Positions 1 to 64,000 of a stretch of 64,000 nucleotides of DNA are shown here, piece after piece. The position numbers and the translations under genes are program-made. The stretch comes from Leekyejoonella antrihumi (GTDB lineage: Bacteria > Actinomycetota > Actinomycetes > Actinomycetales > Dermatophilaceae), in NCBI RefSeq assembly GCF_007845645.1, contig NZ_VCQV01000010.1:1-64000 (forward strand), in the 5' to 3' direction. Position 1 is the first letter of the stretch; the number at the start of each line of letters is the position of its first letter. The notes beneath the pieces are model-generated. The model searched no databases. It saw only the letters and a program-made list of their open reading frames with translations, and was not told the origin of the DNA.

Positions 1-750
1 CTGATCATCGACCTCGACCACCACCACCCTGACGACGACTGCTCTGGCGCAGACAGCACCGACACCACGAGCAGCAGCGGCGCTGCGTGCTCATCGGGCG
101 CACCGCCACCCGACGAAGACCCCGACCGACCAGCCGAACCGGATCCAGCCGAACCGGATCCACCCGAGGCAGGCCCACCCGAGGGCGGCCCACCCGACCA
201 ACCACCGCCGCCACCTCGTGAGCAACGACCTTTGTGTCTACCGGATGTGGAGGTCCCCGGCATCGGCGTGATCCCCGCCGACGCCGTGCAAGAGATGATC
301 CGCACCCTGGGCACCACCGTGACCCGGGCCCTGGTCGACTGGCACACCGGCACCATCCTGGAAACCGGCGCGGCCACCTACCGGCCGACCGCGGCGATCC
401 GCCGCCACGTCCTCCTGCGAGACCAGCACTGCCGGTTTCCGGGCTGCGAGAGGCCCGCAAAGTTCTGCGATGTCGACCACGTGATCCCCTGGCCACAAGG
501 ACCCACGCAGCCCGCGAACCTGCAATGTTTGTGCCGGCACCATCACCGCGCGAAGCACGAAACCCGCTGGCAGGTCACCATGACCGCCGACGGCACCAGC
601 ACCTGGACCAGTCCCTCCGGCCGCGAATACACCACCCACCCCGGCACCCTCGACGTCACCGCCGACGTGCACGTCACCGTTGGGGCGACCGTCGAGTCGG
701 ACAGCCTCGATGCCGATGGTGCGGGACAACACCCGGAGCCAGCCGACTAG
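1..750 (+). CDS. HNH endonuclease domain protein (DUF222 type), 3' part
   Basis: The reading frame is open from the first base of the window, so the 5' end lies outside. The visible part begins with a low-complexity Asp/Pro/Glu-rich linker (about residues 1-75). It ends in an HNH nuclease module with a CRFPGC cysteine pair, the DVDHVIPW core and a C-terminal CLCRHHH segment, which together form the zinc-supported beta-beta-alpha metal fold. This arrangement matches the DUF222-HNH proteins found in many copies in actinobacterial genomes. Their cellular role is uncertain; they are often thought to be mobile or selfish nucleases. An internal GTG at 232 gives a shorter open frame, but the upstream linker continues without a stop, so the protein is probably longer. 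It stands alone, next to a transposase remnant. Confidence 0.8.
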   Translation: MIIDLDHHHPDDDCSGADSTDTTSSSGAACSSGAPPPDEDPDRPAEPDPAEPDPPEAGPPEGGPPDQPPPPPREQRPLCLPDVEVPGIGVIPADAVQEMIRTLGTTVTRALVDWHTGTILETGAATYRPTAAIRRHVLLRDQHCRFPGCERPAKFCDVDHVIPWPQGPTQPANLQCLCRHHHRAKHETRWQVTMTADGTSTWTSPSGREYTTHPGTLDVTADVHVTVGATVESDSLDADGAGQHPEPAD

Positions 751-861
751 AGCCTGTTCCGCGAGCGGTGTCGGCGTGTCTCGTGCCGGCGAGTCTCGTG
801 CCGCAGGGCGAGGCCTCCCGCGTAACTCGTTTGAGGACCAACGCAAGACGCCACTGCAGGG

Positions 862-1032
862 CGCCCAGATGACCACACCGAGCGGCACAAAGACCGGCAC
901 CCCGTCGACTGCGACATCACCATCCTCAAGCACCACCGAGCATTCGCCACCCGCTACGCCAAGCTCGCCCTCGGATACAAGGCCACCACCCGCGCCACGA
1001 CCATCGAGCACCGGCTCAAACGACTTTCGTAG
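862..1032 (+). pseudogene. IS5/IS4-type transposase C-terminal remnant
   Basis: Reading frame 1 here encodes a stretch of about 56 residues running to a TAG at 1030-1032. It contains DCDITILKHHRAFATRYAKL followed by an alanine/threonine-rich end. This resembles the last helix region of IS5-family DDE transposases, which carry an 'LKQ.RglATRYdKla' block. Stops at 823-831 interrupt the frame upstream and no DDE catalytic core or terminal inverted repeat is visible, so it is a dead fragment. The assignment rests on motif memory only. Confidence 0.5.
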
Positions 1033-1128
1033 CACGACCTAGGTCCTCGCGGGCGGTGTGCGAGTCCAGACCTGGCCCTGAGACCGGGAATCACGCATGA
1101 TCTGGTCAGAGCTGGGGTGCCGGAGGCC

Positions 1129-3072
1129 TCACTCGCACCCGCCGCAGTGGCCGGCGGGGGAGGCAGGCACGTCGAGTGTGGGGTTGCGGTCGAAGAACCC
1201 GTTGGGCTTCATCGTGAACCCGCAATAGTCGACCGGCATGATCGGCCAGTCCTCGGGTCGTGGAAAGTGCGTCAGGCCAAAGGTGTGCCACAGCACGATG
1301 TCTTGGCCGTCGATATCGCGATCCTGTGCCGCGAACGCAGGGAGTCCGTCCAGTCCAGGCTGTTGGTTGACGAAGTCGCCGGAGGGATAGCGCTCGTCGG
1401 AGGCGTAGCGTGTGACCCAGAGGTCCTTGGTCGCAAATCGTGCACGTCGGGTGATCGATGCCTCGGGGTCGGCGAGCAGTCGCGGCTCACCTTGTGGGTA
1501 GAGCACGTAGGCCACGGGCTGGCCGAGCCGATTCGTCATGGTCGGGTTGGTGATGTGCCAGACCCGCGCTGCGGACTTGTCGGCGCAGCGCTGCCCCTCG
1601 GACTCGGTGGTCAGGCGTGTCGCCCGGCGACCGAATGCGTTGCCGTATGGATTATCCGGTCCCATGGGCACCCGCACCGCCTCTACCTCGTCGACCGAGT
1701 TCTCAACACCGTCGACCATCATGTCCAGACGCGCACTGAAGAGGTGCTGGTGAAAGGGGGCTCCGAGGCCGGGCGCCACCTCGGTCGCCCAGCGGTACCC
1801 CTCTCCGGGATACGAGGACGTGAACACCACCCCGGTCGCCTTGGCCTCAAGCTGGATTGTGCCGTCCAGGTAGAGATACCAATAGAACCCGTAGTCGTAG
1901 TTGCCCACCGTGATGAAGAAGGAAATGACCAGTCGGCGTTGCCGCCTGGTCTCGCTCGACTCGGTGTAGACATCCGTGTGCTTCCACAGCACCCCGAAGT
2001 CCTCTTCGTGCATGCAGATGGCATTCGTGATCTGCTGTGCCTGACCGTGATCGTCCGCAACCCAACCGTCAAAATAGTGGATCTCCCCGAGACAGTCACA
2101 GCCGAGAACCAGGGAGTTCGTCCACTTGCCCATGAGGTACTCGCCGGCGTCGAAGTAGTTCTGCCAGAATCGGACCGGGCTGGGGTCACCATACGGCACA
2201 ACCATCTCGGCGACAGACGCCCGATAGATGATCGGCCGCTGCCGACCGCCATCGTTGAACGACAACTCGTGCAGCACCAGCCCCTCCCTGGCGTCGAAAC
2301 CAACTCTGAACCGCCAGTTCTCCCACTCCACGACGTTGCCGTCCACGCTGAACGACGGTCCGTCCGGCTGAGTGATCTCAATCGGGCGCAGTGACGTGCG
2401 GGCAGGGCCGGTCGCCGCCGCGTCGTCAAAGTTACCCTCCTCGTGCGGGATCGGCATGACCTTGTCGTCGACAACCTCGATCACCTGCTTGTCGACCAGG
2501 TCGATGTACGCGACCACACCGTCAATGGGATGCGCCCACGGATGGTCCTCCTTCCGATGCTGCAGGAAGGACAGCACCCGCAACATGCGCCTCCCCTCCT
2601 CGCCGGGGAGCTGATAGGTGCCTGCCGACAGCGGGCAAGTGCACACCAGGTCGAGGTCGGTCACACCTCGACGGGCCATGGCCTGGCGCCATTCCTCACT
2701 CGACTTGACGATGTCGTCGACGCTCATGAAGTCTTCGAGAAGCACGGGCGGCTGCCCGTCAGCTTCGTCCAGTGTGCGATCCGAGATGACCTCGCCGGTG
2801 GCGATTGACACCACCACGTCGTGGCTGACCCCGGAAGAGGTGTCCAGCAGGAAGGCACGCACCCGACGATCGGGCGGGCTGGCCGGTTGGTAGGCAAGGA
2901 CCTCCGGCTTCGGTGGCTCCTCCAGGCCGAGGTAGGCGAACCTGGTGGACTCCACGACGAGGCCGGCTCGAATGAGTGCCTCACGTGCCGCGTCGATCTC
3001 GGACGCCATCAGTCTGTCCAACGGATGTGGTCGTGCACCTACTGTCGTCGAAACCGTGTCAGTGACCGACAT
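1129..3072 (-). CDS. Copper-containing primary amine oxidase
   Basis: A 647-residue copper/topaquinone amine oxidase, the usual length for the family. It oxidises a primary amine to aldehyde, ammonia and hydrogen peroxide. The TPQ precursor tyrosine sits in TVGNYDYGF (about Y392) and the catalytic base aspartate in NYFDAGEY (about D308). Both are 10 residues later than in Arthrobacter globiformis phenylethylamine oxidase. Copper ligands are visible as HQH in PFHQHLFS and as the later histidine in GLTHFPRPEDWP. The ATG at 3072 is preceded by AAGGA nine bases upstream. It is the last gene of a minus-strand operon with an APC permease (25 bp gap), an aldehyde dehydrogenase and a GMC oxidase, with a FeaR-like activator divergent at the far end. 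That context suggests an aromatic amine such as phenylethylamine, tyramine or dopamine; the exact substrate is inferred. Confidence 0.93.
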   Translation of the reverse strand: MSVTDTVSTTVGARPHPLDRLMASEIDAAREALIRAGLVVESTRFAYLGLEEPPKPEVLAYQPASPPDRRVRAFLLDTSSGVSHDVVVSIATGEVISDRTLDEADGQPPVLLEDFMSVDDIVKSSEEWRQAMARRGVTDLDLVCTCPLSAGTYQLPGEEGRRMLRVLSFLQHRKEDHPWAHPIDGVVAYIDLVDKQVIEVVDDKVMPIPHEEGNFDDAAATGPARTSLRPIEITQPDGPSFSVDGNVVEWENWRFRVGFDAREGLVLHELSFNDGGRQRPIIYRASVAEMVVPYGDPSPVRFWQNYFDAGEYLMGKWTNSLVLGCDCLGEIHYFDGWVADDHGQAQQITNAICMHEEDFGVLWKHTDVYTESSETRRQRRLVISFFITVGNYDYGFYWYLYLDGTIQLEAKATGVVFTSSYPGEGYRWATEVAPGLGAPFHQHLFSARLDMMVDGVENSVDEVEAVRVPMGPDNPYGNAFGRRATRLTTESEGQRCADKSAARVWHITNPTMTNRLGQPVAYVLYPQGEPRLLADPEASITRRARFATKDLWVTRYASDERYPSGDFVNQQPGLDGLPAFAAQDRDIDGQDIVLWHTFGLTHFPRPEDWPIMPVDYCGFTMKPNGFFDRNPTLDVPASPAGHCGGCE

Positions 3073-3097
3073 GGAAGATCATCCTTTCGTCGTGGAT

Positions 3098-4561
3098 TCA
3101 GCCGAGGAAGCTGCCGAGTTGTGCATAACTGTCCGGGCGGGACACCTTCCAGCGCCAGGCGAGCCCGAATCCGAGCGCAAACGCCACCACCAGGATTGCC
3201 TCGAAGGTATAGGCAAGAGCGGACGAGCCGCCGATCAGAGTGGTGAAGTTCAGCACGACCAGCACCAGCAGGAAGATCAGTCCGAGTAGGCCCAGCGCCG
3301 GGGCGACCAGAGTGTTCCAGACACGGGTGTCCACCCTCGTCTTGCGGAAGAAGACGAGCACACCGGCGGAGGTGAGCGCCATCAGGGCGATCAACCCGAG
3401 CGTCGCCAGACCTGACATCCACGAGAAGACGTTGGCCACCGGGTCCAGGCCGGCCAGCGCAAACACCGCGAGGACAACGAGTGCGGACGCCGTCTGAGTC
3501 AGGGAGCCGAAGTGCGGAGAGTGGTGGCGCTCATGGGAGCGCCCGAACCGCGCCGGGATCACCGACTCGCGTCCGAGTGAGAAGAGGTAGCGTGCCACTG
3601 CATTGTGAAATGCCAGTAGGACTGCGAACAGGCTGGTGACGAGTAGGACGTTCATGGTGTTCTCGGCCCACCCACCGATATAGGTGTCGGTGGCGGCGAA
3701 CGTCAAGCCGGAGATGTTCTTGCCGGCCGCGGCCGCGACCTTGCTGGGGCCGTAGGCAATGACGACCGCCCACGACGAGAACGCATAGAAGACGCCGATG
3801 AGGATCACGGCCACGTAGGTCGCGATCGGCACCGTGCGCTTCGCGTCTTTGGCCTCCTCCCCATAGATGGCGGTGGCCTCGAAGCCCATGAACGACGCGA
3901 TCGCAAACATCACGCCGATGCCCGGGCTGCCAGTGAAGAAGGAGCGAGGGGTGAAGGACGTGAGCGAGACCCCGGTCGCTCCGCCCTGGCCGAGCACGCC
4001 GAAGTCCATGATCGCGATGATGCCGACCTCGCACAGCATGAGCACACCCAGCACCTTCACGCTGAGGTCCACGTTGCGGTAGCCGAGCACACCGACGACG
4101 GCCATGGCAGCGAACGCGCAGAGCCACCAAGGAATGTTCGGGGCTCCCCATGACACCAGCAGGCTCGACAAGGTTGCGCCGAACAGTCCGTAGACGGCTG
4201 CCTGAATGGCGGTGTAGGAGACCAGCGCCACGAACGCGGCGCCCAGACCGGTTGGCTTGCTGATGCCGCGGGTGATGTACGAGTAGAACGCACCGGCGTT
4301 CGTGACGTGCTGGCTCATGAGGCTGTATCCCACCGAGAAAAGCAACAGGATGACGGCAACCAGCAGGTAGGCCGCCGGTAGACCCGGACCGTTGCCAATG
4401 GCGAGAGCGACCGGCACGGCCCCCGCCACAACGGTGAGCGGTGAAGATGCCGCGACAACCATGAAGACGATGCCGGCCACCCCGAGCGTGCCGTGCAGTC
4501 GCTCCTGCCGAGAGGTGCGCTCGGCAGGGGTCTCCGAAAGGGATGCATCAAGTCTGCTCAT
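3098..4561 (-). CDS. APC-family amino acid/amine permease
   Basis: A 487-residue polytopic membrane protein with about 12 hydrophobic segments spread over its length. The N-terminal region GVAGIVFMVVAASSPLTVV and the later block GFEATAIYGEEAKD are typical of the amino acid-polyamine-organocation superfamily, where the latter lies near the substrate site. The ATG at 4561 follows GAGG at five bases spacing. It lies 7 bp downstream of the aldehyde dehydrogenase stop and 25 bp upstream of the amine oxidase. It therefore most likely imports the amine oxidised by the neighbouring oxidase. Substrate specificity cannot be read from the sequence. Confidence 0.87.
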   Translation of the reverse strand: MSRLDASLSETPAERTSRQERLHGTLGVAGIVFMVVAASSPLTVVAGAVPVALAIGNGPGLPAAYLLVAVILLLFSVGYSLMSQHVTNAGAFYSYITRGISKPTGLGAAFVALVSYTAIQAAVYGLFGATLSSLLVSWGAPNIPWWLCAFAAMAVVGVLGYRNVDLSVKVLGVLMLCEVGIIAIMDFGVLGQGGATGVSLTSFTPRSFFTGSPGIGVMFAIASFMGFEATAIYGEEAKDAKRTVPIATYVAVILIGVFYAFSSWAVVIAYGPSKVAAAAGKNISGLTFAATDTYIGGWAENTMNVLLVTSLFAVLLAFHNAVARYLFSLGRESVIPARFGRSHERHHSPHFGSLTQTASALVVLAVFALAGLDPVANVFSWMSGLATLGLIALMALTSAGVLVFFRKTRVDTRVWNTLVAPALGLLGLIFLLVLVVLNFTTLIGGSSALAYTFEAILVVAFALGFGLAWRWKVSRPDSYAQLGSFLG

Positions 4562-4568
4562 GGCAACC

Positions 4569-5987
4569 TCACACGAACGATCCTGCGGAGCCCTTTACGG
4601 ACACGGCCTGGGAGCACTCGAGCAGACCCTCGCGGCCGAACTCGACGCCATACCCGGAGCTCTTTGACCCACCAAAGGGTACCCGCGGGTCGATCGCCCC
4701 GTGCTCGTTGACCCACACCGTCCCGGCTTGCAGTTGGAGCGCCACGTCGCGAGCCCGCTGGGGGGAGGGAGACCAGACCGAGGCGCCGAGACCCACGTCG
4801 AGCCCATTGGCCCAGGCGATGGCCTGATCCAGGCTCGAGTAGCGGATGATCGGCAGTGCAGGGCCGAACTGCTCCTGCGCGACCAGAGCGTTGTCGTTGT
4901 CGATCTCGGCCACGATCGTGGCCGGATAGAAGTTGCCCACCGCGTCCGGGTCAGGATCGCCGCCGACCAGGACCTTGGCTCCGGACCTCCTGGCCTCCTG
5001 GACGAGTGAGGCGACAATGTCGTACTGCTTGCGGTTCTGGATCGGCCCGAGCACGTTCTCCTCGGCAAGCCCCACCCCCATCGGAGTCGTCGCGGCAAGC
5101 TTCGCCAGTTCCTCGCATACGGCGTCGTAGAGCGTGTCCGGGACGTAGAGGCGCTTCAGTGCGGCGCAGGTCTGGCCGGTGTTGATGAAGGCGCCCCAGA
5201 AGAGGCCCTCGGCAATGGCGGCAGGGTCGGCATCGTCGAGCACAATGCCTGCATCGTTGCCCCCGAGCTCCATCGTCACGCGCTTCACGGTCTCTGCCGA
5301 TGAGCGGATGATCGCCTGCCCGGTGGCGATGGAACCGGTGAACATGATCTTGGCGATACCGGTGTGGGCCGCAAGGGCTTCACCGACCTCCCGGCCGCCG
5401 GGGACCACCGTGAGCACGCCGTCGGGCAGCGCAGTATTGATCACCTGCGCCAGGGCGAGCACGGACAGTGGCGTGTACTCGCTGGGCTTCATGACCACGG
5501 TGTTGCCCATGCGTAGGTTCGGTGCGAGCTGCCATACCGAGATCATCATCGGCCAGTTCCATGGCCCAATTGCTCCGACGACGCCCAATGGACGGTAGTG
5601 GATCTCGGCGCGGACCTGCCCGTCGTCGACGATCACCTCCGGCGAGACGTCAGGGGTGGTGGCCGCGCGCAGCCAGGCGGCGCAGGCGCCGACCTCGAAC
5701 CGAGCATTGGGTCCGTTGAGCGGCTTTCCCTGCTCTCGAGAGAGGAGAACAGCGAGCTCCTCGGCCTTGGCCTCGATGGCGTCTGCCGCCGCGTTCAGCC
5801 GTTCGACACGTTTCGCGTCACCGAGCGCTGCCCAACGGGGCTGCGCGGCACGAGCCGTCTCGATGGCGGCGGCCAGATCCGCGATGGTCGCGTCGGGGAC
5901 TCGGCCGACCTCGTCTCCCGTGGCTGGGTCGGTGATCGGGCGGCCTGTCCCGGCCGGTGCCTGGATGTGTTCGAGCAGGGTGGTCAC
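4569..5987 (-). CDS. NAD(P)-dependent aldehyde dehydrogenase
   Basis: A 472-residue aldehyde dehydrogenase that oxidises an aldehyde to the acid. Visible motifs are the Rossmann-side GPWNWPMM block, the glutamate in VTMELGGNDAG, the catalytic cysteine in NTGQTCAALKR and the C-terminal PFGGSKSSGYG. The start is a GTG at 5987 with AAGGAG five bases upstream. It sits in the amine-oxidase operon, so it plausibly converts the aldehyde released by the amine oxidase (for example phenylacetaldehyde or 3,4-dihydroxyphenylacetaldehyde) to the arylacetic acid. This parallels FeaB next to TynA and FeaR in enteric bacteria. The substrate is inferred from context. Confidence 0.92.
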   Translation of the reverse strand: MTTLLEHIQAPAGTGRPITDPATGDEVGRVPDATIADLAAAIETARAAQPRWAALGDAKRVERLNAAADAIEAKAEELAVLLSREQGKPLNGPNARFEVGACAAWLRAATTPDVSPEVIVDDGQVRAEIHYRPLGVVGAIGPWNWPMMISVWQLAPNLRMGNTVVMKPSEYTPLSVLALAQVINTALPDGVLTVVPGGREVGEALAAHTGIAKIMFTGSIATGQAIIRSSAETVKRVTMELGGNDAGIVLDDADPAAIAEGLFWGAFINTGQTCAALKRLYVPDTLYDAVCEELAKLAATTPMGVGLAEENVLGPIQNRKQYDIVASLVQEARRSGAKVLVGGDPDPDAVGNFYPATIVAEIDNDNALVAQEQFGPALPIIRYSSLDQAIAWANGLDVGLGASVWSPSPQRARDVALQLQAGTVWVNEHGAIDPRVPFGGSKSSGYGVEFGREGLLECSQAVSVKGSAGSFV

Positions 5988-6075
5988 GATGTCTCCTTGG
6001 GGTATCGGCCCGGCCGTGCCGGTCGTTGGTGCTCCCGGCGCCGGATCGCGCAGTGGACGTTGGGTTCTGGGCTGA

Positions 6076-7596
6076 TCAGATGTCGGAAAGGATGAGGTCT
6101 GACGCCTTCTCGCCGATCATGATGGACGGCGCGTTGGTGTTGCCGCGCGGGATCGTGGGCATGATCGAGGCGTCCACGACGCGGAGTCCGCTGACTCCGA
6201 CTACCCGCAGAGCAGGGTCGACGACGGCGTGGTCGTCGACGCCCATCCGGCAGGTGCCGACCTGGTGGTGGTAGGTCCCGGCCAGTGCTCGGATCAACGC
6301 GCGGATCTCGTCCCTGGTCACCGGGGTGGTCTCTGGGACATATTCGGTGGGTCGGAACGGAGCGAACGCGTCGTGACCACCGATCTGACGGCACATGATC
6401 ACAGCATCTGCGAGCGCCTCGACGTCGTAGTCGTCCGCGAGGATGTTGGGATCCACGATCGGAGCTGTCGCCGGGTCGGCCGAGGCGACACGCAACGTGC
6501 CGCGTGAGCGTGGCGCCACGAGGCCCGGGGCAATGGTGTAGCCCTGTTCGGGCACGCGACCTCCGTCGGTGGGGTAGGGCAGGTGGAGGAAGAGGGGCTG
6601 TAGGTCGGGGGCGTCGTCATCGGCCTGTGAGGAGTGCGCGAAGAGCTGGGCCTCGAGCAAGTTGTTACGCCCTGGCACGAGCGGCTCCCCGGTGGCGTAG
6701 ATGTTGCCAACAAGCAGGTGGTCGTGCAGGTTCTTCCCCACTCCGGGCAGCTCGACCCGGCGTTCGATGCCTGCGGCGTCGAGATCGTCCCGGGCGCCGA
6801 TGCCGGAGAGCTGAAGGATCTTGGGCGAACCGATGGTGCCCGCAGACACGATGATCTCTGCCGCTGCACGCGCAATCTGGGTGCCGGCCGCAGTCACATA
6901 TTCGACGCCGATTGCGCGGGCGCCGTCAAGCACCAACCTCGTCACGAGCGCGTCCGTGGTGACGGTCAGTGCCGAGTTCTCCAGCACGGGTGCGACGAAG
7001 GCCTGCCAGGCACTGTGCCGCCGGCCGTCCTTGATGGTGGCGTGGTTGAAGCCGACGCCTTCCATCATTTTGGCATTGAAGTCCTCCGTGAGCGGATGAC
7101 CGAGCGCGACGGCGGCGTCGACGAATGCCTGCGACGCCGGGTGAAGGTTTTGCAGGCGGGAGACGTGCAGTGGCCCGCCGGAGCCATGAAACTCGGAGGC
7201 ACCGTCCTCGTGGTCCTCACTGCGCTTGAAGAGCGGTAGAACGGCATCCCACCCCCAGCCGGTATTGCCGGCAGCCGCCCAGGCGTCGTAGTCATCGCGG
7301 TGTCCGCGGATGTAGATCATGCCGTTCATGGAACTGGATCCGCCGAGCATCTTGCCGCGAGGCCAGTAAAGCGACCGATCTGCGGCGTGGTGCTGTGGAG
7401 TCGTCATGACCTTCCAGTCGTTGTCGCTCAGCAACAGCGCCGGCCAACCCTGCGGCGAATGAATGTTCGGGTTGGAGTCGACCGGCCCGGCCTCGATGAC
7501 ATGGACACTGTGGCCGGCGTCGAGCAAGCGGCGAGCCAGGACGCTGCCCGAGCTGCCAGCACCGATGATGATGTAGTCACTTGTCTGGTCTCCCAC
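6076..7596 (-). CDS. GMC-family FAD-dependent oxidoreductase (choline dehydrogenase-like)
   Basis: A 506-residue glucose-methanol-choline oxidoreductase. The N-terminal dinucleotide fold IIIGAGSSGSVLARRL binds FAD. GGSSSMNGMIYIRG and the C-terminal YHHQVGTCRMG and VVDASIMPTIPRGN blocks are the family signatures, with the active-site histidine in the C-terminal part. The open frame continues upstream to 7869, but that extension overlaps the divergent AraC gene and has no GMC homology. The GTG at 7596, preceded by AAGGAG, gives the conventional N-terminus. It is first in the minus-strand operon, 88 bp before the aldehyde dehydrogenase. It may oxidise an alcohol (such as an aryl-ethanol) to the aldehyde used by its neighbour; that substrate is a guess. 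Confidence 0.9.
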   Translation of the reverse strand: MGDQTSDYIIIGAGSSGSVLARRLLDAGHSVHVIEAGPVDSNPNIHSPQGWPALLLSDNDWKVMTTPQHHAADRSLYWPRGKMLGGSSSMNGMIYIRGHRDDYDAWAAAGNTGWGWDAVLPLFKRSEDHEDGASEFHGSGGPLHVSRLQNLHPASQAFVDAAVALGHPLTEDFNAKMMEGVGFNHATIKDGRRHSAWQAFVAPVLENSALTVTTDALVTRLVLDGARAIGVEYVTAAGTQIARAAAEIIVSAGTIGSPKILQLSGIGARDDLDAAGIERRVELPGVGKNLHDHLLVGNIYATGEPLVPGRNNLLEAQLFAHSSQADDDAPDLQPLFLHLPYPTDGGRVPEQGYTIAPGLVAPRSRGTLRVASADPATAPIVDPNILADDYDVEALADAVIMCRQIGGHDAFAPFRPTEYVPETTPVTRDEIRALIRALAGTYHHQVGTCRMGVDDHAVVDPALRVVGVSGLRVVDASIMPTIPRGNTNAPSIMIGEKASDLILSDI

Positions 7597-7630
7597 GGGC
7601 ACTCCTTCGTATGCTGGTGTTGCCACCACT

Positions 7631-7644
7631 GTGACGCACGTCAC
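7631..7644. promoter_or_regulatory. Palindrome GTGACG-CA-CGTCAC between GMC oxidase and araC-like gene
   Basis: An inverted repeat of two 6-bp arms around a 2-bp centre lies 34 bp upstream of the GMC oxidase start and 148 bp upstream of the AraC-type gene. The position in a divergent promoter region suggests a protein-binding site. The regulator is unknown; AraC proteins often bind direct repeats, so another factor is possible. Confidence 0.4.
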
Positions 7645-7791
7645 TCCGACCTCGCATTGGCGCCAGGCGCACGGCTGTGTGCATGGCGCGCACTGTCGCG
7701 TGCGCGTTGACCGGTGGCATGGTGAGGTGGTGATGCCCGTCGGAACACGGTCGGGCGCCGGGACCGCCCAGATGCGCAAGGAGGCGCAGAG

Positions 7792-8757
7792 ATGAGCACC
7801 GTCGGGCATGACGTGCAGGTATTCAGTGCGGCCTCGACCGCGCCCGCCGACCGATTCGAGGCGTGGCAAGCGGCGGTCAACGCCACGTTCGTCCCGCTGC
7901 GCGCCATGGTTCGGTCCGCGGATGGATACCAGGGCGGCCTGCTGGCGCAGGACCTCGGAGAGGTCACCGCGACGGAGGTCGGCGGGTCCCCGGTGACGGT
8001 GCGGCGGGACAAGGCGTCAATCGCCGCATCGAACCCGGGGGTCTACAAGCTCGGGCTACAACTGCACGGGTATTGCATACTCTCCCAGGACGGCCGAGAG
8101 GCGGCTCTGACACCGGGTGATCTGGCAATCTATGACACGACCCGGCCCTACACGCTGGACTTCGCAGAGTCGTATCGGATGTTTGTGCTGCTGATCCCAC
8201 GCGACCGGCTGGGGCTCTCTCCCGAGCAGATCGGACAGCTCACCGCCGAACGCATTTCAGGTCGTCAAGGGCTTGGGGCGCTGACATCCACTCTGCTCGC
8301 ACAACTGGGCGCCCAAGTGCGATCCGGCGGGGCCGACACCGACCCCCGCGCCGTGGACGCCATCGTCGAACTGGTTCGTGCGGCCCTGAGTCAGCGGTTG
8401 GACCTGGCCGGAACGGTGCCGGGCGCGTCCGTCGTGTTCTCCGCGGCCACAGCATGGATCGACGAGCACCTGTCTGCGTCCGGACTCGAGGTCGAGGACG
8501 TTGCTCTCGCCCAGCACGTCTCGGTGCGATACCTGCAGAAGCTCTTCGCGGACCGTGGCACCACGCCCAGCGCATGGATCCGGCAGCGCCGTCTGCGGCG
8601 CTGCCGGGTGGATCTCCTGGATCCGGCGCTTGCCGCGCATCCGGTGGCAGCGATCGGGGCGCGCTGGGGGTTTGGCGATCCGTCAGGATTCGCCCGCACC
8701 TTCAAGTCCGGGACGGGGATGACACCGGGGGAGTTCCGAGCCACCGGCGGGGCCTGA
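7792..8757 (+). CDS. AraC-family transcriptional regulator (FeaR-like)
   Basis: A 321-residue regulator with an N-terminal AraC-binding-like sensor domain (about residues 10-180, including the cupin-type segment GDLAIYDTTRPYTLDF). The C-terminal AraC double helix-turn-helix spans about residues 215-320, with VRYLQKLFADRGTTPSAWI and the second helix in GFGDPSGFARTFKSGTGMTP. ATG 7792 follows AAGGAGG at seven bases. FeaR, the activator of tyramine/phenylethylamine oxidase genes, has the same architecture. The gene is divergent from the GMC-ALDH-permease-amine oxidase operon, which it probably activates in response to the amine or its aldehyde. Regulation is inferred from orientation. Confidence 0.88.
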   Translation: MSTVGHDVQVFSAASTAPADRFEAWQAAVNATFVPLRAMVRSADGYQGGLLAQDLGEVTATEVGGSPVTVRRDKASIAASNPGVYKLGLQLHGYCILSQDGREAALTPGDLAIYDTTRPYTLDFAESYRMFVLLIPRDRLGLSPEQIGQLTAERISGRQGLGALTSTLLAQLGAQVRSGGADTDPRAVDAIVELVRAALSQRLDLAGTVPGASVVFSAATAWIDEHLSASGLEVEDVALAQHVSVRYLQKLFADRGTTPSAWIRQRRLRRCRVDLLDPALAAHPVAAIGARWGFGDPSGFARTFKSGTGMTPGEFRATGGA

Positions 8758-8792
8758 ACGGCATCACGGTGCCGCACCTTCGAGGTGGACGG

Positions 8793-9587
8793 TCACGTGC
8801 CAGGGATGGTGCCTCGGCGCGTCCAACGGGCGGTGAGCGCCTCGGACCCGCGAGCGACAAGTGCGACGTCTGCTCCGACGAGGATGAACTGAGCGCCGGC
8901 GTCGAGGTAGGACTCTGCCTGGGTGGGGTCGAACGCATTGACGCCAACCGGTTTACCCGCGGCTTTGACGGACTCGAACGCCCGCAGGACCGCAGCGATC
9001 ACCTCGGGGTGCATCTGCTGTCCGATCAGTCCCATCGACGCGGCCAGGTCGCCCGGCCCGACGAACACGCCGTCGATGCCGTCGACCGCCGCGATGGCGG
9101 CGGCGTTGTCGACGCCTTCGGCAGTCTCGACCTGGACGAAGAGCGCGACGTGGTCATCCGCGTCGCGCAGGTAGCCTTCCACGCGGCTCCAGCGTCCGGA
9201 CCGAGCAAACGCGGAACCTATCCCGCGCACTCCCCGCGGGGGGTAGTGCATTGCGGCGACGACATCGTGCGCCTGCTGCGGTGTAGAAACCATGGGGACC
9301 AGGATGTTCTGGGCACCCAGGTCGAGGACCTGCTTGATGGTCACACTGTCGCCGGACGACACGCGCACGACCGGCAGACTGGGGTATGCGGCGACAGCCT
9401 GCAGCTGCGCCAGGACCGATGCCAGCCCGTTGGGGGAGTGCTCCATGTCGATGAGCACCCAGTCCAGGCCGGCGCCCGCAGCGATCTCCGCCATGACTGG
9501 GCTGCCTGAGCAGACCCACATCCCGGCGAGCGGGCGGGTCGTCTCGGCGAGCCGGTGGCGGAAGGTCTGGGTCAGATGAAGCGGCAT
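8793..9587 (-). CDS. hpaI: 4-hydroxy-2-oxoheptane-1,7-dioate aldolase
   Basis: A 264-residue class II HpcH/HpaI aldolase. It cleaves 4-hydroxy-2-oxoheptanedioate to pyruvate and succinate semialdehyde, the last step of homoprotocatechuate meta-cleavage. The catalytic histidine is in LIDMEHSPN, and the divalent metal ligands are the glutamate in VQVETAEG and the aspartate in GPGDLAASMG. The ATG at 9587 overlaps the end of hpaH by 16 bp, which points to translational coupling. Convergent with the araC-type gene (35 bp between stops). The pathway assignment is strong because hpaH, hpaD and hpaE follow directly upstream. Confidence 0.93.
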   Translation of the reverse strand: MPLHLTQTFRHRLAETTRPLAGMWVCSGSPVMAEIAAGAGLDWVLIDMEHSPNGLASVLAQLQAVAAYPSLPVVRVSSGDSVTIKQVLDLGAQNILVPMVSTPQQAHDVVAAMHYPPRGVRGIGSAFARSGRWSRVEGYLRDADDHVALFVQVETAEGVDNAAAIAAVDGIDGVFVGPGDLAASMGLIGQQMHPEVIAAVLRAFESVKAAGKPVGVNAFDPTQAESYLDAGAQFILVGADVALVARGSEALTARWTRRGTIPGT

Positions 9588-10357
9588 GAGATCGTCCCCA
9601 GTTGTCGGTAGTCGGCGAGCACCGTGTCACCAGGGTGCACCCACATCGGGCGGGTGAAGGAACCGGCAAGCACGATCTCCCCGGCTTCCAATTGGTCGCC
9701 GTGCGCGGCGAGCTTGTTTGCGAGCCAGGCGACTCCGGTCGCGGGGTGGCCGAGCACGGCCGCGGCGACGCCCGACTCTTCAATGGTCTCGTTCCGGTAG
9801 AGCAGTGCCGAGACCCAGCGCAGGTCGACATCGGCGAGCTTCATCGGGTTCCCGCCGTAGACCATGGCGCCCATGGCGGCGTTGTCGCTGATCGTGTCGA
9901 CGATCGTGCGGCCCTCCATCTCGATCCGACTGGCGAGGATCTCCAGGGCCGGCACGACGAACTCGGTCGCGCGGAGCACATCGAAGATGGTGGCGTCAGG
10001 GCCCTTGACGGGCTCGGCCAGCACGAAGGCGAGCTCGACCTCGATGCGCACGTTCGAGAACCGATTGTGGTCGATGACAGCACCGTTGCTGAAGACCATG
10101 TCCTCGAAGATGGCGCCGTAGTCGGGCTCGGTGATGCCGGTCGCGACCTGCATCACCTTCGAGGTCAGACCGATCTTGCGCCCCACGGGCCGGCGGCCGG
10201 ACGCGATGCCGCGGCGCCGCCACTCCTGTTGCACGGCATACGCATCGTCAACGGTCATCCCGGGATGCCGTGTGGTCAGCAGCGGCACCATGGTGCGGTC
10301 GTGCTCGGCCTGGGCGAGCTCGTCGGCGATCGCGGCAATGGTCTCAGCGTTCAGCAT
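9572..10357 (-). CDS. hpaH: 2-oxohept-4-ene-1,7-dioate hydratase
   Basis: A 261-residue hydratase of the FAH-fold MhpD/HpaH (HpcG) family. It adds water to 2-oxohept-4-ene-1,7-dioate to give 4-hydroxy-2-oxoheptanedioate. Visible family blocks are [12 protein letters not shown], the metal-binding glutamates in [13 protein letters not shown] and the later segment [19 protein letters not shown] 10357 follows AAGGAGG. It lies between hpaD (102 bp upstream gap) and hpaI (16 bp overlap). The position and sequence agree with the homoprotocatechuate route rather than the catechol route. Confidence 0.92.
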
Positions 10358-10459
10358 CCGTGCCTCCTTCGACGCGCATGTTCGGGATCACCGCGGGGGT
10401 CGAGATCGGGGTCCCCGCGAAGTATCGAGTGAGGGACGAGCGAGAACTTCGTGGAGTGA

Positions 10460-11611
10460 TCACAGTTGGTGCCCGAGCTTGTACTCGCCCTGTTTCCAGG
10501 TGGGCATGTCCTCTTCGTCGCGGCGGGTGTAGGAGAACCCGTCGGCGCCGATCGTCACGTCCAGCTCGGAGGTGTCGGTGCGCTCGACGACCGGCTGTGG
10601 GTTGCCGTCGAGGTCGAGCACGAGGGATGCGTCGGTGTACCAGGACGGCACAACCGGGTTGCCCCACCAGTCGCGGCGCTGGTTGTCGTGCACGTCCCAG
10701 GTGACGACCGGGTTGTCCGGGTCTCCGGTGTAGTAGTCCTGCGTGTAGATCTCGATGCGGTGCCCGTCGGGGTCGCGCAGGTAGAGGTAGAACGCGTTGG
10801 AGACGCCGTGCCGGCCCGGTCCGCGCTCGATCGCGTCGGAGCGTCGCAGCGCGCCGAGCTTGTCGCAGATGGCGAGGATGTTGTGCTTCTCGTGGGTTGC
10901 GAATGCCAGGTGGTGCATTCGTGGCCCGGCTCCGCCGGTCATTGCAGTGTCGTGGACGGTCGGTTTGCGACGCATCCAGGCGGCATACACGGTGCCGTCC
11001 TCGTCCTGGATGTCCTCGGTGACTCGGAAGCCGAGGTCTTCCATGTAGGCGACGGCGCGTGGCACGTCGGGGGTGACCTGGTTGAAGTGGTCGATGCGCA
11101 CGAGCGAGCCGGGGGTGTAGAGGTCGTAGCGCCACGCCAACCGGTCTACGTGCTGCACGTCGTAGAAGAACTCGTAGGGAAACCCGAGGGGGTCCTCGAC
11201 ACGTACGGATTCGCCGACGCCCCTGGTCCAGCCTTCTTTTCGGCGCTCGACGCGGCAGCCGAGCTCGGTGTAGAACGCGACGGCGTTGTCGAGGTCCTGC
11301 GGGCTGCGCACCCGGTAGGAGAACGCGGCCGCCGCGGCAACCGGCCCCTTGCGCAGGACGAGGTTGTGATGGATGAACTCCTCGAGCGTGCGCAGGTAGA
11401 CGGCCTGGTCGTCCTCCTCGGTGACGACCAGGCCCAGTACGTCGACATAGAAGTCGCGCGAGCGTTTCAGGTCGGTGACAACGAGCTCCATGTAGGCACA
11501 CCGCAGCACGTCCGGCGGTGGCGCCGACGGGGTCGGTATCGCGTTGCTCGCCCGGATGGGGCTGGTTGCGGTGACGACGGGCTCGGGGGAGCCGGGGGTG
11601 ATCGTGCTCAT
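10460..11611 (-). CDS. hpaD: 3,4-dihydroxyphenylacetate (homoprotocatechuate) 2,3-dioxygenase
   Basis: A 383-residue type I extradiol dioxygenase with two pairs of vicinal-oxygen-chelate modules. It opens the ring of 3,4-dihydroxyphenylacetate to 5-carboxymethyl-2-hydroxymuconate semialdehyde. The sequence is very close to the Brevibacterium fuscum enzyme, including RMHHLAFATHEKHNI, RGPGRHGVSNAFYLY and HRIEIYTQDYYTGDPDNP. The three metal ligands are the histidine in VRIDHFNQVT, the histidine in RMHHLAFA and the glutamate in RIEIYTQ. The N-terminus is about 20 residues longer than the Brevibacterium protein. ATG 11611 lies 3 bp after the hpaE stop with GGAGG upstream. Iron versus manganese use cannot be decided here. 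Confidence 0.96.
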   Translation of the reverse strand: MSTITPGSPEPVVTATSPIRASNAIPTPSAPPPDVLRCAYMELVVTDLKRSRDFYVDVLGLVVTEEDDQAVYLRTLEEFIHHNLVLRKGPVAAAAAFSYRVRSPQDLDNAVAFYTELGCRVERRKEGWTRGVGESVRVEDPLGFPYEFFYDVQHVDRLAWRYDLYTPGSLVRIDHFNQVTPDVPRAVAYMEDLGFRVTEDIQDEDGTVYAAWMRRKPTVHDTAMTGGAGPRMHHLAFATHEKHNILAICDKLGALRRSDAIERGPGRHGVSNAFYLYLRDPDGHRIEIYTQDYYTGDPDNPVVTWDVHDNQRRDWWGNPVVPSWYTDASLVLDLDGNPQPVVERTDTSELDVTIGADGFSYTRRDEEDMPTWKQGEYKLGHQL

Positions 11612-11614
11612 GGG

Positions 11615-13135
11615 TCAGGCCTCCTTGCCGAAGGACGGGTTGTGCGCCGTGCCCAAGGTGATGTGCACCGCCTGTTGGTCGGTGTAGAAGTCGATCGAGC
11701 GATAGCCGCCCTCGTGGCCGAGCCCGGAGGCCTTCACTCCGCCGAATGGGGTGCGCAGGTCGCGCACGTTGTTGGAGTTCAGCCACACCATGCCGGCTTC
11801 GACAGATTGTGCGAAGTTGTGCGCACGCTTGAGATCATTTGTCCAGATATATGCTGCGAGACCGTATTTCGTGTTGTTTGCGAGCTTGAGCGCTTCCTCG
11901 TCCGTGTCGAACGGGGTGATCGCGACGATCGGTCCGAAGATCTCCTCCTGGAAGATCCGGGCCTCTGGCGGAACGTCCGCGAACACGGTCGGCGCGATGA
12001 AGTTGCCGGTCTCGAATCCTTCGGGGCGGCCACCACCGGCGACCAGGCGCCCTTCGGTCTTGCCGATCTCGACATAGCTCATGACCTTCTCGTAGTGCTC
12101 AGGATGCACCAGCGCCCCGACCTCGGTCGCCGGGTCGTGCGGGTAGCCGACGACGACGCGCTTGGCTTGCTCGGCGTATCTTCTGACGAACTCGTCGTAG
12201 ATGTCGTGCTGTACAAGGATGCGCGAACCCGCGGTGCACCGCTCGCCGTTGAGGGAGAAGACCCCGAATACGGTCGCGTCGATCGCGGCGTCCAGGTCGG
12301 CGTCGGCGAAAACGACCGCCGGCGACTTCCCGCCGAGTTCCATGGAAAGGCCCTTGAGGAACGGCGCGGCGTTGGCGAAGATCAGCTGTCCGGTCGTGCT
12401 TTCCCCGGTGAACGAGATGAGCGGCACGCCGGGATGCTTGACGAGTGCGTCGCCGGCCTCCTCGCCGAGTCCGTTGATCAGGTTGAACACGCCCTGCGGT
12501 AGGCCGGCCTCCTCGAAGATGCCGGCCCACAGGGAGGCCGACAGGGGCGTGAACTCGGCCGGTTTGAGAACGACGGTGTTGCCCGTCGCCAGCGCGGGTC
12601 CGAGCTTCCACGACTCGAGCATGAACGGGGTGTTCCACGGCGTGATCAGTCCGGCAACGCCGATCGGCTTGCGGTTCACATAGTTGATCTGCCGGCCCGG
12701 CACCTTGTAGGTGTCGTCCGCCTGCGCCACGATGAGATCTGCGAAGAAGCGGAAGTTCTCCGCCGCCCGCTTGGCCTGGCCGAGCGCCTGGGTGATCGGC
12801 AATCCGGAGTCGTACGACTCGAGCTCGGCGAGCCGCGAGTCGCGCGAGGCGACGATGTCGGCGACGCGGTGCAGCACGCGGGATCGTTCACGCGGCAGCA
12901 TCCGCGGCCACGGGCCTTCCCGGAAGGCCCGTTGCGCGGCAGCCACTGCCTTGTCGATGTCGGCCCGCTTGCCCGCGGCGGCCTGCAGGTAGGTCTTGTT
13001 CGAGACCGGGTCGAGAACCTCGAACGTGGCGCCATCCACGGAGTCGATGAATTTGCCGTCGACGTAGTGCTGGATGTGATTCGGCAGGTCCGCGGGAACG
13101 CGGTGCGAGGTCGCGGCGGGTGAGGTGTCGGTCAT
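11615..13135 (-). CDS. hpaE: 5-carboxymethyl-2-hydroxymuconate semialdehyde dehydrogenase
   Basis: A 506-residue NAD-dependent aldehyde dehydrogenase. It oxidises the ring-cleavage product of HpaD to 5-carboxymethyl-2-hydroxymuconate. The catalytic glutamate is in SMELGGKSPAVVF, the nucleophile cysteine in NGERCTAGSRIL and the C-terminal signature in PFGGVKASGLGHEGG. ATG 13135 follows GGAGG at about six bases. It is 3 bp upstream of hpaD, so the two are certainly cotranscribed. The HpaE assignment over a general aldehyde dehydrogenase rests on the hpaD linkage plus HpaE-like NHIQHYVDGKF and GGYRSIDFYTDQQAVH segments. Confidence 0.93.
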   Translation of the reverse strand: MTDTSPAATSHRVPADLPNHIQHYVDGKFIDSVDGATFEVLDPVSNKTYLQAAAGKRADIDKAVAAAQRAFREGPWPRMLPRERSRVLHRVADIVASRDSRLAELESYDSGLPITQALGQAKRAAENFRFFADLIVAQADDTYKVPGRQINYVNRKPIGVAGLITPWNTPFMLESWKLGPALATGNTVVLKPAEFTPLSASLWAGIFEEAGLPQGVFNLINGLGEEAGDALVKHPGVPLISFTGESTTGQLIFANAAPFLKGLSMELGGKSPAVVFADADLDAAIDATVFGVFSLNGERCTAGSRILVQHDIYDEFVRRYAEQAKRVVVGYPHDPATEVGALVHPEHYEKVMSYVEIGKTEGRLVAGGGRPEGFETGNFIAPTVFADVPPEARIFQEEIFGPIVAITPFDTDEEALKLANNTKYGLAAYIWTNDLKRAHNFAQSVEAGMVWLNSNNVRDLRTPFGGVKASGLGHEGGYRSIDFYTDQQAVHITLGTAHNPSFGKEA

Positions 13136-13187
13136 AGGTGCCTCCGGAGAAGACGGTTATGCGGTGGATTGTGGATCATCAGCGGAA

Positions 13188-13901
13188 TCATGGGGCGATG
13201 ACGTGCCTGTCGAGTGATGCGCTGGTCGGCGCGCCGGGGTGCTCGACGGCCAGGAACGCCGCCAGCGTCGCGGCGCGGTGCTCCCGGGCTGCGGCCTCGA
13301 CCTCCGCCACGGGGGCCCGGTCCTCGATGAGCCGCAGGATGGTTTCGTGCTCCTGCACCGATCCGCGCGCCCGCCCAGGGACGAAGGAGAACGTCGAGTC
13401 GCGCAGGTTTCCCAGCCGGCCCCACTCGGCCGTGACCAGGTCGAGCAGCCGCGGGTTGGGGCAGTGGGTGAAGAGCATGGAGTGGAACTGCTGGTTCTGC
13501 GCGGTGAACGCGTGCGGGTCGAAGTGCTCCAGACCCTGGGTCATCTGCGTGTTGACCTGGCGCGCCGCACGGACGTCCTCAGGCGTCATCAACTGGGCGG
13601 ACAACGCGGTGGCCGCGCCCTCGAGGATGCCGAGAGTCTGCATGCTGTGCCGGTACTGCGTGTCATCGACCATGGAGACGTGCGCCCCGACGTTGGGCTC
13701 GTAGGTCACCAGTGTCTCGGCCTCGAGCCGCCGGATGGCTTCGCGCACCGGCACAACGCTCATCTGAAGCTCGCCGGCGATACGGCCCAGCACCAGCCGG
13801 TAGCCGGGGGAGTATTCGTTCCGGGCGATTCGCTCCTTGATGACGTGGTACGCCACCTGTGACTTGCTCTGAGCGGGGGCAGTGCGTGGGGTGTCACTCA
13901 T
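13188..13901 (-). CDS. GntR-family (FCD/FadR subfamily) transcriptional regulator
   Basis: A 237-residue regulator. The N-terminal winged helix-turn-helix (about residues 12-80) contains VVPVREAIRRLEAETLV, a GntR recognition region. The all-helical C-terminal FCD ligand domain follows (about 90-220), with the metal/ligand histidine region in QFHSMLFTH. ATG 13901 overlaps the end of the FAH-RraA gene by 8 bp, and hpaE begins 52 bp downstream. Embedding inside the hpa operon suggests it senses a pathway intermediate and represses the operon. A candidate operator is the palindrome at 15426-15439. FCD proteins usually bind small carboxylic acids. Confidence 0.88.
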   Translation of the reverse strand: MSDTPRTAPAQSKSQVAYHVIKERIARNEYSPGYRLVLGRIAGELQMSVVPVREAIRRLEAETLVTYEPNVGAHVSMVDDTQYRHSMQTLGILEGAATALSAQLMTPEDVRAARQVNTQMTQGLEHFDPHAFTAQNQQFHSMLFTHCPNPRLLDLVTAEWGRLGNLRDSTFSFVPGRARGSVQEHETILRLIEDRAPVAEVEAAAREHRAATLAAFLAVEHPGAPTSASLDRHVIAP

Positions 13902-15381
13902 GGTCGGTGTCCGCTAGGTAGCGTTGCCGCCACTCGGAGTTCATCGGGAACAGTCCCTCGATCGGATGCCCTTCGGCAACCTGCTGCGCGACCCAGGCGT
14001 CCTCATCCTCCTTCGCCAGCGTCGCGTCGACGACTTCCTCGGCGATCGACGGAGGGATGACGACGACGCCGTCCCGGTCGCCCACGATGATGTCGTGGGG
14101 CTGCACGGTGGCACCCCCGCAGGCGATGGTCAGGTCGAAGTCCCATGGCACGTGCTTACGGCCCAGGACCGCCGGGTGGGCTGCCTTGGCGTAGACGGGA
14201 ATTCCGATCTCGTGCACGGCGTCGTAGTCGCGCACGGCGCCATCGGTGACGATGCCGGCGGCTCCGCGCGTCTTGGCACGCAGCGCCAGGATGTCGCCGA
14301 GGGTGCCGGCGCCGACCTCTCCGCGGGCCTCGATGACCAGGACTTCCCCCGAGTCGACCGCGTCGAACGCTCGCTTCTGGGCGTTGTACCCGCCACCGTG
14401 GGAGGTGAAGAGGTCTTCTCGGTTGGGCACGAACCGCAGCGTCTTTGCCGTGCCGACGAGCTTGGCCTCCGGCCGCAGTGGCTGGACTCCGTCGATGAGG
14501 ACGTTGTTGAGGCCGCGCTTGCGCAGCTGGGCGGACAGGCCTGCCACGGGGGCCTTCTCGAGCTTGGCGCGCAGCTCCACTGACAACGCGGGCGCCTGTT
14601 CCGGTAGGCCGGCCGCCTCGGGCGAGCCCCATGCGGCCACCCGTTGCGCGTCGTCTGCGTGCGGCAGCGAACCGAGGCGCTCGTCATACGCCGGATGCCG
14701 GCCGGCGGTCACGGTGGTCGCGAGCCGTCCGGAGGTTGGCGCGCCCGGCGCGGTGGGAGCGTCGACCTCAACCTCCACGACGTCGCCGGGCACGACGACG
14801 CCTGACCCGGCAGGCGTGCCCGTGAGGATCACGTCACCCGTTTCGAGCGTGAGGTGCTGTGACAGATCGGCCACGAACTGAGGGAGGGGAAAGAGCAGAC
14901 CCGCAGTGGTGTCCTCCTGTGCCAGAGAGCCGTTCACCCACGTGCGCACACGAAGCGTGCCAGGGTCGACACTGCGTGCGTCGATCAGGTCCGGCCCGAT
15001 CGGCGTGAACCCGTCCCCGCCCTTGGAGCGGACGTTCGAACCCTTGTCGTTCGCCCGCAGGTCGTAGAGCCCGAAGTCGTTGGCAGCGGTGACCGATGCG
15101 ACGTGATCCCAGGCGTCCTCCAGGGACACGCGCCTGGCCGGGCTGCCGATCACCAGGGCGATCTCGCCCTCGAACGCGAGCAGCTCGGTGCCACCCGGAC
15201 GCTCGATCGTGCCACCCGATTCGCCGACCGAGCTCGACGGTTTGAGGAAGTAGGAGGGGTGCTCAGGGCGCCGGCCACGCTGGTCGGCGCGCGAGGCATA
15301 GCTGAGATGCACTGCGATGATCTTGCCAGGGCGGGCACTGCGACCGCTGGTCCTGGTCTCATGGTCGATCTGCTCGGACAC
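13894..15381 (-). CDS. FAH-family isomerase/decarboxylase fused to an RraA-like domain
   Basis: A 495-residue two-domain protein. The N-terminal part (about residues 15-240) is a fumarylacetoacetate-hydrolase fold of the HpaG type, with YFLKPSSSVGESGG, the metal-binding FEGEIALVIG, NDFGLYDLRANDKGSN and VILTGTPAGSG. The C-terminal part (about 280-480) is an RraA/4-hydroxy-4-methyl-2-oxoglutarate aldolase-like domain. Its substrate/metal block GTLGDILALRAKTRGAAG and DGAVRDYDAV look intact. HpaG normally has two FAH domains that decarboxylate and isomerise the HpaE product; here the second is replaced by an RraA domain. The GTG at 15381, preceded by GGAGAG, is preferred over the 27 codons upstream, which cover the operator region. 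It is first in the hpa operon. The reaction of the RraA half is unknown; aldolase or decarboxylase are the family options. Confidence 0.85.
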   Translation of the reverse strand: MSEQIDHETRTSGRSARPGKIIAVHLSYASRADQRGRRPEHPSYFLKPSSSVGESGGTIERPGGTELLAFEGEIALVIGSPARRVSLEDAWDHVASVTAANDFGLYDLRANDKGSNVRSKGGDGFTPIGPDLIDARSVDPGTLRVRTWVNGSLAQEDTTAGLLFPLPQFVADLSQHLTLETGDVILTGTPAGSGVVVPGDVVEVEVDAPTAPGAPTSGRLATTVTAGRHPAYDERLGSLPHADDAQRVAAWGSPEAAGLPEQAPALSVELRAKLEKAPVAGLSAQLRKRGLNNVLIDGVQPLRPEAKLVGTAKTLRFVPNREDLFTSHGGGYNAQKRAFDAVDSGEVLVIEARGEVGAGTLGDILALRAKTRGAAGIVTDGAVRDYDAVHEIGIPVYAKAAHPAVLGRKHVPWDFDLTIACGGATVQPHDIIVGDRDGVVVIPPSIAEEVVDATLAKEDEDAWVAQQVAEGHPIEGLFPMNSEWRQRYLADTDHE

Positions 15382-15425
15382 GGCGTCTCTCTCCGTTTGA
15401 TCTTTGGCCTTTACGACGTATCTCA

Positions 15426-15439
15426 GATCGTATACGATC
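15426..15439. promoter_or_regulatory. 14-bp perfect palindrome GATCGTATACGATC, candidate GntR operator
   Basis: A perfect dyad lies in the 137-bp divergent region between the FAH-RraA gene (start 15381) and mobA (start 15519). FadR/VanR-type GntR proteins commonly bind short palindromes of this size with a central TATAC-like core, and such a regulator is encoded in the same operon at 13188-13901. Its position would let it control both directions. Confidence 0.6.
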
Positions 15440-15518
15440 GCAGAATGCTCAGCAACCGTCACTGAACAGACCGTGCTGAGGATGACGACTCACGACGAAG
15501 GCTCAGGTGAGAGGACCC

Positions 15519-17426
15519 ATGCAGTTTCACCACTACGGCTACGTGTCCGGAGATCCGCGCGTCAGTCGCGCTGCGGCGGCCGGCATCAACCGTCCGCTCG
15601 AGCTGCCCGATGAGGTCGATGTGCTCATCGTCGGCAGCGGACCCGCCGGCATGCTGCTGGCTGCACAGCTGTCGCAGTTCCCGAGCATCACGACACGCAT
15701 CATCGAGCGGCGTCCTGGTCGTCTCGAGATCGGCCAGGCGGACGGCATCCAGGCCCGCAGCGTCGAGACCTTCCAGGCCTTCGGCTTCGCCGACCAGATC
15801 ATCGCCGAGGCCTACCGCATCACGTCGATGAGCTTCTGGGCGCCGGACCCGGCCGACCCCGGCTGCATCATCCGGACCTCGCGGGAGGTCGACGACGCGC
15901 ACGGCATCAGCGAGTTCCCGCACCTCATCGTCAACCAGGCACGCGTCCTGGACTACTTCGCCGACGTGGCGGCGGCCTCGCCATCCCGAATGAGACCGGA
16001 CTACGGACTGGAGTGCCTTGACGTCACGGTCGGCGACCCCGATGAGATGAGCCATCCCGTCACCGTGACGCTGCGGCACACCGCCGGTGAGCACAACGGT
16101 GAACAGCGGCGGGTTCACGCCAAGTACGTCGTCGGCTGTGACGGAGCCCGCAGCAGGGTCCGTGATGCGATTGGCCGCCGGATGACCGGGAGTCAGGCCC
16201 TGCACGCGTGGGCCGTGATGGACGTTCTGGCGGTCACCGACTTCCCCGACATCCGCACCAAGTGCGCCATTCAGTCGGAACACGGCAGCATCCTGCACAT
16301 TCCGCGGGAGGGCGGGTACCTGTTCCGGATGTATGTCGATCTGGGGCAGGTCACCGAGAACGACAAGGGCGCCATCCGGGCGACGCCGGTCGAGGCAGCG
16401 ATCTCGAAGGCGAACGAGATCCTGCACCCGTACACGCTGGACGTGAGGGACGTCGCCTGGTACAGCGTGTATGAGGTCGGGCACCGGTTGACGGACAAGT
16501 TCGACGATGTGCCGCAGGGCGAGGCCCGGACGCCGCGCGTGTTCATCGCGGGGGACGCGTGCCACACGCACAGCGCGAAGGCCGGCCAGGGCATGAACGT
16601 GTCGATGCAGGACGCCTTCAACCTCGGTTGGAAGCTGGCCCACGTCCTCGACGGCCGCAGTCCGGAGTCCCTACTGTCCACCTACTCGGCGGAGCGGCAG
16701 GTCATCGCGAAGAACCTCATCGACTTCGACAAGGAGTGGTCCACGCTCATGGCGAAGGCGCCGGAGGAGTTCGACGACCCGAAGGCGCTCGGCGAGTTCT
16801 ACACGGCGACAGCGGAGTTCCCCGCCGGATTCATGACCGAGTATCAGGCATCGCTGATCGTCAGTGACACGCTCCACCAGGAGCTGGCGGTCGGCCTCCC
16901 GGTCGGCAAGCGTTTCAAGTCAGCGCGGGTGGTGCGGGTCGCAGACACAACTCCGCGCCAGTTGGGGCACCACCATCGAGCGGACGGTCGCTGGCGCATC
17001 TACGCGTTCGCGGATCGGCCCGGTCCGGGAGAGGGGTCCCAGCTGACCGACTGGGCCACGTGGCTCGGCGAGGCACCCGAGTCGCCGCTGCTCGCCTTCA
17101 CCCCCGAGGGTGCCGGCGCTGACAGCGTCTTCGACGTCAAGGTGGTGTATCAGCAGCAGTTGGAGCAGATCGAGCTGGGCCGTGTTCCGCAGATCTTTCT
17201 GCCCCGCAGCGGTCCGTTCGAGCTCATCGACTACGAGAAGGTCTACGGCACCATCCCCGGCGAGGACATCTTCGACGTGCGCGGCATCGACCGCTCGGGC
17301 TGCGTCGTCGTCGTGCGACCGGACCAGTATGTCGCCGCGGTGCTTCCCCTGACCAAGACTGCAGCACTGACAGCGTTCTTCAGTCCCATCATGCTGCCCC
17401 AGCGAGCTGTGGCTGTCCAAGGCTGA
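15519..17426 (+). CDS. mobA: 3-hydroxybenzoate 4-monooxygenase
   Basis: A 635-residue class A flavoprotein hydroxylase that converts 3-hydroxybenzoate to protocatechuate with NADPH and O2. It matches Comamonas MobA closely: the N-terminal MQFHHYGYVSGDP, FAD fold DVLIVGSGPAGMLLAAQL, YVVGCDGARSRVR (DG motif) and RVFIAGDACHTHSAKAGQGM (GD motif). It also has the MobA-type C-terminal thioredoxin-like domain ending in VVVRPDQYVAAVLPL. The chosen ATG at 15519 gives the MobA-like N-terminus with GAGAGGA upstream; a GTG at 15507 would add four residues. It is divergent from the hpa operon and followed by an MFS transporter 44 bp downstream. Product feeds the pca genes further right. Confidence 0.93.
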   Translation: MQFHHYGYVSGDPRVSRAAAAGINRPLELPDEVDVLIVGSGPAGMLLAAQLSQFPSITTRIIERRPGRLEIGQADGIQARSVETFQAFGFADQIIAEAYRITSMSFWAPDPADPGCIIRTSREVDDAHGISEFPHLIVNQARVLDYFADVAAASPSRMRPDYGLECLDVTVGDPDEMSHPVTVTLRHTAGEHNGEQRRVHAKYVVGCDGARSRVRDAIGRRMTGSQALHAWAVMDVLAVTDFPDIRTKCAIQSEHGSILHIPREGGYLFRMYVDLGQVTENDKGAIRATPVEAAISKANEILHPYTLDVRDVAWYSVYEVGHRLTDKFDDVPQGEARTPRVFIAGDACHTHSAKAGQGMNVSMQDAFNLGWKLAHVLDGRSPESLLSTYSAERQVIAKNLIDFDKEWSTLMAKAPEEFDDPKALGEFYTATAEFPAGFMTEYQASLIVSDTLHQELAVGLPVGKRFKSARVVRVADTTPRQLGHHHRADGRWRIYAFADRPGPGEGSQLTDWATWLGEAPESPLLAFTPEGAGADSVFDVKVVYQQQLEQIELGRVPQIFLPRSGPFELIDYEKVYGTIPGEDIFDVRGIDRSGCVVVVRPDQYVAAVLPLTKTAALTAFFSPIMLPQRAVAVQG

Positions 17427-17470
17427 GCGCCGGCAACGCGGCCGGCTCGGAGTTCACGAAAGGCATACTC

Positions 17471-18919
17471 ATGGAAACGACATCGCCGACCAGCCCGCGG
17501 TCGCGCAGCGGTCCAGGAATCATCGCCCGGCTCGAGCGGCTGGAGGGATGGTCCCTGTCGTACAGATTCATCGCCATCATCGGGCTCGGCTTTCTGTTCA
17601 CCTTCTACGACATCTTTGACATCAACGTCTCCTTCATCCAGACCTGCGTCGAGCTGAAGAAGGGGTGCACGCCCGAGACTGCACTGAACTCACTACCGCT
17701 GCCCGTGGTGCTGAACCTGGTCGGCTATGTGATCGGGACGCTGGTGCTGAGCCCCATCGCCGACAAGATCGGCCGCCGGAACATGTTGCTGATCACGATG
17801 CTGATCACCGGGCTCGGCTCGCTGTACAACGCCTTCGCCCCTGACTACGCCAACTTCGTGATCGCACGAGTCATTACGGGCGTGGGCATCGGTGCCGACC
17901 TGGCGATCGTGAACACCTACGTCAACGAGGTCGCGCCGCGCAAGGCCAGGGCGAAGTTCACGACGATGATCTTCATCAACTCCGCGCTGGGTGCTCTCGC
18001 CGGCATCTGGCTGGGGCTGATCCTGACCACCGCGAAGGAGAACTGGCCGCTCGGGTTGCCTTTCGCCCAGGCAAGTCCATCGTTCGACAACGGCTGGCGC
18101 TGGATGTACGGCATCGGCGCCATCCTGGCATTGGTTGCGATCCTGCTGCGGTTCGAGCTGCCCGAGTCGCCTCGCTGGCTGATCGGGCAGAGCCGGATGG
18201 ACGAGGCCGATGCCATCGTGCGACAGATGGAGCAGCGGGCCCTCAAACGAGGTGAGCTCGCCGAGCCGGACTACGACATACCGCAGGAGGCGGTGACCCC
18301 GCCGTCCCCCGTCCCATACACGACACTGTTCACGAATCCGCTCTACCGGCGGCGCATCCTGGTGCTGTTCGCACTCTGGTTCATCGGCTATATCACCGTC
18401 TACTCGTATGCCTCCGGCTTCACCAGTGTGTTGTCCGCGTTGAAGTACCCACCGCCGGAGGCCGGTGTGATCGCCGCTGTCGGGACCTTCGGGTTCGTCG
18501 GGATGACTATCCTGATGACCTTCATCGTCGAACTGCTCGAGCGTCGCTACTGGCTACCGATCGCCGCCGTCGTCACCCTGATAGGTGCGGTCCTGATCGC
18601 CGCGGCGGGCTCGACAATCGCGATCGCGTTCATCGGATCGATCCTCATCTTCGCCGGATTCAACATGTGGGTGTCTCCGACGTATGCCATGTCGGCGGAG
18701 TCTTTTCCGACGCGGGCTCGGACCAGCGGGTTCGCGCTGGTGGACGGTGTCGGACACGTGGGCGGCGGGATCGGCGTGCTGGCCATTGCGCCCGTGCTGC
18801 CACACATGTCCACGCTGGGCGCCCTGATGCTGATCTCCTCCTTCTTGGTAGTCGCCGCGATCATCGCCCAATTCACTCCGCATACCAGGGGTCGTAACCT
18901 GGACCACATCTCGCCCTGA
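17471..18919 (+). CDS. MFS transporter, probable aromatic acid uptake
   Basis: A 482-residue major facilitator with about 12 transmembrane segments. The signature loop between segments 2 and 3 reads ADKIGRRNMLLITML. The central loop LPESPRWLIGQSRMDEA, a sugar-porter/metabolite-symporter signature, lies before a cytoplasmic segment of about 50 residues. ATG 17471 lies 44 bp after mobA, and the gene ends 7 bp from the convergent pobA stop. Uptake of 3-hydroxybenzoate or a related acid is inferred from the neighbour mobA. Confidence 0.87.
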   Translation: METTSPTSPRSRSGPGIIARLERLEGWSLSYRFIAIIGLGFLFTFYDIFDINVSFIQTCVELKKGCTPETALNSLPLPVVLNLVGYVIGTLVLSPIADKIGRRNMLLITMLITGLGSLYNAFAPDYANFVIARVITGVGIGADLAIVNTYVNEVAPRKARAKFTTMIFINSALGALAGIWLGLILTTAKENWPLGLPFAQASPSFDNGWRWMYGIGAILALVAILLRFELPESPRWLIGQSRMDEADAIVRQMEQRALKRGELAEPDYDIPQEAVTPPSPVPYTTLFTNPLYRRRILVLFALWFIGYITVYSYASGFTSVLSALKYPPPEAGVIAAVGTFGFVGMTILMTFIVELLERRYWLPIAAVVTLIGAVLIAAAGSTIAIAFIGSILIFAGFNMWVSPTYAMSAESFPTRARTSGFALVDGVGHVGGGIGVLAIAPVLPHMSTLGALMLISSFLVVAAIIAQFTPHTRGRNLDHISP

Positions 18920-18926
18920 GCTCCCT

Positions 18927-20114
18927 CTAGCGGTCCGGCCACCCCGTGTAGCACTCGGCGAGGTAGGTCTGGCCCGCCACCGATGAGGTCACGGCCGTGA
19001 GTTCACCGATCTGGCGCCGCGCGTCGAAGCTGTCGGCGTTTGGCAGCTGGTGCAGCATCGAGGTCATCCAGAAGGAGAAGTACTGGGCCTTCCAGACCCG
19101 CTCGAGCGCGCGGGGGGTGTACTCCTCGATGGCGGTCGGGTCGCCGGCGAGTGCTCGCTCGAGGATCTCCGCGAGCACCACGACGTCGGTTAGCGCCAGG
19201 TTGAGTCCCTTGGCGCCCGTTGGGGGCACGGTGTGTGCGGCGTCGCCGGCGAGCAGCAGGTTGCCGTAGTGCATCGGCTCCTGGACGAAGCTGCGGAAGG
19301 GAAGCACCGACTTGTCCGTGATCCGCCCCTCTTTCAGGGTGAAGCCATTGGCCCCCACTCTGGCCTGCAACTCGGTCCAGATCCGGTCCTCGGGCCAGGC
19401 GGCGACGTCCTCGTGCGGGTCACACTGGAAGTACATCCGCTGCAGGGTGGGGGTCCGCTGACTGATCAGTGCGAACCCGCGCTCGGAGTGGTTGTAGATC
19501 AGCTCAGGGGCACTCGGTGGGGCCTCGCACAGGATCCCGAACCAGGCGAACGGGTACTCCTTGAAATAGTGCCGGCGCAGCTCGGACGGAAAGGTGTGTC
19601 TGGTCATCGAGTGGGCGCCGTCGGCGCCGACCAGGTAGTCGCAGCGCACCTCCTGGGCGCGTCCTTCTGCGTCGCGGAAGCCAATGCCAGGACGATTCGA
19701 GGTGACATCGAAGACGGTGACGTCGGTGACGCCGTACCGCACGTCGCCGCCGTCGCGCTCGCGCGCGGCAGCGAGGTCGATGAACACGTCGGTCTGTGGG
19801 TAGAGCTGCACCGAGGCATCGACCAGGTGCTTGAAGTCGATCCGATGGGCGCCGCCGTCGAAGGCCAGGGTGATGCCCTCGTGTTCGTCCCCGTCGCGCT
19901 GAACGCGGTCCGACACGCCGGTTTCGACGAGCAGCCGTACACTGTCGTGCTCGAGGATGCCCGCGCGGGGTGTTTCTTCGATCTGCTCGCGAGAGCGGTT
20001 GTCGACCACGACGGAGTCGATGCCGGCGAGATGAAGCAGGTGGGAGAGCATCAGACCGGCGGGTCCACCGCCGACAATGCCGACGCGGGTCTGAGTGGTC
20101 TGCGCGGATCCCAT
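18927..20114 (-). CDS. pobA: 4-hydroxybenzoate 3-monooxygenase
   Basis: A 395-residue class A flavin monooxygenase, the usual PobA length, converting 4-hydroxybenzoate to protocatechuate. Visible are the FAD fold RVGIVGGGPAGLMLSHLL, the pyridine-nucleotide/FAD DG block YLVGADGAHSMTR, and the GD motif LLLAGDAAHTVPPTGAKGLN. The C-terminal region RVWKAQYFSFWMTSMLH is PobA-specific. ATG 20114 gives the conventional short N-terminus; a GTG at 20150 would add 12 residues and abut the IclR-type operator at 20158-20172. It is transcribed in the same direction as the iclR gene upstream, and convergent with the MFS gene. Confidence 0.93.
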   Translation of the reverse strand: MGSAQTTQTRVGIVGGGPAGLMLSHLLHLAGIDSVVVDNRSREQIEETPRAGILEHDSVRLLVETGVSDRVQRDGDEHEGITLAFDGGAHRIDFKHLVDASVQLYPQTDVFIDLAAARERDGGDVRYGVTDVTVFDVTSNRPGIGFRDAEGRAQEVRCDYLVGADGAHSMTRHTFPSELRRHYFKEYPFAWFGILCEAPPSAPELIYNHSERGFALISQRTPTLQRMYFQCDPHEDVAAWPEDRIWTELQARVGANGFTLKEGRITDKSVLPFRSFVQEPMHYGNLLLAGDAAHTVPPTGAKGLNLALTDVVVLAEILERALAGDPTAIEEYTPRALERVWKAQYFSFWMTSMLHQLPNADSFDARRQIGELTAVTSSVAGQTYLAECYTGWPDR

Positions 20115-20157
20115 AGGTGCAGTCTCACGGTTCGAGGCCGCCGATGCCACGCCAGGC

Positions 20158-20172
20158 TTTCATTGAGTGAAA
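20158..20172. promoter_or_regulatory. TTTCA-N5-TGAAA inverted repeat upstream of pobA
   Basis: A 15-bp dyad with 5-bp arms and a 5-bp spacer sits immediately downstream of the iclR stop and 44 bp upstream of the pobA ATG. The same arms and spacing recur at 20935-20951 on the other side of the iclR gene, which makes both likely IclR operators. Confidence 0.62.
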
Positions 20173-20922
20173 TCACGGCCCGATACTGCGCTCGATGCCC
20201 TTCGCCGCGACCGTCAGGGCGGCGACCAGTCGGTCGCGGTCGGTGCGGAGGCTCCGCACGACGATCCCCACCGAGGCCACTGCCGTCCCGCTCGCCATCA
20301 CGGGCACCGCCACCGAGCACGCGCCGAGGGACATCTCCTCGTGCGTCTGAGCGAAGCCGGTCTCCCGGACCCGGCCCAGCTCGTGCTCGAGCCTCCCGGG
20401 CTGGGTGATCGTGTATGCCGTGACGCGGGTGAGGTTGCCGAAGACTTGCTGCTGGATCTCGGCCGGTGCGAATGCGAGCAGCACCTTGCCAACGCCGGTG
20501 CAGTGCATCGGCAGCCGAGAGCCGACCGTGCTGACTACCGGAACCGACTGGTGCCCAGAGAGTCTGGCGATGTAGAGGACCTCGGCACCCTCCCGCACCG
20601 CCAGATGCACCGTAGCCAGGGTCGCGCCATAGATGTCGTGCAGGAAGGGCGAGGCGATCTCCCGCAGGCCGGCCTGGGACGGGGCGAGCAGTCCCAGATC
20701 CCACAGCAGCTGCCCGACCACATAGGTCCCGTGGTCGCGGCGCTCCAGCGCACCTCCGCCGGCCAGCTCCCGGACAAGTCGATGTGCCGTCGGCACGGGG
20801 ATTCCGGCCCGATCCGCGATCTGGGTCAAGGTCAGCGCTCGATGGTCGGCATCGAAGGCGCCCAGAACGGCCAGGACCCGGGACGTCACACTCGCACCAG
20901 GGTGTGACGTGTTGCCCGCCAT
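20173..20922 (-). CDS. IclR-family transcriptional regulator
   Basis: A 249-residue IclR protein. The N-terminal winged helix (about residues 12-75) includes LTQIADRAGIPVPTAHRLVR. The C-terminal effector domain (about 80-249) includes LYIARLSGHQSVPVVSTVG, MHCTGVGKVLLA and the final CSVAVPVMASGTAVASVGI. PobR and PcaR/PcaU regulators of 4-hydroxybenzoate and protocatechuate genes belong to this family. The gene lies between pobA and the divergent pca operon, with a matching inverted repeat on each side. It most likely controls both, sensing 4-hydroxybenzoate, protocatechuate or 3-oxoadipate. Which effector applies cannot be read from the sequence, so no symbol is given. Confidence 0.92.
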   Translation of the reverse strand: MAGNTSHPGASVTSRVLAVLGAFDADHRALTLTQIADRAGIPVPTAHRLVRELAGGGALERRDHGTYVVGQLLWDLGLLAPSQAGLREIASPFLHDIYGATLATVHLAVREGAEVLYIARLSGHQSVPVVSTVGSRLPMHCTGVGKVLLAFAPAEIQQQVFGNLTRVTAYTITQPGRLEHELGRVRETGFAQTHEEMSLGACSVAVPVMASGTAVASVGIVVRSLRTDRDRLVAALTVAAKGIERSIGP

Positions 20923-20934
20923 CTGTCAGCCCTT

Positions 20935-20951
20935 CTTTCAACCAGTGAAAG
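20935..20951. promoter_or_regulatory. CTTTCA-N5-TGAAAG inverted repeat in the iclR-pcaH intergenic region
   Basis: A 17-bp dyad with perfect 6-bp arms and a 5-bp spacer lies 12 bp upstream of the iclR start and 44 bp upstream of the pcaH GTG. It matches the arm sequence and spacing of the site at 20158-20172. It lies just upstream of a possible pcaH promoter (TTGCAC at 20959-20964, TCTAGC at 20981-20986). Confidence 0.65.
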
Positions 20952-20995
20952 TCAACTCTTGCACACGGATGGCCCACGCTTCTAGCGTCGGAGCC

Positions 20996-21802
20996 GTGAA
21001 CGACACGACAGCGAGACCCCCGATGGACTCGGCCCCGGTCGGCTCGGACATGGCGGCCGTCAGCCAGGCGACGATCACTGCCGAGATCGCGCAGGCCGCC
21101 TGCGCCTATGCCGCCGGGGGCGCGGCCGAGCCCCGGACCCGGCTGGACTACCCGTCGTACCGCAGCAGCGTGCTGCGGCATCCGACGAAGGATCTTCACC
21201 ACGCCGACCCCGAGATGCTCGAGCTGTCTGCGCCGGTCTTCGGCGAGCGTGACGTGGCCCCGGTCGAGGCGGACCTGACCATCCAACACGGTGGGGACCC
21301 GATCGGCGAGCGGATCGTGGTGGCCGGCAGGGTGACTGACGGCGAGGGGCGTCCCGTGCCGCGACAGCTTGTGGAGATCTGGCAGGCCAACGCTGCCGGA
21401 CGGTACATCCACCAGCGGGACCAGCACCCGGCGCCGATCGATCCGAACTTCACCGGAGTGGGACGTGCCCTGACCGACGAGGAGGGCAACTACCGGTTCT
21501 TGACGATCAAGCCTGGCCCCTACCCGTGGCGAAACCATCAGAACGCCTGGCGCCCGGCGCATATCCACTTCTCGCTCTTCGGCACCGACTTCACGCAACG
21601 GCTGATCACACAGATGTACTTCCGGGGTGACCCGCTCTTCGAGCTGGACCCGATCTTCAACAGCACCGTCGACCCGAAGGTGCGCGAACTGATGGTTGCC
21701 GACTACGACCACAACCTGACGCAGCCGGAGTTCGCCACCGGATACCGGTGGGACATCGTGCTGACCGGCCACGTCCGCACGCCATTCGAGGAGGAGCAGT
21801 GA
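20996..21802 (+). CDS. pcaH: Protocatechuate 3,4-dioxygenase, beta subunit
   Basis: A 268-residue intradiol dioxygenase subunit carrying the non-haem iron. It cleaves protocatechuate to 3-carboxy-cis,cis-muconate together with PcaG. The four ligands fit the Pseudomonas putida spacing: tyrosine in GRYIHQ, tyrosine 39 residues later in GPYPWRNH, then histidines 13 and 15 residues further in WRPAHIHFS. The GTG at 20996 has GGAG close upstream. If the TCTAGC element is the -10 box, the mRNA would be almost leaderless, and the in-frame ATG codons 39 and 54 bases downstream are alternatives. The gene opens the pca operon and overlaps pcaG by four bases. Confidence 0.95.
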   Translation: MNDTTARPPMDSAPVGSDMAAVSQATITAEIAQAACAYAAGGAAEPRTRLDYPSYRSSVLRHPTKDLHHADPEMLELSAPVFGERDVAPVEADLTIQHGGDPIGERIVVAGRVTDGEGRPVPRQLVEIWQANAAGRYIHQRDQHPAPIDPNFTGVGRALTDEEGNYRFLTIKPGPYPWRNHQNAWRPAHIHFSLFGTDFTQRLITQMYFRGDPLFELDPIFNSTVDPKVRELMVADYDHNLTQPEFATGYRWDIVLTGHVRTPFEEEQ

Positions 21803-22353
21803 TCCGCACCCCGACCCCCGGGCAGACCGTTGGTCCGTTCTTCGGTTACGCACTGCCCTTTGAAGCGGACAGCCAACTGGTGCCCGTGGGACACCCCGAC
21901 GCGATTCGTCTGCACGGCACCGTCTTTGATGGGCATGGCGACCCGGTCTCCGACGCGTTGCTGGAGGTATGGCAGCTCGATCCCGACGGGGCCGCGGTGC
22001 GCCAGCAGGGTTCGCTGCACCGCGACGGCTACACCTTCACGGGTTGGGGCCGCGCCTCGACCGATGCGACGGGCCACTACGCCTTCACGACGCTGTGGCC
22101 GGGAGCCGAACCCGGGAAGGCCGCGTTTTTCGCGATCACCGTCTTCGCCCGCGGACTGCTGGACCGGTTGCTCACCCGGGCGTATATCCCGGGCGACGAG
22201 GCAGCTCTCGCGGCCGATCCGCTGCTGTCGAGTCTCCCCGCAGACCGCCGGTCCGGCCTGGTTGCCACCCCCGACCTGGAGGGGTTCCGTTTCGACGTGC
22301 ACCTGCAGGGGGACCGGGAGACGGTGTTCCTGCGCTATCCGGGCGACGGATGA
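21799..22353 (+). CDS. pcaG: Protocatechuate 3,4-dioxygenase, alpha subunit
   Basis: A 184-residue alpha subunit that packs against PcaH and completes the active site without binding iron itself. Typical features are TPGQTVGPFFGYALPF at the N-terminus, DALLEVWQLDPDG, the GWGRASTDATGHYAF strand and the C-terminal YIPGDEAALAADPLL region. Start GTG 21799 overlaps the pcaH stop (GTGA), which implies translational coupling of the two subunits. The end overlaps pcaB by four bases (ATGA). Confidence 0.94.
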   Translation: MIRTPTPGQTVGPFFGYALPFEADSQLVPVGHPDAIRLHGTVFDGHGDPVSDALLEVWQLDPDGAAVRQQGSLHRDGYTFTGWGRASTDATGHYAFTTLWPGAEPGKAAFFAITVFARGLLDRLLTRAYIPGDEAALAADPLLSSLPADRRSGLVATPDLEGFRFDVHLQGDRETVFLRYPGDG

Positions 22354-23603
22354 GCGATCTGTTCTCGCCCGGCGACGATCGAGCCGGCAACCTCTTCTCG
22401 GACACCGCACTGATGGAGGCGATGGTCGCCGTCGAGCAGGTGTGGCTGAACGAGCTGGTCTCTGCCGATCTCGCCCCGGCCGCAGCCCGACAGGACCTGA
22501 CCGGATTGGTCGGTCCGGCCGACCTGCCCTCGATCAGCCAGGCGGCCGAAGCGGGTGGCAACCCGCTCATCCCGTTGCTGCAGCTGCTTCGTGAGCGGCT
22601 ACAGGAATCAGATCCGCTGGCCGCGCAGTGGCTGCACCGTGGACTGACCAGCCAGGATGTCGTGGATACCGCACTGGTGGTGTGCTGCCGGGACGTCGCC
22701 GATCGGCTCGGCGACGAGCTCAAGGCACAGACCGATGCGCTGGCCGGTCTGGCCGTCCAGCACGAGCGCTCGGTGATGGCCGGCCGGACCCTGACCCAGC
22801 ACGCCGCACCCATCAGCTTCGGGCTCAAGGCGGCGTCGTGGCTCACCGGCGTCCTTGACGCCCGTGACGACCTGGACTGGGCCACCGCGCGACTCGCCGG
22901 GCAGTTCGGGGGAGCCGTCGGGTCGTCGGCGGCCGTGGTCGAGCTGGCCCGCCGCAGGGGCATCGAGCACCCCGAGCGCACCGCTGTCGCGCTTGCGGAG
23001 CAGGTCAACCAGAGCCTCGGGCTGGCCTTCCGGACCCCGTGGCATACCGCCCGCGCCCCGATCACCCGATTTGTGGACGCACTGGTGGGATGCACTGCCG
23101 CCTACGGGCGGATCGCCGGTGATGTCCTCGTGCTGGCTCGACCGGAGATCGCTGAGCTGGGCGAACCGCTCGCGGAAGGTCGCGGTGGATCGTCCACTAT
23201 GCCGCACAAGACCAATCCGATCCTGTCGACGCTGATCACGCGAACCGCGCTCAGCGCCCCGGCGACCGCCTCGATTGTGCATCTGGCCGCGGCCGGCGCC
23301 GTCGACGAACGGCCCGGCGGAGCCTGGCACGCGGAGTGGCCCGCGCTACGCACGCTTGCGCGCGGTGCAGTGGCGGCCGGGTCGCAGACCACCGAGCTGG
23401 TGACGGGGCTGCGGGTCGACACCGAGCGTATGCGGTGCACCGCTCAGTCGGCGGCCGAGTCGTTGCTTGCCGAGCGGCGCAGCATCGCAGCGCTGTTCGA
23501 TGAAGAGCCAACGGACACCGAGCCGGAGAACTACCTCGGCGCTGCAGAGCTACTCATCGACGCGGTCATCGATCGTGCACGACACCCTCGGGAGGACGCA
23601 TGA
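22350..23603 (+). CDS. pcaB: 3-carboxy-cis,cis-muconate cycloisomerase
   Basis: A 417-residue member of the fumarase/aspartase superfamily. It converts 3-carboxy-cis,cis-muconate to 4-carboxymuconolactone. The superfamily signature is GGSSTMPHKTNPI, carrying the catalytic serine loop; the other conserved blocks are HRGLTSQDVVDTALV and LAGQFGGAVGSSAA. The ATG at 22350 is set by the four-base overlap with pcaG; longer upstream reading in this frame overlaps pcaG and is not coding. Length is slightly short of some PcaB proteins (about 450) because the C-terminal domain is trimmed. It overlaps the next gene by ATGA. Confidence 0.94.
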   Translation: MSDLFSPGDDRAGNLFSDTALMEAMVAVEQVWLNELVSADLAPAAARQDLTGLVGPADLPSISQAAEAGGNPLIPLLQLLRERLQESDPLAAQWLHRGLTSQDVVDTALVVCCRDVADRLGDELKAQTDALAGLAVQHERSVMAGRTLTQHAAPISFGLKAASWLTGVLDARDDLDWATARLAGQFGGAVGSSAAVVELARRRGIEHPERTAVALAEQVNQSLGLAFRTPWHTARAPITRFVDALVGCTAAYGRIAGDVLVLARPEIAELGEPLAEGRGGSSTMPHKTNPILSTLITRTALSAPATASIVHLAAAGAVDERPGGAWHAEWPALRTLARGAVAAGSQTTELVTGLRVDTERMRCTAQSAAESLLAERRSIAALFDEEPTDTEPENYLGAAELLIDAVIDRARHPREDA

Positions 23604-24796
23604 TTACGCCTGAAGTCACCGGTGTCGCCATGGGCGGCGGACCCGGACTTCCCCTATTGCTGCTCGGTCCGTCGCTGGGCACCTCGGCCACCGCGCTGTG
23701 GTCTGCTGCCGCGAGCGATCTGGCCGATGCCTGGCAGGTGGTCGCCTGGGACTTGCCGGGCCACGGCCACAACCCGGATGTTCCGGGTGAGGGCTTCACC
23801 ATGGCTGAGCTGGCTGAGGGGGTGCTGGACCTCGTCGACCGGGTCCAATCCGAGCGCGGCGATGCGGGGGGTGCCTTCGCCTACGCGGGTGTCTCGATTG
23901 GCGGTGCGGTCGGGCAGCAGCTGCTTCTCGACGTGCCCGCACGGGTGACCCGCGCGGTGCTGTTGTGCACAGCGGCGCGATTCGGCGACCCCTCCGGCTG
24001 GCACGAACGCGCGGCGCTGGTCCGCTCATCGGGCACCCCGGCAGTGGTGCCCGGATCGGCCGAGCGATGGTTCGCACCAGGGTTTCTCGACAGCCACCCC
24101 GAGATCGGCGCCACCCTCCTGGACTCCTTGCAGGCTGCCGACCGTTTCGGCTACGCCGCGGCGTGTGAGGCACTCGCCGGCTTCGACGTGCGTGCACGGC
24201 TTGGCGAGGTCGGCACGCCGCTGCTGGTCATTGCAGGGGAGGACGATATCGCCGCACCGCCCCGGGAGGGCCGTCTGATCGCGGAGTCGGTGCAGCACGG
24301 ACGACTGGTCGTGCTGCCCGGAGTTGGGCACCTGGCACCGGCTGAGGCGCCCGAGCGCGTGGCGCAACTGGTGCGTGAGCACCTGACCACGGGGACCTCG
24401 CCAGAGGGGAGGCTTCACGCCGCTGGTATGCGGGTGCGCCGGAAGGTGCTGGGAGACAGCCATGTTGACCGAGCCGAGGCATCCAGGACCGAGTTCACCG
24501 ACGAGTTCCAGGACCTCATCACCCGATACGCCTGGGGGGAGATCTGGAACCGGCCGGGACTGGACTGGCGCAGCAGGTCGCTGATCACGCTCACCGCGAT
24601 GATCGCGCGCGGCCACCACGACGAGTTCGCGATGCACGTGAGGGCGGCCCGCCGCAACGGCCTGACCACTGACGAGATCAAGGAACTCATCCTGCAGTGT
24701 GCGATCTATTGCGGTGTGCCAGATGCGAACACGGCCTTCCGGATCGCGCAGAGCGTCTTGGACGAGCTCGATGAGGACCCGGAGGGGACGCGATGA
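23600..24796 (+). CDS. pcaL: Fused 3-oxoadipate enol-lactonase / 4-carboxymuconolactone decarboxylase
   Basis: A 398-residue fusion of PcaD and PcaC. Residues about 1-255 are an alpha/beta hydrolase with the nucleophile serine in YAGVSIGGAVGQ, the acid in VIAGEDDIAAPP and the histidine in GVGHLAPAEAPER; this half hydrolyses 3-oxoadipate enol-lactone. Residues about 270-398 form the carboxymuconolactone decarboxylase domain, with RSRSLITLTAMIARG, MHVRAARRNGLTTDEI and LILQCAIYCGVPDANTAF. PcaL fusions are well known in Streptomyces and Rhodococcus. It overlaps pcaB and pcaI by four bases each. Confidence 0.94.
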   Translation: MITPEVTGVAMGGGPGLPLLLLGPSLGTSATALWSAAASDLADAWQVVAWDLPGHGHNPDVPGEGFTMAELAEGVLDLVDRVQSERGDAGGAFAYAGVSIGGAVGQQLLLDVPARVTRAVLLCTAARFGDPSGWHERAALVRSSGTPAVVPGSAERWFAPGFLDSHPEIGATLLDSLQAADRFGYAAACEALAGFDVRARLGEVGTPLLVIAGEDDIAAPPREGRLIAESVQHGRLVVLPGVGHLAPAEAPERVAQLVREHLTTGTSPEGRLHAAGMRVRRKVLGDSHVDRAEASRTEFTDEFQDLITRYAWGEIWNRPGLDWRSRSLITLTAMIARGHHDEFAMHVRAARRNGLTTDEIKELILQCAIYCGVPDANTAFRIAQSVLDELDEDPEGTR

Positions 24797-25488
24797 TCGC
24801 GCACTACCGTGATCAGGGCGGTGCGGACGAGGCCGTGGCCGACGTTCCGGACGGTGCGACGGTGCTGATCGGCGGGTTCGGTTCGGCAGGGCAACCAGTA
24901 GAGCTGATCGACGCGCTGCGGCGGCAGGGCGCCAAGGAGCTGGTGGTCGTCAACAACAACGCGGGCAACGGCGACCACGGTCTGGCCGCACTGCTGGCTG
25001 CCGGGCAGGTGGCCAAGATCATCTGTTCGTTTCCCCGGCAGGTCGATTCGTGGATCTTCGACGACCTGTACCGGTCGGGGCGAGTCCAGCTCGAGGTCGT
25101 GCCCCAGGGCACCCTCGCCGAGCGGATGCGCGCCGCCGGTGCCGGAATTGGTGGGTTCTACTGCCCGACCGGCGTGGGCACGCCACTGGCGCAGGGCAAG
25201 GAGGCACGCACGATCGACGGGCGAGACTACCTGCTGGAGCTGCCGCTGCCCGGCGACTACGCGTTGATCAAGGCACACCGCGCCGACCGGATGGGGAATC
25301 TGGTGTATCGCAAGACCGCCCGCAACTTCGGCCCGGTCATGGCCACTGCCGCCGCCACCACGATCGTGCAGGTCGGTCAGGTGGTGGCCACCGGCGCGCT
25401 GGACCCGGAGGCCGTGGTGACCCCGAGCATCTACGTCGACCGGGTCGTGTGCCAGGGCCAGACCGGACCCGAAGGAGGCGCACAGTGA
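24793..25488 (+). CDS. pcaI: 3-oxoadipate CoA-transferase, alpha subunit
   Basis: A 231-residue class I CoA-transferase alpha subunit. With PcaJ it moves CoA from succinyl-CoA to 3-oxoadipate. Visible blocks are IGGFGSAGQPVELIDAL near the N-terminus, NNAGNGDHGLAALL, and GAGIGGFYCPTGVGTPLAQG, which matches the family signature. ATG 24793 overlaps pcaL by four bases; the end overlaps pcaJ as GTGA. Member of the pca operon. Confidence 0.93.
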   Translation: MIAHYRDQGGADEAVADVPDGATVLIGGFGSAGQPVELIDALRRQGAKELVVVNNNAGNGDHGLAALLAAGQVAKIICSFPRQVDSWIFDDLYRSGRVQLEVVPQGTLAERMRAAGAGIGGFYCPTGVGTPLAQGKEARTIDGRDYLLELPLPGDYALIKAHRADRMGNLVYRKTARNFGPVMATAAATTIVQVGQVVATGALDPEAVVTPSIYVDRVVCQGQTGPEGGAQ

Positions 25489-26141
25489 GCAGCCCGACCT
25501 ACCATGTCGACCGTGGCCCGTTGGCCAAGGATGAGCTGGCGGCGCTGGTCGCCCGCAACATCCCCGACGGCAGCTTCGTGAACCTGGGTATCGGCCAGCC
25601 AACCACGGTCGCCGACCACCTCAGCCCGGAGCAGGGCGTCGTGCTGCACACCGAGAATGGGATGCTCGGCATGGGCCGTGCGGCCGTCGGGGACGAGATC
25701 GACCCGGACCTGATCAACGCGGGCAAGATACCGGTCATCGAGACCCCTGGCGCGGCATACTTCCATCACGCCGACTCGTTCGCGATGATGCGCGGCGGAC
25801 ACCTGGACGTGTGCGTGCTCGGCGCGTTCCAGGTCAGTGTGAACGGCGACCTGGCCAACTGGCACACCGGCGCCCCAGACGCGATCCCCGCGGTCGGTGG
25901 GGCAATGGATCTGGCGATCGGCGCCCGGCAGGTGTTCGTGATGATGAGCCTGTTCACCAAGACGGGCGAGAGCAAACTCGTCGAGCGCTGCTCCTACCCC
26001 CTCACCGGTGTCAACTGCGTCACCACGGTATTCACCAACCATGCGATCTTCGACCTGTCACCCCATGGGGCCCGGGTGCGCGCCGCCTACGGCATCAGCG
26101 CGGATGAGTTGCGCGTGCGCACCGGCCTGATCCTCCCCTGA
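25485..26141 (+). CDS. pcaJ: 3-oxoadipate CoA-transferase, beta subunit
   Basis: A 218-residue beta subunit with the catalytic glutamate in HTENGMLGMG (the ENG motif that forms the glutamyl-CoA thioester). Also visible are FVNLGIGQPTTVADHL and the C-terminal CSYPLTGVNCVTTVFTNHAI. Start GTG 25485 overlaps the pcaI stop and follows GAAGGAGG. This is the last gene of the pca operon; the thiolase PcaF needed to split 3-oxoadipyl-CoA is not in the window. The following 86 bp separate it from the convergent lacI-type gene, with no clear terminator. Confidence 0.93.
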   Translation: MSSPTYHVDRGPLAKDELAALVARNIPDGSFVNLGIGQPTTVADHLSPEQGVVLHTENGMLGMGRAAVGDEIDPDLINAGKIPVIETPGAAYFHHADSFAMMRGGHLDVCVLGAFQVSVNGDLANWHTGAPDAIPAVGGAMDLAIGARQVFVMMSLFTKTGESKLVERCSYPLTGVNCVTTVFTNHAIFDLSPHGARVRAAYGISADELRVRTGLILP

Positions 26142-26227
26142 GCGGGCACCGTGTGCAGGGTATGGCACTCCTTGATTGAATGGCTCCGGCCGCGCGAATC
26201 ACAGCCTCTGCTCTCAGGCTTCGCGGC

Positions 26228-27235
26228 TCAACGCAAGCGAGATGGTCCGGTGGAGTCACGCACGACCAGATGTGTGGGCAGCTGCCATGACTTCACCGTG
26301 CGAGAGCGTTGCTGGCCGAGGTGGATCAGGGCGTCGACCGCTCTGGCACCGGCATCCTGGGTGTGCTCGGCGAGGGTGGTCAGCAAAGGTGTGCAGATGT
26401 CGGCGCCGAAGATGTTGTCGAATCCGATCACGCTAACGTCCTGGGGGACTCGGACGCCGCGCTCGACCAGGCGGCGTATGACTCCGATCGCGAGCATGTC
26501 GTTGTGGCACACCGCAGCCGTCGCGTGCGAGGTGATCACGGCGTCCGCAGCCGCTGGCCCGGAGTCCAGGGTGGGGGCATAGGGCCCGATCCGTTTTACC
26601 GTCATGTTCATATCGGTCGCGGCGGCCCGTAGACCGTCCCATCGCATTCTCCCCGACCAGGACTCGGGAGGCCCGGCAAGGAACACCGCGGACTGGTGTC
26701 CGTGTGAGGCCAGGTGATCGATGATCTGGCGCGTCCCGGAGGCATAGTCGGCCACGACGCTCGCAATGCCGGGAATCGCCCGGTTGAGCAGCACGAGGGT
26801 GTTCACCTCGGCGGCCCGCCGGAGCCCGTCGTCGGGAAGCCGCGAGGCACTGAGCACAAATCCATCCACTGCGGGTCCGAGTCGGCGCACCAGCTGCTCC
26901 TCGGCCGCGGCGGACTCCTGAGTGTCTCCCAGTACCAACGTGCGTCCCGATCGGGCGACCGCCCGTTCGGCCCCCTTGATGACACCGGCGAAGTACGGGT
27001 TGGTGATATCCGGCACCAGCAGCGCCAGGGTGTTCGTGTGGCCACTCTCTAACGCGCGGGCCATCGGGTTCGGTGCGTAGCCGAGGCGTTCGGCCACACC
27101 GAGAATGTGTTCACGGGTGACGTCATTGACCCGGCCGGGCTTGGTGAAGGCACGCGAGACTGTCGACGGAGCAACACCAGACTCGCGAGCTACGTCGAGA
27201 ATGGTGGCCCGCTTGCGTGGCCGTGTCGTGTTCAC
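26228..27235 (-). CDS. LacI-family transcriptional regulator
   Basis: A 335-residue LacI repressor. The N-terminal helix-turn-helix is TILDVARESGVAPSTVSRAF followed by the hinge region GYAPNPMARALESG. The periplasmic-binding-like effector domain spans about residues 60-335, with the family block VSVIGFDNIFGADICTPLLTT. The frame extends upstream to 27286, but the GTG at 27235 gives a normal-length N-terminus. It is divergent from the MFS-shikimate dehydrogenase-quiC genes and probably represses them. The effector (a shikimate, quinate or dehydroshikimate-type compound) is inferred. Confidence 0.88.
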   Translation of the reverse strand: MNTTRPRKRATILDVARESGVAPSTVSRAFTKPGRVNDVTREHILGVAERLGYAPNPMARALESGHTNTLALLVPDITNPYFAGVIKGAERAVARSGRTLVLGDTQESAAAEEQLVRRLGPAVDGFVLSASRLPDDGLRRAAEVNTLVLLNRAIPGIASVVADYASGTRQIIDHLASHGHQSAVFLAGPPESWSGRMRWDGLRAAATDMNMTVKRIGPYAPTLDSGPAAADAVITSHATAAVCHNDMLAIGVIRRLVERGVRVPQDVSVIGFDNIFGADICTPLLTTLAEHTQDAGARAVDALIHLGQQRSRTVKSWQLPTHLVVRDSTGPSRLR

Positions 27236-27255
27236 GGAGCCAGTATGGCAAATTA

Positions 27256-27271
27256 TGGCAAACGATAGCCA
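27256..27271. promoter_or_regulatory. LacI-like operator TGGCAAACGATAGCCA
   Basis: A 16-bp imperfect palindrome with 4-bp perfect outer arms (TGGC/GCCA) and a central CG, the usual centre of LacI-family operators. It lies between the lacI-type gene (start 27235) and the MFS gene (start 27341). A direct repeat of TATGGCAAA precedes and overlaps it. Confidence 0.5.
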
Positions 27272-27340
27272 TGTGATGTCCGTCACTTCTACCGTCGTGG
27301 CTACGCACTCGACGCAACGGCATGAAGCGAGGACAGATCA

Positions 27341-28697
27341 ATGTCACAGACCACCAGCGAGCACCGCACTCCGCGCAGGGCAGCCATCGCGGCCTGGACC
27401 GGAAGCGCCCTCGAGTACTACGACATGGCCATCTACGGCACGGCCGCGGCACTCGTCTTTCCCAAGGTCTTCTTCCCGGACGGCAATGCCTCGGCGGCGA
27501 CCATCGCCTCCCTGGCCACCTTCGGCGTCGGATACGTCGCCCGGCCGATCGGATCGTTCTTCATGGGCCACATCGGTGACACGCTCGGCCGCAAACGCGT
27601 TTTGATCGGCACGATCATCCTGATGGGACTGTCGACCTTTCTGGTCGGCTGCCTTCCGACCTACCGGCAGATCGGGTTGCTGGCACCGGCGCTCTTGGTC
27701 CTCCTACGGCTGCTGCAGGGATTCTCGGCCGCCGGGGAGCAGGCCGGATCCAACTCGATGTCGTTCGAGCACGCGCCGCAGCACCGCCGCGGATTCTTTA
27801 CCAGCTTTACGCTCAACGGCACGCAGGGCGGACAGGTGCTGGCTCCCTTGGTGTTCCTGCCGATCGCGGCGCTTCCCAGCCACCAGCTCCTGACCTGGGG
27901 ATGGCGGATACCGTTCCTGCTCAGCTCGGTCGTCATCATCATCAGCTACCTCATCCGCCGGGGCCTCGAGGAGACACCGGAGTTCCAGGCAGAAGCCGCC
28001 CAGGACTCGGTGCCCCCGGCTCCGCTTGGAGTGCTCTTTCGGGACCACTGGCGCGGCGTGGTCCGGGTGTTCTTCGCTGCATTCGTCGCGATGGTCAATA
28101 CGGTCTTCGCCGTCTTCGCTCTGACCTTCGCAACCTCGGACACGTACGGCATCGGGATCAGCAAGACCGCGATGCTCTGGCTGGCGATCATCGCCAACGT
28201 CGTGGCGCTGGGCACGATCCCACTGTGGGCGTCCCTGTCGGACCGGATCGGGCGCAAGCCGGTCTTTGTCGGCGGCCTCATCGGCACCGGGATCATGGTC
28301 GTGGTCTTCCTCTGGGCCATATCGCTCGGGAGCCTCCCTCTTGTCATGGTGACCGGCATCCTGCTTGCCGGCGTGGTCTACTCCATGCCCAACTCGGTCT
28401 GGTCGGTGACGTATGCGGAGTACTTTCCGACCAGCGTGCGGCTTTCGGGCATGGCTATCGGCACCCAGTGCGGATTCGCTTTGGCCGGCTTCACTCCCGT
28501 CTATCGCCGGAGCACTGATGGCAGGCAACGCGGGCAACTGGTACAGGGTCGCGATCTTCGCACTGCTGGCGTGCGCCGCCTCCGGCATTGCCGTCCTGAG
28601 CGGTCCGAGCCGGACCCACACGATGTCCATTCGCGAGCTCGGCGTAAAGACCGACACCAAGCACCGCATGGTGCCGGCCATCCACGCACACGGATGA
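27341..28697 (+). pseudogene. MFS metabolite:H+ symporter (shikimate-type), frameshifted
   Basis: The frame from ATG 27341 encodes a metabolite-proton symporter of the ShiA/ProP group, with GSALEYYDMAIYG at the N-terminus, ARPIGSFFMGHIGDTLGRK, LLRLLQGFSAAGEQAG and LSDRIGRKPVFVGG. Around base 28499 the membrane-protein sequence stops making sense in frame 2 and resumes in frame 3 with SIAGALMAGNAGNWYRVAIF, ending at 28697. One extra base (most simply G28499) explains this. In the sequence as given, the last about 65 residues, including the final helix, are lost and the frame runs on into the shikimate dehydrogenase. This is a true mutation or a sequencing error. Likely substrate shikimate, quinate or dehydroshikimate, from context. 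Confidence 0.72.
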
Positions 28698-28747
28698 GCT
28701 CACTGCAGGAACAGCGCTCACACCACGACTCATCGGAGAACCGGATC

Positions 28748-29614
28748 ATGACAGACAAGACCTCCTACGCCCTCGGACTGGTCGGGTCCGGCATCGCTGC
28801 CTCCCTGACTCCCGCAATGCAGGAGCGTGAGGGTCGGGCCCGCGGACTGAACCTCACCTACCGGCGTATCGACGCGGCCCTCGAAGGGTTCTCCACGGCG
28901 GAGCTGCCGAGCGTCCTCGACTGGGCCCGACGGCTCGGCTTTGATGGCCTGAACATCACTCATCCGTTCAAGCAGGCAGTCATTCCGTTGCTTGATGATC
29001 TCTCCGACGCCGCACACGATCTCGGCGCAGTGAACACCGTGCTGTTGCGCGACGGCCGGATGACGGGTGTAAACACAGACTGGTCCGGATACGGCCGAGC
29101 CTTCCGACGTGAGCTGCCAGAAGCCGTCCATGATCGGGTGGTCCTGGTCGGCGCCGGTGGCGCAGGGTCAGCGGTCGGGTACGCATTGCTGCAGCAGGGC
29201 GCGGAACGGGTGAGCATCATCGACGTCGACCGGGCGACGGCCGACAGCTGTGTGACCCGACTTGCAAAGATCTTCGGCGACGACAGAGTCCGCGTTGCCA
29301 TGGACCTGGCGACGGCAGTAGCTGATGCGCAAGGACTGGTCAACGCGACGCCGATAGGCATGCTGGGCAAGGGAGGCATGCCGATCCCACCGGCCATGAT
29401 CCGCTCGGACCTCTGGGTCTCCGATGTCGTCTACTTCCCGCTGGAGACTGAGCTGGTTGCACTGGCGCGCGCGCGGGGATGCCGGGTTGTGGCAGGTGGT
29501 GGCATGGCTGTGTTCCAGGCAGCCGAGGCGTTCGAACAGTTCACTGGCAGGACACCGGATATCGATCGGATGCTCACTCACTTCAACACGTTGGTCAGCG
29601 AACCACGGGGCTGA
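28748..29614 (+). CDS. Shikimate/quinate 5-dehydrogenase family protein
   Basis: A 288-residue AroE/YdiB/QsuD-type dehydrogenase, oxidising shikimate to 3-dehydroshikimate (or quinate to 3-dehydroquinate) in a catabolic setting. The substrate-binding domain has SLTPAMQ and GLNITHPFKQAVIPLL with the catalytic lysine. The following blocks are GVNTDWSGYGRAF with the catalytic aspartate, the nucleotide-binding GAGGAGSAVGYALL and VNATPIGM. ATG 28748 is preceded by GGAG nine bases upstream. Because of the upstream frameshift the frame is open without interruption from 27341, so the predicted ORF is a 757-residue MFS-dehydrogenase chimera. It precedes the dehydroshikimate dehydratase by 30 bp. Confidence 0.87.
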   Translation: MTDKTSYALGLVGSGIAASLTPAMQEREGRARGLNLTYRRIDAALEGFSTAELPSVLDWARRLGFDGLNITHPFKQAVIPLLDDLSDAAHDLGAVNTVLLRDGRMTGVNTDWSGYGRAFRRELPEAVHDRVVLVGAGGAGSAVGYALLQQGAERVSIIDVDRATADSCVTRLAKIFGDDRVRVAMDLATAVADAQGLVNATPIGMLGKGGMPIPPAMIRSDLWVSDVVYFPLETELVALARARGCRVVAGGGMAVFQAAEAFEQFTGRTPDIDRMLTHFNTLVSEPRG

Positions 29615-29644
29615 CACCGGGATAGCTGGAATAGGAGGCATGCG

Positions 29645-31531
29645 GTGAGAAGATCTATCGCCACAGTGTCGGTCAGCGGTGACCTTGAGGAGAAGCTGGC
29701 GGCGATATCGGCGGCCAAGTTCGACGGAATCGAGCTGTACGATCCCGACCTTGTCGCATCGCGCCTGCGCCCCGGTGAGATCGCAAGTCGGTGTGCTGAC
29801 CTCGGCCTGACGATCGAGCTGTTCCAACCCCTTCGGGACCTCGAGGGCCTTGACCCTGATCGATTCCAGTCCGCGCTGGGGAGACTCGAAGCCAAGCTCG
29901 AGGTGATGGAACAGCTCGGTGCAGCAACGGCGCTCGTGTGCAGTAACACAAGCCCTGGGGCGATCGGTGATGTGGATCTATCCGCCGAACAGCTCCACCT
30001 TGCCGGGCAACGCGCCGCCGAGCACGGCATACGACTCGGCTTCGAGGCTCTCGCATGGGGCACCCACGTCAGCCGCGTCAGCGAGGCGTGGGAAGTGATC
30101 CGGCGTGCCGACCACCACGCACTGGGACTCGTGGTCGACACCTTCCACATACTCGCTCGAGGCGATACGGCGGAGGTGCTGCAGGACGTACCTGGAGACC
30201 AGATCGCTTTCCTGCAGATAGCCGATGCACCGCACCTGCGCACCGACATTCTGCAGTGGAGCCGCCATCACCGCTGCTTCCCCGGCCAGGGAACGTTCGA
30301 CCTTGCCTCGGTCGTCGGTGCCGTGATCGAGAAGGGCTACCGCGGCCCGCTTTCTCTCGAGGTGTTCAGCGACGTGATCCGAGAGGCCGAGCCGCGCGCA
30401 ACTGCGCTGGACGGTATGCGCTCATTGATACATCTGGAGGAGGAGCTTCGAAGCCGGTGGGCGGGCCAGCCGGACGATCAACGCCCCCACGTTACGTTGA
30501 CGGACCCGCCCCCAGCCCCCCGTCAGGCGACGTGCGGCTTCCTGGAGATCGCCGTCCGGTCGGACGGGGACATGAGCGGGTTCCTTCAGGGGCTTGGCTT
30601 CGTTGAGGGTGGGACACATCGCACGAAGCCCGTTTCCTGGTGGCGGAACGGTGGTGCCAACATCGTGCTCAACGCGTCGTCCGACCTGGCGGATCGGTGG
30701 ACCCGATCCGTGGACCGGCCGGCGGTCGTCGGACTCGCCGTAGCTGTCCCCACGGTCGCCGAGGTGAGCGAACGCGCGGACGCACTGCTGTGGCCACGAC
30801 TGGCGCTTCGCCACGATCTCGCGGAGGCGCCCCGCGACGCAACGGACACGCCCGCCGGCGTCCACCTGTTCCTTGTCGAGGGAGACCGCTGGCAGGATGA
30901 CTTCGTTCCTACCCCCGCACAGCAACCCAGCGCGGCGGTGCGAATCATAGACGTGGACCACCTCGGGTACAGGATCCCTTTCGAGGTCAGCGATGCCGAG
31001 ATTTCCTTCTACCGGACGCTTCTCGGGCTGCCCACCGGTGCAATCTCGGAGTTCACGGAGCCACGCGGCTGGCTACGCTCACGCGTGGTGCGTTCCGAGG
31101 ATCACCCGTCTGCGGGTGCACTGCAGATCGTGTTGAACGTGATCGAGACCCGCACGGCCACCCGGATCCCGGACCGCGGGCTCAACCAGATCGCTTTCAT
31201 CGTGGCTGATGTGTTTGCCGCCGTCAGGACCGCGCGGACTTCTGGCATCGGGATGCTGGAGATCCCAGATAACTACTACGAGGACCTGCGGGCTCGGTCT
31301 GATCTGAGCCCAGCCCTTATCGGCAGGTTGCGCGAGCACAACGTCTTGTACGACCGAGACTCAGAAGGTGAGCTGTTGCACGCTTACACCCGACACGTTG
31401 CGGACGCGTTCTACGTCGAGCTACTCGAGCGAAGAGACGGATACGGCGGATTCGGCTCGGTGAACACCCCCGTGCGCCTTGTCGCGCAGGCGCGCCAGAC
31501 CATGGACGCTCGTCCTCCCACCGCGCAGTGA
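29645..31531 (+). CDS. quiC: 3-dehydroshikimate dehydratase (QuiC/QsuB-type, with HPPD-like C-terminal domain)
   Basis: A 628-residue two-domain protein. Residues about 1-280 form a xylose-isomerase-like TIM barrel that dehydrates 3-dehydroshikimate to protocatechuate, with GFEALAWGTHVSRV, LGLVVDTFHILARG and FPGQGTFDLASVV carrying metal and substrate residues. Residues about 300-620 form a vicinal-oxygen-chelate part resembling 4-hydroxyphenylpyruvate dioxygenase. There the usual second metal histidine (VQHIA in HPPD) reads LNQIAF, so a dioxygenase role is doubtful. The GTG at 29645 is supported by AGGAGG six bases upstream. Its product enters the pca operon to the left. The 3-dehydroquinate dehydratase expected for quinate use is absent from the window. 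Confidence 0.88.
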   Translation: MRRSIATVSVSGDLEEKLAAISAAKFDGIELYDPDLVASRLRPGEIASRCADLGLTIELFQPLRDLEGLDPDRFQSALGRLEAKLEVMEQLGAATALVCSNTSPGAIGDVDLSAEQLHLAGQRAAEHGIRLGFEALAWGTHVSRVSEAWEVIRRADHHALGLVVDTFHILARGDTAEVLQDVPGDQIAFLQIADAPHLRTDILQWSRHHRCFPGQGTFDLASVVGAVIEKGYRGPLSLEVFSDVIREAEPRATALDGMRSLIHLEEELRSRWAGQPDDQRPHVTLTDPPPAPRQATCGFLEIAVRSDGDMSGFLQGLGFVEGGTHRTKPVSWWRNGGANIVLNASSDLADRWTRSVDRPAVVGLAVAVPTVAEVSERADALLWPRLALRHDLAEAPRDATDTPAGVHLFLVEGDRWQDDFVPTPAQQPSAAVRIIDVDHLGYRIPFEVSDAEISFYRTLLGLPTGAISEFTEPRGWLRSRVVRSEDHPSAGALQIVLNVIETRTATRIPDRGLNQIAFIVADVFAAVRTARTSGIGMLEIPDNYYEDLRARSDLSPALIGRLREHNVLYDRDSEGELLHAYTRHVADAFYVELLERRDGYGGFGSVNTPVRLVAQARQTMDARPPTAQ

Positions 31532-31901
31532 CGGAACCTGGTGTCAGCGCGCGCTTCACGGCATGGACTGGCACCCTCCGATCGGCGTACGGCCCTCAAG
31601 AAGTCGGGCAGGTTCATGCGTGATGGTCCTCATCGCTCTGGGCTATCTTGGACGGGTTCACATCCCTGACTGCCGCTCCCGCGCCAGCCTCGAGTAGCCA
31701 TTTCCCTGGGAAGGTGTGTTGCCAAACGCCCACCGCCGGAGTCCACCCCAAGACCTGAATCATCCGCCAGACGATTCCTTCGACATTCGCGACGCAGTTG
31801 ACCATTGCGCGGATGCGATGCCTACTCGTGGTGAGTGATGTGAGACCCCTAGTTGTTCACGTCGTGACTGACCACCCGTACGCGATCAAAAGGAGACCTT
31901 G
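31532..31901. other. Intergenic region before tetR
   Basis: A 370-bp stretch with no convincing gene. A 63-codon minus-strand frame (31614-31805) is open and contains VWRMIQVLGWTPAVGVWQ, which I do not recognise; it may be the remnant of a decayed gene. The sequence TCACG-T-CGTGA (31857-31867), 34 bp before the tetR ATG, is an 11-bp perfect odd palindrome and could be an autoregulatory site. AAAAGGAG at 31888-31895 is the tetR ribosome binding site. Confidence 0.4.
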
Positions 31902-32531
31902 ATGACCAACGACGGGCGAGATGGTGATCGGAGAGCACAGCTGCTGAAGGCCGCAGCACGTGTGATCGCCGAACGTGGCTTCGCCGAGACTCGCCTGGCA
32001 GACATAGCGGTCGAGGTGGGCGTCAGTGCGCCCCTCATTGTTTACTACTTCGGCACGCGGGAGCGTTTGCTGATCGAGGCGTTGCGGTACACCGAGGACT
32101 GCTTCTACGAGGTCGTCTCGTCGCGGCTGGCTGCTGTCGGGACCGCACACGATAAGTTGGTTGAGCTGCTTCTGGTCTCCTGCTCACCCGAACCTGTCAT
32201 GGACTTACCGCAGGGCTGGGCTCTGTGGTTCGAACTGTGGAGCCAGGCCGCGCGCAATACGCAAGCTGCAGGTGATCGCGCGGAGCTGGATGCGCGCTGG
32301 CGTGCCACCGTGGCCCGCATCGTGCGTGATGGTCAGGCATCTGGCGAGCTCACCGTGGACTTGGACGCGGAGCGCTTCGCTTACATGCTCACTGCGCTGC
32401 TGGATGGCCTCGCCGTGCAGATCGCATTGAACGACGAGTCGGTCACCCCGTCGTTCGCCCTGGAGCTCGGGAAGTCTTTTTGCACACTGTCGCTCGGCAT
32501 CGACCTGATGATCGATCCCAGCCGGTTTTAG
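31902..32531 (+). CDS. TetR-family transcriptional regulator
   Basis: A 209-residue TetR protein. The N-terminal helix-turn-helix (about residues 10-55) contains AARVIAERGFAETRLADIA and VSAPLIVYYFGTRERLL. The C-terminal part is a BetI-like all-helical ligand domain with WALWFELWSQAARN. ATG 31902 is placed six bases after AAGGAG; a TTG one codon earlier is unlikely. It stands 126 bp before, and in the same direction as, the aminotransferase-ABC transporter operon, which it probably represses. BetI-type C-terminal domains often sense quaternary or small amine compounds, which would fit the neighbourhood but is not proof. Confidence 0.88.
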   Translation: MTNDGRDGDRRAQLLKAAARVIAERGFAETRLADIAVEVGVSAPLIVYYFGTRERLLIEALRYTEDCFYEVVSSRLAAVGTAHDKLVELLLVSCSPEPVMDLPQGWALWFELWSQAARNTQAAGDRAELDARWRATVARIVRDGQASGELTVDLDAERFAYMLTALLDGLAVQIALNDESVTPSFALELGKSFCTLSLGIDLMIDPSRF

Positions 32532-32534
32532 GGG

Positions 32535-32564
32535 TTGACAGGACCTTGAATGGTGGTTCAATCT
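32535..32564 (+). promoter_or_regulatory. Promoter -35 box with overlapping TTGAA-N6-TTCAA operator
   Basis: TTGACA at 32535-32540 is a perfect -35 hexamer, with a weak -10 (about CAATCT) 18 bp later. The spacer contains the inverted repeat TTGAA-TGGTGG-TTCAA at 32546-32561. It lies directly after the tetR stop and before the aminotransferase, the expected place for a repressor site controlling the operon. Confidence 0.5.
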
Positions 32565-32657
32565 TGACGCAGGCAAGTACGCAGACATGCTGGTTGCGGC
32601 CTCGGAGTCAATCACCGGGTCGTCGGTATGGTGCGCCTGGATCAAGGGAGTTTGCCT

Positions 32658-34082
32658 GTGTGCGCTGCTATTTCATGGCCTCAGGTCAATACTGTTCTGC
32701 CTGGGCCCCGGAGCAGTGAGTTGCTGGCGCGGAAAGATCGCGTGCTGCAGGGACCGTTGCGGGATGGTGAGAATGTCCCATTTGTGCTGGGTCAGAAGCA
32801 TGGGCATGTCATTGAAGATGTCGACGGCAACACATTTGCAGACCACGTATCCGCATGGGGCGCAGCACCTTACGGCGCCCAGCCGCCTCTGGTTCGGGAG
32901 GCTGTAAACACTGCATGGGACCGCTACGGCATGGAGATATCCCAGTACCTGTCGAGCGAGCCGGTCCTGTCACTGGCCGAGCGACTGGTAGAGATCGCGC
33001 CGGGTCAGATCACCAGGGTCGCACCGACCGTGACCGGAACCGAGGCGGTCGAGGGGTCGGTGAAACTGGCTCGCGAGGTGACGGGGCGGCCGATCATTCT
33101 GGGATTTCTTGGGCAGTACCACGGTGAGTCGACCTACTTGACCGCGGCGGCGTCCACCGACTTGCCTAGCAATACGCGTGGTTTCGCGCAATACGTTCCG
33201 GGCGTCGTCCTCGTTCCGTACCCGCAGTCGTTCCGGGCCCCGTTCCACCGTGGACCTGGACCCTATGACGACACATTGTACCTGGAGTACATCCGTGAGT
33301 GGGTTCTCCGATATCAGGTGGAGCCAGACCAGGTGGCTGGGGTGCTGATCGAGCCGGTTGCCGGCGAAGCCGGAATTCTCAGCCCTTCGCAGGCGTTCTG
33401 GGATGGACTGACTGCGATGTGCCAGGAGTATGACTGGAAGCTGATCCTTGATGAGGTGCAGACTGGTCTCGGTCGCTGCGGCACAGTGTTCGCGGCGGAA
33501 CGGTGGGGGTTGGAGCCGGATCTCCTCCTTGTCGGCAAGGGAGTGACCGGGGGAGGCCAGGCGGTCGCGGGCGTGCTCGGCACGGAAGAGATGATGGCCG
33601 GCTCGGCTGCCCACCTCGGTGGCACGTACGCCTGGGAGCCGGCGGCATGCGCCGGCGCACTAGCCGGTCTCGATCTCCTCGCGGACGGGAGCGTGCTGTC
33701 GAACGTCATGGCGCTGGAGTCCATCGCGCGCGAGGAGCTCGGGCCGCTGGTCGGTGAGGTCGGTCAGGTGGGAGATGTGCGCTGGGTCGGCGCGTGGGCA
33801 TGCCTGGAGTTCGTTACTGTCGCCGACGCTACGGAACCGGCGCCGGAGTTCCAGCACGCAGTCCACCTCGCCGCGATGAGGCGCGGGGTATTCGCCATCA
33901 GCGAGGAGTCGAAGCCGCTCTACCGCATGCAACCCGCATTGACGATGGAGCCCGAGCTGTTCCGCTGGTCGTGCCGCCAGGTCGCCGACGCGATCCGGGA
34001 GGTGGCCGAAGACATGACGACCAGTCATGGCAGCGGACAGTCACATTCGGTTGATCAACGCAGAGCACCACGAATCGGCTAA
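32658..34082 (+). CDS. Class III PLP-dependent aminotransferase (or aminomutase)
   Basis: A 474-residue fold-type I, class III enzyme. Visible features are HVIEDVDGNTFADHVSAWG, VTGTEAVEGSVKLARE (phosphate-binding), LIEPVAGEAG, KLILDEVQTGLGRCG with the PLP-contacting aspartate, and VGKGVTGGG with the Schiff-base lysine. The arrangement is close to glutamate-1-semialdehyde aminomutase-like and omega-aminotransferase groups. GTG 32658, eight bases after GGGAG, gives a sensible start; the longer frame from 32628 lacks a ribosome site. First gene of an apparent operon with a dipeptide-type ABC importer, so it probably acts on an imported amine or amino acid. The substrate is unknown. Confidence 0.85.
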   Translation: MCAAISWPQVNTVLPGPRSSELLARKDRVLQGPLRDGENVPFVLGQKHGHVIEDVDGNTFADHVSAWGAAPYGAQPPLVREAVNTAWDRYGMEISQYLSSEPVLSLAERLVEIAPGQITRVAPTVTGTEAVEGSVKLAREVTGRPIILGFLGQYHGESTYLTAAASTDLPSNTRGFAQYVPGVVLVPYPQSFRAPFHRGPGPYDDTLYLEYIREWVLRYQVEPDQVAGVLIEPVAGEAGILSPSQAFWDGLTAMCQEYDWKLILDEVQTGLGRCGTVFAAERWGLEPDLLLVGKGVTGGGQAVAGVLGTEEMMAGSAAHLGGTYAWEPAACAGALAGLDLLADGSVLSNVMALESIAREELGPLVGEVGQVGDVRWVGAWACLEFVTVADATEPAPEFQHAVHLAAMRRGVFAISEESKPLYRMQPALTMEPELFRWSCRQVADAIREVAEDMTTSHGSGQSHSVDQRRAPRIG

Positions 34083-34094
34083 GGCAGGAGCATC

Positions 34095-35927
34095 ATGAAG
34101 AAGAGTCTGGCGATAGTGGTAGCCGGTGCGGCAGCTGGGCTCATGTCCCTGGCTGCGTGTAGTGGGGGACAGAGCACGGGGTCCGGCAGTGGTTCGTCTC
34201 AAAGCGGCGCGCCGCGGCAAGGCGGCACAGCCACGTTTGCCTGGCTGCCGAACTCGGTGCCGAACTACATCTTTCCGATGAACTCGTCGACGTACTACAG
34301 CGTGCAGAACATGGAGCAGTTCCAAAAGCTGATGTTCCGGCCGCTGTATATGTATGGCGTGAACGGGCAGCCAGTCGTCAGCACCAATGCAAGCCTGGCA
34401 TATGCACCCACCTTCAACGATGCCAAGCACACGGTCACGGTCAAGCTGCGGGACTACAAGTGGTCGAACGGCGAGAGCGTGACTGCCAAGAACGTCGTGT
34501 TCTGGCAGCATCTGGTAACTGCCGAGAAGAACAACTGGGGCGGGTACGTCGGTGGTCTCTACCCCGACAACATCACGTCGGTCCACATCGACAACGCCCA
34601 CCAGGTCACGTTCACGCTCAATGCGAACTACAACCACACCTGGTTCTGGTACAACGAGTTGACGTACATCACCCCACTTCCCATGGCCTGGGACAAGACA
34701 TCGGACGGGGCCACTCCGGGTAGCGGTGGGTGTACGAACGACGTCAGCCGATGTGCGGCGGTGTACAAGTATCTCGCCAGTCAGGCGAAGAATCTTCAGA
34801 CGTACGCCAGTAACCCGCTCTGGCAGGTCGTGAATGGCCCGTGGAAGCTCAAGAGCTTCCAGTCGAACGGGAATGCCACGTTCGTGCCGAACTCGAAGTA
34901 CTCGGGGCCGGACAAGCCGCACCTGGCGGAGTTCAAGACTCTGGCCTTCACCTCGACGGATGCCGAAGTCAACGAGCTCCGGTCCGGAAGCAGCATCAGC
35001 GTCGGTTATCTACCGGCCACCGCCAATGTCTCGAAGTCTGCGTCCGGCGCAGCGTCAAACCCGATGTCCAGCAGCTACAACCTGGTGCCGTGGTACTGGT
35101 GGGGCATCGACTACCTCCAGCCGAACTACAACAACCCGAAGGTCGGTCCACTGTTCAAGCAGCTCTACATCCGCCAGGCGCTGCAGCACGTCGTCGATCA
35201 GCCCAGCGTGATCAAGGGCGCACTCAAGGGATTTGGCAGCCCAACCAATGGCCCGGTCCCCCTCGAGCCGAAGAACCCGTATGCGTCGAGCTACGAACGT
35301 TCCAACCCGTACCCCTTCAGCGTGAGTGCTGCTGAGACGCTACTGAAGAGCCATGGCTGGTCGGTTGTGCCCGACGGCAAGACGACGTGCACCACGGCCG
35401 GCTCCGGGCCTGGGCAGTGCGGCCCTGGAATCGCCAAGGGCACTGCTTTGACCTTCAACCTGATGTACGCGGACTACGGTCCGGCGTACGACCAGAGTAT
35501 GAACCTTTTCCGGTCGAACGCATCCAAGGCCGGTATCGCAGTCAACGTGCAGAAGGCGCCATTCAACACCGTGATCGGTGACACCGTACGGTGCAAGCCG
35601 ACTGACTCGAACTGCAGCTGGCAGCTCAGTGAGTATGGCGGGTGGGCCTTGCGCCCCTATCCCACCGTCGGCCAGCTGTTCAGCACGGCAACCAGCGACG
35701 GCGGTTGGAACGACCCGAAGATCGACGGTCTGATCGCTGCGGCGACGCGCGGCAACTCCAACGCCGCGCTCACTGCATACCAGGACTACCTGGCCAAGCA
35801 GGTGCCGCTGATCTGGCAGCCTCTTCCCGTCCAGCAGCTGACCGAGATCGTCAAAGGGCTGAACGGCGTCACGCCACTGAACCCGATGCTCACCCTCACT
35901 CCCGAGAACTGGTACTTCACCAAGTGA
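34095..35927 (+). CDS. ABC transporter substrate-binding lipoprotein (SBP_bac_5, oligopeptide/opine type)
   Basis: A 610-residue secreted lipoprotein. The signal peptide MKKSLAIVVAGAAAGLMSLA leads to a lipobox with the acylated cysteine in LAACSGG, then a Ser/Gly linker. The mature part is a family 5 extracellular solute-binding protein, with KLRDYKWSNGESVTAKNVVF near the N-terminus and the hinge region later. ATG 34095 follows AGGAG. Peptides, opines, nickel and glycosides are known ligands of the family. The downstream permeases, fused ATPase and amidohydrolase are codirectional with short gaps, so this is one operon. The ligand cannot be deduced. Confidence 0.92.
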   Translation: MKKSLAIVVAGAAAGLMSLAACSGGQSTGSGSGSSQSGAPRQGGTATFAWLPNSVPNYIFPMNSSTYYSVQNMEQFQKLMFRPLYMYGVNGQPVVSTNASLAYAPTFNDAKHTVTVKLRDYKWSNGESVTAKNVVFWQHLVTAEKNNWGGYVGGLYPDNITSVHIDNAHQVTFTLNANYNHTWFWYNELTYITPLPMAWDKTSDGATPGSGGCTNDVSRCAAVYKYLASQAKNLQTYASNPLWQVVNGPWKLKSFQSNGNATFVPNSKYSGPDKPHLAEFKTLAFTSTDAEVNELRSGSSISVGYLPATANVSKSASGAASNPMSSSYNLVPWYWWGIDYLQPNYNNPKVGPLFKQLYIRQALQHVVDQPSVIKGALKGFGSPTNGPVPLEPKNPYASSYERSNPYPFSVSAAETLLKSHGWSVVPDGKTTCTTAGSGPGQCGPGIAKGTALTFNLMYADYGPAYDQSMNLFRSNASKAGIAVNVQKAPFNTVIGDTVRCKPTDSNCSWQLSEYGGWALRPYPTVGQLFSTATSDGGWNDPKIDGLIAAATRGNSNAALTAYQDYLAKQVPLIWQPLPVQQLTEIVKGLNGVTPLNPMLTLTPENWYFTK

Positions 35928-35952
35928 CCTCCCGACCAGGCGTCGATTCGAC

Positions 35953-36900
35953 ATGATCGGATACATCGCGAGGCGGGTGGTTCAGGCCGTCCTTGTCGTG
36001 TTCGTCGTGACGGTCGTGGTTTTCATTCTCCTGCACCAGCTTCCCGGTGGGGTGCGCTCAATGCTTGGCAAGACCGCCACGCCGCAGCAGGTTGCGCAGT
36101 TGACCCAGCAGCTTGGCCTGGACAAGCCGATTCCGGTCCAGTACGGCAAGTGGTTGGGCGGGTTCCTGCAAGGAAACATGGGCTACTCAATCACCCAGAA
36201 CCAGAGCGTCGCGAGCCTCATTGCGGAGCGATTGCCGAAGACTCTGGTGCTCACCGGTCTATCCCTTGCCATCGCAGTGCTGCTGGCGATTGTGCTCGGG
36301 CTACTGCAGGCGGTGTGGCGGAACAAGGCTGTGGACTACGTGATGACGTTTGTGGCGTTTGTGTTCTACGCGACACCCACGTTCTTCATGGGCTTGATCT
36401 TGGTCCTGCTGTTCGCCGTGAAGTGGCATCTCTTCCCCGCACAGGCACCGCAGGCGACCTCGATCGGCGGCCTGTTCGCAGCGGGTAGTGGACTCGTTCT
36501 ACCCGTTGCGACTCTCGTGCTGGTCTCCGTTGCGCTCTTCAGTAGATACGTGCGGGCCTCCGCCGTCGACGAGCTCACCGAGGACTACGCGCGTACGGCG
36601 CGGGCCAAGGGCGCAGGAGAGACCAGGGTGCTCTTCGGCCACGTGTTGCGCAACGTCTTGATCCCTGTCGTTACTCTTCTGGGCCTGAGCCTTCCGTGGG
36701 TGTTCAGCGGTGCGCTTGTCGTGGAGTCGGTGTTCAACTACCCGGGGATGGGGCTGCTGTTCTGGCAGGCGGCCGTGCAGCACGACTACCCCATACTTCT
36801 GGGTGTGACCGTGATCATCAGTGTGGCGACGGTCATCGGCTCCGTCCTCGCCGACATCACCTACGCCGTTCTGGACCCACGCGTGAGGTACTCATCGTGA
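35953..36900 (+). CDS. ABC transporter permease (DppB-like)
   Basis: A 315-residue inner-membrane permease with about six transmembrane segments. The N-terminus IGYIARRVVQAVLVVFVVTV is typical of DppB/OppB. The cytoplasmic coupling loop reads DYARTARAKGAGETRVLFGH with LIPVV, the EAA motif that contacts the ATPase. ATG 35953 follows the binding-protein stop by 25 bp. It overlaps the next permease by four bases (GTGA). Confidence 0.92.
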   Translation: MIGYIARRVVQAVLVVFVVTVVVFILLHQLPGGVRSMLGKTATPQQVAQLTQQLGLDKPIPVQYGKWLGGFLQGNMGYSITQNQSVASLIAERLPKTLVLTGLSLAIAVLLAIVLGLLQAVWRNKAVDYVMTFVAFVFYATPTFFMGLILVLLFAVKWHLFPAQAPQATSIGGLFAAGSGLVLPVATLVLVSVALFSRYVRASAVDELTEDYARTARAKGAGETRVLFGHVLRNVLIPVVTLLGLSLPWVFSGALVVESVFNYPGMGLLFWQAAVQHDYPILLGVTVIISVATVIGSVLADITYAVLDPRVRYSS

Positions 36901-37823
36901 TCGTCCCCGAGAGGCCCGGGGCGGAGCCGCACGATGGTGCAGTTCCGGAGTCCTACGCGAGTGCGCCGCAGCGCGGCCGTCGGTGGATCGCCGTGGTCGG
37001 GGTCTTTGCGCAGAACCGGCTGGCGCTGGTCTCGGCGGCATTTCTTGTCCTCTTCGCATTGTTCTGCTTCATCGGACCGTTGGTCCATTCGACCGACCAG
37101 GTGCACACGAACCTGTCCATCGTGAACCTCCAGCCGGGGTCGCCTGGTCACGTCCTGGGAACCGACGGCCAAGGGTATGACCAGCTCGGCCGGTTGATGA
37201 TCGGCGGCCAGACATCCCTCGAGGTCGGCGTCGCGGCAGCGCTGCTCGCCACCCTCGTCGGGGCCCTGGTGGGTGCGTTCTCAGGGTTTTTCGGCGGGGT
37301 AGCCGACGGGGTCATCATGCGATGTGTCGATGGCATGCTCGCGATACCGACCGTGTTCTTACTGCTCCTGCTGGCGGCGATCGTCACACCGACCAAAACC
37401 ACCCTGGTCGTGATCGTCGCGCTGATCTCGTGGCTCGTCACGGCTCGCCTGGTCAGGGGGGAGGCGCTCATGCTGCGCACGCGCGACTACGTTGCCGCGG
37501 CACGCTCCATGGGCAGCACCAGCCCACGGACCGTCCTTCGTCACATCGTGCCGAACTCGCTGAGCGTCATCGTGGTCAACGCAACCTTCCAGGTGGCCGA
37601 CGCCATCTTGGTGCTCGCGACACTGAGCTATCTCGGGCTGGGCCTTGCGCCACCTCAGACAGACTTGGGCGGGATGCTCAACGACGGGATGAACTACGTG
37701 TACAACGGCACCTGGTGGTTGATCTGGCCACCCGGCGTCGCGATCGTCGCGATTGTGGTGGCATTCAACTTTATCGGAGACGGAATGCGTGATGCCTTCG
37801 AAGTACGGCTACAGCGGAGATAG
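36897..37823 (+). CDS. ABC transporter permease (DppC-like)
   Basis: A 308-residue permease of the DppC/OppC type. After a hydrophilic N-terminus of about 35 residues it has the conserved first segment FAQNRLALVSAAFLVLFALF. The periplasmic block HVLGTDGQGYDQLGRLMIGG is the usual 'HplGTDxxGrDvlsRli' signature. The coupling loop is RDYVAAARSMGSTSPRTVL with HIVPNSL. Start GTG 36897 overlaps the stop of the first permease, and the downstream ATPase begins directly after its stop. Confidence 0.92.
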   Translation: MIVPERPGAEPHDGAVPESYASAPQRGRRWIAVVGVFAQNRLALVSAAFLVLFALFCFIGPLVHSTDQVHTNLSIVNLQPGSPGHVLGTDGQGYDQLGRLMIGGQTSLEVGVAAALLATLVGALVGAFSGFFGGVADGVIMRCVDGMLAIPTVFLLLLLAAIVTPTKTTLVVIVALISWLVTARLVRGEALMLRTRDYVAAARSMGSTSPRTVLRHIVPNSLSVIVVNATFQVADAILVLATLSYLGLGLAPPQTDLGGMLNDGMNYVYNGTWWLIWPPGVAIVAIVVAFNFIGDGMRDAFEVRLQRR

Positions 37824-39929
37824 GTGCGTGATCGAATGGAACCGCTGCTGCGCATTGACCAGCTACGAACCGAGATCGGACTTCGGCACGGCTCGGTGAA
37901 GGCTGTCGACGGGCTCGATCTGGAAGTGTTTCCTGGCGAAACACTTGGTGTGGTAGGCGAGTCCGGATCCGGCAAGACGATTCTGGGCCTGTCGATCATG
38001 CGCCTGCTGCCGTCAGGTGGCCGGATCGTCGACGGGCGCATCGTGCTCGACGGGCAGGACCTGGTGGGGCTGTCCAACAAGCAGATGCGTGACGTGCGTG
38101 GGAGATCCGTCGGCTTCGTGTTCCAAGACCCGATGACGTCACTGAATCCCACACTTCCCATCGGACGTCAGATCGCCGAGGCGGTCCGACTCCATGAGCA
38201 AGTGACGAAGTCGGACGCGATGACCCGCGCGCTCGACCTGTTGCAGCAGGTCGGGATGCCGCATGCCGCGGAACGAGTGAACGACTTCCCGCACCAGCTC
38301 TCGGGAGGCCTGCGGCAACGCGTCATGATCGCTATTGCCCTGGCCGCCAGTCCGAAGCTGCTTATCGCCGACGAACCGACCACCGCCCTGGACGTGACCA
38401 TTCAGGAGCAGATCCTGGAGCTCGTCGACCAGTTGCGGCGCGAGCTGGATATGGCCGTGATCCTGGTGACCCACGATCTGGGAGTGATCGCGGGTCGAGC
38501 CGACCGGGTCGCTGTGATGTATGCCGGCCGAGTCGTGGAAGTCGGCGACACCGCCCAGTTGTTCTCGAACCCGCGCCATCCGTATACCGAGGCACTGCTG
38601 GCAGCCTTGCCGGACAACGCCGCGGCAACCCACGACACCCTGTATACGATCCCCGGCCTCCCTCCGGATCTGACCAACCCGCCGATCGGCTGTAGATTTG
38701 CCCCGCGGTGCCGCTATGCCACAAAGGAGTGCGTAGCGGCCTATCCTTCCGTCGCCGGTGAGGCATCCGGCCACCGATTTGCATGCTTCCATCCCGTGGG
38801 CACGCCTGAGGGCATGGCGCACCCGATCGGCAGCCTGGCGTGGCGCCGCCCCAGCAGACCAGAGGCCGGCCATCAGGACGAGACCGCGCGGCGGTCGCCA
38901 CGCGATGAGGGTCGCGAGCTGCTGATGGTGGACCACCTCGTCAAAGACTTCGACGTCACCAGTGGCGCGGTGCTGCAGCGGAAGACGGGAGCACTGTCTG
39001 CGGTTGCAGACGTATCGTTCAACCTGAGCGCGGGCCAGACTTTTGGCCTGGTTGGCGAGTCCGGATGCGGCAAGTCCACCACCGGACGGTTGATCGTCGG
39101 CCTGGAAAGGCCGACGGCAGGCACGATTACCATCGCGGGGCACGACACCGCCCAGCTGCACGGCCGCTCCGGTCGGGAGCTGCGCCGGAACATGCAGCTG
39201 ATGTTCCAGGATCCGTACGCATCGCTGGACCCTCGGATGAGCATCGGCGCGATCGTCCGTGAGCCCTTGGCGATTCAGCGGGTCGGATCCAAACGGGAGC
39301 AAGAACGTAGGGTGCTGGAGCTGCTCGACGAGGTCGGCCTGCCAGCGACCGCCGTCGAACGGTATCCGCACGAGTTCTCCGGCGGCCAACGCCAGCGGGT
39401 GGGCCTGGCACGTGCCCTCGCGCTGAACCCCAAGCTTGTTGTAGCCGATGAGCCGGTGTCGGCACTTGACGTGTCGGTGCAGGCACAAGTGCTCAACCTG
39501 ATGATCGACCTGCAGAAGCGGCATGAGCTGTCCTACGTGTTCATCTCGCACGATCTGGGCGTCGTCCGCCACGTCTCGGACACCATCGGCGTCATGTACC
39601 TGGGCAAGCTTGTCGAGGTCGGGCCTGCGACCGAATGCTACGAGCGACCGCTGCATCCCTATACCAAGGGCCTGCTCGACGCGATCCCGATTGCCGACCC
39701 CGCTCGTGAGGCAGCGAAGGACAAGCTGCGTGTGACCGGTGAGCTGCCGAGCGCCATTCATCCGCCGTCGGGTTGTCGGTTCAGGACGCGATGCCCGATA
39801 GCCCAGGAAGTCTGCGCCGTCGAAGTCCCGGTACTACGTGCGCCCGCCGCCAGCGAACACCTGGTTGCCTGTCACTTTCCCCTGGGTCACGAACCGCACG
39901 CCGTGGCGGCTGTCACTGCATCTAGCTGA
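37824..39929 (+). CDS. Fused double ABC ATPase (DppD-DppF type)
   Basis: A 701-residue protein holding two complete ATPase cassettes of the oligopeptide/dipeptide transporter group, usually two genes. Cassette one (about residues 8-330) has Walker A GESGSGKT, signature LSGGLRQRV, Walker [13 protein letters not shown] and the C-terminal oligopeptide-transporter domain [15 protein letters not shown]. Cassette two (about 370-690) has [30 protein letters not shown] and [15 protein letters not shown]. It energises the two permeases upstream. Both catalytic sites look intact. Start GTG 37824 sits right after the permease stop; ATG 37836 is an alternative. Confidence 0.93.
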
Positions 39930-39942
39930 AGGAGCATGGGGC

Positions 39943-41604
39943 ATGGTGAATGTGGAGGAACCCGCGGACCTGCTGCTGCGTGGCGGCGTTGTCTACACCG
40001 CGACCGCAATCGACAGCCGACCCCAGGCGGTGGCCGTGCGAGCCGGCCGCATTGTGGCCGTAGGCACCGACGCGCAGCTTGGCGCCCTGGTGGGCGCTCG
40101 GACCGAGGTGGTCGACCTGCGGGGCAGGCTGCTGCTGCCCGGGTTTCAGGACGCGCACGTGCATCCTGTCGAGGGCGGCATGACCCGCAAGCAGTGCGAC
40201 CTGCATGAGCTCGACACGGGTACGGAATACCTTGATGCGATCGGCAACTACGCACGACTCCGGCCGGCCGGCCAGTGGGTTCTCGGCGGCGGCTGGTCCA
40301 TGGACGCCTTTCCTGGGGGCATCCCCGACAAGGGCCCGCTGGATCGGGTGGTCGGCAAGCGGCCCGTGTACCTGCCGAATCGCGATGGGCACAGTGCCTG
40401 GGTAAGTTCCCACGCCCTCGAGCTGGCAGGGATCACCGCCCAAACCCTCGACCCGGCCGACGGCCGGATCGAACGAGATAATGATGGAGTCCCCACGGGT
40501 GTCCTCCATGAAGGCGCCCAGCGACTGATTACGCGTCTACTGCCGAAGACGACTAGCCAAGACATGCTTGACGGGTTGATCGAGGGTCAGCGCTACCTGC
40601 ACTCGCTCGGCGTCACGGCCTGGCAAGATGCGATCGTCGGCGGCGACACGGCCGAGCACCACTCGCTTGCGGCATACCAAGACCTTGCAAGCAGGGGCCA
40701 ACTCACGGCTCGTGTTGTCGGCGCCCTTTGGTGGGACCGCCAGCGTGGCAACGAGCAGATTCCCGAGCTGCTCGACGCGCGCAACGCCTCGCATATCGGA
40801 CGATTCAAGGCGACCAGCGTCAAAGTCATGCTGGACGGAGTCTGCGAGACACGCACGGCGGCCATGCTCACCCCATACCTCGACGACCACGGGCAAGAGA
40901 CCGCCGACTTCGGGATGTCCTTTGTCGACGCCAACGAGTTGCGTAGACATGTCACCGCCCTTGATGCTGCGGGGTTCCAGGTCCACTTTCATGCGATCGG
41001 CGATCGAGCGGTCCGGGATGCGCTCGACGCGATCGAGGCTGCCCGGGTCGCGAACGGCTACACCGATACTCGCCCGCACATCGCGCATATCCAGGTCGTG
41101 CACCCCGAAGACCGCGCTCGGTTTGCCCAGCTGGGCGCCGTCGCCAACGCGCAGCCATTATGGGCCTGCTCCGAGCCACAGATGACGGAGCTGACCATTC
41201 CACTGCTGGGGCCGGAGCGAGCGGCCTGGCAGTACCCCTTCGCGAGTCTGATCCACTCCGGCGCGCGGTTGGCAGGAGGCAGCGACTGGCCGGTCAGCAC
41301 GCCGGACCCGATCCAGGAGATCCATGTCGCGGTGAACCGCAGCCTGCCCGGGTCGGAAGATCTGGATGCGTTCCTGCCGAACCAGGCATTGACGCTGCCG
41401 GAGGCGATCCAGGCCTTCACGACGGGCAGCGCTTATGTCAACCATCTCGACAACGAGACTGGAACCATCCAGGTGGGCAAGAAGGCCGATTTGGTTCTGC
41501 TGGACCGCAACCTCCTTGAGGAGCCCACTGAAGAGATTGCGTTGGCACGAGTGGTGCTCACCCTGGTGGACGGCCAGCCGGTCTTCACCGGCGACGACAC
41601 CTGA
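39943..41604 (+). CDS. YtcJ-type amidohydrolase
   Basis: A 553-residue metal-dependent amidohydrolase of the YtcJ group. The metal-binding HxH is in FQDAHVHPVEGG, further ligands are in VHFHAIGDRAV and PHIAHIQVVHPED, and the catalytic aspartate is in GGSDWPVSTPDP. N-substituted formamide deformylase is a characterised family member, but most are of unknown activity. ATG 39943 lies eight bases after GAAGGAG. It follows the fused ATPase by 13 bp in the same operon and presumably deacylates or deformylates the imported compound. A clear paralogue occupies 47911-49548, sharing blocks such as GGW.M.AFPGG and DGRIERD. Confidence 0.86.
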   Translation: MVNVEEPADLLLRGGVVYTATAIDSRPQAVAVRAGRIVAVGTDAQLGALVGARTEVVDLRGRLLLPGFQDAHVHPVEGGMTRKQCDLHELDTGTEYLDAIGNYARLRPAGQWVLGGGWSMDAFPGGIPDKGPLDRVVGKRPVYLPNRDGHSAWVSSHALELAGITAQTLDPADGRIERDNDGVPTGVLHEGAQRLITRLLPKTTSQDMLDGLIEGQRYLHSLGVTAWQDAIVGGDTAEHHSLAAYQDLASRGQLTARVVGALWWDRQRGNEQIPELLDARNASHIGRFKATSVKVMLDGVCETRTAAMLTPYLDDHGQETADFGMSFVDANELRRHVTALDAAGFQVHFHAIGDRAVRDALDAIEAARVANGYTDTRPHIAHIQVVHPEDRARFAQLGAVANAQPLWACSEPQMTELTIPLLGPERAAWQYPFASLIHSGARLAGGSDWPVSTPDPIQEIHVAVNRSLPGSEDLDAFLPNQALTLPEAIQAFTTGSAYVNHLDNETGTIQVGKKADLVLLDRNLLEEPTEEIALARVVLTLVDGQPVFTGDDT

Positions 41605-41635
41605 CCGGGCAGATGCAACTGGGCGGAGCTGACAC

Positions 41636-43609
41636 ATGACCAACAACCCGATGTTCGACAGTCTGTTCACGGCACTGACGGTTGGACCCGTGACGCTACC
41701 CAACCGGATCGTGTCCTCAGCTCATGACACGGTTATGACCAAGGATGGTCGGGTCACCGACCAGTTGGTTGCGTACCACAAGGCGCGCGCCGAGGGCGGG
41801 GTCGGTCTGATCGTGGTGCAGGCAGCCGGTGTGCACGAGACGGCGCGGTACACCAGTCACGTACTGATGGCTGCAGACGACTCCTGCATCGACGGGTATC
41901 GGCGACTGGCAGAGGCCGTGCACCCGTTCGGTACCCGCATGTTCGGCCAACTGTTTCACCCTGGTCGGGAGGTCATGGACCCCCTCGAGGACGGTTCGGC
42001 CCAGGTACCGGTGGCCCCGTCTGCCGTTCCTCAAGAGCGGTTCCACGTGATGCCTCGCGCCTTACTCGTAACCGAGATACGGGAGATCATCGAGGGATAC
42101 GCGTCAGCGGCGTTGCGCCTGGCGCAGGCGGGCTTGGACGGTGTCGAGGTAGTCGCCAGCCACGGGTACCTGCCTGCCCAGTTCCTGAACCCGCGAGTGA
42201 ACCATCGTGATGACGACTACGGCGGATCCCCAGAGAACCGGGCACGATTCCTGCACGAGGTCGTCCGCGCGGTGCGTGCCAAGGTCGCGTCCCGCATCGC
42301 GGTCGGGTTGCGAATATCCATCGGTGAACGTGACCCTGAGGGGCTGGACAAGCAGACCGCGCTGACGACGTGCACCGACCTGGCAGACGAGGGTCTGCTG
42401 GACTACGTCAGCGTGACCGTCGGCACCTCCGCCAGCCTGGCCGGGTCCGACCACATCGTGCCCGACATGAACTGGGCGAACGGGTACGTGACCGCGGAGT
42501 CGCGGCTCGTCAAGGATGCCGTCGGGTCCCTCCCCGTGTTCGTTGCCGGGAGGATCAACCAGCCGCAGGAAGCCGAACGCATCTTGCTCGCGGGGGATGC
42601 AGACGCGTGCATCATGACCCGGGCACTGATCTCCGACCCCAGGATGCCGCGCCTGGCCAAAGCAGGGAAGGCGGACGACATTCGCGCCTGTATTGCCTGT
42701 AACCAGGCCTGCATCGGGCACTTCCACGCCGGCTTTCCGATCTCCTGCGTGCAACGGCCCGAGACCGGCCGAGAACTGCTTTACGGCACGCCCGCCCGCA
42801 CCTCTCATCCCAAGAAGGTCCTGGTGATCGGAGCCGGCCCGGCCGGCATGAAGGCTGCCGTCATAGCGGCGCAACGCGGTCACCAGGTCCGGCTCTGTGA
42901 GGCGACCGGCAGGGTCGGTGGGCAGGTTCTGCTGGCCGAGCGGTTGCCCGGAAGGGACGAGTTCGGCGGTGCCGCCACCAACCTGGCCCACGAAGTTCAG
43001 CGTGAGGACATCGAGTTGGTGCTGCACAAGCGCATGGACGTTGACGCGGTCCGCGCCGAAGCTGCGGACGTCGTCATCCTCGCCACCGGCGCAACCCCGT
43101 ACCGGCCAGACCTGGATCTCACCGACGAGGCCGTCGTGAAGGACGCATGGGACATCGCCTCTGGTCAGAGCATGCCCGCCGGGCACATCGTGGTCGCGGA
43201 CTGGCGCGGTGACTGGATCGGGATCGGTGTCGCGCGCCTCCTCGCAAACACCCACCACCAGGTAACCCTGGCGGTCAATGGATACGGCGCCGCCCAGATG
43301 TTGCAGCAGTACGTCCGCGACAGTGCACTCGCAGCCCTACACCGGGAAAAGATCACCGTGCTATCCCTGATGCGACCCTACGGTGCAGACGGGGACAGCG
43401 TGTATCTGCAGCACGTTCTCACAGAGGAACCCGTCGTCCTCGACAACGTTGTAGGCCTCGTCCTGGCCTGCGGCCATCGCTCGAACACTGGGCTCCTCGG
43501 CCAACTCCAACAAGCGGGCACCCCCGCGATCGCCATCGGCGACTGCCGCACTCCACGCACTATTGAAGAAGCGATCCTCGAAGGCCTCACCACCTCCAGC
43601 AGCATTTAG
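41636..43609 (+). CDS. FMN/4Fe-4S/FAD oxidoreductase (2,4-dienoyl-CoA reductase / N-methyl amine dehydrogenase family)
   Basis: A 657-residue member of the family containing 2,4-dienoyl-CoA reductase, trimethylamine dehydrogenase and proline-betaine demethylases. An OYE-like FMN barrel (about residues 8-340) has GQLFHPGRE and FLNPRVNHRDDDYGGSPENR. The 4Fe-4S cluster cysteines are CIACNQAC and a fourth in PISCVQRP. An FAD/NAD-binding half (about 385-650) starts with VLVIGAGPAGMKAAVIAAQ. ATG 41636 lies 31 bp after the amidohydrolase, so it is cotranscribed. Given the amine-related neighbours, oxidative N-demethylation is more likely than fatty acid oxidation, but this is inference. Confidence 0.87.
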   Translation: MTNNPMFDSLFTALTVGPVTLPNRIVSSAHDTVMTKDGRVTDQLVAYHKARAEGGVGLIVVQAAGVHETARYTSHVLMAADDSCIDGYRRLAEAVHPFGTRMFGQLFHPGREVMDPLEDGSAQVPVAPSAVPQERFHVMPRALLVTEIREIIEGYASAALRLAQAGLDGVEVVASHGYLPAQFLNPRVNHRDDDYGGSPENRARFLHEVVRAVRAKVASRIAVGLRISIGERDPEGLDKQTALTTCTDLADEGLLDYVSVTVGTSASLAGSDHIVPDMNWANGYVTAESRLVKDAVGSLPVFVAGRINQPQEAERILLAGDADACIMTRALISDPRMPRLAKAGKADDIRACIACNQACIGHFHAGFPISCVQRPETGRELLYGTPARTSHPKKVLVIGAGPAGMKAAVIAAQRGHQVRLCEATGRVGGQVLLAERLPGRDEFGGAATNLAHEVQREDIELVLHKRMDVDAVRAEAADVVILATGATPYRPDLDLTDEAVVKDAWDIASGQSMPAGHIVVADWRGDWIGIGVARLLANTHHQVTLAVNGYGAAQMLQQYVRDSALAALHREKITVLSLMRPYGADGDSVYLQHVLTEEPVVLDNVVGLVLACGHRSNTGLLGQLQQAGTPAIAIGDCRTPRTIEEAILEGLTTSSSI

Positions 43610-43867
43610 GGGCGTGGCCAAGTCTGGGGTGTGCCTACGCGTGGTCTGAGCCCCTCGAAGCACGTCGGCCCCGCCGATGGCGCGGCCGACGACAGTACTT
43701 CGAACTGTAGCGAGGGACCACCCCTGGGCCCTAGAGTCACTAAGTCGAGCCGAGTTCTCGGGCACCTGGTTGTCAGAGATGTGGGTGTGCCCTCAACACA
43801 TCTGCTCAGCCAACATGGTCCGGCGGCACTCCACGCCACGTATCGAATTCGCAGACAGGACACCCGC

Positions 43868-45349
43868 ATGTCGTATAAGCGCACGTTGGTCGTCGGCGGC
43901 CTGGTCGCCGTCCTCGCCTCGGCCGGGATCGGCTCGCAGGCCGCGGCCAGTGGCTCGCCCGATCCATCAGGTCAGATTCGCGTCGGGGCGAAGGGTAACT
44001 TCCTGACATCGAAGGCATCGCCGTTGGCAATCGTCGCATCCACCGGGTGTGGGGGGCACTACTCGGACACTGTGGCTCCAACGTCGATCCGGGTCTATCG
44101 GGTCGCACTGGGTCGAGTGGACACCGTCTCGTTCGAACAGTACGCAAAGGATGTGCTCCCCAACGAGTGGATTTCCAGCTGGCACCCGGCTTCTCTTCAG
44201 GCGGGTGCCATGGCAGTCAAAGAATTCGCGTGGTACTGGACCAACCACTCCGCAGCACGGTCTTATGCCGGTCAGTGCTACGACGTTCGCGACGACGCCG
44301 GTTCCCAGGTTTACAAACCAGGGACAGGCAGGGCCAGCACGAATGCCGCCGTTGACGCGACGTGGCCAACACGTATAACGGAGAGGGGCAAGATATTCCA
44401 GGCGCAGTACTGTGCCACCGACTCGGCATGCGCACCGCGGCCGGCCGGCACCAGCATGTCGCAGTATGGATCCCAGAGTCTCGCTGGTTTCGGGAGTACC
44501 TACCAGCAGATACTGTCGCACTATTACTACCCCGGACTCACATTCAGCACGAGCCCGCCTGCGGTTGCTGGGGTGGGGGCGGTTTCGGTGGGTGGTTCGG
44601 ATCATGTGTTCTGGGTGGCCTCGTCGGGGCAGTTGATGCAGCGTAGTAGGAACGCGGCGGGGGCGTGGGTCACACAGGATCTTGGGGGCGCAGTGACCGG
44701 GACGCCGGCGGTGTTGTATTCCGGCGGGCGGTACGACGTGTTCGCGGTGGCGAGGTCCGGTCAGTTGTACAAGTTGACCTTCACCGCTGGAAAGTGGTTG
44801 CCGTGGCATGACATGGGTGGGTCCTGGGCTCCGGGCCTGGCTGCAGTGCGGGTGGGTAGCGCGTATCACGTCTTCGGGCACAGGACGAGCGGACATCTGC
44901 AGCAGGCGACGTATCCGGTTGCGGGTTCCTGGTTGACTCAGGATCTGGGTGGGGTGACGACCGGGGCCCCTGGCGTGACGTATTCCGGTGGCCGGTATGC
45001 CGTGTACGCGACGACGTCGGCGGGCACGTTGTTGCAGGATACGTACAGTGGTGGGAGCTGGCATCCGTGGCGGGTCGTGGGTGCGGCGAAGGTGAATCCT
45101 TCGGGTGTCAGTGCGGTATCGGCCTCGACCGTGACGGACGTGTTCGAGCGGGGCACGAACAATGCATTGCAGCAGGACTACACCAGTGGCTCGTCGTGGA
45201 CGCATCGGAGCATCGGTGCCGGGATCGACACCGCGCCGGCCGCGCTCTACGCCGGTGGTAACTACACCGTGTACGCCGAGCACCAGGGCGTGGTGTACAA
45301 GGCCACCTATAATGGGAAGACGTGGAGCTCTTTCAGCAGGTTCAGCTGA
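43868..45349 (+). CDS. Secreted SpoIID-domain protein with lectin-like beta-propeller
   Basis: A 493-residue exported protein. A signal peptide (SYKRTLVVGGLVAVLASAGI, then AAASGSP) is followed by a SpoIID/LytB domain (about residues 40-225) with VSFEQYAKDVLPNEW, SLQAGAMAVKEFAWY and CAPRPAGTSMSQYGSQSLA. The C-terminal half (about 235-493) consists of about six irregular repeats of 40-45 residues, each with W..LGG, a GGRYDVFA-like strand and SGQLYK-like turn, as in tachylectin/PLL-type propellers. SpoIID is a peptidoglycan lytic transglycosylase in Bacillus; in a non-sporulating actinobacterium a cell-wall role is likely. ATG 43868 has AGGA upstream; the longer frame from 43631 lacks signal-peptide logic. 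GC appears lower than the neighbours and it stands alone between two operons. Confidence 0.83.
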   Translation: MSYKRTLVVGGLVAVLASAGIGSQAAASGSPDPSGQIRVGAKGNFLTSKASPLAIVASTGCGGHYSDTVAPTSIRVYRVALGRVDTVSFEQYAKDVLPNEWISSWHPASLQAGAMAVKEFAWYWTNHSAARSYAGQCYDVRDDAGSQVYKPGTGRASTNAAVDATWPTRITERGKIFQAQYCATDSACAPRPAGTSMSQYGSQSLAGFGSTYQQILSHYYYPGLTFSTSPPAVAGVGAVSVGGSDHVFWVASSGQLMQRSRNAAGAWVTQDLGGAVTGTPAVLYSGGRYDVFAVARSGQLYKLTFTAGKWLPWHDMGGSWAPGLAAVRVGSAYHVFGHRTSGHLQQATYPVAGSWLTQDLGGVTTGAPGVTYSGGRYAVYATTSAGTLLQDTYSGGSWHPWRVVGAAKVNPSGVSAVSASTVTDVFERGTNNALQQDYTSGSSWTHRSIGAGIDTAPAALYAGGNYTVYAEHQGVVYKATYNGKTWSSFSRFS

Positions 45350-45475
45350 ACCGCGACATCGGAAGGTCGAAGTCACTGGCCGATAGCCTGGCCGAGCTTT
45401 CCAAACAGGTTTCTGTCTCGAGCGTCGGTGCTCTCGAACCGGACAAGCGTGGGGCGGGGTTCGGACGTCGGGGGC

Positions 45476-46411
45476 TCAGGCCGGCGGCCGGCGAATGGCG
45501 GCGAGGGCTCCGATGTGGCGCGAGTCTGTTCCGCAGCAGCCGCCGACGACCGCGAGTGCGGGTAATAGCTCGACGAGGTTCCCCACGTCGTTGGCGAACT
45601 CCGCGGGGTCGCCATCATCGAGGGCGGTGGCTTGATCGAACTCGGCGTGGCTTCTCCTCGACGCATTTGCGCGGACCCCAACGATGCGTTTGATCCATGG
45701 CCCAGGGTTTGCGAGGGCCGGTTGAATATGCGTCGGGTGAGCGCAGTTGACAAGGAAGTAGTCCGGTGGCGCGGCGGCGTCAACCTCGGTGATCGCCGCG
45801 GCGAGGGTGATTCCGCTGGGCAGACGGCCATCTGTTTCCACGGTGAATGACACCGCGATCGGTAGCCCGATGTCGCGGGCGGCACGCACGATGCCGATGG
45901 CTTCACCGGTGTGGGTGATCGTGTAGGCGCTGGCCATGTCGGCGCCGGCCTTGGCGAGTGCTTGCAGCTGGGGACGGTGGTAGTTCGCAGCCTCCTCGGG
46001 TTGCAAACACGCGTCGGTGGCGTAGCCGTCGTAGCGGGGGCCCACTGATCCGCTGATGATGACTTCTGCGACGCCTGATGTGCGTTGGGTCTGGAGGTCG
46101 CGCATCAGCGTGATCCCGGCTTTGTTGAGCCGATTCAATTCAAGGGCTGGGTAGCCCAGCAGAGTGCCCCAGTCGGGGTTGGCCCTCCAGGTTGGGCTCT
46201 CCAGCATCAACGCCGAGCCGTTCGCTGCCGCGATGTCGATGTAGTCGGTGTAGTAGTTGCGTAACGCGGCGCGGCCCGTGCTGGTGTCGAGAAGCGGAAA
46301 CGCTGCGAAGTGCGGCAAGTCAAGGTGGCGGCGGTAGATGAGATCGGTCTCGATGCCGCCATCCGTCAAAAACAGTTCGTGACGTTGGTCTGGTAGACGA
46401 GTACTGGTCAC
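45476..46411 (-). CDS. Homocysteine S-methyltransferase family protein
   Basis: A 311-residue zinc-dependent methyltransferase of the MmuM/betaine-homocysteine methyltransferase family. It uses a methyl donor such as S-methylmethionine or a betaine to methylate homocysteine. The three zinc cysteines are in FLVNCAHPT and the CC pair of VVGGCCGTD, and the N-terminus has LTDGGIETDL. GTG 46411, preceded by CGGAG about seven bases upstream, fits better than the longer frame to 46468. It lies 78 bp downstream of a DAO-type oxidase and a YtcJ hydrolase on the same strand. It may take up methyl groups released in that pathway; the donor is unknown. Confidence 0.85.
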   Translation of the reverse strand: MTSTRLPDQRHELFLTDGGIETDLIYRRHLDLPHFAAFPLLDTSTGRAALRNYYTDYIDIAAANGSALMLESPTWRANPDWGTLLGYPALELNRLNKAGITLMRDLQTQRTSGVAEVIISGSVGPRYDGYATDACLQPEEAANYHRPQLQALAKAGADMASAYTITHTGEAIGIVRAARDIGLPIAVSFTVETDGRLPSGITLAAAITEVDAAAPPDYFLVNCAHPTHIQPALANPGPWIKRIVGVRANASRRSHAEFDQATALDDGDPAEFANDVGNLVELLPALAVVGGCCGTDSRHIGALAAIRRPPA

Positions 46412-46489
46412 GGCATGGTCTCCGAATCTGTCTGGGCGGCGCTGTCCGGCATGTCCTCGGTGAGCCACACTTGCGACTGCCGAGGTGAA

Positions 46490-47914
46490 TCATGACTGCG
46501 AGGGCGCGGTTGTCGGGTCCAGCCCGGCGACGAGGCAGGTGAGCGGCCATGGTTGCCGGCCCTCGTCCATGAGGCGCTCTTTTCGCATCGTCGCCGCCTT
46601 CACCAGTGGGGCGCCGGCAGAGCGCCACGGGTCGGGGGGTAGCCGGTTGGGCCACCGTCGGGTCAGCGGCATGGCGGCCCACTCGTCGTCGCGCTCAGTG
46701 ACGAGCGAGGCGAGGATGCGCCCGCCGAGGATGGTCTGTAGGACCCCCATACCTGAGTATCCAACGCCTGCCAGCACGGCGTGGTTGCTGTCGTCGACCG
46801 GTCCGAAGTAGGGAAGTCCGGTCACCGAGTAGTCGATCGGGCCGGTCCACGTGTGCTCGATGGGCACTTGTGCCAGTTGGGGGTAGAGCCGGTGAAGTCG
46901 TTCAGTGACCTGGCCTGTGAAGGTCGACCTTCCGGTGAATCGTCGGTCGACATGGTTGTAGCGCGACATGTGCCCACCGCCCTTGCCGAAGACGACCCGC
47001 CCATCCGGTGTGGAACGCCAGTAAAGGATCAGCCGGCGGGAATCTGACAGTGCAATGCCCGAGCCCAGACCATCCGGGTCGAGCAGTTGCGGTATTGGAG
47101 CGGTTGCGATGATGTCGCTGGAGGTCACGAACAGGTAGGGCTTGAAGGTCGAGGTTCTTGCAAGCCAGGCATTCGTTGCCAGCACGACCTTTTGTGCGGT
47201 GATGGTGCCCCGTGTGGTGTGCACCCGCACGGGGCCAGCGCCGTTGAAACTGGTCATGGTCGTTGACTCGTGGATCTGGGCGCCGAACTTGATCGCGGTC
47301 CTGCGCAGCGCACGAACCAACCGTGCTGGCTGAATCGAGGCTGCGGAATGTTCGAACACGCCCCCGAGAGCCAGTTGGGACTCGGTGAGAATCCGACTCT
47401 CGCTGGTATCAACTGGACGGAATGGATGGGCATGGGCCTCGGTGCAGGCGTCAACAGCATTATGCCAAGAGTCGACTTGTGCGGCGTTGGTCGCGGTCCA
47501 CAGGCTGCCCCTGCGACGTATCTGCGCGTCGATTCCGTGCTGGGTGCAGAATCCGCACAACTCATCGAGGCCGGCCTCGATGGCGCGTGCAAGGCGTACG
47601 GCATCATCGAGGCCGAAGAGTTTGACCATGGTCGGGAATTTCGCCCAGCTCGTGTCGGCGATCCCGCCGTTACGTCCGCTTGCTCCATACCCGCAGTACT
47701 GTGCCTCGACGATGCACACGACCAGGGATGGGTCATGCTCGAGCAGCCGGATGGCGGTCCACAATCCGGTGTAACCGCCACCGACGATCACAACGTCCGC
47801 AGTTCGCGGCAGGGGATTCAGGTCGACGGGCAACCTCTGCTCGGTCGAGAACGCCTCGTCCAGCCAAAGTGAGACGTAGGGATGGTTCGGGTGTGCGTTC
47901 CGCGTGGCGCTCAT
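46490..47914 (-). CDS. FAD-dependent DAO-family amine oxidase (gamma-glutamylputrescine oxidase-like)
   Basis: A 474-residue D-amino-acid-oxidase-fold flavoprotein. The FAD fold is ADVVIVGGGYTGLWTAIRLL, followed by YGASGRNGGIADTSW. The C-terminal FAD block is GLPYFGPVDDSNHAVLAGV and YSGMGVLQTILGGRI. The pattern is closest to PuuB-type oxidases and related glycine/betaine oxidases, giving an aldehyde or demethylated amine plus reduced acceptor. ATG 47914 overlaps the upstream amidohydrolase stop by four bases. The divergent importer at 49871 is of the polyamine type, so a polyamine-like substrate is plausible but unproven. Confidence 0.86.
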   Translation of the reverse strand: MSATRNAHPNHPYVSLWLDEAFSTEQRLPVDLNPLPRTADVVIVGGGYTGLWTAIRLLEHDPSLVVCIVEAQYCGYGASGRNGGIADTSWAKFPTMVKLFGLDDAVRLARAIEAGLDELCGFCTQHGIDAQIRRRGSLWTATNAAQVDSWHNAVDACTEAHAHPFRPVDTSESRILTESQLALGGVFEHSAASIQPARLVRALRRTAIKFGAQIHESTTMTSFNGAGPVRVHTTRGTITAQKVVLATNAWLARTSTFKPYLFVTSSDIIATAPIPQLLDPDGLGSGIALSDSRRLILYWRSTPDGRVVFGKGGGHMSRYNHVDRRFTGRSTFTGQVTERLHRLYPQLAQVPIEHTWTGPIDYSVTGLPYFGPVDDSNHAVLAGVGYSGMGVLQTILGGRILASLVTERDDEWAAMPLTRRWPNRLPPDPWRSAGAPLVKAATMRKERLMDEGRQPWPLTCLVAGLDPTTAPSQS

Positions 47915-49548
47915 CGCGTGCTCGACCCGTCGTAGACGACTTTGCCGGCGGCGACTGTCATCGTCACCGTGGCGTCGGCAGGCAGGACGGCGTCGGCGAA
48001 CAGATCGCGATCCAGCAGGGTGAGATCGGCGCGCGAGCCGACGCGCAGGATCCCACCGTCGGGGTCGTGGTTGACAAAGGCCGAGCCCGCAGTGAAGGCG
48101 CTCAGCGCTGTCTCCAACGCAAGCGCCTGCTCCGGCAGGAATGCGGGTGTGTCGCGGTGGTCTGGGCTAATGCGTCGGACCGCTACCTCGATCTCCTTCA
48201 GCGGGTCTGCTGTTGTCACCGGCCAATCGCTGCCCATGGCCAGGCGGGCCCCACTGCGCCGCAGGTCTTCGAATAGGTATTGACGCTCGGATCGCAGCTC
48301 GCCGAGGTACGGGATGGTGAGTTCCTCCATTTGCGGCTCATGCTGAGCCCAGAACGGTTGGCAGTTCGCGACGACGTCGAGTTGTGCAAAGCGAGGAATC
48401 TCCTCGGGCTGAATCACTTGGACATGCGCAATGTGATGTCGCAGATCGTTAGCGCCATTGACTCGACGCGCGGCCTCGACTGCGTTGAGACAGTTACGAA
48501 CTGCGCGGTCACCGATGGCGTGCATGTGGACCTGAAAGCCGTTCCGGTCAAGCAGGCTAACTGCCGCGGCAAGTTGCTCGGCGTCGATATAGGTTAGTCC
48601 GGAGTTGTCAGTTGTCCCACCACAGCCGTCACAGTACGGCTCAAGCAACGCGCCGGTGAAGTTCTCCAACACGCCATCAGTCATGATCTTGACCGTGGTG
48701 GGGTAGAAGTTGCCGACACGGCCGATCTCGCGTTGGGCAAGAAACGTGTCGAGCTGCTCAAGGCCGGCGTGACGGTCCCACCACAGGGCTCCAACCACGC
48801 GGGCCGTGAGTTCTCCGGAGGCAGCCAGTGCACGATAAGCCTCGAGCGTTGCTGGCGTAACCCAGGCGTCCTGCCACCCGGTGATGCCGAGCCGGTGCAG
48901 GTGTTGCTGCGCGGTTCGAATCGCGTTCTGCCACGCCTTGGTGTCCGGCAGCGGTACATACCGATCATTGAAGGAGTAGGCCGCACCTTCGTGGAGTGTG
49001 CCGCTCGGTTCGCCGGAGCGCGGGTCGCGTTCGATACGACCATCCCCTGGATCAGGGGTGTTGCGGCCTATCCCGGCTAGCTGCAGCGCCTTCGAGTTGA
49101 CCCATGCACCGTGTACGTCCCTGTTGAACAGGAACACCGGGCGATCTGGGACGATCGCATCCAAGTCCTCCTTGCGGGGGGTGCCGCCGGGAAATGCTTC
49201 CATGGCCCAGCCCCCGCCGACAATGAACGGCTCCTCCGGATGTTCGGCCGCGTAGCGGCCGATGTGGTCGAGGTAGGCAGTCTGGTTTGCGTCATCGTTG
49301 AGCCATACTCGCAACATGTTGTTCCCGGCCTGCGCTGGGTGGCAGTGCGCGTCCTGAAAGCCGGGAAGTGCGCTCGCGTGGTCCGCTTCGATCACCTCTG
49401 TGCCGGTCCCGATCTGTTCGCGAACGTCCGCGGAGCCGAGCGCCACGACTCGATCACCACGGACAGCCACCGCGTCTGTCGTCGGCCTGTTCGGGTCACC
49501 GGTCCACACACGTGCTTCCATGATCGCGAGGTCTGCTGAGGTCTTCGA
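47911..49548 (-). CDS. YtcJ-type amidohydrolase (second copy)
   Basis: A 545-residue metal-dependent amidohydrolase with FQDAHCHPAQAG (HxH metal site), VHMHAIGDRAV, HHIAHVQVIQPEE and MGSDWPVTTADPL. It is clearly paralogous to 39943-41604: both share GGGW.MEAFPGG, the NRD.H.AWV segment, DGRIERD and HEGA in the same order. The GTG at 49548, eight bases after GGAG, gives a start homologous to the paralogue; the frame runs back to 49671 without further homology. It leads a minus-strand operon with a DAO oxidase (four-base overlap) and a homocysteine methyltransferase. Confidence 0.86.
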   Translation of the reverse strand, partial: SKTSADLAIMEARVWTGDPNRPTTDAVAVRGDRVVALGSADVREQIGTGTEVIEADHASALPGFQDAHCHPAQAGNNMLRVWLNDDANQTAYLDHIGRYAAEHPEEPFIVGGGWAMEAFPGGTPRKEDLDAIVPDRPVFLFNRDVHGAWVNSKALQLAGIGRNTPDPGDGRIERDPRSGEPSGTLHEGAAYSFNDRYVPLPDTKAWQNAIRTAQQHLHRLGITGWQDAWVTPATLEAYRALAASGELTARVVGALWWDRHAGLEQLDTFLAQREIGRVGNFYPTTVKIMTDGVLENFTGALLEPYCDGCGGTTDNSGLTYIDAEQLAAAVSLLDRNGFQVHMHAIGDRAVRNCLNAVEAARRVNGANDLRHHIAHVQVIQPEEIPRFAQLDVVANCQPFWAQHEPQMEELTIPYLGELRSERQYLFEDLRRSGARLAMGSDWPVTTADPLKEIEVAVRRISPDHRDTPAFLPEQALALETALSAFTAGSAFVNHDPDGGILRVGSRADLTLLDRDLFADAVLPADATVTMTVAAGKVVYDGSSTR

Positions 49549-49870
49549 CACGAGTTCGGCTCCATATCTGTCAACGCCTTGTTGCGAGAGTCTCGGTTGC
49601 ATGGAACGCCAACAAGTGGCCCGGTTCAGACGGCATCCGTGGCATCGGCAGCTCCAGGTACGTACCTTCAAGACCTGGATCCCGCGATGAATCCGAGCGG
49701 CATCGCCAAGTCATCAGTTCCCCGATCATCGCACGAAAACGTGGCTGATGCATCGACTAGTTGCGGAATCAGTCGTCTAATCCATTCAATTCTCCGAATA
49801 CCTTGACGCATCTTCTCTGGGTGCTGTACTTATTAGGAACTGATCTGGGATGTCGAGAGGTAATGGTTTG
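49549..49870. other. Divergent intergenic region between amidohydrolase and polyamine-type importer
   Basis: About 320 bp, visibly richer in A and T than the genes around it. No convincing coding frame is seen. It holds promoters for both directions; the clearest candidate is a -35 TTGACG at 49803-49808 and a TACTTA -10 at 49827-49832 (18-bp spacer) reading towards the ATPase gene. No regulator gene is encoded nearby. Confidence 0.45.
49803..49832 (+). promoter_or_regulatory. Candidate sigma-70-type promoter for the polyamine-type importer
   Basis: TTGACG at 49803-49808 and TACTTA at 49827-49832 are separated by 18 bp. The predicted start of transcription is about 30 bases before the ATG chosen for the ATPase. 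The -10 match is weak. Confidence 0.4.
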
Positions 49871-51142
49871 ATGACCACCGGCAGCGAAGCGCGGCAGGCT
49901 AGGACCTTTCTCCGCCGACGAGGCAACCACACAGCCGGAGGCTCACGTCCTGAGGATCAGATGACGCGCCGCCCAGCAGCGGCGTCACCGCAACCGCTCG
50001 ACGAAGAACGAGGAGCCGTCGAACTCATCGACGTCGCACGCTACTTCGGCTCGACCGCCGCTGTCGACGGAATCAGTCTGCGAGTGCATCCTGGCGAATT
50101 CCTGTCCCTGCTCGGGCCGAGCGGTTGTGGAAAGACGACCACGCTGCGACTACTCGCCGGATTCGAGCAACCCGACCGCGGACAGATCATGATCTCTGGT
50201 CAGCCTGTGGCCGGGGTCCCTCCGCACAAACGTGATATAAACACCGTGTTTCAGGCCTACGCACTGTTCCCTCATATGACGGTTGCGGAAAACGTCGCCT
50301 ACGGTCTGCGCCAGCGCAGTACTCCTCGGGCACAGGTCGGCGTCCGCGTCAGCGACGCGCTGGACATGGTGCGAATGACGGCAATGGCCGACCGCAAGCC
50401 GCAACAGCTCTCCGGCGGTCAACAGCAACGGGTGGCCCTTGCTCGGGCTCTTGTGAACAGGCCGAGTGTCCTACTGCTCGACGAACCGCTCGGAGCGCTG
50501 GACCGCAAACTGCGCGAAGAGATGCAGGTGGAGCTGAAACTGCTCCAGTCAGAGCTGAAGACCACCTTTGTCTTCGTCACGCACGACCAGGAAGAAGCGC
50601 TGGCGATGAGCGATCGGGTCGCCGTGATGCTCGACGGTCGCATCGAGCAGATCGCCGACCCGTTCGCCATTTACGAGCATCCCGAGACCGCCTTCGTTGC
50701 CGGCTTCCTCGGCCGACAGAACTTTTTCTACGGAACAGTCGCCGATAAGGGACGTACCATCCGCGGCGACGGCGTGGTGTTGCGGGCCGCCGCCTCCACC
50801 GACGGCATTCCCGACGGCTCCTCCGTGATGGGGGCGGTCCGACCCGAGGCGATCACGATGCGTGCGGGCGAGTCCACCTCGGCCGTCAACAGCGTCGCCG
50901 GCGCACTGGTCAGTGTCGCCCACCTCGGTGACACGGTCCAGCACATCATCAGGGTCGGTGAGAACCAGACAGTCCTCGTACGAACCCGCCGGACCGACAG
51001 CGTGCCCCGCGAGCGAGGCACTTCCGTGGTGTGCCAGTGGCCCGAGTCGAGTGTTCGAATCTTTGACGCGGCGCAGGCAAAGATGGCTGAACTGGCCGCC
51101 ACGCTAACCGAGGACCAGGACACCGCGTCGGCTTCGGCCTAA
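49871..51142 (+). CDS. ABC transporter ATPase (spermidine/putrescine PotA-like)
   Basis: A 423-residue ATPase from the chosen ATG; ATG 49850 and ATG 49961 are alternatives, and the N-terminal 50 residues are not conserved in character. The cassette has Walker A GPSGCGKTTTL, signature LSGGQQQRVALARAL, Walker B VLLLDEPLGALD and the switch histidine in VFVTHDQEEALAM. The C-terminal TOBE domain (about residues 320-395) includes VMGAVRPEAITM, typical of PotA, FbpC and related proteins. It drives the fused permease encoded two genes downstream. Spacing and orientation place it first in the operon. Confidence 0.9.
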   Translation: MTTGSEARQARTFLRRRGNHTAGGSRPEDQMTRRPAAASPQPLDEERGAVELIDVARYFGSTAAVDGISLRVHPGEFLSLLGPSGCGKTTTLRLLAGFEQPDRGQIMISGQPVAGVPPHKRDINTVFQAYALFPHMTVAENVAYGLRQRSTPRAQVGVRVSDALDMVRMTAMADRKPQQLSGGQQQRVALARALVNRPSVLLLDEPLGALDRKLREEMQVELKLLQSELKTTFVFVTHDQEEALAMSDRVAVMLDGRIEQIADPFAIYEHPETAFVAGFLGRQNFFYGTVADKGRTIRGDGVVLRAAASTDGIPDGSSVMGAVRPEAITMRAGESTSAVNSVAGALVSVAHLGDTVQHIIRVGENQTVLVRTRRTDSVPRERGTSVVCQWPESSVRIFDAAQAKMAELAATLTEDQDTASASA

Positions 51143-51197
51143 CTGGAATGCTTTCGCACCTGATCGGACCACAACTCTTCCACCGAATGGAATTACG

Positions 51198-52403
51198 ATG
51201 ACTGATTCTTCGGACCAGATCCGAGCCCTCGTCCCCACCACCCTCGCGCGTCATATAAGTCGTCGAGGTTTCCTCACCGGGCTGGCCGCAGCCGGCGCAA
51301 TACCCGCGCTAGCAGCCTGTGGCGGAAGCAGCGGAAGCAGCGGAAGTTCAGGACAGCCCAGTGCCAGCAGTGGTCCGGCAAGCAGCGGACCGGCTCAGCT
51401 CGGCAGCAGTTTGTCGGTTTATACGTGGGGCGCCTACGACAATCCGAAAACGTTCACCAACTTCACCGGCGCGCTTGGTCCGAAGGTGAGCATTTCCAGT
51501 TACGACTCGAATCCCGAGATGATTGCGAAGCTGGTATCGGCGAAAGGTACCAGCGGATACGACATCGTCGTCCCGACCGGCCCCTACGTTCCGCAGATGG
51601 CCGCCAACCACCTGCTGATGGAACTGGACCACGCCAAACTTCCCAACCTCAAGAATTACGACCCGGCCTACCTGGACAAGCCTTGGGACAGGGGAAACAA
51701 GTACTCGGTGCCGAAGGACTGGGGCTCAACCGGGTTCGTGTACGACACGACCAAGATCACACGTCCGATGAAGACGTGGAATGACTTCCTGGCCGCGGCG
51801 CAGAACGAGGCCAGCGGTCAGACATCGGTGCTCGATGACCCGGACGAGTTCGTCGGTCTGTACTTCTTCGCACACGACATGAGCTGGACGACCACCAACC
51901 AGAGCGACCTGAAGAAGTGTCAGGCGTTCCTGGTCGACAAGCTCGCGCCGCACATCAAGAAGTTCGATGCCTATCCGGGCAGCGGGGGCGGGATGCCGAA
52001 GGGTGAGTACACCTTGATGCAGGCGTGGAACGGCGACGCGCGTCAGGGCTTCCTTGCCGTCAAGAACGCATCACAGTACAAGTGGGTCCTCCCGGGGCCA
52101 GCATCACACCTGTGGATCGACAACTGGTCGATCGCCGCCGGGGCGCCGCATCCAGACGCGGCCCATGCCTTCATCAACTACGTGCTCGACCCGGGCCACT
52201 CACTGCTCGAGATCGAGTTCATCGGGTACAACACTGCCATCGTCGGAACCGAGGCAAAGGCGAAAGCGGCCGGGCTGAAGTACCTGGACATGATCTATTT
52301 CACCAAGGCCCAGGTCGCCGAGCTGCAAAGTGGGGCGGTCAACAGTGCCACTCAGACACATGTTTCGATCCTCAACGCGGCCAAAGCCGCGGCGGCGGGC
52401 TGA
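51198..52403 (+). CDS. ABC transporter substrate-binding lipoprotein (PotD-like), Tat-exported
   Basis: A 401-residue binding protein. The N-terminus carries a twin-arginine signal (SRRGFLTGLAAAGAIPAL) ending in a lipobox cysteine at about residue 41 (ALAACGG). A Ser/Gly linker precedes the mature PotD/PotF-type fold, with LSVYTWGAYDNPK, LVSAKGTSGYDIVVPTG and WIDNWSIAAGAPHPDAAHAF. PotD-type proteins bind putrescine, spermidine or other cationic amines. ATG 51198 is 55 bp after the ATPase stop. Tat export implies folding and lipidation after cytoplasmic folding. Confidence 0.9.
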   Translation: MTDSSDQIRALVPTTLARHISRRGFLTGLAAAGAIPALAACGGSSGSSGSSGQPSASSGPASSGPAQLGSSLSVYTWGAYDNPKTFTNFTGALGPKVSISSYDSNPEMIAKLVSAKGTSGYDIVVPTGPYVPQMAANHLLMELDHAKLPNLKNYDPAYLDKPWDRGNKYSVPKDWGSTGFVYDTTKITRPMKTWNDFLAAAQNEASGQTSVLDDPDEFVGLYFFAHDMSWTTTNQSDLKKCQAFLVDKLAPHIKKFDAYPGSGGGMPKGEYTLMQAWNGDARQGFLAVKNASQYKWVLPGPASHLWIDNWSIAAGAPHPDAAHAFINYVLDPGHSLLEIEFIGYNTAIVGTEAKAKAAGLKYLDMIYFTKAQVAELQSGAVNSATQTHVSILNAAKAAAAG

Positions 52404-52419
52404 TACCGGACACGATCCT

Positions 52420-54306
52420 ATGCAGGTCAAGGCCGACTCAAAGACCACGCGAGCGTGGCTACCTCGGCACGATGCCGACACCGGAACTGTGCCATACGGG
52501 CATCGGAGCCGGCGCGTACCGGTGCCGAGGTCCATCCTTACGCTACCCGCGACCCTCTACCTGATCATCTTCTTCATCGCGCCTGTCGCTCTGGTCGCCT
52601 GGTACAGCTTCGGGTACAAACCTGGCATCTTTGGATTCCACGACAACAGTCGTCTGTCCTTCGATCGGTACCGCGAGGCACTCGGCGGTCCGTTCGTCGG
52701 TACGTTCGAGCACACGCTGCGCATTGCAGGAATCGCCACGGGCATCGCGCTGCTGGTTGGTCTGCCGTTTGCGTACTTCCTGGCGGTCAAGGCGTCGCCT
52801 CGGGCGAAGGCCGCCCTGCTCGGGCTGGTGCTGGTCCCGTTCTGGTGCAACTTCCTGATCCGCACTCTGGGCTGGGAGCTGATCCTTTCGCCGAATGCCA
52901 CCTTGTCTAATGTGTTGCAAAATCTGGGGCTGACCACTGGGCCGCTGAACGTCATGTTCACCGCGACGGCGGTGCAGATCGGTGTCGTCTACAACTACCT
53001 GCCGTTGATGATCCTGCCGCTCTATGTCGCGTTCGAACGGCTGGACCCGGCGTTGCGTGAGGCGAGTAAGGATCTGGGTGCCAACCGATTTCGCACACTG
53101 ACTCAGGTCACTCTGCCGCTGGCCATGCCGGGTATCGCAGCCGGGGCGCTGCTGGTATTCGTTCCGCTGATGGGCGACTACATCACCGCCACGGTCCTCG
53201 GTGGAGCCAAGGGCAACATGGTCGGGATACTGGTCGCCAGCTGGTTCGAGGCCGGATCCAACTGGGCGCTCGGGTCGGCAGAGGCGGTGCTGCTGATCCT
53301 GGCGATCCTTGGCGTGGTAGCCGCCGCGGGTATTGCCGCAGTGGTGCTGCGCAGTGCACTGCGGCGCCGACGCCGGGTGACCCTCGTTCAGCCTCAGGAC
53401 CGAGCACGGCTACGGCTCGAGGTAGGTTCGGGTGAATTGCGGTCTCCGGGGCGCTACGACCGGTTGCTCGAGCGCACAGGGGAGTGGGCCCTGCGGATCT
53501 GGCCCGTCTTCGTATACCTATTCCTCTTCCTGCCGATCGGGTACATCGTCGTGTACTCCTTCAACAATGGTCGACTGTTCCTTAGTTGGGCGGGCTTCGG
53601 GCTCAACGGATACCGCAGCGCTTTGACCGATCCGCAGGTGCTGTCGTCGGTCGCGACCTCGTTCAAGGCAGCCGCGGGCGCGGCCATCTTCGCGACCGTA
53701 CTCGGCTCGTTGGCGGGACTGTCACTGGCTCGTCACACGGGGAGATGGTCGAAGTTTTTCGTCGTCTTGCTCGCCCTGGTGATGGTCACACCCGAGATCA
53801 TGATGGCCATCTCAGAGTTGCCCTGGTTCGTCTCCCTTGGTGTCGACCATCACCTCTCGATCTTCAACAATGGGATTGTCCGGCTGATTCTGTCGCACTC
53901 GCTGTTCTCCACCGCGGTTGTCGCATTCATCGTAAGAGCGCGGATGAGTGGCGTGGACGAAACCCTTGAAGACGCGGCGGCAGACCTCTACGCCCCGCCG
54001 ATACGGCGTTTCTTCCAGATCACGCTCCCGCTGATGTTGCCCGCGGTGGTGGCGGGTGCGCTCATGGCGTTCACCCTTAGCCTGGACGATGTGATCCTGT
54101 CCAGCTTCGTATCCGTCGAAGGTGAGACGCCCTGGCCGGTATACGTGTTCAGCGCCGTGCGCTCCGGACTACGGCCGGAGGTTGCGTCGATGGCGACGAT
54201 GATGTTGCTTGTGACGCTCCTGGTGATGGGTCTGGCGGCACTGGTTCTGCGGCGGGGGACCGGTTCGTCATTGCGGGCTATGCAAGGAATCGCAGGCGGT
54301 CGCTAG
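52420..54306 (+). CDS. Fused double ABC permease (PotB-PotC type)
   Basis: A 628-residue membrane protein joining two permeases that are normally separate. The first (about residues 35-325) has six segments and the coupling loop EASKDLGANRFRTLTQVTLP. The second (about 370-620) has VYSFNNGRLFLSWAGFGLN near its start and the coupling loop EDAAADLYAPPIRRFFQITLP. Both loops retain the EAA-like contact helix for the ATPase. A charged linker (RSALRRRRRVTL onwards) joins the halves. ATG 52420 follows the binding-protein stop by 16 bp; the frame is open to 52330 but overlaps that gene. It completes the importer. Confidence 0.9.
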   Translation: MQVKADSKTTRAWLPRHDADTGTVPYGHRSRRVPVPRSILTLPATLYLIIFFIAPVALVAWYSFGYKPGIFGFHDNSRLSFDRYREALGGPFVGTFEHTLRIAGIATGIALLVGLPFAYFLAVKASPRAKAALLGLVLVPFWCNFLIRTLGWELILSPNATLSNVLQNLGLTTGPLNVMFTATAVQIGVVYNYLPLMILPLYVAFERLDPALREASKDLGANRFRTLTQVTLPLAMPGIAAGALLVFVPLMGDYITATVLGGAKGNMVGILVASWFEAGSNWALGSAEAVLLILAILGVVAAAGIAAVVLRSALRRRRRVTLVQPQDRARLRLEVGSGELRSPGRYDRLLERTGEWALRIWPVFVYLFLFLPIGYIVVYSFNNGRLFLSWAGFGLNGYRSALTDPQVLSSVATSFKAAAGAAIFATVLGSLAGLSLARHTGRWSKFFVVLLALVMVTPEIMMAISELPWFVSLGVDHHLSIFNNGIVRLILSHSLFSTAVVAFIVRARMSGVDETLEDAAADLYAPPIRRFFQITLPLMLPAVVAGALMAFTLSLDDVILSSFVSVEGETPWPVYVFSAVRSGLRPEVASMATMMLLVTLLVMGLAALVLRRGTGSSLRAMQGIAGGR

Positions 54307-54321
54307 AACCAGCACGGGGGA

Positions 54322-54348
54322 GGGCCGAGTATTGGCCCAGAACCTTTT
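54322..54348 (+). terminator. Weak hairpin with T-run after the fused permease
   Basis: GGGCC (54322-54326) and GGCCC (54334-54338) can pair with a 7-base loop, followed by TTTT at 54345-54348. The stem is short, so this is only a candidate intrinsic terminator. Confidence 0.35.
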
Positions 54349-54439
54349 CGCGTGGAGTGCCTGCTGGATGGCCCTGATCGTCCCGGAACTGAAGTCCCAC
54401 GTTGAAGCGCCTTCACCGTGGTGGGTGACGGCTCGTTCA

Positions 54440-54980
54440 ATTCAGCTACCCCGCCGGCTCCGCCTGCACGCTCGACTCCGAAGCCCGCGTTGCCCGCAGC
54501 TTCCTTCGGAGAAGAGGTTCGTTGCGACAAAGATGCCCAGGAGGAGGAGAGACCACGCCCACGAGTGCAACCCATGGAACCACCCGCGCAGGGTGTGCCC
54601 GCCGATCACCGCCTCGTAGGCCAGCACACCGACCAGATGTACCAGTAGAGCCAGCCGACGAGATACGCCGCCCAGTCACCCATCCCGACCCGGGCGTATT
54701 CCATGAAGGAACCGATCGCGGGGCGTACCGCAGCCATCTCCCCGAGCATGAGCATGGCCAGGTAGACCAGCAGCCCGCCGACAAGGTAGGACACGATGGC
54801 CGCGGGCCCGACCGACCGGATGATGTTCGCCGACCCGACGAAGAGGCTCGACCCGATGATTCCGCCCAAAGTGATCATGGTGATGTGACGCGAGCGCAAC
54901 TTCCTCGGGCCCTGCAAGGTGCTGTTCCTTGCGCCTGTGCCTCCACCACCCCGGAATCCTGCCGTTCGGGGACGTTCATG
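54440..54980 (-). pseudogene. Amino acid permease (AAT/GABA-permease type), frameshifted and truncated
   Basis: The minus strand has ATG 54980 after AAAGGG, starting MNVPERQDSG. About 20 codons later the frame shifts and continues as LRSRHITMITLGGIIGSSLF, the N-terminal signature of AAT-family permeases, through helices 1-3 to GWLYWYIWS. A second shift near 54615 moves homology to LAYEAVIGGHTL and LLLLGIFVATNLFSE. After that the sequence no longer looks like a permease. With at least two frameshifts and only about 150 of some 460 residues left, the gene is dead. A GntR-like operator remains upstream at 55105-55118. Confidence 0.72.
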
Positions 54981-55104
54981 TATTCACCCTTTCGCCGCGA
55001 TGAGACCGGCTCGGGCGTAAGGTGCCAGCGGATCCGTCTGCTGTGGTTAACAATCCGTCGAGTTGGACGGCGCCGCGGACACGACGCCTAGCAGCCTTTC
55101 GAAA

Positions 55105-55118
55105 GATTGTTGACAATC
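55105..55118. promoter_or_regulatory. Inverted repeat GATTGT-TG-ACAATC upstream of the permease remnant
   Basis: Two perfect 6-bp arms with a 2-bp centre lie 125 bp upstream of the pseudogene start and 71 bp from the stop of the selD gene. FadR-type GntR regulators bind sites of this shape. No cognate regulator is encoded next to it. Confidence 0.45.
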
Positions 55119-55188
55119 AGACTATGTCACGGACCGAGGTGTCATGGGTGAAGGAGCGGCCCATTTCTGGCGCGCTGCTGCCACGACG

Positions 55189-56181
55189 TCAGCGGATCTG
55201 TATGCCGTGTCCCGCCACGGTGTGCCCGATCACCGGGTGCCCCGGCAGCTCGCCGACCACGAGCAGACCGCCGGACGTCTGCGCGTCCGCGAGCAGCAGC
55301 AGGTCGTCCTCGGTGACGTCGGCCCCGAGGACGAGGTGTGGGCGCACCCAGTTGAGGTTGCGCCGGGTTCCGCCGGGCACGAATCCGTCCCGCAGCGCGT
55401 GCCGGGCCGCCGGCAGCACAGGCACGGCCGCCCGATCGATCACGGCACCGACGCCAGAGGCTCGGCACAGCTTGTGCAGGTGCCCGAGCAGCCCGAACCC
55501 CGTGACATCGGTGACCGCTCGGACACCAGCCGACAGCGCCGCCTCCGACGCCTCGCGGTTGAGCTGAGTCATCATCGCCACGGCCTCCGGAAACACCTCG
55601 CCAGTCTGCTTGTGTCGGTTGTTGAGCAGCCCCAGTCCAATCGGCTTGGTCAGGGTGATCGGCAGGTCCGGTTTGGCGGCGTCGATCCGCAGCAGCCGGC
55701 TGGGGTCGGCCACACCCGTGACCGCCATCCCGTACTTCGGCTCCGGGTCATCCACCGAGTGTCCGCCGATGACGGGGCAACCGGCTACGGAGGCGACGGC
55801 CAGACCGCCGCGCAGCACCTCGGTGAGCAGCTCCATCGGCAAGGTCTCCCGGGGCCACCCGACCAGGTTGATTGCCACGACTGGCTGCCCGCCCATCGCA
55901 TACACGTCCGACAGCGCGTTGGCCGCCGCGATGCGGCCCCAGTCGTAGGCGTCATCGACAACCGGCGTGAAGAAGTCGGCGGTTGAGAGAATCGCGAGAT
56001 CGTCACGGACCTGCACAGCAGCGGCATCGTCCCCGTCATTCAGCCCGACGAGCACCCGACCGGGCTGCTCACCGGTGAGGCCGCGCACGGCATCCTCCAG
56101 CTCGCCCGGAGGGATCTTGCACGCGCAGCCGCCACCGTGCGCGAATCCGGTCAGTCGAACGTTCGTGGCAGTCTCATTCAC
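55189..56181 (-). CDS. selD: Selenophosphate synthase (selenide, water dikinase)
   Basis: A 330-residue enzyme that makes monoselenophosphate from selenide and ATP, the selenium donor for Sec-tRNA synthesis. The N-terminal catalytic segment is AHGGGCACKIPPGEL; the active-site position is cysteine (TGC), not selenocysteine. The ATP/metal region includes STADFFTPVVDDAYDWGRIA and YAMGGQPVVAINLVGWP. ATG 56181 follows GGAGG. It is divergent from selC, selA and selB, 48 bp from the tRNA gene, and completes the selenocysteine gene set here. Confidence 0.95.
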   Translation of the reverse strand: MNETATNVRLTGFAHGGGCACKIPPGELEDAVRGLTGEQPGRVLVGLNDGDDAAAVQVRDDLAILSTADFFTPVVDDAYDWGRIAAANALSDVYAMGGQPVVAINLVGWPRETLPMELLTEVLRGGLAVASVAGCPVIGGHSVDDPEPKYGMAVTGVADPSRLLRIDAAKPDLPITLTKPIGLGLLNNRHKQTGEVFPEAVAMMTQLNREASEAALSAGVRAVTDVTGFGLLGHLHKLCRASGVGAVIDRAAVPVLPAARHALRDGFVPGGTRRNLNWVRPHLVLGADVTEDDLLLLADAQTSGGLLVVGELPGHPVIGHTVAGHGIQIR

Positions 56182-56229
56182 CCCTCCACCCTAACGATCA
56201 GGGGGCGGGGCTTAGGGTTGGACCGACAT

Positions 56230-56325
56230 GGAGGCGTCAGGGTTCCTGGTGGGCTCCCCGGTCTTCAAAACCGGTGAGGCCGAGCATCTCGGCCTGGCGG
56301 GTTCGATTCCCGTCCGCCTCCGCCA
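56230..56325 (+). tRNA. selC: Selenocysteine tRNA (anticodon TCA)
   Basis: A 96-nt tRNA with encoded CCA end (56323-56325). The acceptor arm starts GGAGGCG and pairs with CGCCTCC; the discriminator is G. The anticodon loop CTTCAAA gives TCA at 56265-56267, reading UGA. The long variable arm GAGGCCGAGC-ATCTCGGCCT and the extended acceptor are diagnostic of tRNA-Sec. The T arm contains GGTTCGATTCC. It lies between selD and selA, the common arrangement in actinobacteria. Confidence 0.96.
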
Positions 56326-56361
56326 ACTGACGCATTCCGCGTTCGGTGCCGAGGAGGGTCC

Positions 56362-57672
56362 GTGACCAAGGACGACCCACGTCGCGGTATCCCGCGCACC
56401 GACCACCTACTCGCGCTCCCGGGGGTATGCGAGGCGCGGGCTCGCCTGGGGGAGCGGGCTATCCGCGACATCATCCACGCCGCTCAGGGGCGCGCCCGAC
56501 ACGGCGAGCTGCCGCCGGACCAGGTCGAGCAGGCTGTAGTGAATGCTCTGCAGGCTCGGCCCACGAGCACGCTGCACCCGGTGCTCAACGCCACCGGGGT
56601 CGTCGTGCACACGAACCTCGGACGGGCGCCCCTGTCCCGCGAGGCGGTCCAGGCACTCGTCGTCGCCGGCGGGTACGTCGACGTCGAGCTCGATCTCGCC
56701 ACCGGCGCCCGGTCCAAACGTGGGGTCGCCGCTAGGGCGGCATTGCTGGCCGCCTGCCCCGCCGCGCAGGATGCGCTTGTCGTCAACAACGGCGCGGCCG
56801 CGCTGGTGCTTGCCACGACGGCGCTCTCCGCGGGCCGCGAGGTCATCGTCAGCCGAGGCGAGCTCGTCGAGATCGGAGCCGGCTTCCGGCTGCCCGACCT
56901 GATCGCGTCCACGGGTGCCCGGCTGCGGGAGGTGGGCACCACCAACCGCACCCATCTGCGCGACTACGCCGAAGCGATCGGGCCCGACACCGGCTGCATC
57001 CTGAAGGTGCATCCCAGCAACTTCCGGGTCCAGGGATTCACGTCCGCGGTCTCCGTGCAAGCACTGCGCCCGCTTGCCGACGAGCATGCTTTGCCCATCG
57101 TCGCGGACGTGGGCAGCGGTCTCCTCAGGGCGGACCCGATGCTCCCAGACGAACCCGACGTGACGACCGCACTCGACGACGGTGCGGACGTCGTGACCGC
57201 GAGCGGCGACAAGCTGTTGGGCGGACCACAGGCCGGGATAGCGCTGGGCCGACACGAAACGATCGCCCGGATGTCGAGTCATCCGCTGGCACGGGCTGTC
57301 CGCGCCGACAAGCTCGCGCTGGCGGCGCTGGAGGCCACACTCATCGGAGCGATGCCACCGGTCGTGCAGTCGCTCCATGCCGACCCGGATCGACTCGCGG
57401 CACGCGCGCACCACCTGGCAGCCGCGGTCGGCGCACAGGTCGTCCCGCACGAAGGTCGTGTCGGCGGCGGCGGGGCCCCCGGCCTACCCCTGCCCGGGTG
57501 GGCGGTGCAGCTGCCGGAGACTGCCGCGGCAGCACTGCGCTGCGGCACGCCGGCGGTGCTGCCGCGAGTGCACGACGGGGTGTGCCTGGTGGACCTGCGG
57601 TGCGTCGCGGAAGAGGAGGACGAGCGCCTGCTCGCGGCCGTGCGTGCTGCCCTGGGTGACGGGGTGCGCTGA
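56362..57672 (+). CDS. selA: L-seryl-tRNA(Sec) selenium transferase
   Basis: A 436-residue PLP enzyme that converts Ser-tRNA(Sec) to Sec-tRNA(Sec). The Schiff-base lysine is in TASGDKLLGGPQAGI. Other family blocks are LNATGVVVHTNLGRAPLS, VNNGAAALVLATTALS and EVGTTNRTHLRDYAEAI. The GTG at 56362 follows GAGGAGGG at three to four bases, 36 bp after the tRNA gene. The ATG of selB begins one base after its stop. Confidence 0.95.
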   Translation: MTKDDPRRGIPRTDHLLALPGVCEARARLGERAIRDIIHAAQGRARHGELPPDQVEQAVVNALQARPTSTLHPVLNATGVVVHTNLGRAPLSREAVQALVVAGGYVDVELDLATGARSKRGVAARAALLAACPAAQDALVVNNGAAALVLATTALSAGREVIVSRGELVEIGAGFRLPDLIASTGARLREVGTTNRTHLRDYAEAIGPDTGCILKVHPSNFRVQGFTSAVSVQALRPLADEHALPIVADVGSGLLRADPMLPDEPDVTTALDDGADVVTASGDKLLGGPQAGIALGRHETIARMSSHPLARAVRADKLALAALEATLIGAMPPVVQSLHADPDRLAARAHHLAAAVGAQVVPHEGRVGGGGAPGLPLPGWAVQLPETAAAALRCGTPAVLPRVHDGVCLVDLRCVAEEEDERLLAAVRAALGDGVR

Positions 57673-57673
57673 C

Positions 57674-59479
57674 ATGTTCGTCGTCGCCACGGCCGGTCAC
57701 GTCGATCACGGCAAGAGCACACTGGTGCGCTCCCTGACCGGTATGGAGCCGGACCGCTGGGCGGAGGAGCGCCGGCGAGGGCTCACCATCGACCTCGGGT
57801 TCGCCTGGACCGCCTTGCCATCCGGTCGTGACGTCGCCTTCGTCGACGTGCCGGGGCACGAGCGGTTTCTGGGCAACATGCTGGCGGGCCTCGGTCCCGT
57901 TCCCGTCGTGTGCTTCGTCGTCGCGGCGGACGAAGGCTGGCAGGCGCAGTCCAGTGATCATCGAGACGCTCTAGCAGCACTCGGCATCCAGCACGGGCTG
58001 CTGGTCGTGACCTGCTGCGACCGGGCACCCGAGAGGGTAGAGCAAACGATCGCGCAGGCTCGTGAAGAGCTCGCGGACACCGGGCTGCACGACGCCCCCG
58101 TCGTCGCGGTGTCCGCCGTAACCGGCGATAGGCTCGAGCAACTTCGCCGCACCCTCGACGACGTGCTGGCCGCGCTGCCCGTAGCACCGGGAGGTGGCCG
58201 GGTGCGGCTGTGGATCGACCGATCATTCAGCATCACCGGCGCCGGCACAGTCGTGACGGGCACCCTGCCCTCCGGCTCGATCACCGTTGGCGACCGGCTG
58301 CAGCTGCTCACCGACTCCGGACCGCACGATGCGGTGGTCCGTGGGCTCGAGAGCTGCGGTCTGCAGCAGCAGCGGGTCTCGCCGGTCAGCCGGGTCGCCG
58401 TCAACCTGAGGGGTGTTGCGTCACCATCGGTTCGGCGCGGCGACGTCCTGGTCACACCCGATGCCTGGATTCCGACGCGCACGCTCGACGTTCGGCGCAC
58501 CACCGGGGTGAGCTTCGAGGACGCTCCGACGTATCTGACCTTGCACGCCGGGACCATTGCGGTGCCGGCGCGGCTGCGACCGTTCGGGCCGGAGCACGGA
58601 CGTCTGACTGTGGAACGGTCGCTGCCGCTGGTCCTCGGGGACCGGGTCGTGCTGCGCAACCCTGGCAGTCGGCGGGTGCTCGCCGGTGCGATGGTCCTGG
58701 ACGCCGACCCGCCGCAGCTGCGTCAGCGCGGTGCCGCGAGAAGGCGAACGGAGGCGCTCACCGGTCTGAACCCCCATGGCGACGCGCTTGCCGAGGTCGT
58801 CCGGCGCGGCGCGGTCACGGTGGCGCATCTGCGACAGCTGGGGATCCCGGTCGACGGAAGCCCGCCGAGCGGGGTTCTCGTCATCGACGACTGGTGGGTG
58901 CACCAGGCCACCTTCGTGATCTGGCGTCAGCGGCTGCGAGTCGCGGTCACGGAGCGGCATGGCGCCGATCCGCTTGCCGGCGGACTGTCGCGGGGTGCGG
59001 CGGGCGGCTTGCTCGGCCTACCGGACCCGGCACTGTTGGACCCGGTGGCTCGCGCCGAGGGGCTGGAGCTCGACGGCGGCCTGGTGCGGCTCGCGGGCAG
59101 TCGAGATGACCTCGGGGCAGCCGAGGCCTCGGTGGCGGAGCTCGAACGACGCCTGGGCGCCCACCCCTTCCAGGCTCCGGAGGCGGACGACCTGGCCGCG
59201 CTGGCGCTGAACGTGCGAGTCCTCGCCGCGGCCGAGCGGTCCGGGCGGGTGCTGCGGCTGAGGGACGGTGTCGTGCTGCTGCCGAGTGCGCCGGCACTGG
59301 CCATGCGCGAGCTGGCTCGGCTGGACCAGCCTTTCACGACCAGCGCGGCGAGGCAGGCGCTCGGCACGACTCGGCGCACGGCCATCCCGCTGCTGGAGCA
59401 CCTCGATGGACGCGGCTGGACCAGGCGGCTGGATGCCGGCCACCGAGAGGTCGTGCGATCTCGCCGCCCGGCCGGGTGA
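57674..59479 (+). CDS. selB: Selenocysteine-specific elongation factor
   Basis: A 601-residue GTPase that brings Sec-tRNA(Sec) to UGA codons through a SECIS element. The G domain has P-loop GHVDHGKSTL, DVPGHERFL (G3) and a G4 position reading VVTCCDRA, where the usual lysine of TKxD is cysteine. EF-Tu-like domains 2 and 3 follow (about residues 175-350). The C-terminal winged helices (about 400-601), ending in TTRRTAIPLLEHLDGRGWT, bind the mRNA hairpin. ATG 57674 overlaps nothing but lies one base after selA. It is convergent with the formate dehydrogenase operon, 12 bp apart. Confidence 0.94.
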   Translation: MFVVATAGHVDHGKSTLVRSLTGMEPDRWAEERRRGLTIDLGFAWTALPSGRDVAFVDVPGHERFLGNMLAGLGPVPVVCFVVAADEGWQAQSSDHRDALAALGIQHGLLVVTCCDRAPERVEQTIAQAREELADTGLHDAPVVAVSAVTGDRLEQLRRTLDDVLAALPVAPGGGRVRLWIDRSFSITGAGTVVTGTLPSGSITVGDRLQLLTDSGPHDAVVRGLESCGLQQQRVSPVSRVAVNLRGVASPSVRRGDVLVTPDAWIPTRTLDVRRTTGVSFEDAPTYLTLHAGTIAVPARLRPFGPEHGRLTVERSLPLVLGDRVVLRNPGSRRVLAGAMVLDADPPQLRQRGAARRRTEALTGLNPHGDALAEVVRRGAVTVAHLRQLGIPVDGSPPSGVLVIDDWWVHQATFVIWRQRLRVAVTERHGADPLAGGLSRGAAGGLLGLPDPALLDPVARAEGLELDGGLVRLAGSRDDLGAAEASVAELERRLGAHPFQAPEADDLAALALNVRVLAAAERSGRVLRLRDGVVLLPSAPALAMRELARLDQPFTTSAARQALGTTRRTAIPLLEHLDGRGWTRRLDAGHREVVRSRRPAG

Positions 59480-59491
59480 ACCGCCGAATCG

Positions 59492-60637
59492 TCAGCCGCC
59501 GCCCGGTGGCGTGCGGTCCGAGCGGACGGGATGTCCGGCGTCGACTCGTTCGCGCTGTGGCACCACCGTGTAGCGCGGGTCCCGGGCGGAAGCCTGCCCG
59601 GCGTGAAAGATCCCGAAGCGGGTGCACGCCGAAGCTGCCATGAGCGCGGTCCCCGATACGGCGGACAGCAGCTGAGCGCCCGTGGCTCCTCGGGGCTTAC
59701 GGGAGACCGCACCGGCCAGCACCACACCGATCCCGCCGGCGGTCGACAGCACTGTTGCCAGGCGCAGCAGCGTCCCGGCGCGGTCCTCGTGCAGGGTCTG
59801 CACCGACAACCCCATCGACCGCGTCATCCAGGCCTGCGCCAGCTGCTCGGCGATCACGCCGCCGACCGCCATCCGTCGAGCCGGGCCGCTTTGGGGGACA
59901 GGCGTGGTCAGCATTCCCAGGCCACCGGCTGCAGTGGCCGCGGAACCCGCGAACACGAAGGGCAGCTGGCCCGATGCGTCGTGCCAGGTGGGCGTGGCCG
60001 TGTCGCCGATCAGCACGGCGGTATAGGTCGCCACGGCCGGGCCGACCAGTGCCGCACCCCAACCTGCCGGTCGCCCGGTGGCCTGCAGCGCACGCGTGAA
60101 CACGGACGGCAGCACCTTCCGTGTCCCGACCGGCAGCGCACCGACGATCTCGTGCGCCGCAGCAAGTCCCGTAAGCGGACCGTACGCCGCCAGCAGCCAG
60201 GTGCCCATCGACATCGGGGAGGTCGGCCGGAACACCCGCATCATGTTGAGGAACCGACTCGGCTTGCCCAGGTCGTGAATCAGGAAGAAGGTGCTGGCAC
60301 CGATCGCGGCCAGCGCTCCCACGCGCGAGTTGCGGGCCAGAGTCGATCGACCGGTGGCCCCGGCTCCGGCGGCCAGCAGTGACGAGGCGCCGGCCAGCCC
60401 GCCGGTGAAGAGGTAGGCGGGGATGTCGGCCTGCCACGGGGACTCCTTGACGACGGGACGACCGTAGTACGAGGTGAACTCGGCCTCGGGCACCATCGCC
60501 CGCTCCCCACCTTGTCGCCCGCCGCGACGTCGGGCCGCCCGGCGCATGCCGTCCAGAGGCCGTCCACGTCGGCCCCGCGGCCGCTCGTCATCAGGCCAGC
60601 GACCGTAGCGGTTCTCGGCCTGCCCGGGCGTGCTCAT
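59492..60637 (-). CDS. NrfD-type membrane subunit of formate dehydrogenase
   Basis: A 381-residue polytopic membrane protein of the NrfD/PsrC family, with a hydrophilic, Arg-rich N-terminal stretch of about 75 residues and then about nine hydrophobic segments. Conserved-looking blocks are ADIPAYLFTGGLAGASSLL, DLGKPSRFLNMMRVF, SPMSMGTWLL and GDTATPTWHD. It passes electrons from the iron-sulfur subunit to menaquinone in place of the cytochrome b gamma subunit of Escherichia coli formate dehydrogenase-N. ATG 60637 overlaps the beta-subunit stop by one base (TGATG). Its role in this complex is inferred from the operon. Confidence 0.87.
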   Translation of the reverse strand: MSTPGQAENRYGRWPDDERPRGRRGRPLDGMRRAARRRGGRQGGERAMVPEAEFTSYYGRPVVKESPWQADIPAYLFTGGLAGASSLLAAGAGATGRSTLARNSRVGALAAIGASTFFLIHDLGKPSRFLNMMRVFRPTSPMSMGTWLLAAYGPLTGLAAAHEIVGALPVGTRKVLPSVFTRALQATGRPAGWGAALVGPAVATYTAVLIGDTATPTWHDASGQLPFVFAGSAATAAGGLGMLTTPVPQSGPARRMAVGGVIAEQLAQAWMTRSMGLSVQTLHEDRAGTLLRLATVLSTAGGIGVVLAGAVSRKPRGATGAQLLSAVSGTALMAASACTRFGIFHAGQASARDPRYTVVPQRERVDAGHPVRSDRTPPGGG

Positions 60638-61554
60638 CACGAGCCTCCCAGCAGGCTCAGTGCCGCACCGGCCGCCAGTCCGGCGGCCGCAAGGCCGGCG
60701 CGCTTCCACATCCGTGGCAGATCGCGAGTGGTGACAACCGGGTCCGGCGGCATCCCGTACACCTCCGGCTCGTCCAGCAGCAGGAACATCGCGCCGGTGC
60801 CGCCGACCCCGTCGTGAGGGTCGTCGCCATACATCCGGGCACCGGTCACACCCTGCTCCTGCAGCTCGGCGACCCGTTGCTGTCCGCGCTCCCGCAGCTC
60901 GTCCACGTCGCCGAACATGATCGACTCGGTCGGGCAGGCCTTGGCACACGCGGGCAGGTCACCGTCACTGATCCGGTCGTAGCACAGGGTGCACTTCTGG
61001 GCGATGCCGGCATTCTTGGTCTTGTCCCCTGGCGCCTCTGCGCGCCGTTCGATCACTCCGTACGGGCAGGCGGGCACACAGTATCCGCAGCCGTTGCAGA
61101 TGTCGTCCTGCACGACCACGGTGCCGAACTCGGTGCGAAAGAGCGAACCGGTCGGGCAGACGTCCAAGCACGCGGCGTGAGTGCAGTGCTTGCAGACATC
61201 GGAGGACATCAGCCACCGGAACTCCGGCTTGGCGTCCGCATCCGGCGCGCGAAGTGTGGGCATTCCCAGGTCGACCGCCGGCGGCGCGGCCGGGGCGGGT
61301 GGCGTGGACTGCTCGACGAACGCGACGTGCCGCCAGGTGTTGGCACCGAGCGCGCTGGTGTTGTCGTAGGACTCGCCGGTGATCCCGTCGCCGAGGTCCG
61401 ACGGGATGGCGTTCCACTCCTTGCACGCGACCTCGCACGCCTTGCACCCGATGCACACCGACGTGTCAGTGAGGAATCCCTTGCGCCCCGGTGCCTGCTC
61501 CCAGCCGGCGTCCACGGCCGGGTCGAGTGGGCCGAACAGGCTGTGCGAGCTCAC
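60637..61554 (-). CDS. Formate dehydrogenase beta subunit (4Fe-4S ferredoxin type)
   Basis: A 305-residue iron-sulfur subunit with four cysteine clusters: CIGCKACEVACKEWN, CKHCTHAACLDVCPTG, CNGCGYCVPACPYG and CTLCYDRISDGD with PACAKACPTE. This is the FdnH/FdoH pattern, wiring the molybdenum/tungsten site to the membrane subunit. A C-terminal hydrophobic segment (AGLAAAGLAAGAALSLL) may anchor it. Its start overlaps the alpha-subunit stop by four bases (ATGA), and its stop overlaps the membrane subunit by one base. Confidence 0.94.
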   Translation of the reverse strand: MSSHSLFGPLDPAVDAGWEQAPGRKGFLTDTSVCIGCKACEVACKEWNAIPSDLGDGITGESYDNTSALGANTWRHVAFVEQSTPPAPAAPPAVDLGMPTLRAPDADAKPEFRWLMSSDVCKHCTHAACLDVCPTGSLFRTEFGTVVVQDDICNGCGYCVPACPYGVIERRAEAPGDKTKNAGIAQKCTLCYDRISDGDLPACAKACPTESIMFGDVDELRERGQQRVAELQEQGVTGARMYGDDPHDGVGGTGAMFLLLDEPEVYGMPPDPVVTTRDLPRMWKRAGLAAAGLAAGAALSLLGGS

Positions 61555-64000
61555 GACTGGTCACCTTTCTCGTGCAGTGTGTTGCCGGTCTCCACGGTGA
61601 TACCGGCGCGCGAGATGTAGTCCTCGACCATGCCCCGCACCTGATGGTCGGCGGGTCTGCGCCCGGGCCGGATGTCGCAGGTTGCCGCCTTGGCCTCCTG
61701 GATGTGCACATTCGGGTCCAGAGTCAGGCCGATGAGATCGTTGGCGCTGTCGCCCTCGACGACGGCGCCCTTGCCGCCCTGGCCCCAGTGGTAGGGCAGG
61801 CCGACCTGATGCACCGTTCGCCCGTTCACCGTCAACGGTCTGATCCGGTCGGTCACCAGCACTCGTGCCTCGACGGCGCTGCGCGCGGTGACGATGGTCG
61901 CCCAGTCGCCGTTGACCAGGCCGCGCTCGGCGGCCAGCGCCGGGGACACCTCACAGAAGAACTGCGGCTGCAGCTCCGAGAGGTACGGCAGCCACCGGCT
62001 CATCCCGCCGGCGGTGTGGTGCTCGGTGAGCCGGTAGGTGGTGAACACGTACGGGAAGTCCTGCGCACCGGGTGCGTCGGCGGACGGGTTCGACAGGTTG
62101 TCCTTGCGCTTGAGCACCTGCCGCGTCGGGTTGGACTGCTGGGAGTACAACGGGTTGCGGATCGGGGACTCCTGCGGCTCGTAGTGCGCGGGCAGCGGAC
62201 CGTCCAGCAGTCCGGTGGGCGCGAACAGCCAGCCCTTGCCGTCGGACTGCATGATGAACGGGTCATCTCCGGCGATCCCTTCCGGGCCGGCGGTTCCCGG
62301 CTCCGGCCGGAAATCGGGCGCCCGATCGGCGGGGAAGTCCGGCACGTCGTGCCCGGTCCAGGAGCCGGCCTCCTCGTCCCACCACACGTACGCCTTGCGC
62401 TCGCTCCACGGGCGACCCTGCGGGTCGGCAGAGGCGCGGTTGTAGAGAATCCGCCGGTTCGACGGCCACGCCCAGCCCCACTCGGGTGCCACCCAGGACT
62501 GCTGTGACCCGGGTTTGCGCCGCGCGGACTGGTTCACCCCGTCCGCATACACGCCGGTGTAGATCCAGCAACCGCCGGCGGTGGAGCCGTCGTCCTTCAT
62601 CTGCGTGTAGCTGGACAGCAGCGGCCCCGGAGTGCCGTCCGGCTTCACCTGCCAGCCGTTGATCTCCCGCAGCACCTTGTCCGCCGAGGGCTCGTCGGTG
62701 CCGTCCTGACCGTAGTCCCAGGTCAGGTCCAGCAGCGGTCGGTCGCGGTCATCCGTGGACTCGGCCAAGCGCGCCCGGATCTTGTTGCCCAGGTGCCACA
62801 TGAAGTGCAGCTCGCTACGGGCATCCTGCGGCGGGTCGACCGCCTTGTGGTGCCACTGCAGCATCCGCTGGGTCTGGGTGAACGTGCCGTCCTTCTCCAC
62901 GTGGCTGGCTGCGGGCAGGAAGAACACCTCGGTGTCGATGTCCTCGGTCTTCAGCTCGCCGGAGCGGACCTCGGGGCCGTCCTTCCACCAGGTGGCCGAC
63001 TCGATGAGCTGAAAGTCCCGCACGACCAGCCACTTCAGGTGCGACATGCCCAGGCGCTGCATCCGCCCGTGCGCGGAGCCGACCGCCGGGTTCTCGCCCA
63101 TGATGAAATAGCCCTCCACCTGGTCGTCCAGCATCCGCGTCACCGTGTTGTAGGTGCCGTGGTCGCCGCTGATCTTCGGCAGGTAGGAGAAGCAGTAGTC
63201 GTTGTCACTGGTGGCGGTCTTGCCCCACCACGACTTCAGCAGGCTGGCGGTGTAGGCGCCGGCGTGCGTCCAGTAGCCCTTCTGGGTGTCGCTGGTCACG
63301 GTCTTCAGGTAGGCCGTCATGTCGGGGTGGTCGTCCACGGACGGCATCGGCAAATAGCCGGGCAGGATGTTGAACAGCGTCGGAATGTCGGTCGAGCCCT
63401 GGATGCTCGCGTGCCCGCGCAGCGCCATGATTCCGCCGCCGGGGCGGCCCATGTTGCCCAGCAGCAGCTGGATGATCGCCGCCGAGCGAATGTACTGCAC
63501 GCCCACGGCGTGCTGCGTCCAGCCGACGGAGTACACCCACGCGGTGGTCAGGTCCCGGCCGCTGTTCGCGGTGACCGCCTCGCAGACCGACAGGAAGTCC
63601 TGCGGAGAGACACCGCATACCTGCTCGACCATCTCGGGGGTGTAACGCGCAAAGTGTCGCTTGAGGACCTGAAGAACGCACCGTGGGTCCTGCAGGGTCT
63701 CGTCCCGTGTCGTCTGGGAATGGCCGTGGCCGACGGCGCCCGCGGCGCCGTGGGTGTCACCGGCGGCCCGGTCCGTGTGCGCTGACTGGTCTGCCGACGG
63801 CTTGCGAGCGTTGCCGGCCGCGGCGTACTCCTCGACTCCCTTGTAGGCCCAGCTCGCCGGGTCGTAGGTGCCGGTTTCCGGGTCGTACCCGGAGAACAGG
63901 CCGTCCAGCTCGTCGGTGTCACGGAAGTCGTCGCGCACAAGGGTCGCCGCATTGGTGTAGGCGACGACGTACTCGCGGAAGTACTTCTCCTGCTCCAGGA
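61551..64000 (-). CDS. fdhA: Formate dehydrogenase alpha subunit, C-terminal part (molybdopterin oxidoreductase)
   Basis: The frame is open from 61551 to the last base of the window, so about 816 residues of the C-terminal part are seen and the N-terminus lies outside. It is of the formate dehydrogenase-N/O type: QEKYFREYVVAYTNAATL, DELDGLFSGYDPETGTYD, VYSVGWTQHAVGVQYIRSAA, LLLGNMGRPGGGIMALRGHA and the C-terminal molybdopterin-binding domain near the end. The N-terminal 4Fe-4S motif and the catalytic Cys/Sec are not in view; in E. coli FdnG Sec is residue 196, which would lie a few hundred bases past the window end. An ATG at 63938 is internal, not the start. Adjacent sel genes make a Sec enzyme likely. 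Confidence 0.93.
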   Translation of the reverse strand, partial: LEQEKYFREYVVAYTNAATLVRDDFRDTDELDGLFSGYDPETGTYDPASWAYKGVEEYAAAGNARKPSADQSAHTDRAAGDTHGAAGAVGHGHSQTTRDETLQDPRCVLQVLKRHFARYTPEMVEQVCGVSPQDFLSVCEAVTANSGRDLTTAWVYSVGWTQHAVGVQYIRSAAIIQLLLGNMGRPGGGIMALRGHASIQGSTDIPTLFNILPGYLPMPSVDDHPDMTAYLKTVTSDTQKGYWTHAGAYTASLLKSWWGKTATSDNDYCFSYLPKISGDHGTYNTVTRMLDDQVEGYFIMGENPAVGSAHGRMQRLGMSHLKWLVVRDFQLIESATWWKDGPEVRSGELKTEDIDTEVFFLPAASHVEKDGTFTQTQRMLQWHHKAVDPPQDARSELHFMWHLGNKIRARLAESTDDRDRPLLDLTWDYGQDGTDEPSADKVLREINGWQVKPDGTPGPLLSSYTQMKDDGSTAGGCWIYTGVYADGVNQSARRKPGSQQSWVAPEWGWAWPSNRRILYNRASADPQGRPWSERKAYVWWDEEAGSWTGHDVPDFPADRAPDFRPEPGTAGPEGIAGDDPFIMQSDGKGWLFAPTGLLDGPLPAHYEPQESPIRNPLYSQQSNPTRQVLKRKDNLSNPSADAPGAQDFPYVFTTYRLTEHHTAGGMSRWLPYLSELQPQFFCEVSPALAAERGLVNGDWATIVTARSAVEARVLVTDRIRPLTVNGRTVHQVGLPYHWGQGGKGAVVEGDSANDLIGLTLDPNVHIQEAKAATCDIRPGRRPADHQVRGMVEDYISRAGITVETGNTLHEKGDQS

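Follow-up and report, generated by a model that had tools for sequence, protein, structure and literature searches.

The window, the whole stretch of 64,000 nucleotides of Leekyejoonella antrihumi that was analysed, carries a compact minus-strand operon. It is headed by a gene that fuses a FAH domain to an RraA-like domain, followed by genes for a GntR-type regulator, HpaE, HpaD, HpaH and HpaI. The fusion and regulator genes overlap by 8 bases, the gaps to HpaE, HpaD and HpaH are 52, 3 and 102 bases respectively, and HpaI overlaps HpaH by 16 bases. The features are listed below.

13894..15381, minus strand: FAH-RraA fusion, 495 aa from the GTG at 15381; NF009399, 817.6 bits (cut-off 444)
14710..15324, minus strand: FAH domain, residues 20–224; PF01557 (FAA_hydrolase), 161.6 bits (cut-off 23.9)
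15076..15171, minus strand: FAH metal-ligand stretch E71, E73 ... D102, from alignments
14596..14739, minus strand: linker, residues 215–262, the least conserved part (mean majority identity 0.76)
14059..14538, minus strand: RraA-like domain, residues 282–441; PF03737, 117.5 bits (cut-off 24.5)
14227..14298, minus strand: G362-D363-X20-R384-D385, by alignment the counterpart of Gly101/Asp102/Arg123/Asp124 of 3noj
13188..13901, minus strand: GntR-type (FCD) regulator; PF00392, PF07729
11615..13135, minus strand: HpaE, CHMS dehydrogenase; TIGR02299, 648.2 bits (cut-off 638.35)
10460..11611, minus strand: HpaD, homoprotocatechuate 2,3-dioxygenase (1q0c type); TIGR02295, 429.6 bits (cut-off 321.4)
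9572..10357, minus strand: HpaH, OHED hydratase; TIGR02312, 353.6 bits (cut-off 351.5)
8793..9587, minus strand: HpaI-type aldolase; PF03328, 184.1 bits; TIGR02311, 309.7 bits (below the cut-off of 368.8)

HpaE, HpaD and HpaH thus pass their cut-offs, HpaI is recognized by PF03328 alone, and HpaF and HpaG are absent from the operon. HpaD also aligns end to end with a solved homoprotocatechuate dioxygenase (637.5 bits). PobA and a phenol-hydroxylase-type enzyme are encoded near the operon. No HpaBC-type hydroxylase was found in the genome.

The reading frame of the fusion is open from 15462 to 13894. An artefact or frame error was ruled out, since the frame is open and homologues have the identical layout. 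PF01557 and PF03737 each match one stretch, in agreement with the initial annotation, which had described a single FAH domain fused to an RraA-like domain. The GDILA...DGAVRD site that it had called intact-looking is present in the ORF as read. The RraA half also contains D-X20-R-D with the measured spacing, which we take to be the motif of the RraA / HMG-CHA class II pyruvate aldolases. In an alignment of 112 fusion proteins, for which the window's own copy had been removed from the 32 fusions beforehand, the RraA active-site motif was intact in all 112. E71 and E73 were kept in 111 of the 112 (one gap), and D102 and K120 in every one. The stretch E71/E73/D102 presumably binds metal, by homology to the HpaG C-domain. 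Mean majority identity was 0.84 in the FAH half and 0.80 in the RraA half. Both halves look conserved as enzymes.

An AlphaFold model of the fusion (mean pLDDT 72.6, pTM 0.47) agrees with both folds. Residues 107–124 of the FAH half have pLDDT below 50, so that the model is uninformative on the FAH site and on domain packing. Its structure matches were 5x15 (Z 27.5, 197 residues, 1.9 Å), 3noj (Z 22.4, 208 residues, 5.2 Å) and 1wzo (Z 21.8, 192 residues, 2.4 Å).

The fusion was compared with known families. The domain pair is not new. It is already catalogued over nearly the full length as NF009399 (PRK12764, “fumarylacetoacetate hydrolase family protein”), a name that carries no function, and is shared by a whole group of actinomycetes. 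The RraA half by itself scores 229.8 bits (cut-off 208) with NF006093 (PRK08245, “hypothetical protein”), a stand-alone RraA-like family without the FAH domain. Two relatives of this kind, from Rhizobium and Gemmobacter, lie outside hpa clusters, and their neighbourhoods gave no functional clue.

Like HpaG/HpcE (1gtt, 1i7o), the fusion lies beside hpaE, and its FAH half is 40% identical to the C-domain of the E. coli protein over 176 residues. However, the second domain of HpaG is another FAH domain, whereas in the fusion one PF01557 stretch is followed by PF03737. The fusion scores below both HpaG cut-offs, with 148.9 of 276.4 bits for TIGR02303 (HpaG C-terminal) and 99.9 of 228.65 bits for TIGR02305 (HpaG N-terminal). 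With HMG/CHA aldolase (3noj) and the RraA family the fusion shares the fold and the counterparts of Gly101/Asp102/Arg123/Asp124, whose numbering was counted along the alignment. It is below the cut-offs of the aldolase models NF006731 (91.8 of 179 bits) and TIGR02798 (79.9 of 304.5 bits), and the aldolase operon is different. The score for the RraA RNase regulator NF006875 is 57.3 bits, also below its cut-off of 136.

We searched for HpaF with a profile of 11 HpaF proteins. It had no match at E ≤ 1 in window ORFs of at least 50 aa and none in the ORFs of 31 fetched stretches and 80 named loci. PF02962 (CHMI/HpaF) matched neither the fusion protein nor its own genome, a draft that is 98.97% complete in 139 contigs, so that a gap may hide hpaF. 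The same model detected ten of ten HpaF proteins from two phyla with 95.5–161.9 bits (Pantoea, Erwinia, Rhizobium, Ruegeria, Pannonibacter, three Deinococcus, Bosea and Thioclava). Among the 31 fusion genomes it matched one (39.9 bits, cut-off 26.5), and no hpa genes were found in 19 kb around that match. Within these searches, hpaF elsewhere in the genome or in the flanks was rejected. The absence of hpaF between 8793 and 15519, as first read, therefore extends to the whole window by profile and to the genome by PF02962. The suggested check for a link between the domain pair and a lack of hpaF came out positive in 30 of 31 genomes.

TIGR02303 reached its cut-off in two of 14 controls but in no fusion genome (0 of 31), with matches below the cut-off in every fusion genome. 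In the genome under study there are six matches, none over the cut-off. One is the fusion, and the remaining five belong to other FAH genes that could contribute. Within this search, a standard HpaG elsewhere in the genome was rejected, and the fusion takes the position of HpaG, as had been proposed. The hpaG/hpaF pair elsewhere in the genome, named at the outset as a finding that would overturn the early reading, was looked for and not found. Of the 31 fusion genomes, 13 carry a PF01361 tautomerase; it was not found in the other 18. As a substitute it is possible in those 13 genomes and was rejected for the present one, where it has no match. HpaD was over its cut-off in three controls, Thermus composti, Deinobacterium chartae and Sulfolobus acidocaldarius. 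PF02962 matched no control genome, and NF009399 exceeded its cut-off in none. HpaF can therefore be missing without the fusion.

The spread of the fusion was determined in 394 actinomycete genomes, sampled evenly across the class and including the present one. The fusion was over its cut-off in 31 genomes, HpaD in 32, and both in 31. The Fisher p of this overlap, 3e-45, is uncorrected and is not a true probability, since the genomes are related and the present genome was not drawn at random. A single genome (G323) passes the HpaD cut-off without having the fusion. Its HpaE aligns only from residue 176 onward, and tblastn gave no trace of the fusion in 20 kb; its operon is read as a deletion remnant for these two reasons. 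Eight further genomes have an HpaD-like protein below the cut-off (238.7–294.6 bits) and no fusion over the cut-off.

HpaE and HpaD adjoin the fusion in all 31 fetched stretches, which come from 30 other genomes, one of them with two copies. HpaH and HpaI are also present in 22 of them. The titles of the 80 best named loci all give actinobacterial genera, and HpaE and HpaD were found at 76 of these loci. Of the remaining four, three are stretches of only 3.6, 6.9 and 14.0 kb; at the fourth (L189) the fusion is present and HpaE and HpaD were not found in 21 kb. A scan of one collection confirmed at least 537 relatives of the fusion; because its search patterns derived from actinobacterial fusions, it is of little use for judging other phyla. 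For single-domain matches in actinomycetes, the neighbourhoods offered no functional clue.

For comparison we used ten plasmid-borne hpaD neighbourhoods with HpaF from outside Actinomycetota. As only plasmid stretches were compared, a second FAH may sit on the chromosomes. Eight of the ten have HpaF with a single-domain FAH, and two have HpaF with a double FAH. The latter are the enterobacterial Pantoea and Erwinia (Erwinia by length and two aligned halves), whose HpaD is 78–79% identical to that of the window. Thioclava has a second single-domain FAH gene, further from hpaD. In Bosea and Thioclava HpaD is only 36–38% identical and the stretch has no annotated hpaE; these two may therefore serve another pathway. 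Thermomicrobium was excluded from the ten because neither HpaF nor FAH is annotated in its 11.5-kb stretch. The double-FAH HpaG, taken at first as the general rule, is thus the minority form here. The usual set in these neighbourhoods is HpaF plus a single-domain FAH, and in the actinomycetes it is one FAH plus RraA.

The co-occurrence with HpaD, the absence of HpaF and HpaG, the intact sites and the pairing of HpaF with FAH in neighbourhoods elsewhere together indicate that the fusion most likely does the work of HpaF and HpaG. It is very probable that the complete fusion accounts for the HpaF-HpaG segment. It would convert the HpaE product CHM (5-carboxymethyl-2-hydroxymuconate) to OHED (2-oxohept-3-ene-1,7-dioate), the substrate of HpaH. 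The domain anatomy, the operon, the conservation, the co-occurrence and, within our searches, the lack of HpaF and HpaG are observed directly, whereas this substrate and the division of labour between the halves are inferred. The same segment is covered in A. baumannii by OPETD, HHDDI and CHMI, which work best together according to the accessible portions of PMC12718150. That organism has two FAH proteins plus CHMI and no RraA. Without CHMI, decarboxylation there is slower but proceeds, and two FAH proteins are needed.

We aligned seven single FAHs and three fusions with HpaG of E. coli, Pantoea and Erwinia (D. grandis was omitted from the FAH alignment). The E-x-E pair is absent from the N-domain of the three HpaG proteins and is kept in their C-domain, in all seven single FAHs and in all three fusions. 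The alpha-proteobacterial FAHs differ at the third ligand position, D102, where they carry E and not D. The C-terminal domain of HpaG has been assigned as the decarboxylase on structure alone (PMC12718150, in the portions covered). Because the fusion keeps the E-x-E pair and scores better with the C-terminal than with the N-terminal HpaG model, we assign its FAH half as the putative decarboxylase.

By subtraction, the HpaF step would then be left to the RraA half, whose enolate-stabilising site appears suited to it. In HMG/CHA aldolase of P. putida, Arg123 is essential and stabilises the pyruvate enolate, and Asp124 binds metal, as described in the available part of PMC5065237. With a divalent metal, and with Arg384 to stabilise the enolate, the RraA half would catalyse the enol-keto isomerisation of CHM to OPET, and perhaps also the conversion of HHDD to OHED. 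The FAH half, with the metal ligands of the HpaG C-domain, would decarboxylate OPET. Tethering would let labile acids pass between both sites, and HpaH would then hydrate OHED. HpaF (PF02962) carries out the step proposed here for the RraA half. Where the fusion has a metal site, HpaF has the tautomerase proline.

On balance we favour the reading that the fusion is the actinobacterial replacement of HpaF plus HpaG in the meta-cleavage of homoprotocatechuate, in which the FAH half decarboxylates and the RraA half isomerises. The division of labour makes this statement less sure than the claim for the segment as a whole. Only tentatively, and at less than even odds, would we go further and propose that the RraA fold is a metal-dependent enol-keto isomerase of a new class, which took over from HpaF in evolution. 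Actinomycetes would then use a tethered isomerase-decarboxylase for homoprotocatechuate, with no CHMI-type isomerase and, in most genomes searched, no 4-OT-type one either. Under the favoured reading, a family that is catalogued but lacks an assigned function acts as a widespread non-orthologous substitute within a known pathway. The early suggestion that the RraA half took over a missing step is supported in part. The cluster comparison favours the HpaF step, but HpaF is also missing without the fusion, and the RraA half could conceivably act as a decarboxylase.

The segment would equally be covered if the halves worked the other way round, with OPET decarboxylated by the RraA half and the FAH half acting as tautomerase or isomerase. 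This is chemically fair because RraA-family enzymes decarboxylate and FAH-domain enzymes tautomerise. HMG/CHA aldolase has oxaloacetate decarboxylase activity (PMC5065237), the RraA-like FlDet is reported as a dehydratase/decarboxylase (PMC8563752), and oxaloacetate tautomerases are found among FAH-domain proteins (PMC10825186), in each case according to the part of the source that was accessible. In the literature covered, decarboxylation is described for the RraA family, and no description of an RraA protein as a tautomerase was found. We nevertheless consider the reversed order rather unlikely, since the FAH half is nearer to the HpaG C-domain, keeps E-x-E, and has as its single-domain counterpart a FAH that pairs with HpaF in eight of ten neighbourhoods. 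It is more doubtful still that the RraA half replaces the second FAH (the HHDD isomerase, or HpaG N-domain) while CHM isomerises spontaneously. Such isomerisation is reported in the accessible text of PMC12718150, where CHMI only speeds the cascade but neither OPETD nor HHDDI can be spared. Since A. baumannii thus needs two FAHs but not CHMI, a second FAH is what RraA may stand in for, and the three HpaD-bearing controls likewise lack a CHMI match. Against this, eight of the ten plasmid stretches carry HpaF with no second FAH beside the first, so that HpaF is the part usually kept.

The nearest solved relative is RraAS2 of S. coelicolor (5x15), described as an RNase ES inhibitor, and the RraA half could in principle be structural or regulatory, with the FAH half as the sole enzyme. 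We regard this as highly improbable. The metal/enolate motif is invariant in the 112 proteins, the RNase-regulator model falls short of its cut-off, and the hpa setting is constant. Least credible of all is an operon that degrades another catechol, with the fusion acting on a different acid intermediate. It would fit the nearby PobA and phenol-hydroxylase-type enzyme and the HpaBC-type hydroxylase not found in the genome. However, HpaE, HpaD and HpaH pass curated cut-offs and HpaD matches the solved homoprotocatechuate dioxygenase from end to end. Furthermore, the actinobacterium Arthrobacter sp. Rue61a grows on homoprotocatechuate, as well as on 4-hydroxyphenylacetate and tyrosine, and a meta pathway was proposed for it (PMC3534580, in the part available).

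What is new here is the co-occurrence of the fusion with HpaD and the absence of HpaF and HpaG; the domain pair itself was known, without an assigned function. According to the authors of PMC12718150, in the portions covered, it took until 2025 for the enzymes in the middle of the 4-hydroxyphenylacetate pathway to be assigned in full, in A. baumannii. Such a fusion is not mentioned in the accessible portions of PMC6498646 or PMC7118221. Titles and abstracts within open-licence scope gave no named fusion, and publication elsewhere is possible. Many actinobacteria that apparently degrade a tyrosine-derived aromatic acid have one uncharacterised fused enzyme where two separate ones are used elsewhere. 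There the known pathway probably runs through an uncharacterised enzyme type.

Four records of a plasmid collection match over 80% or more of the fusion, one from Rhodococcus, two of Arthrobacter type and one from Embleya. The fusion operon of Paenarthrobacter aurescens TC1 is on plasmid pTC2. A. aurescens TC1 is named as the closest sequenced relative of Rue61a in the available part of PMC3534580. Annotations of the fusion carry no function or, as on pTC2, read putative dimethylmenaquinone methyltransferase; the role proposed here, if confirmed, would supply a function for this widespread, nameless family.

The following genes flank the hpa cluster.

15507-17426, + strand: phenol-hydroxylase-family flavin monooxygenase, adjoining the fusion gene and divergent to it
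17471-20150: MFS transporter and 4-hydroxybenzoate 3-monooxygenase-type gene, adjoining the cluster
7792-8757, + strand: FeaR-like AraC regulator, downstream of hpaI (161.4 bits, under the cut-off of 199)
6076-7869, - strand: GMC oxidoreductase, downstream of hpaI

A match to HpaB (PF03241) was present in only 5 of the 31 fusion genomes, and none was found in the L. antrihumi genome. Therefore, the flavin monooxygenase at 15507-17426 may be the hydroxyphenylacetate hydroxylase. Relatives of this monooxygenase were found near the fusion in 54 of the best 80 named loci. The 4-hydroxybenzoate 3-monooxygenase-type gene scored 520.9 bits with NF006091, above the cut-off, and was under the cut-off of TIGR02360.

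Among the 32 actinomycete genomes with HpaD over the cut-off, a single one had no fusion. At this locus (L099, G323:C15), HpaD is present and HpaE is without its first 175 residues. The Isoptericola luteus locus (L189) carries the fusion, GntR, HpaH and HpaI; HpaE and HpaD were not found within 21 kb, which may reflect a deletion or else an assembly gap. One genome (G208; L063, L064 and L215) combines two fusion loci with the sole match to HpaF (CHMI, PF02962) among the 31 fusion genomes. That match is weak (39.9 bits), and no hpa genes were found in the surrounding 19 kb.

HpaD was also over the cut-off in the control genomes of Thermus composti, Deinobacterium chartae and Sulfolobus acidocaldarius. 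When these three were searched with the profiles, there was no CHMI match and no fusion over the cut-off.

Plasmids of Pantoea piersonii and Erwinia sp. E602 (L196 and L197) encode an HpaD with 78-79% identity to that of the window. The surrounding hpa operon is enterobacterial-looking apart from HpaD, whereas the E. coli hpa operon has an HpaD of another type. The plasmid HpaD thus appears to be a single-gene transfer.
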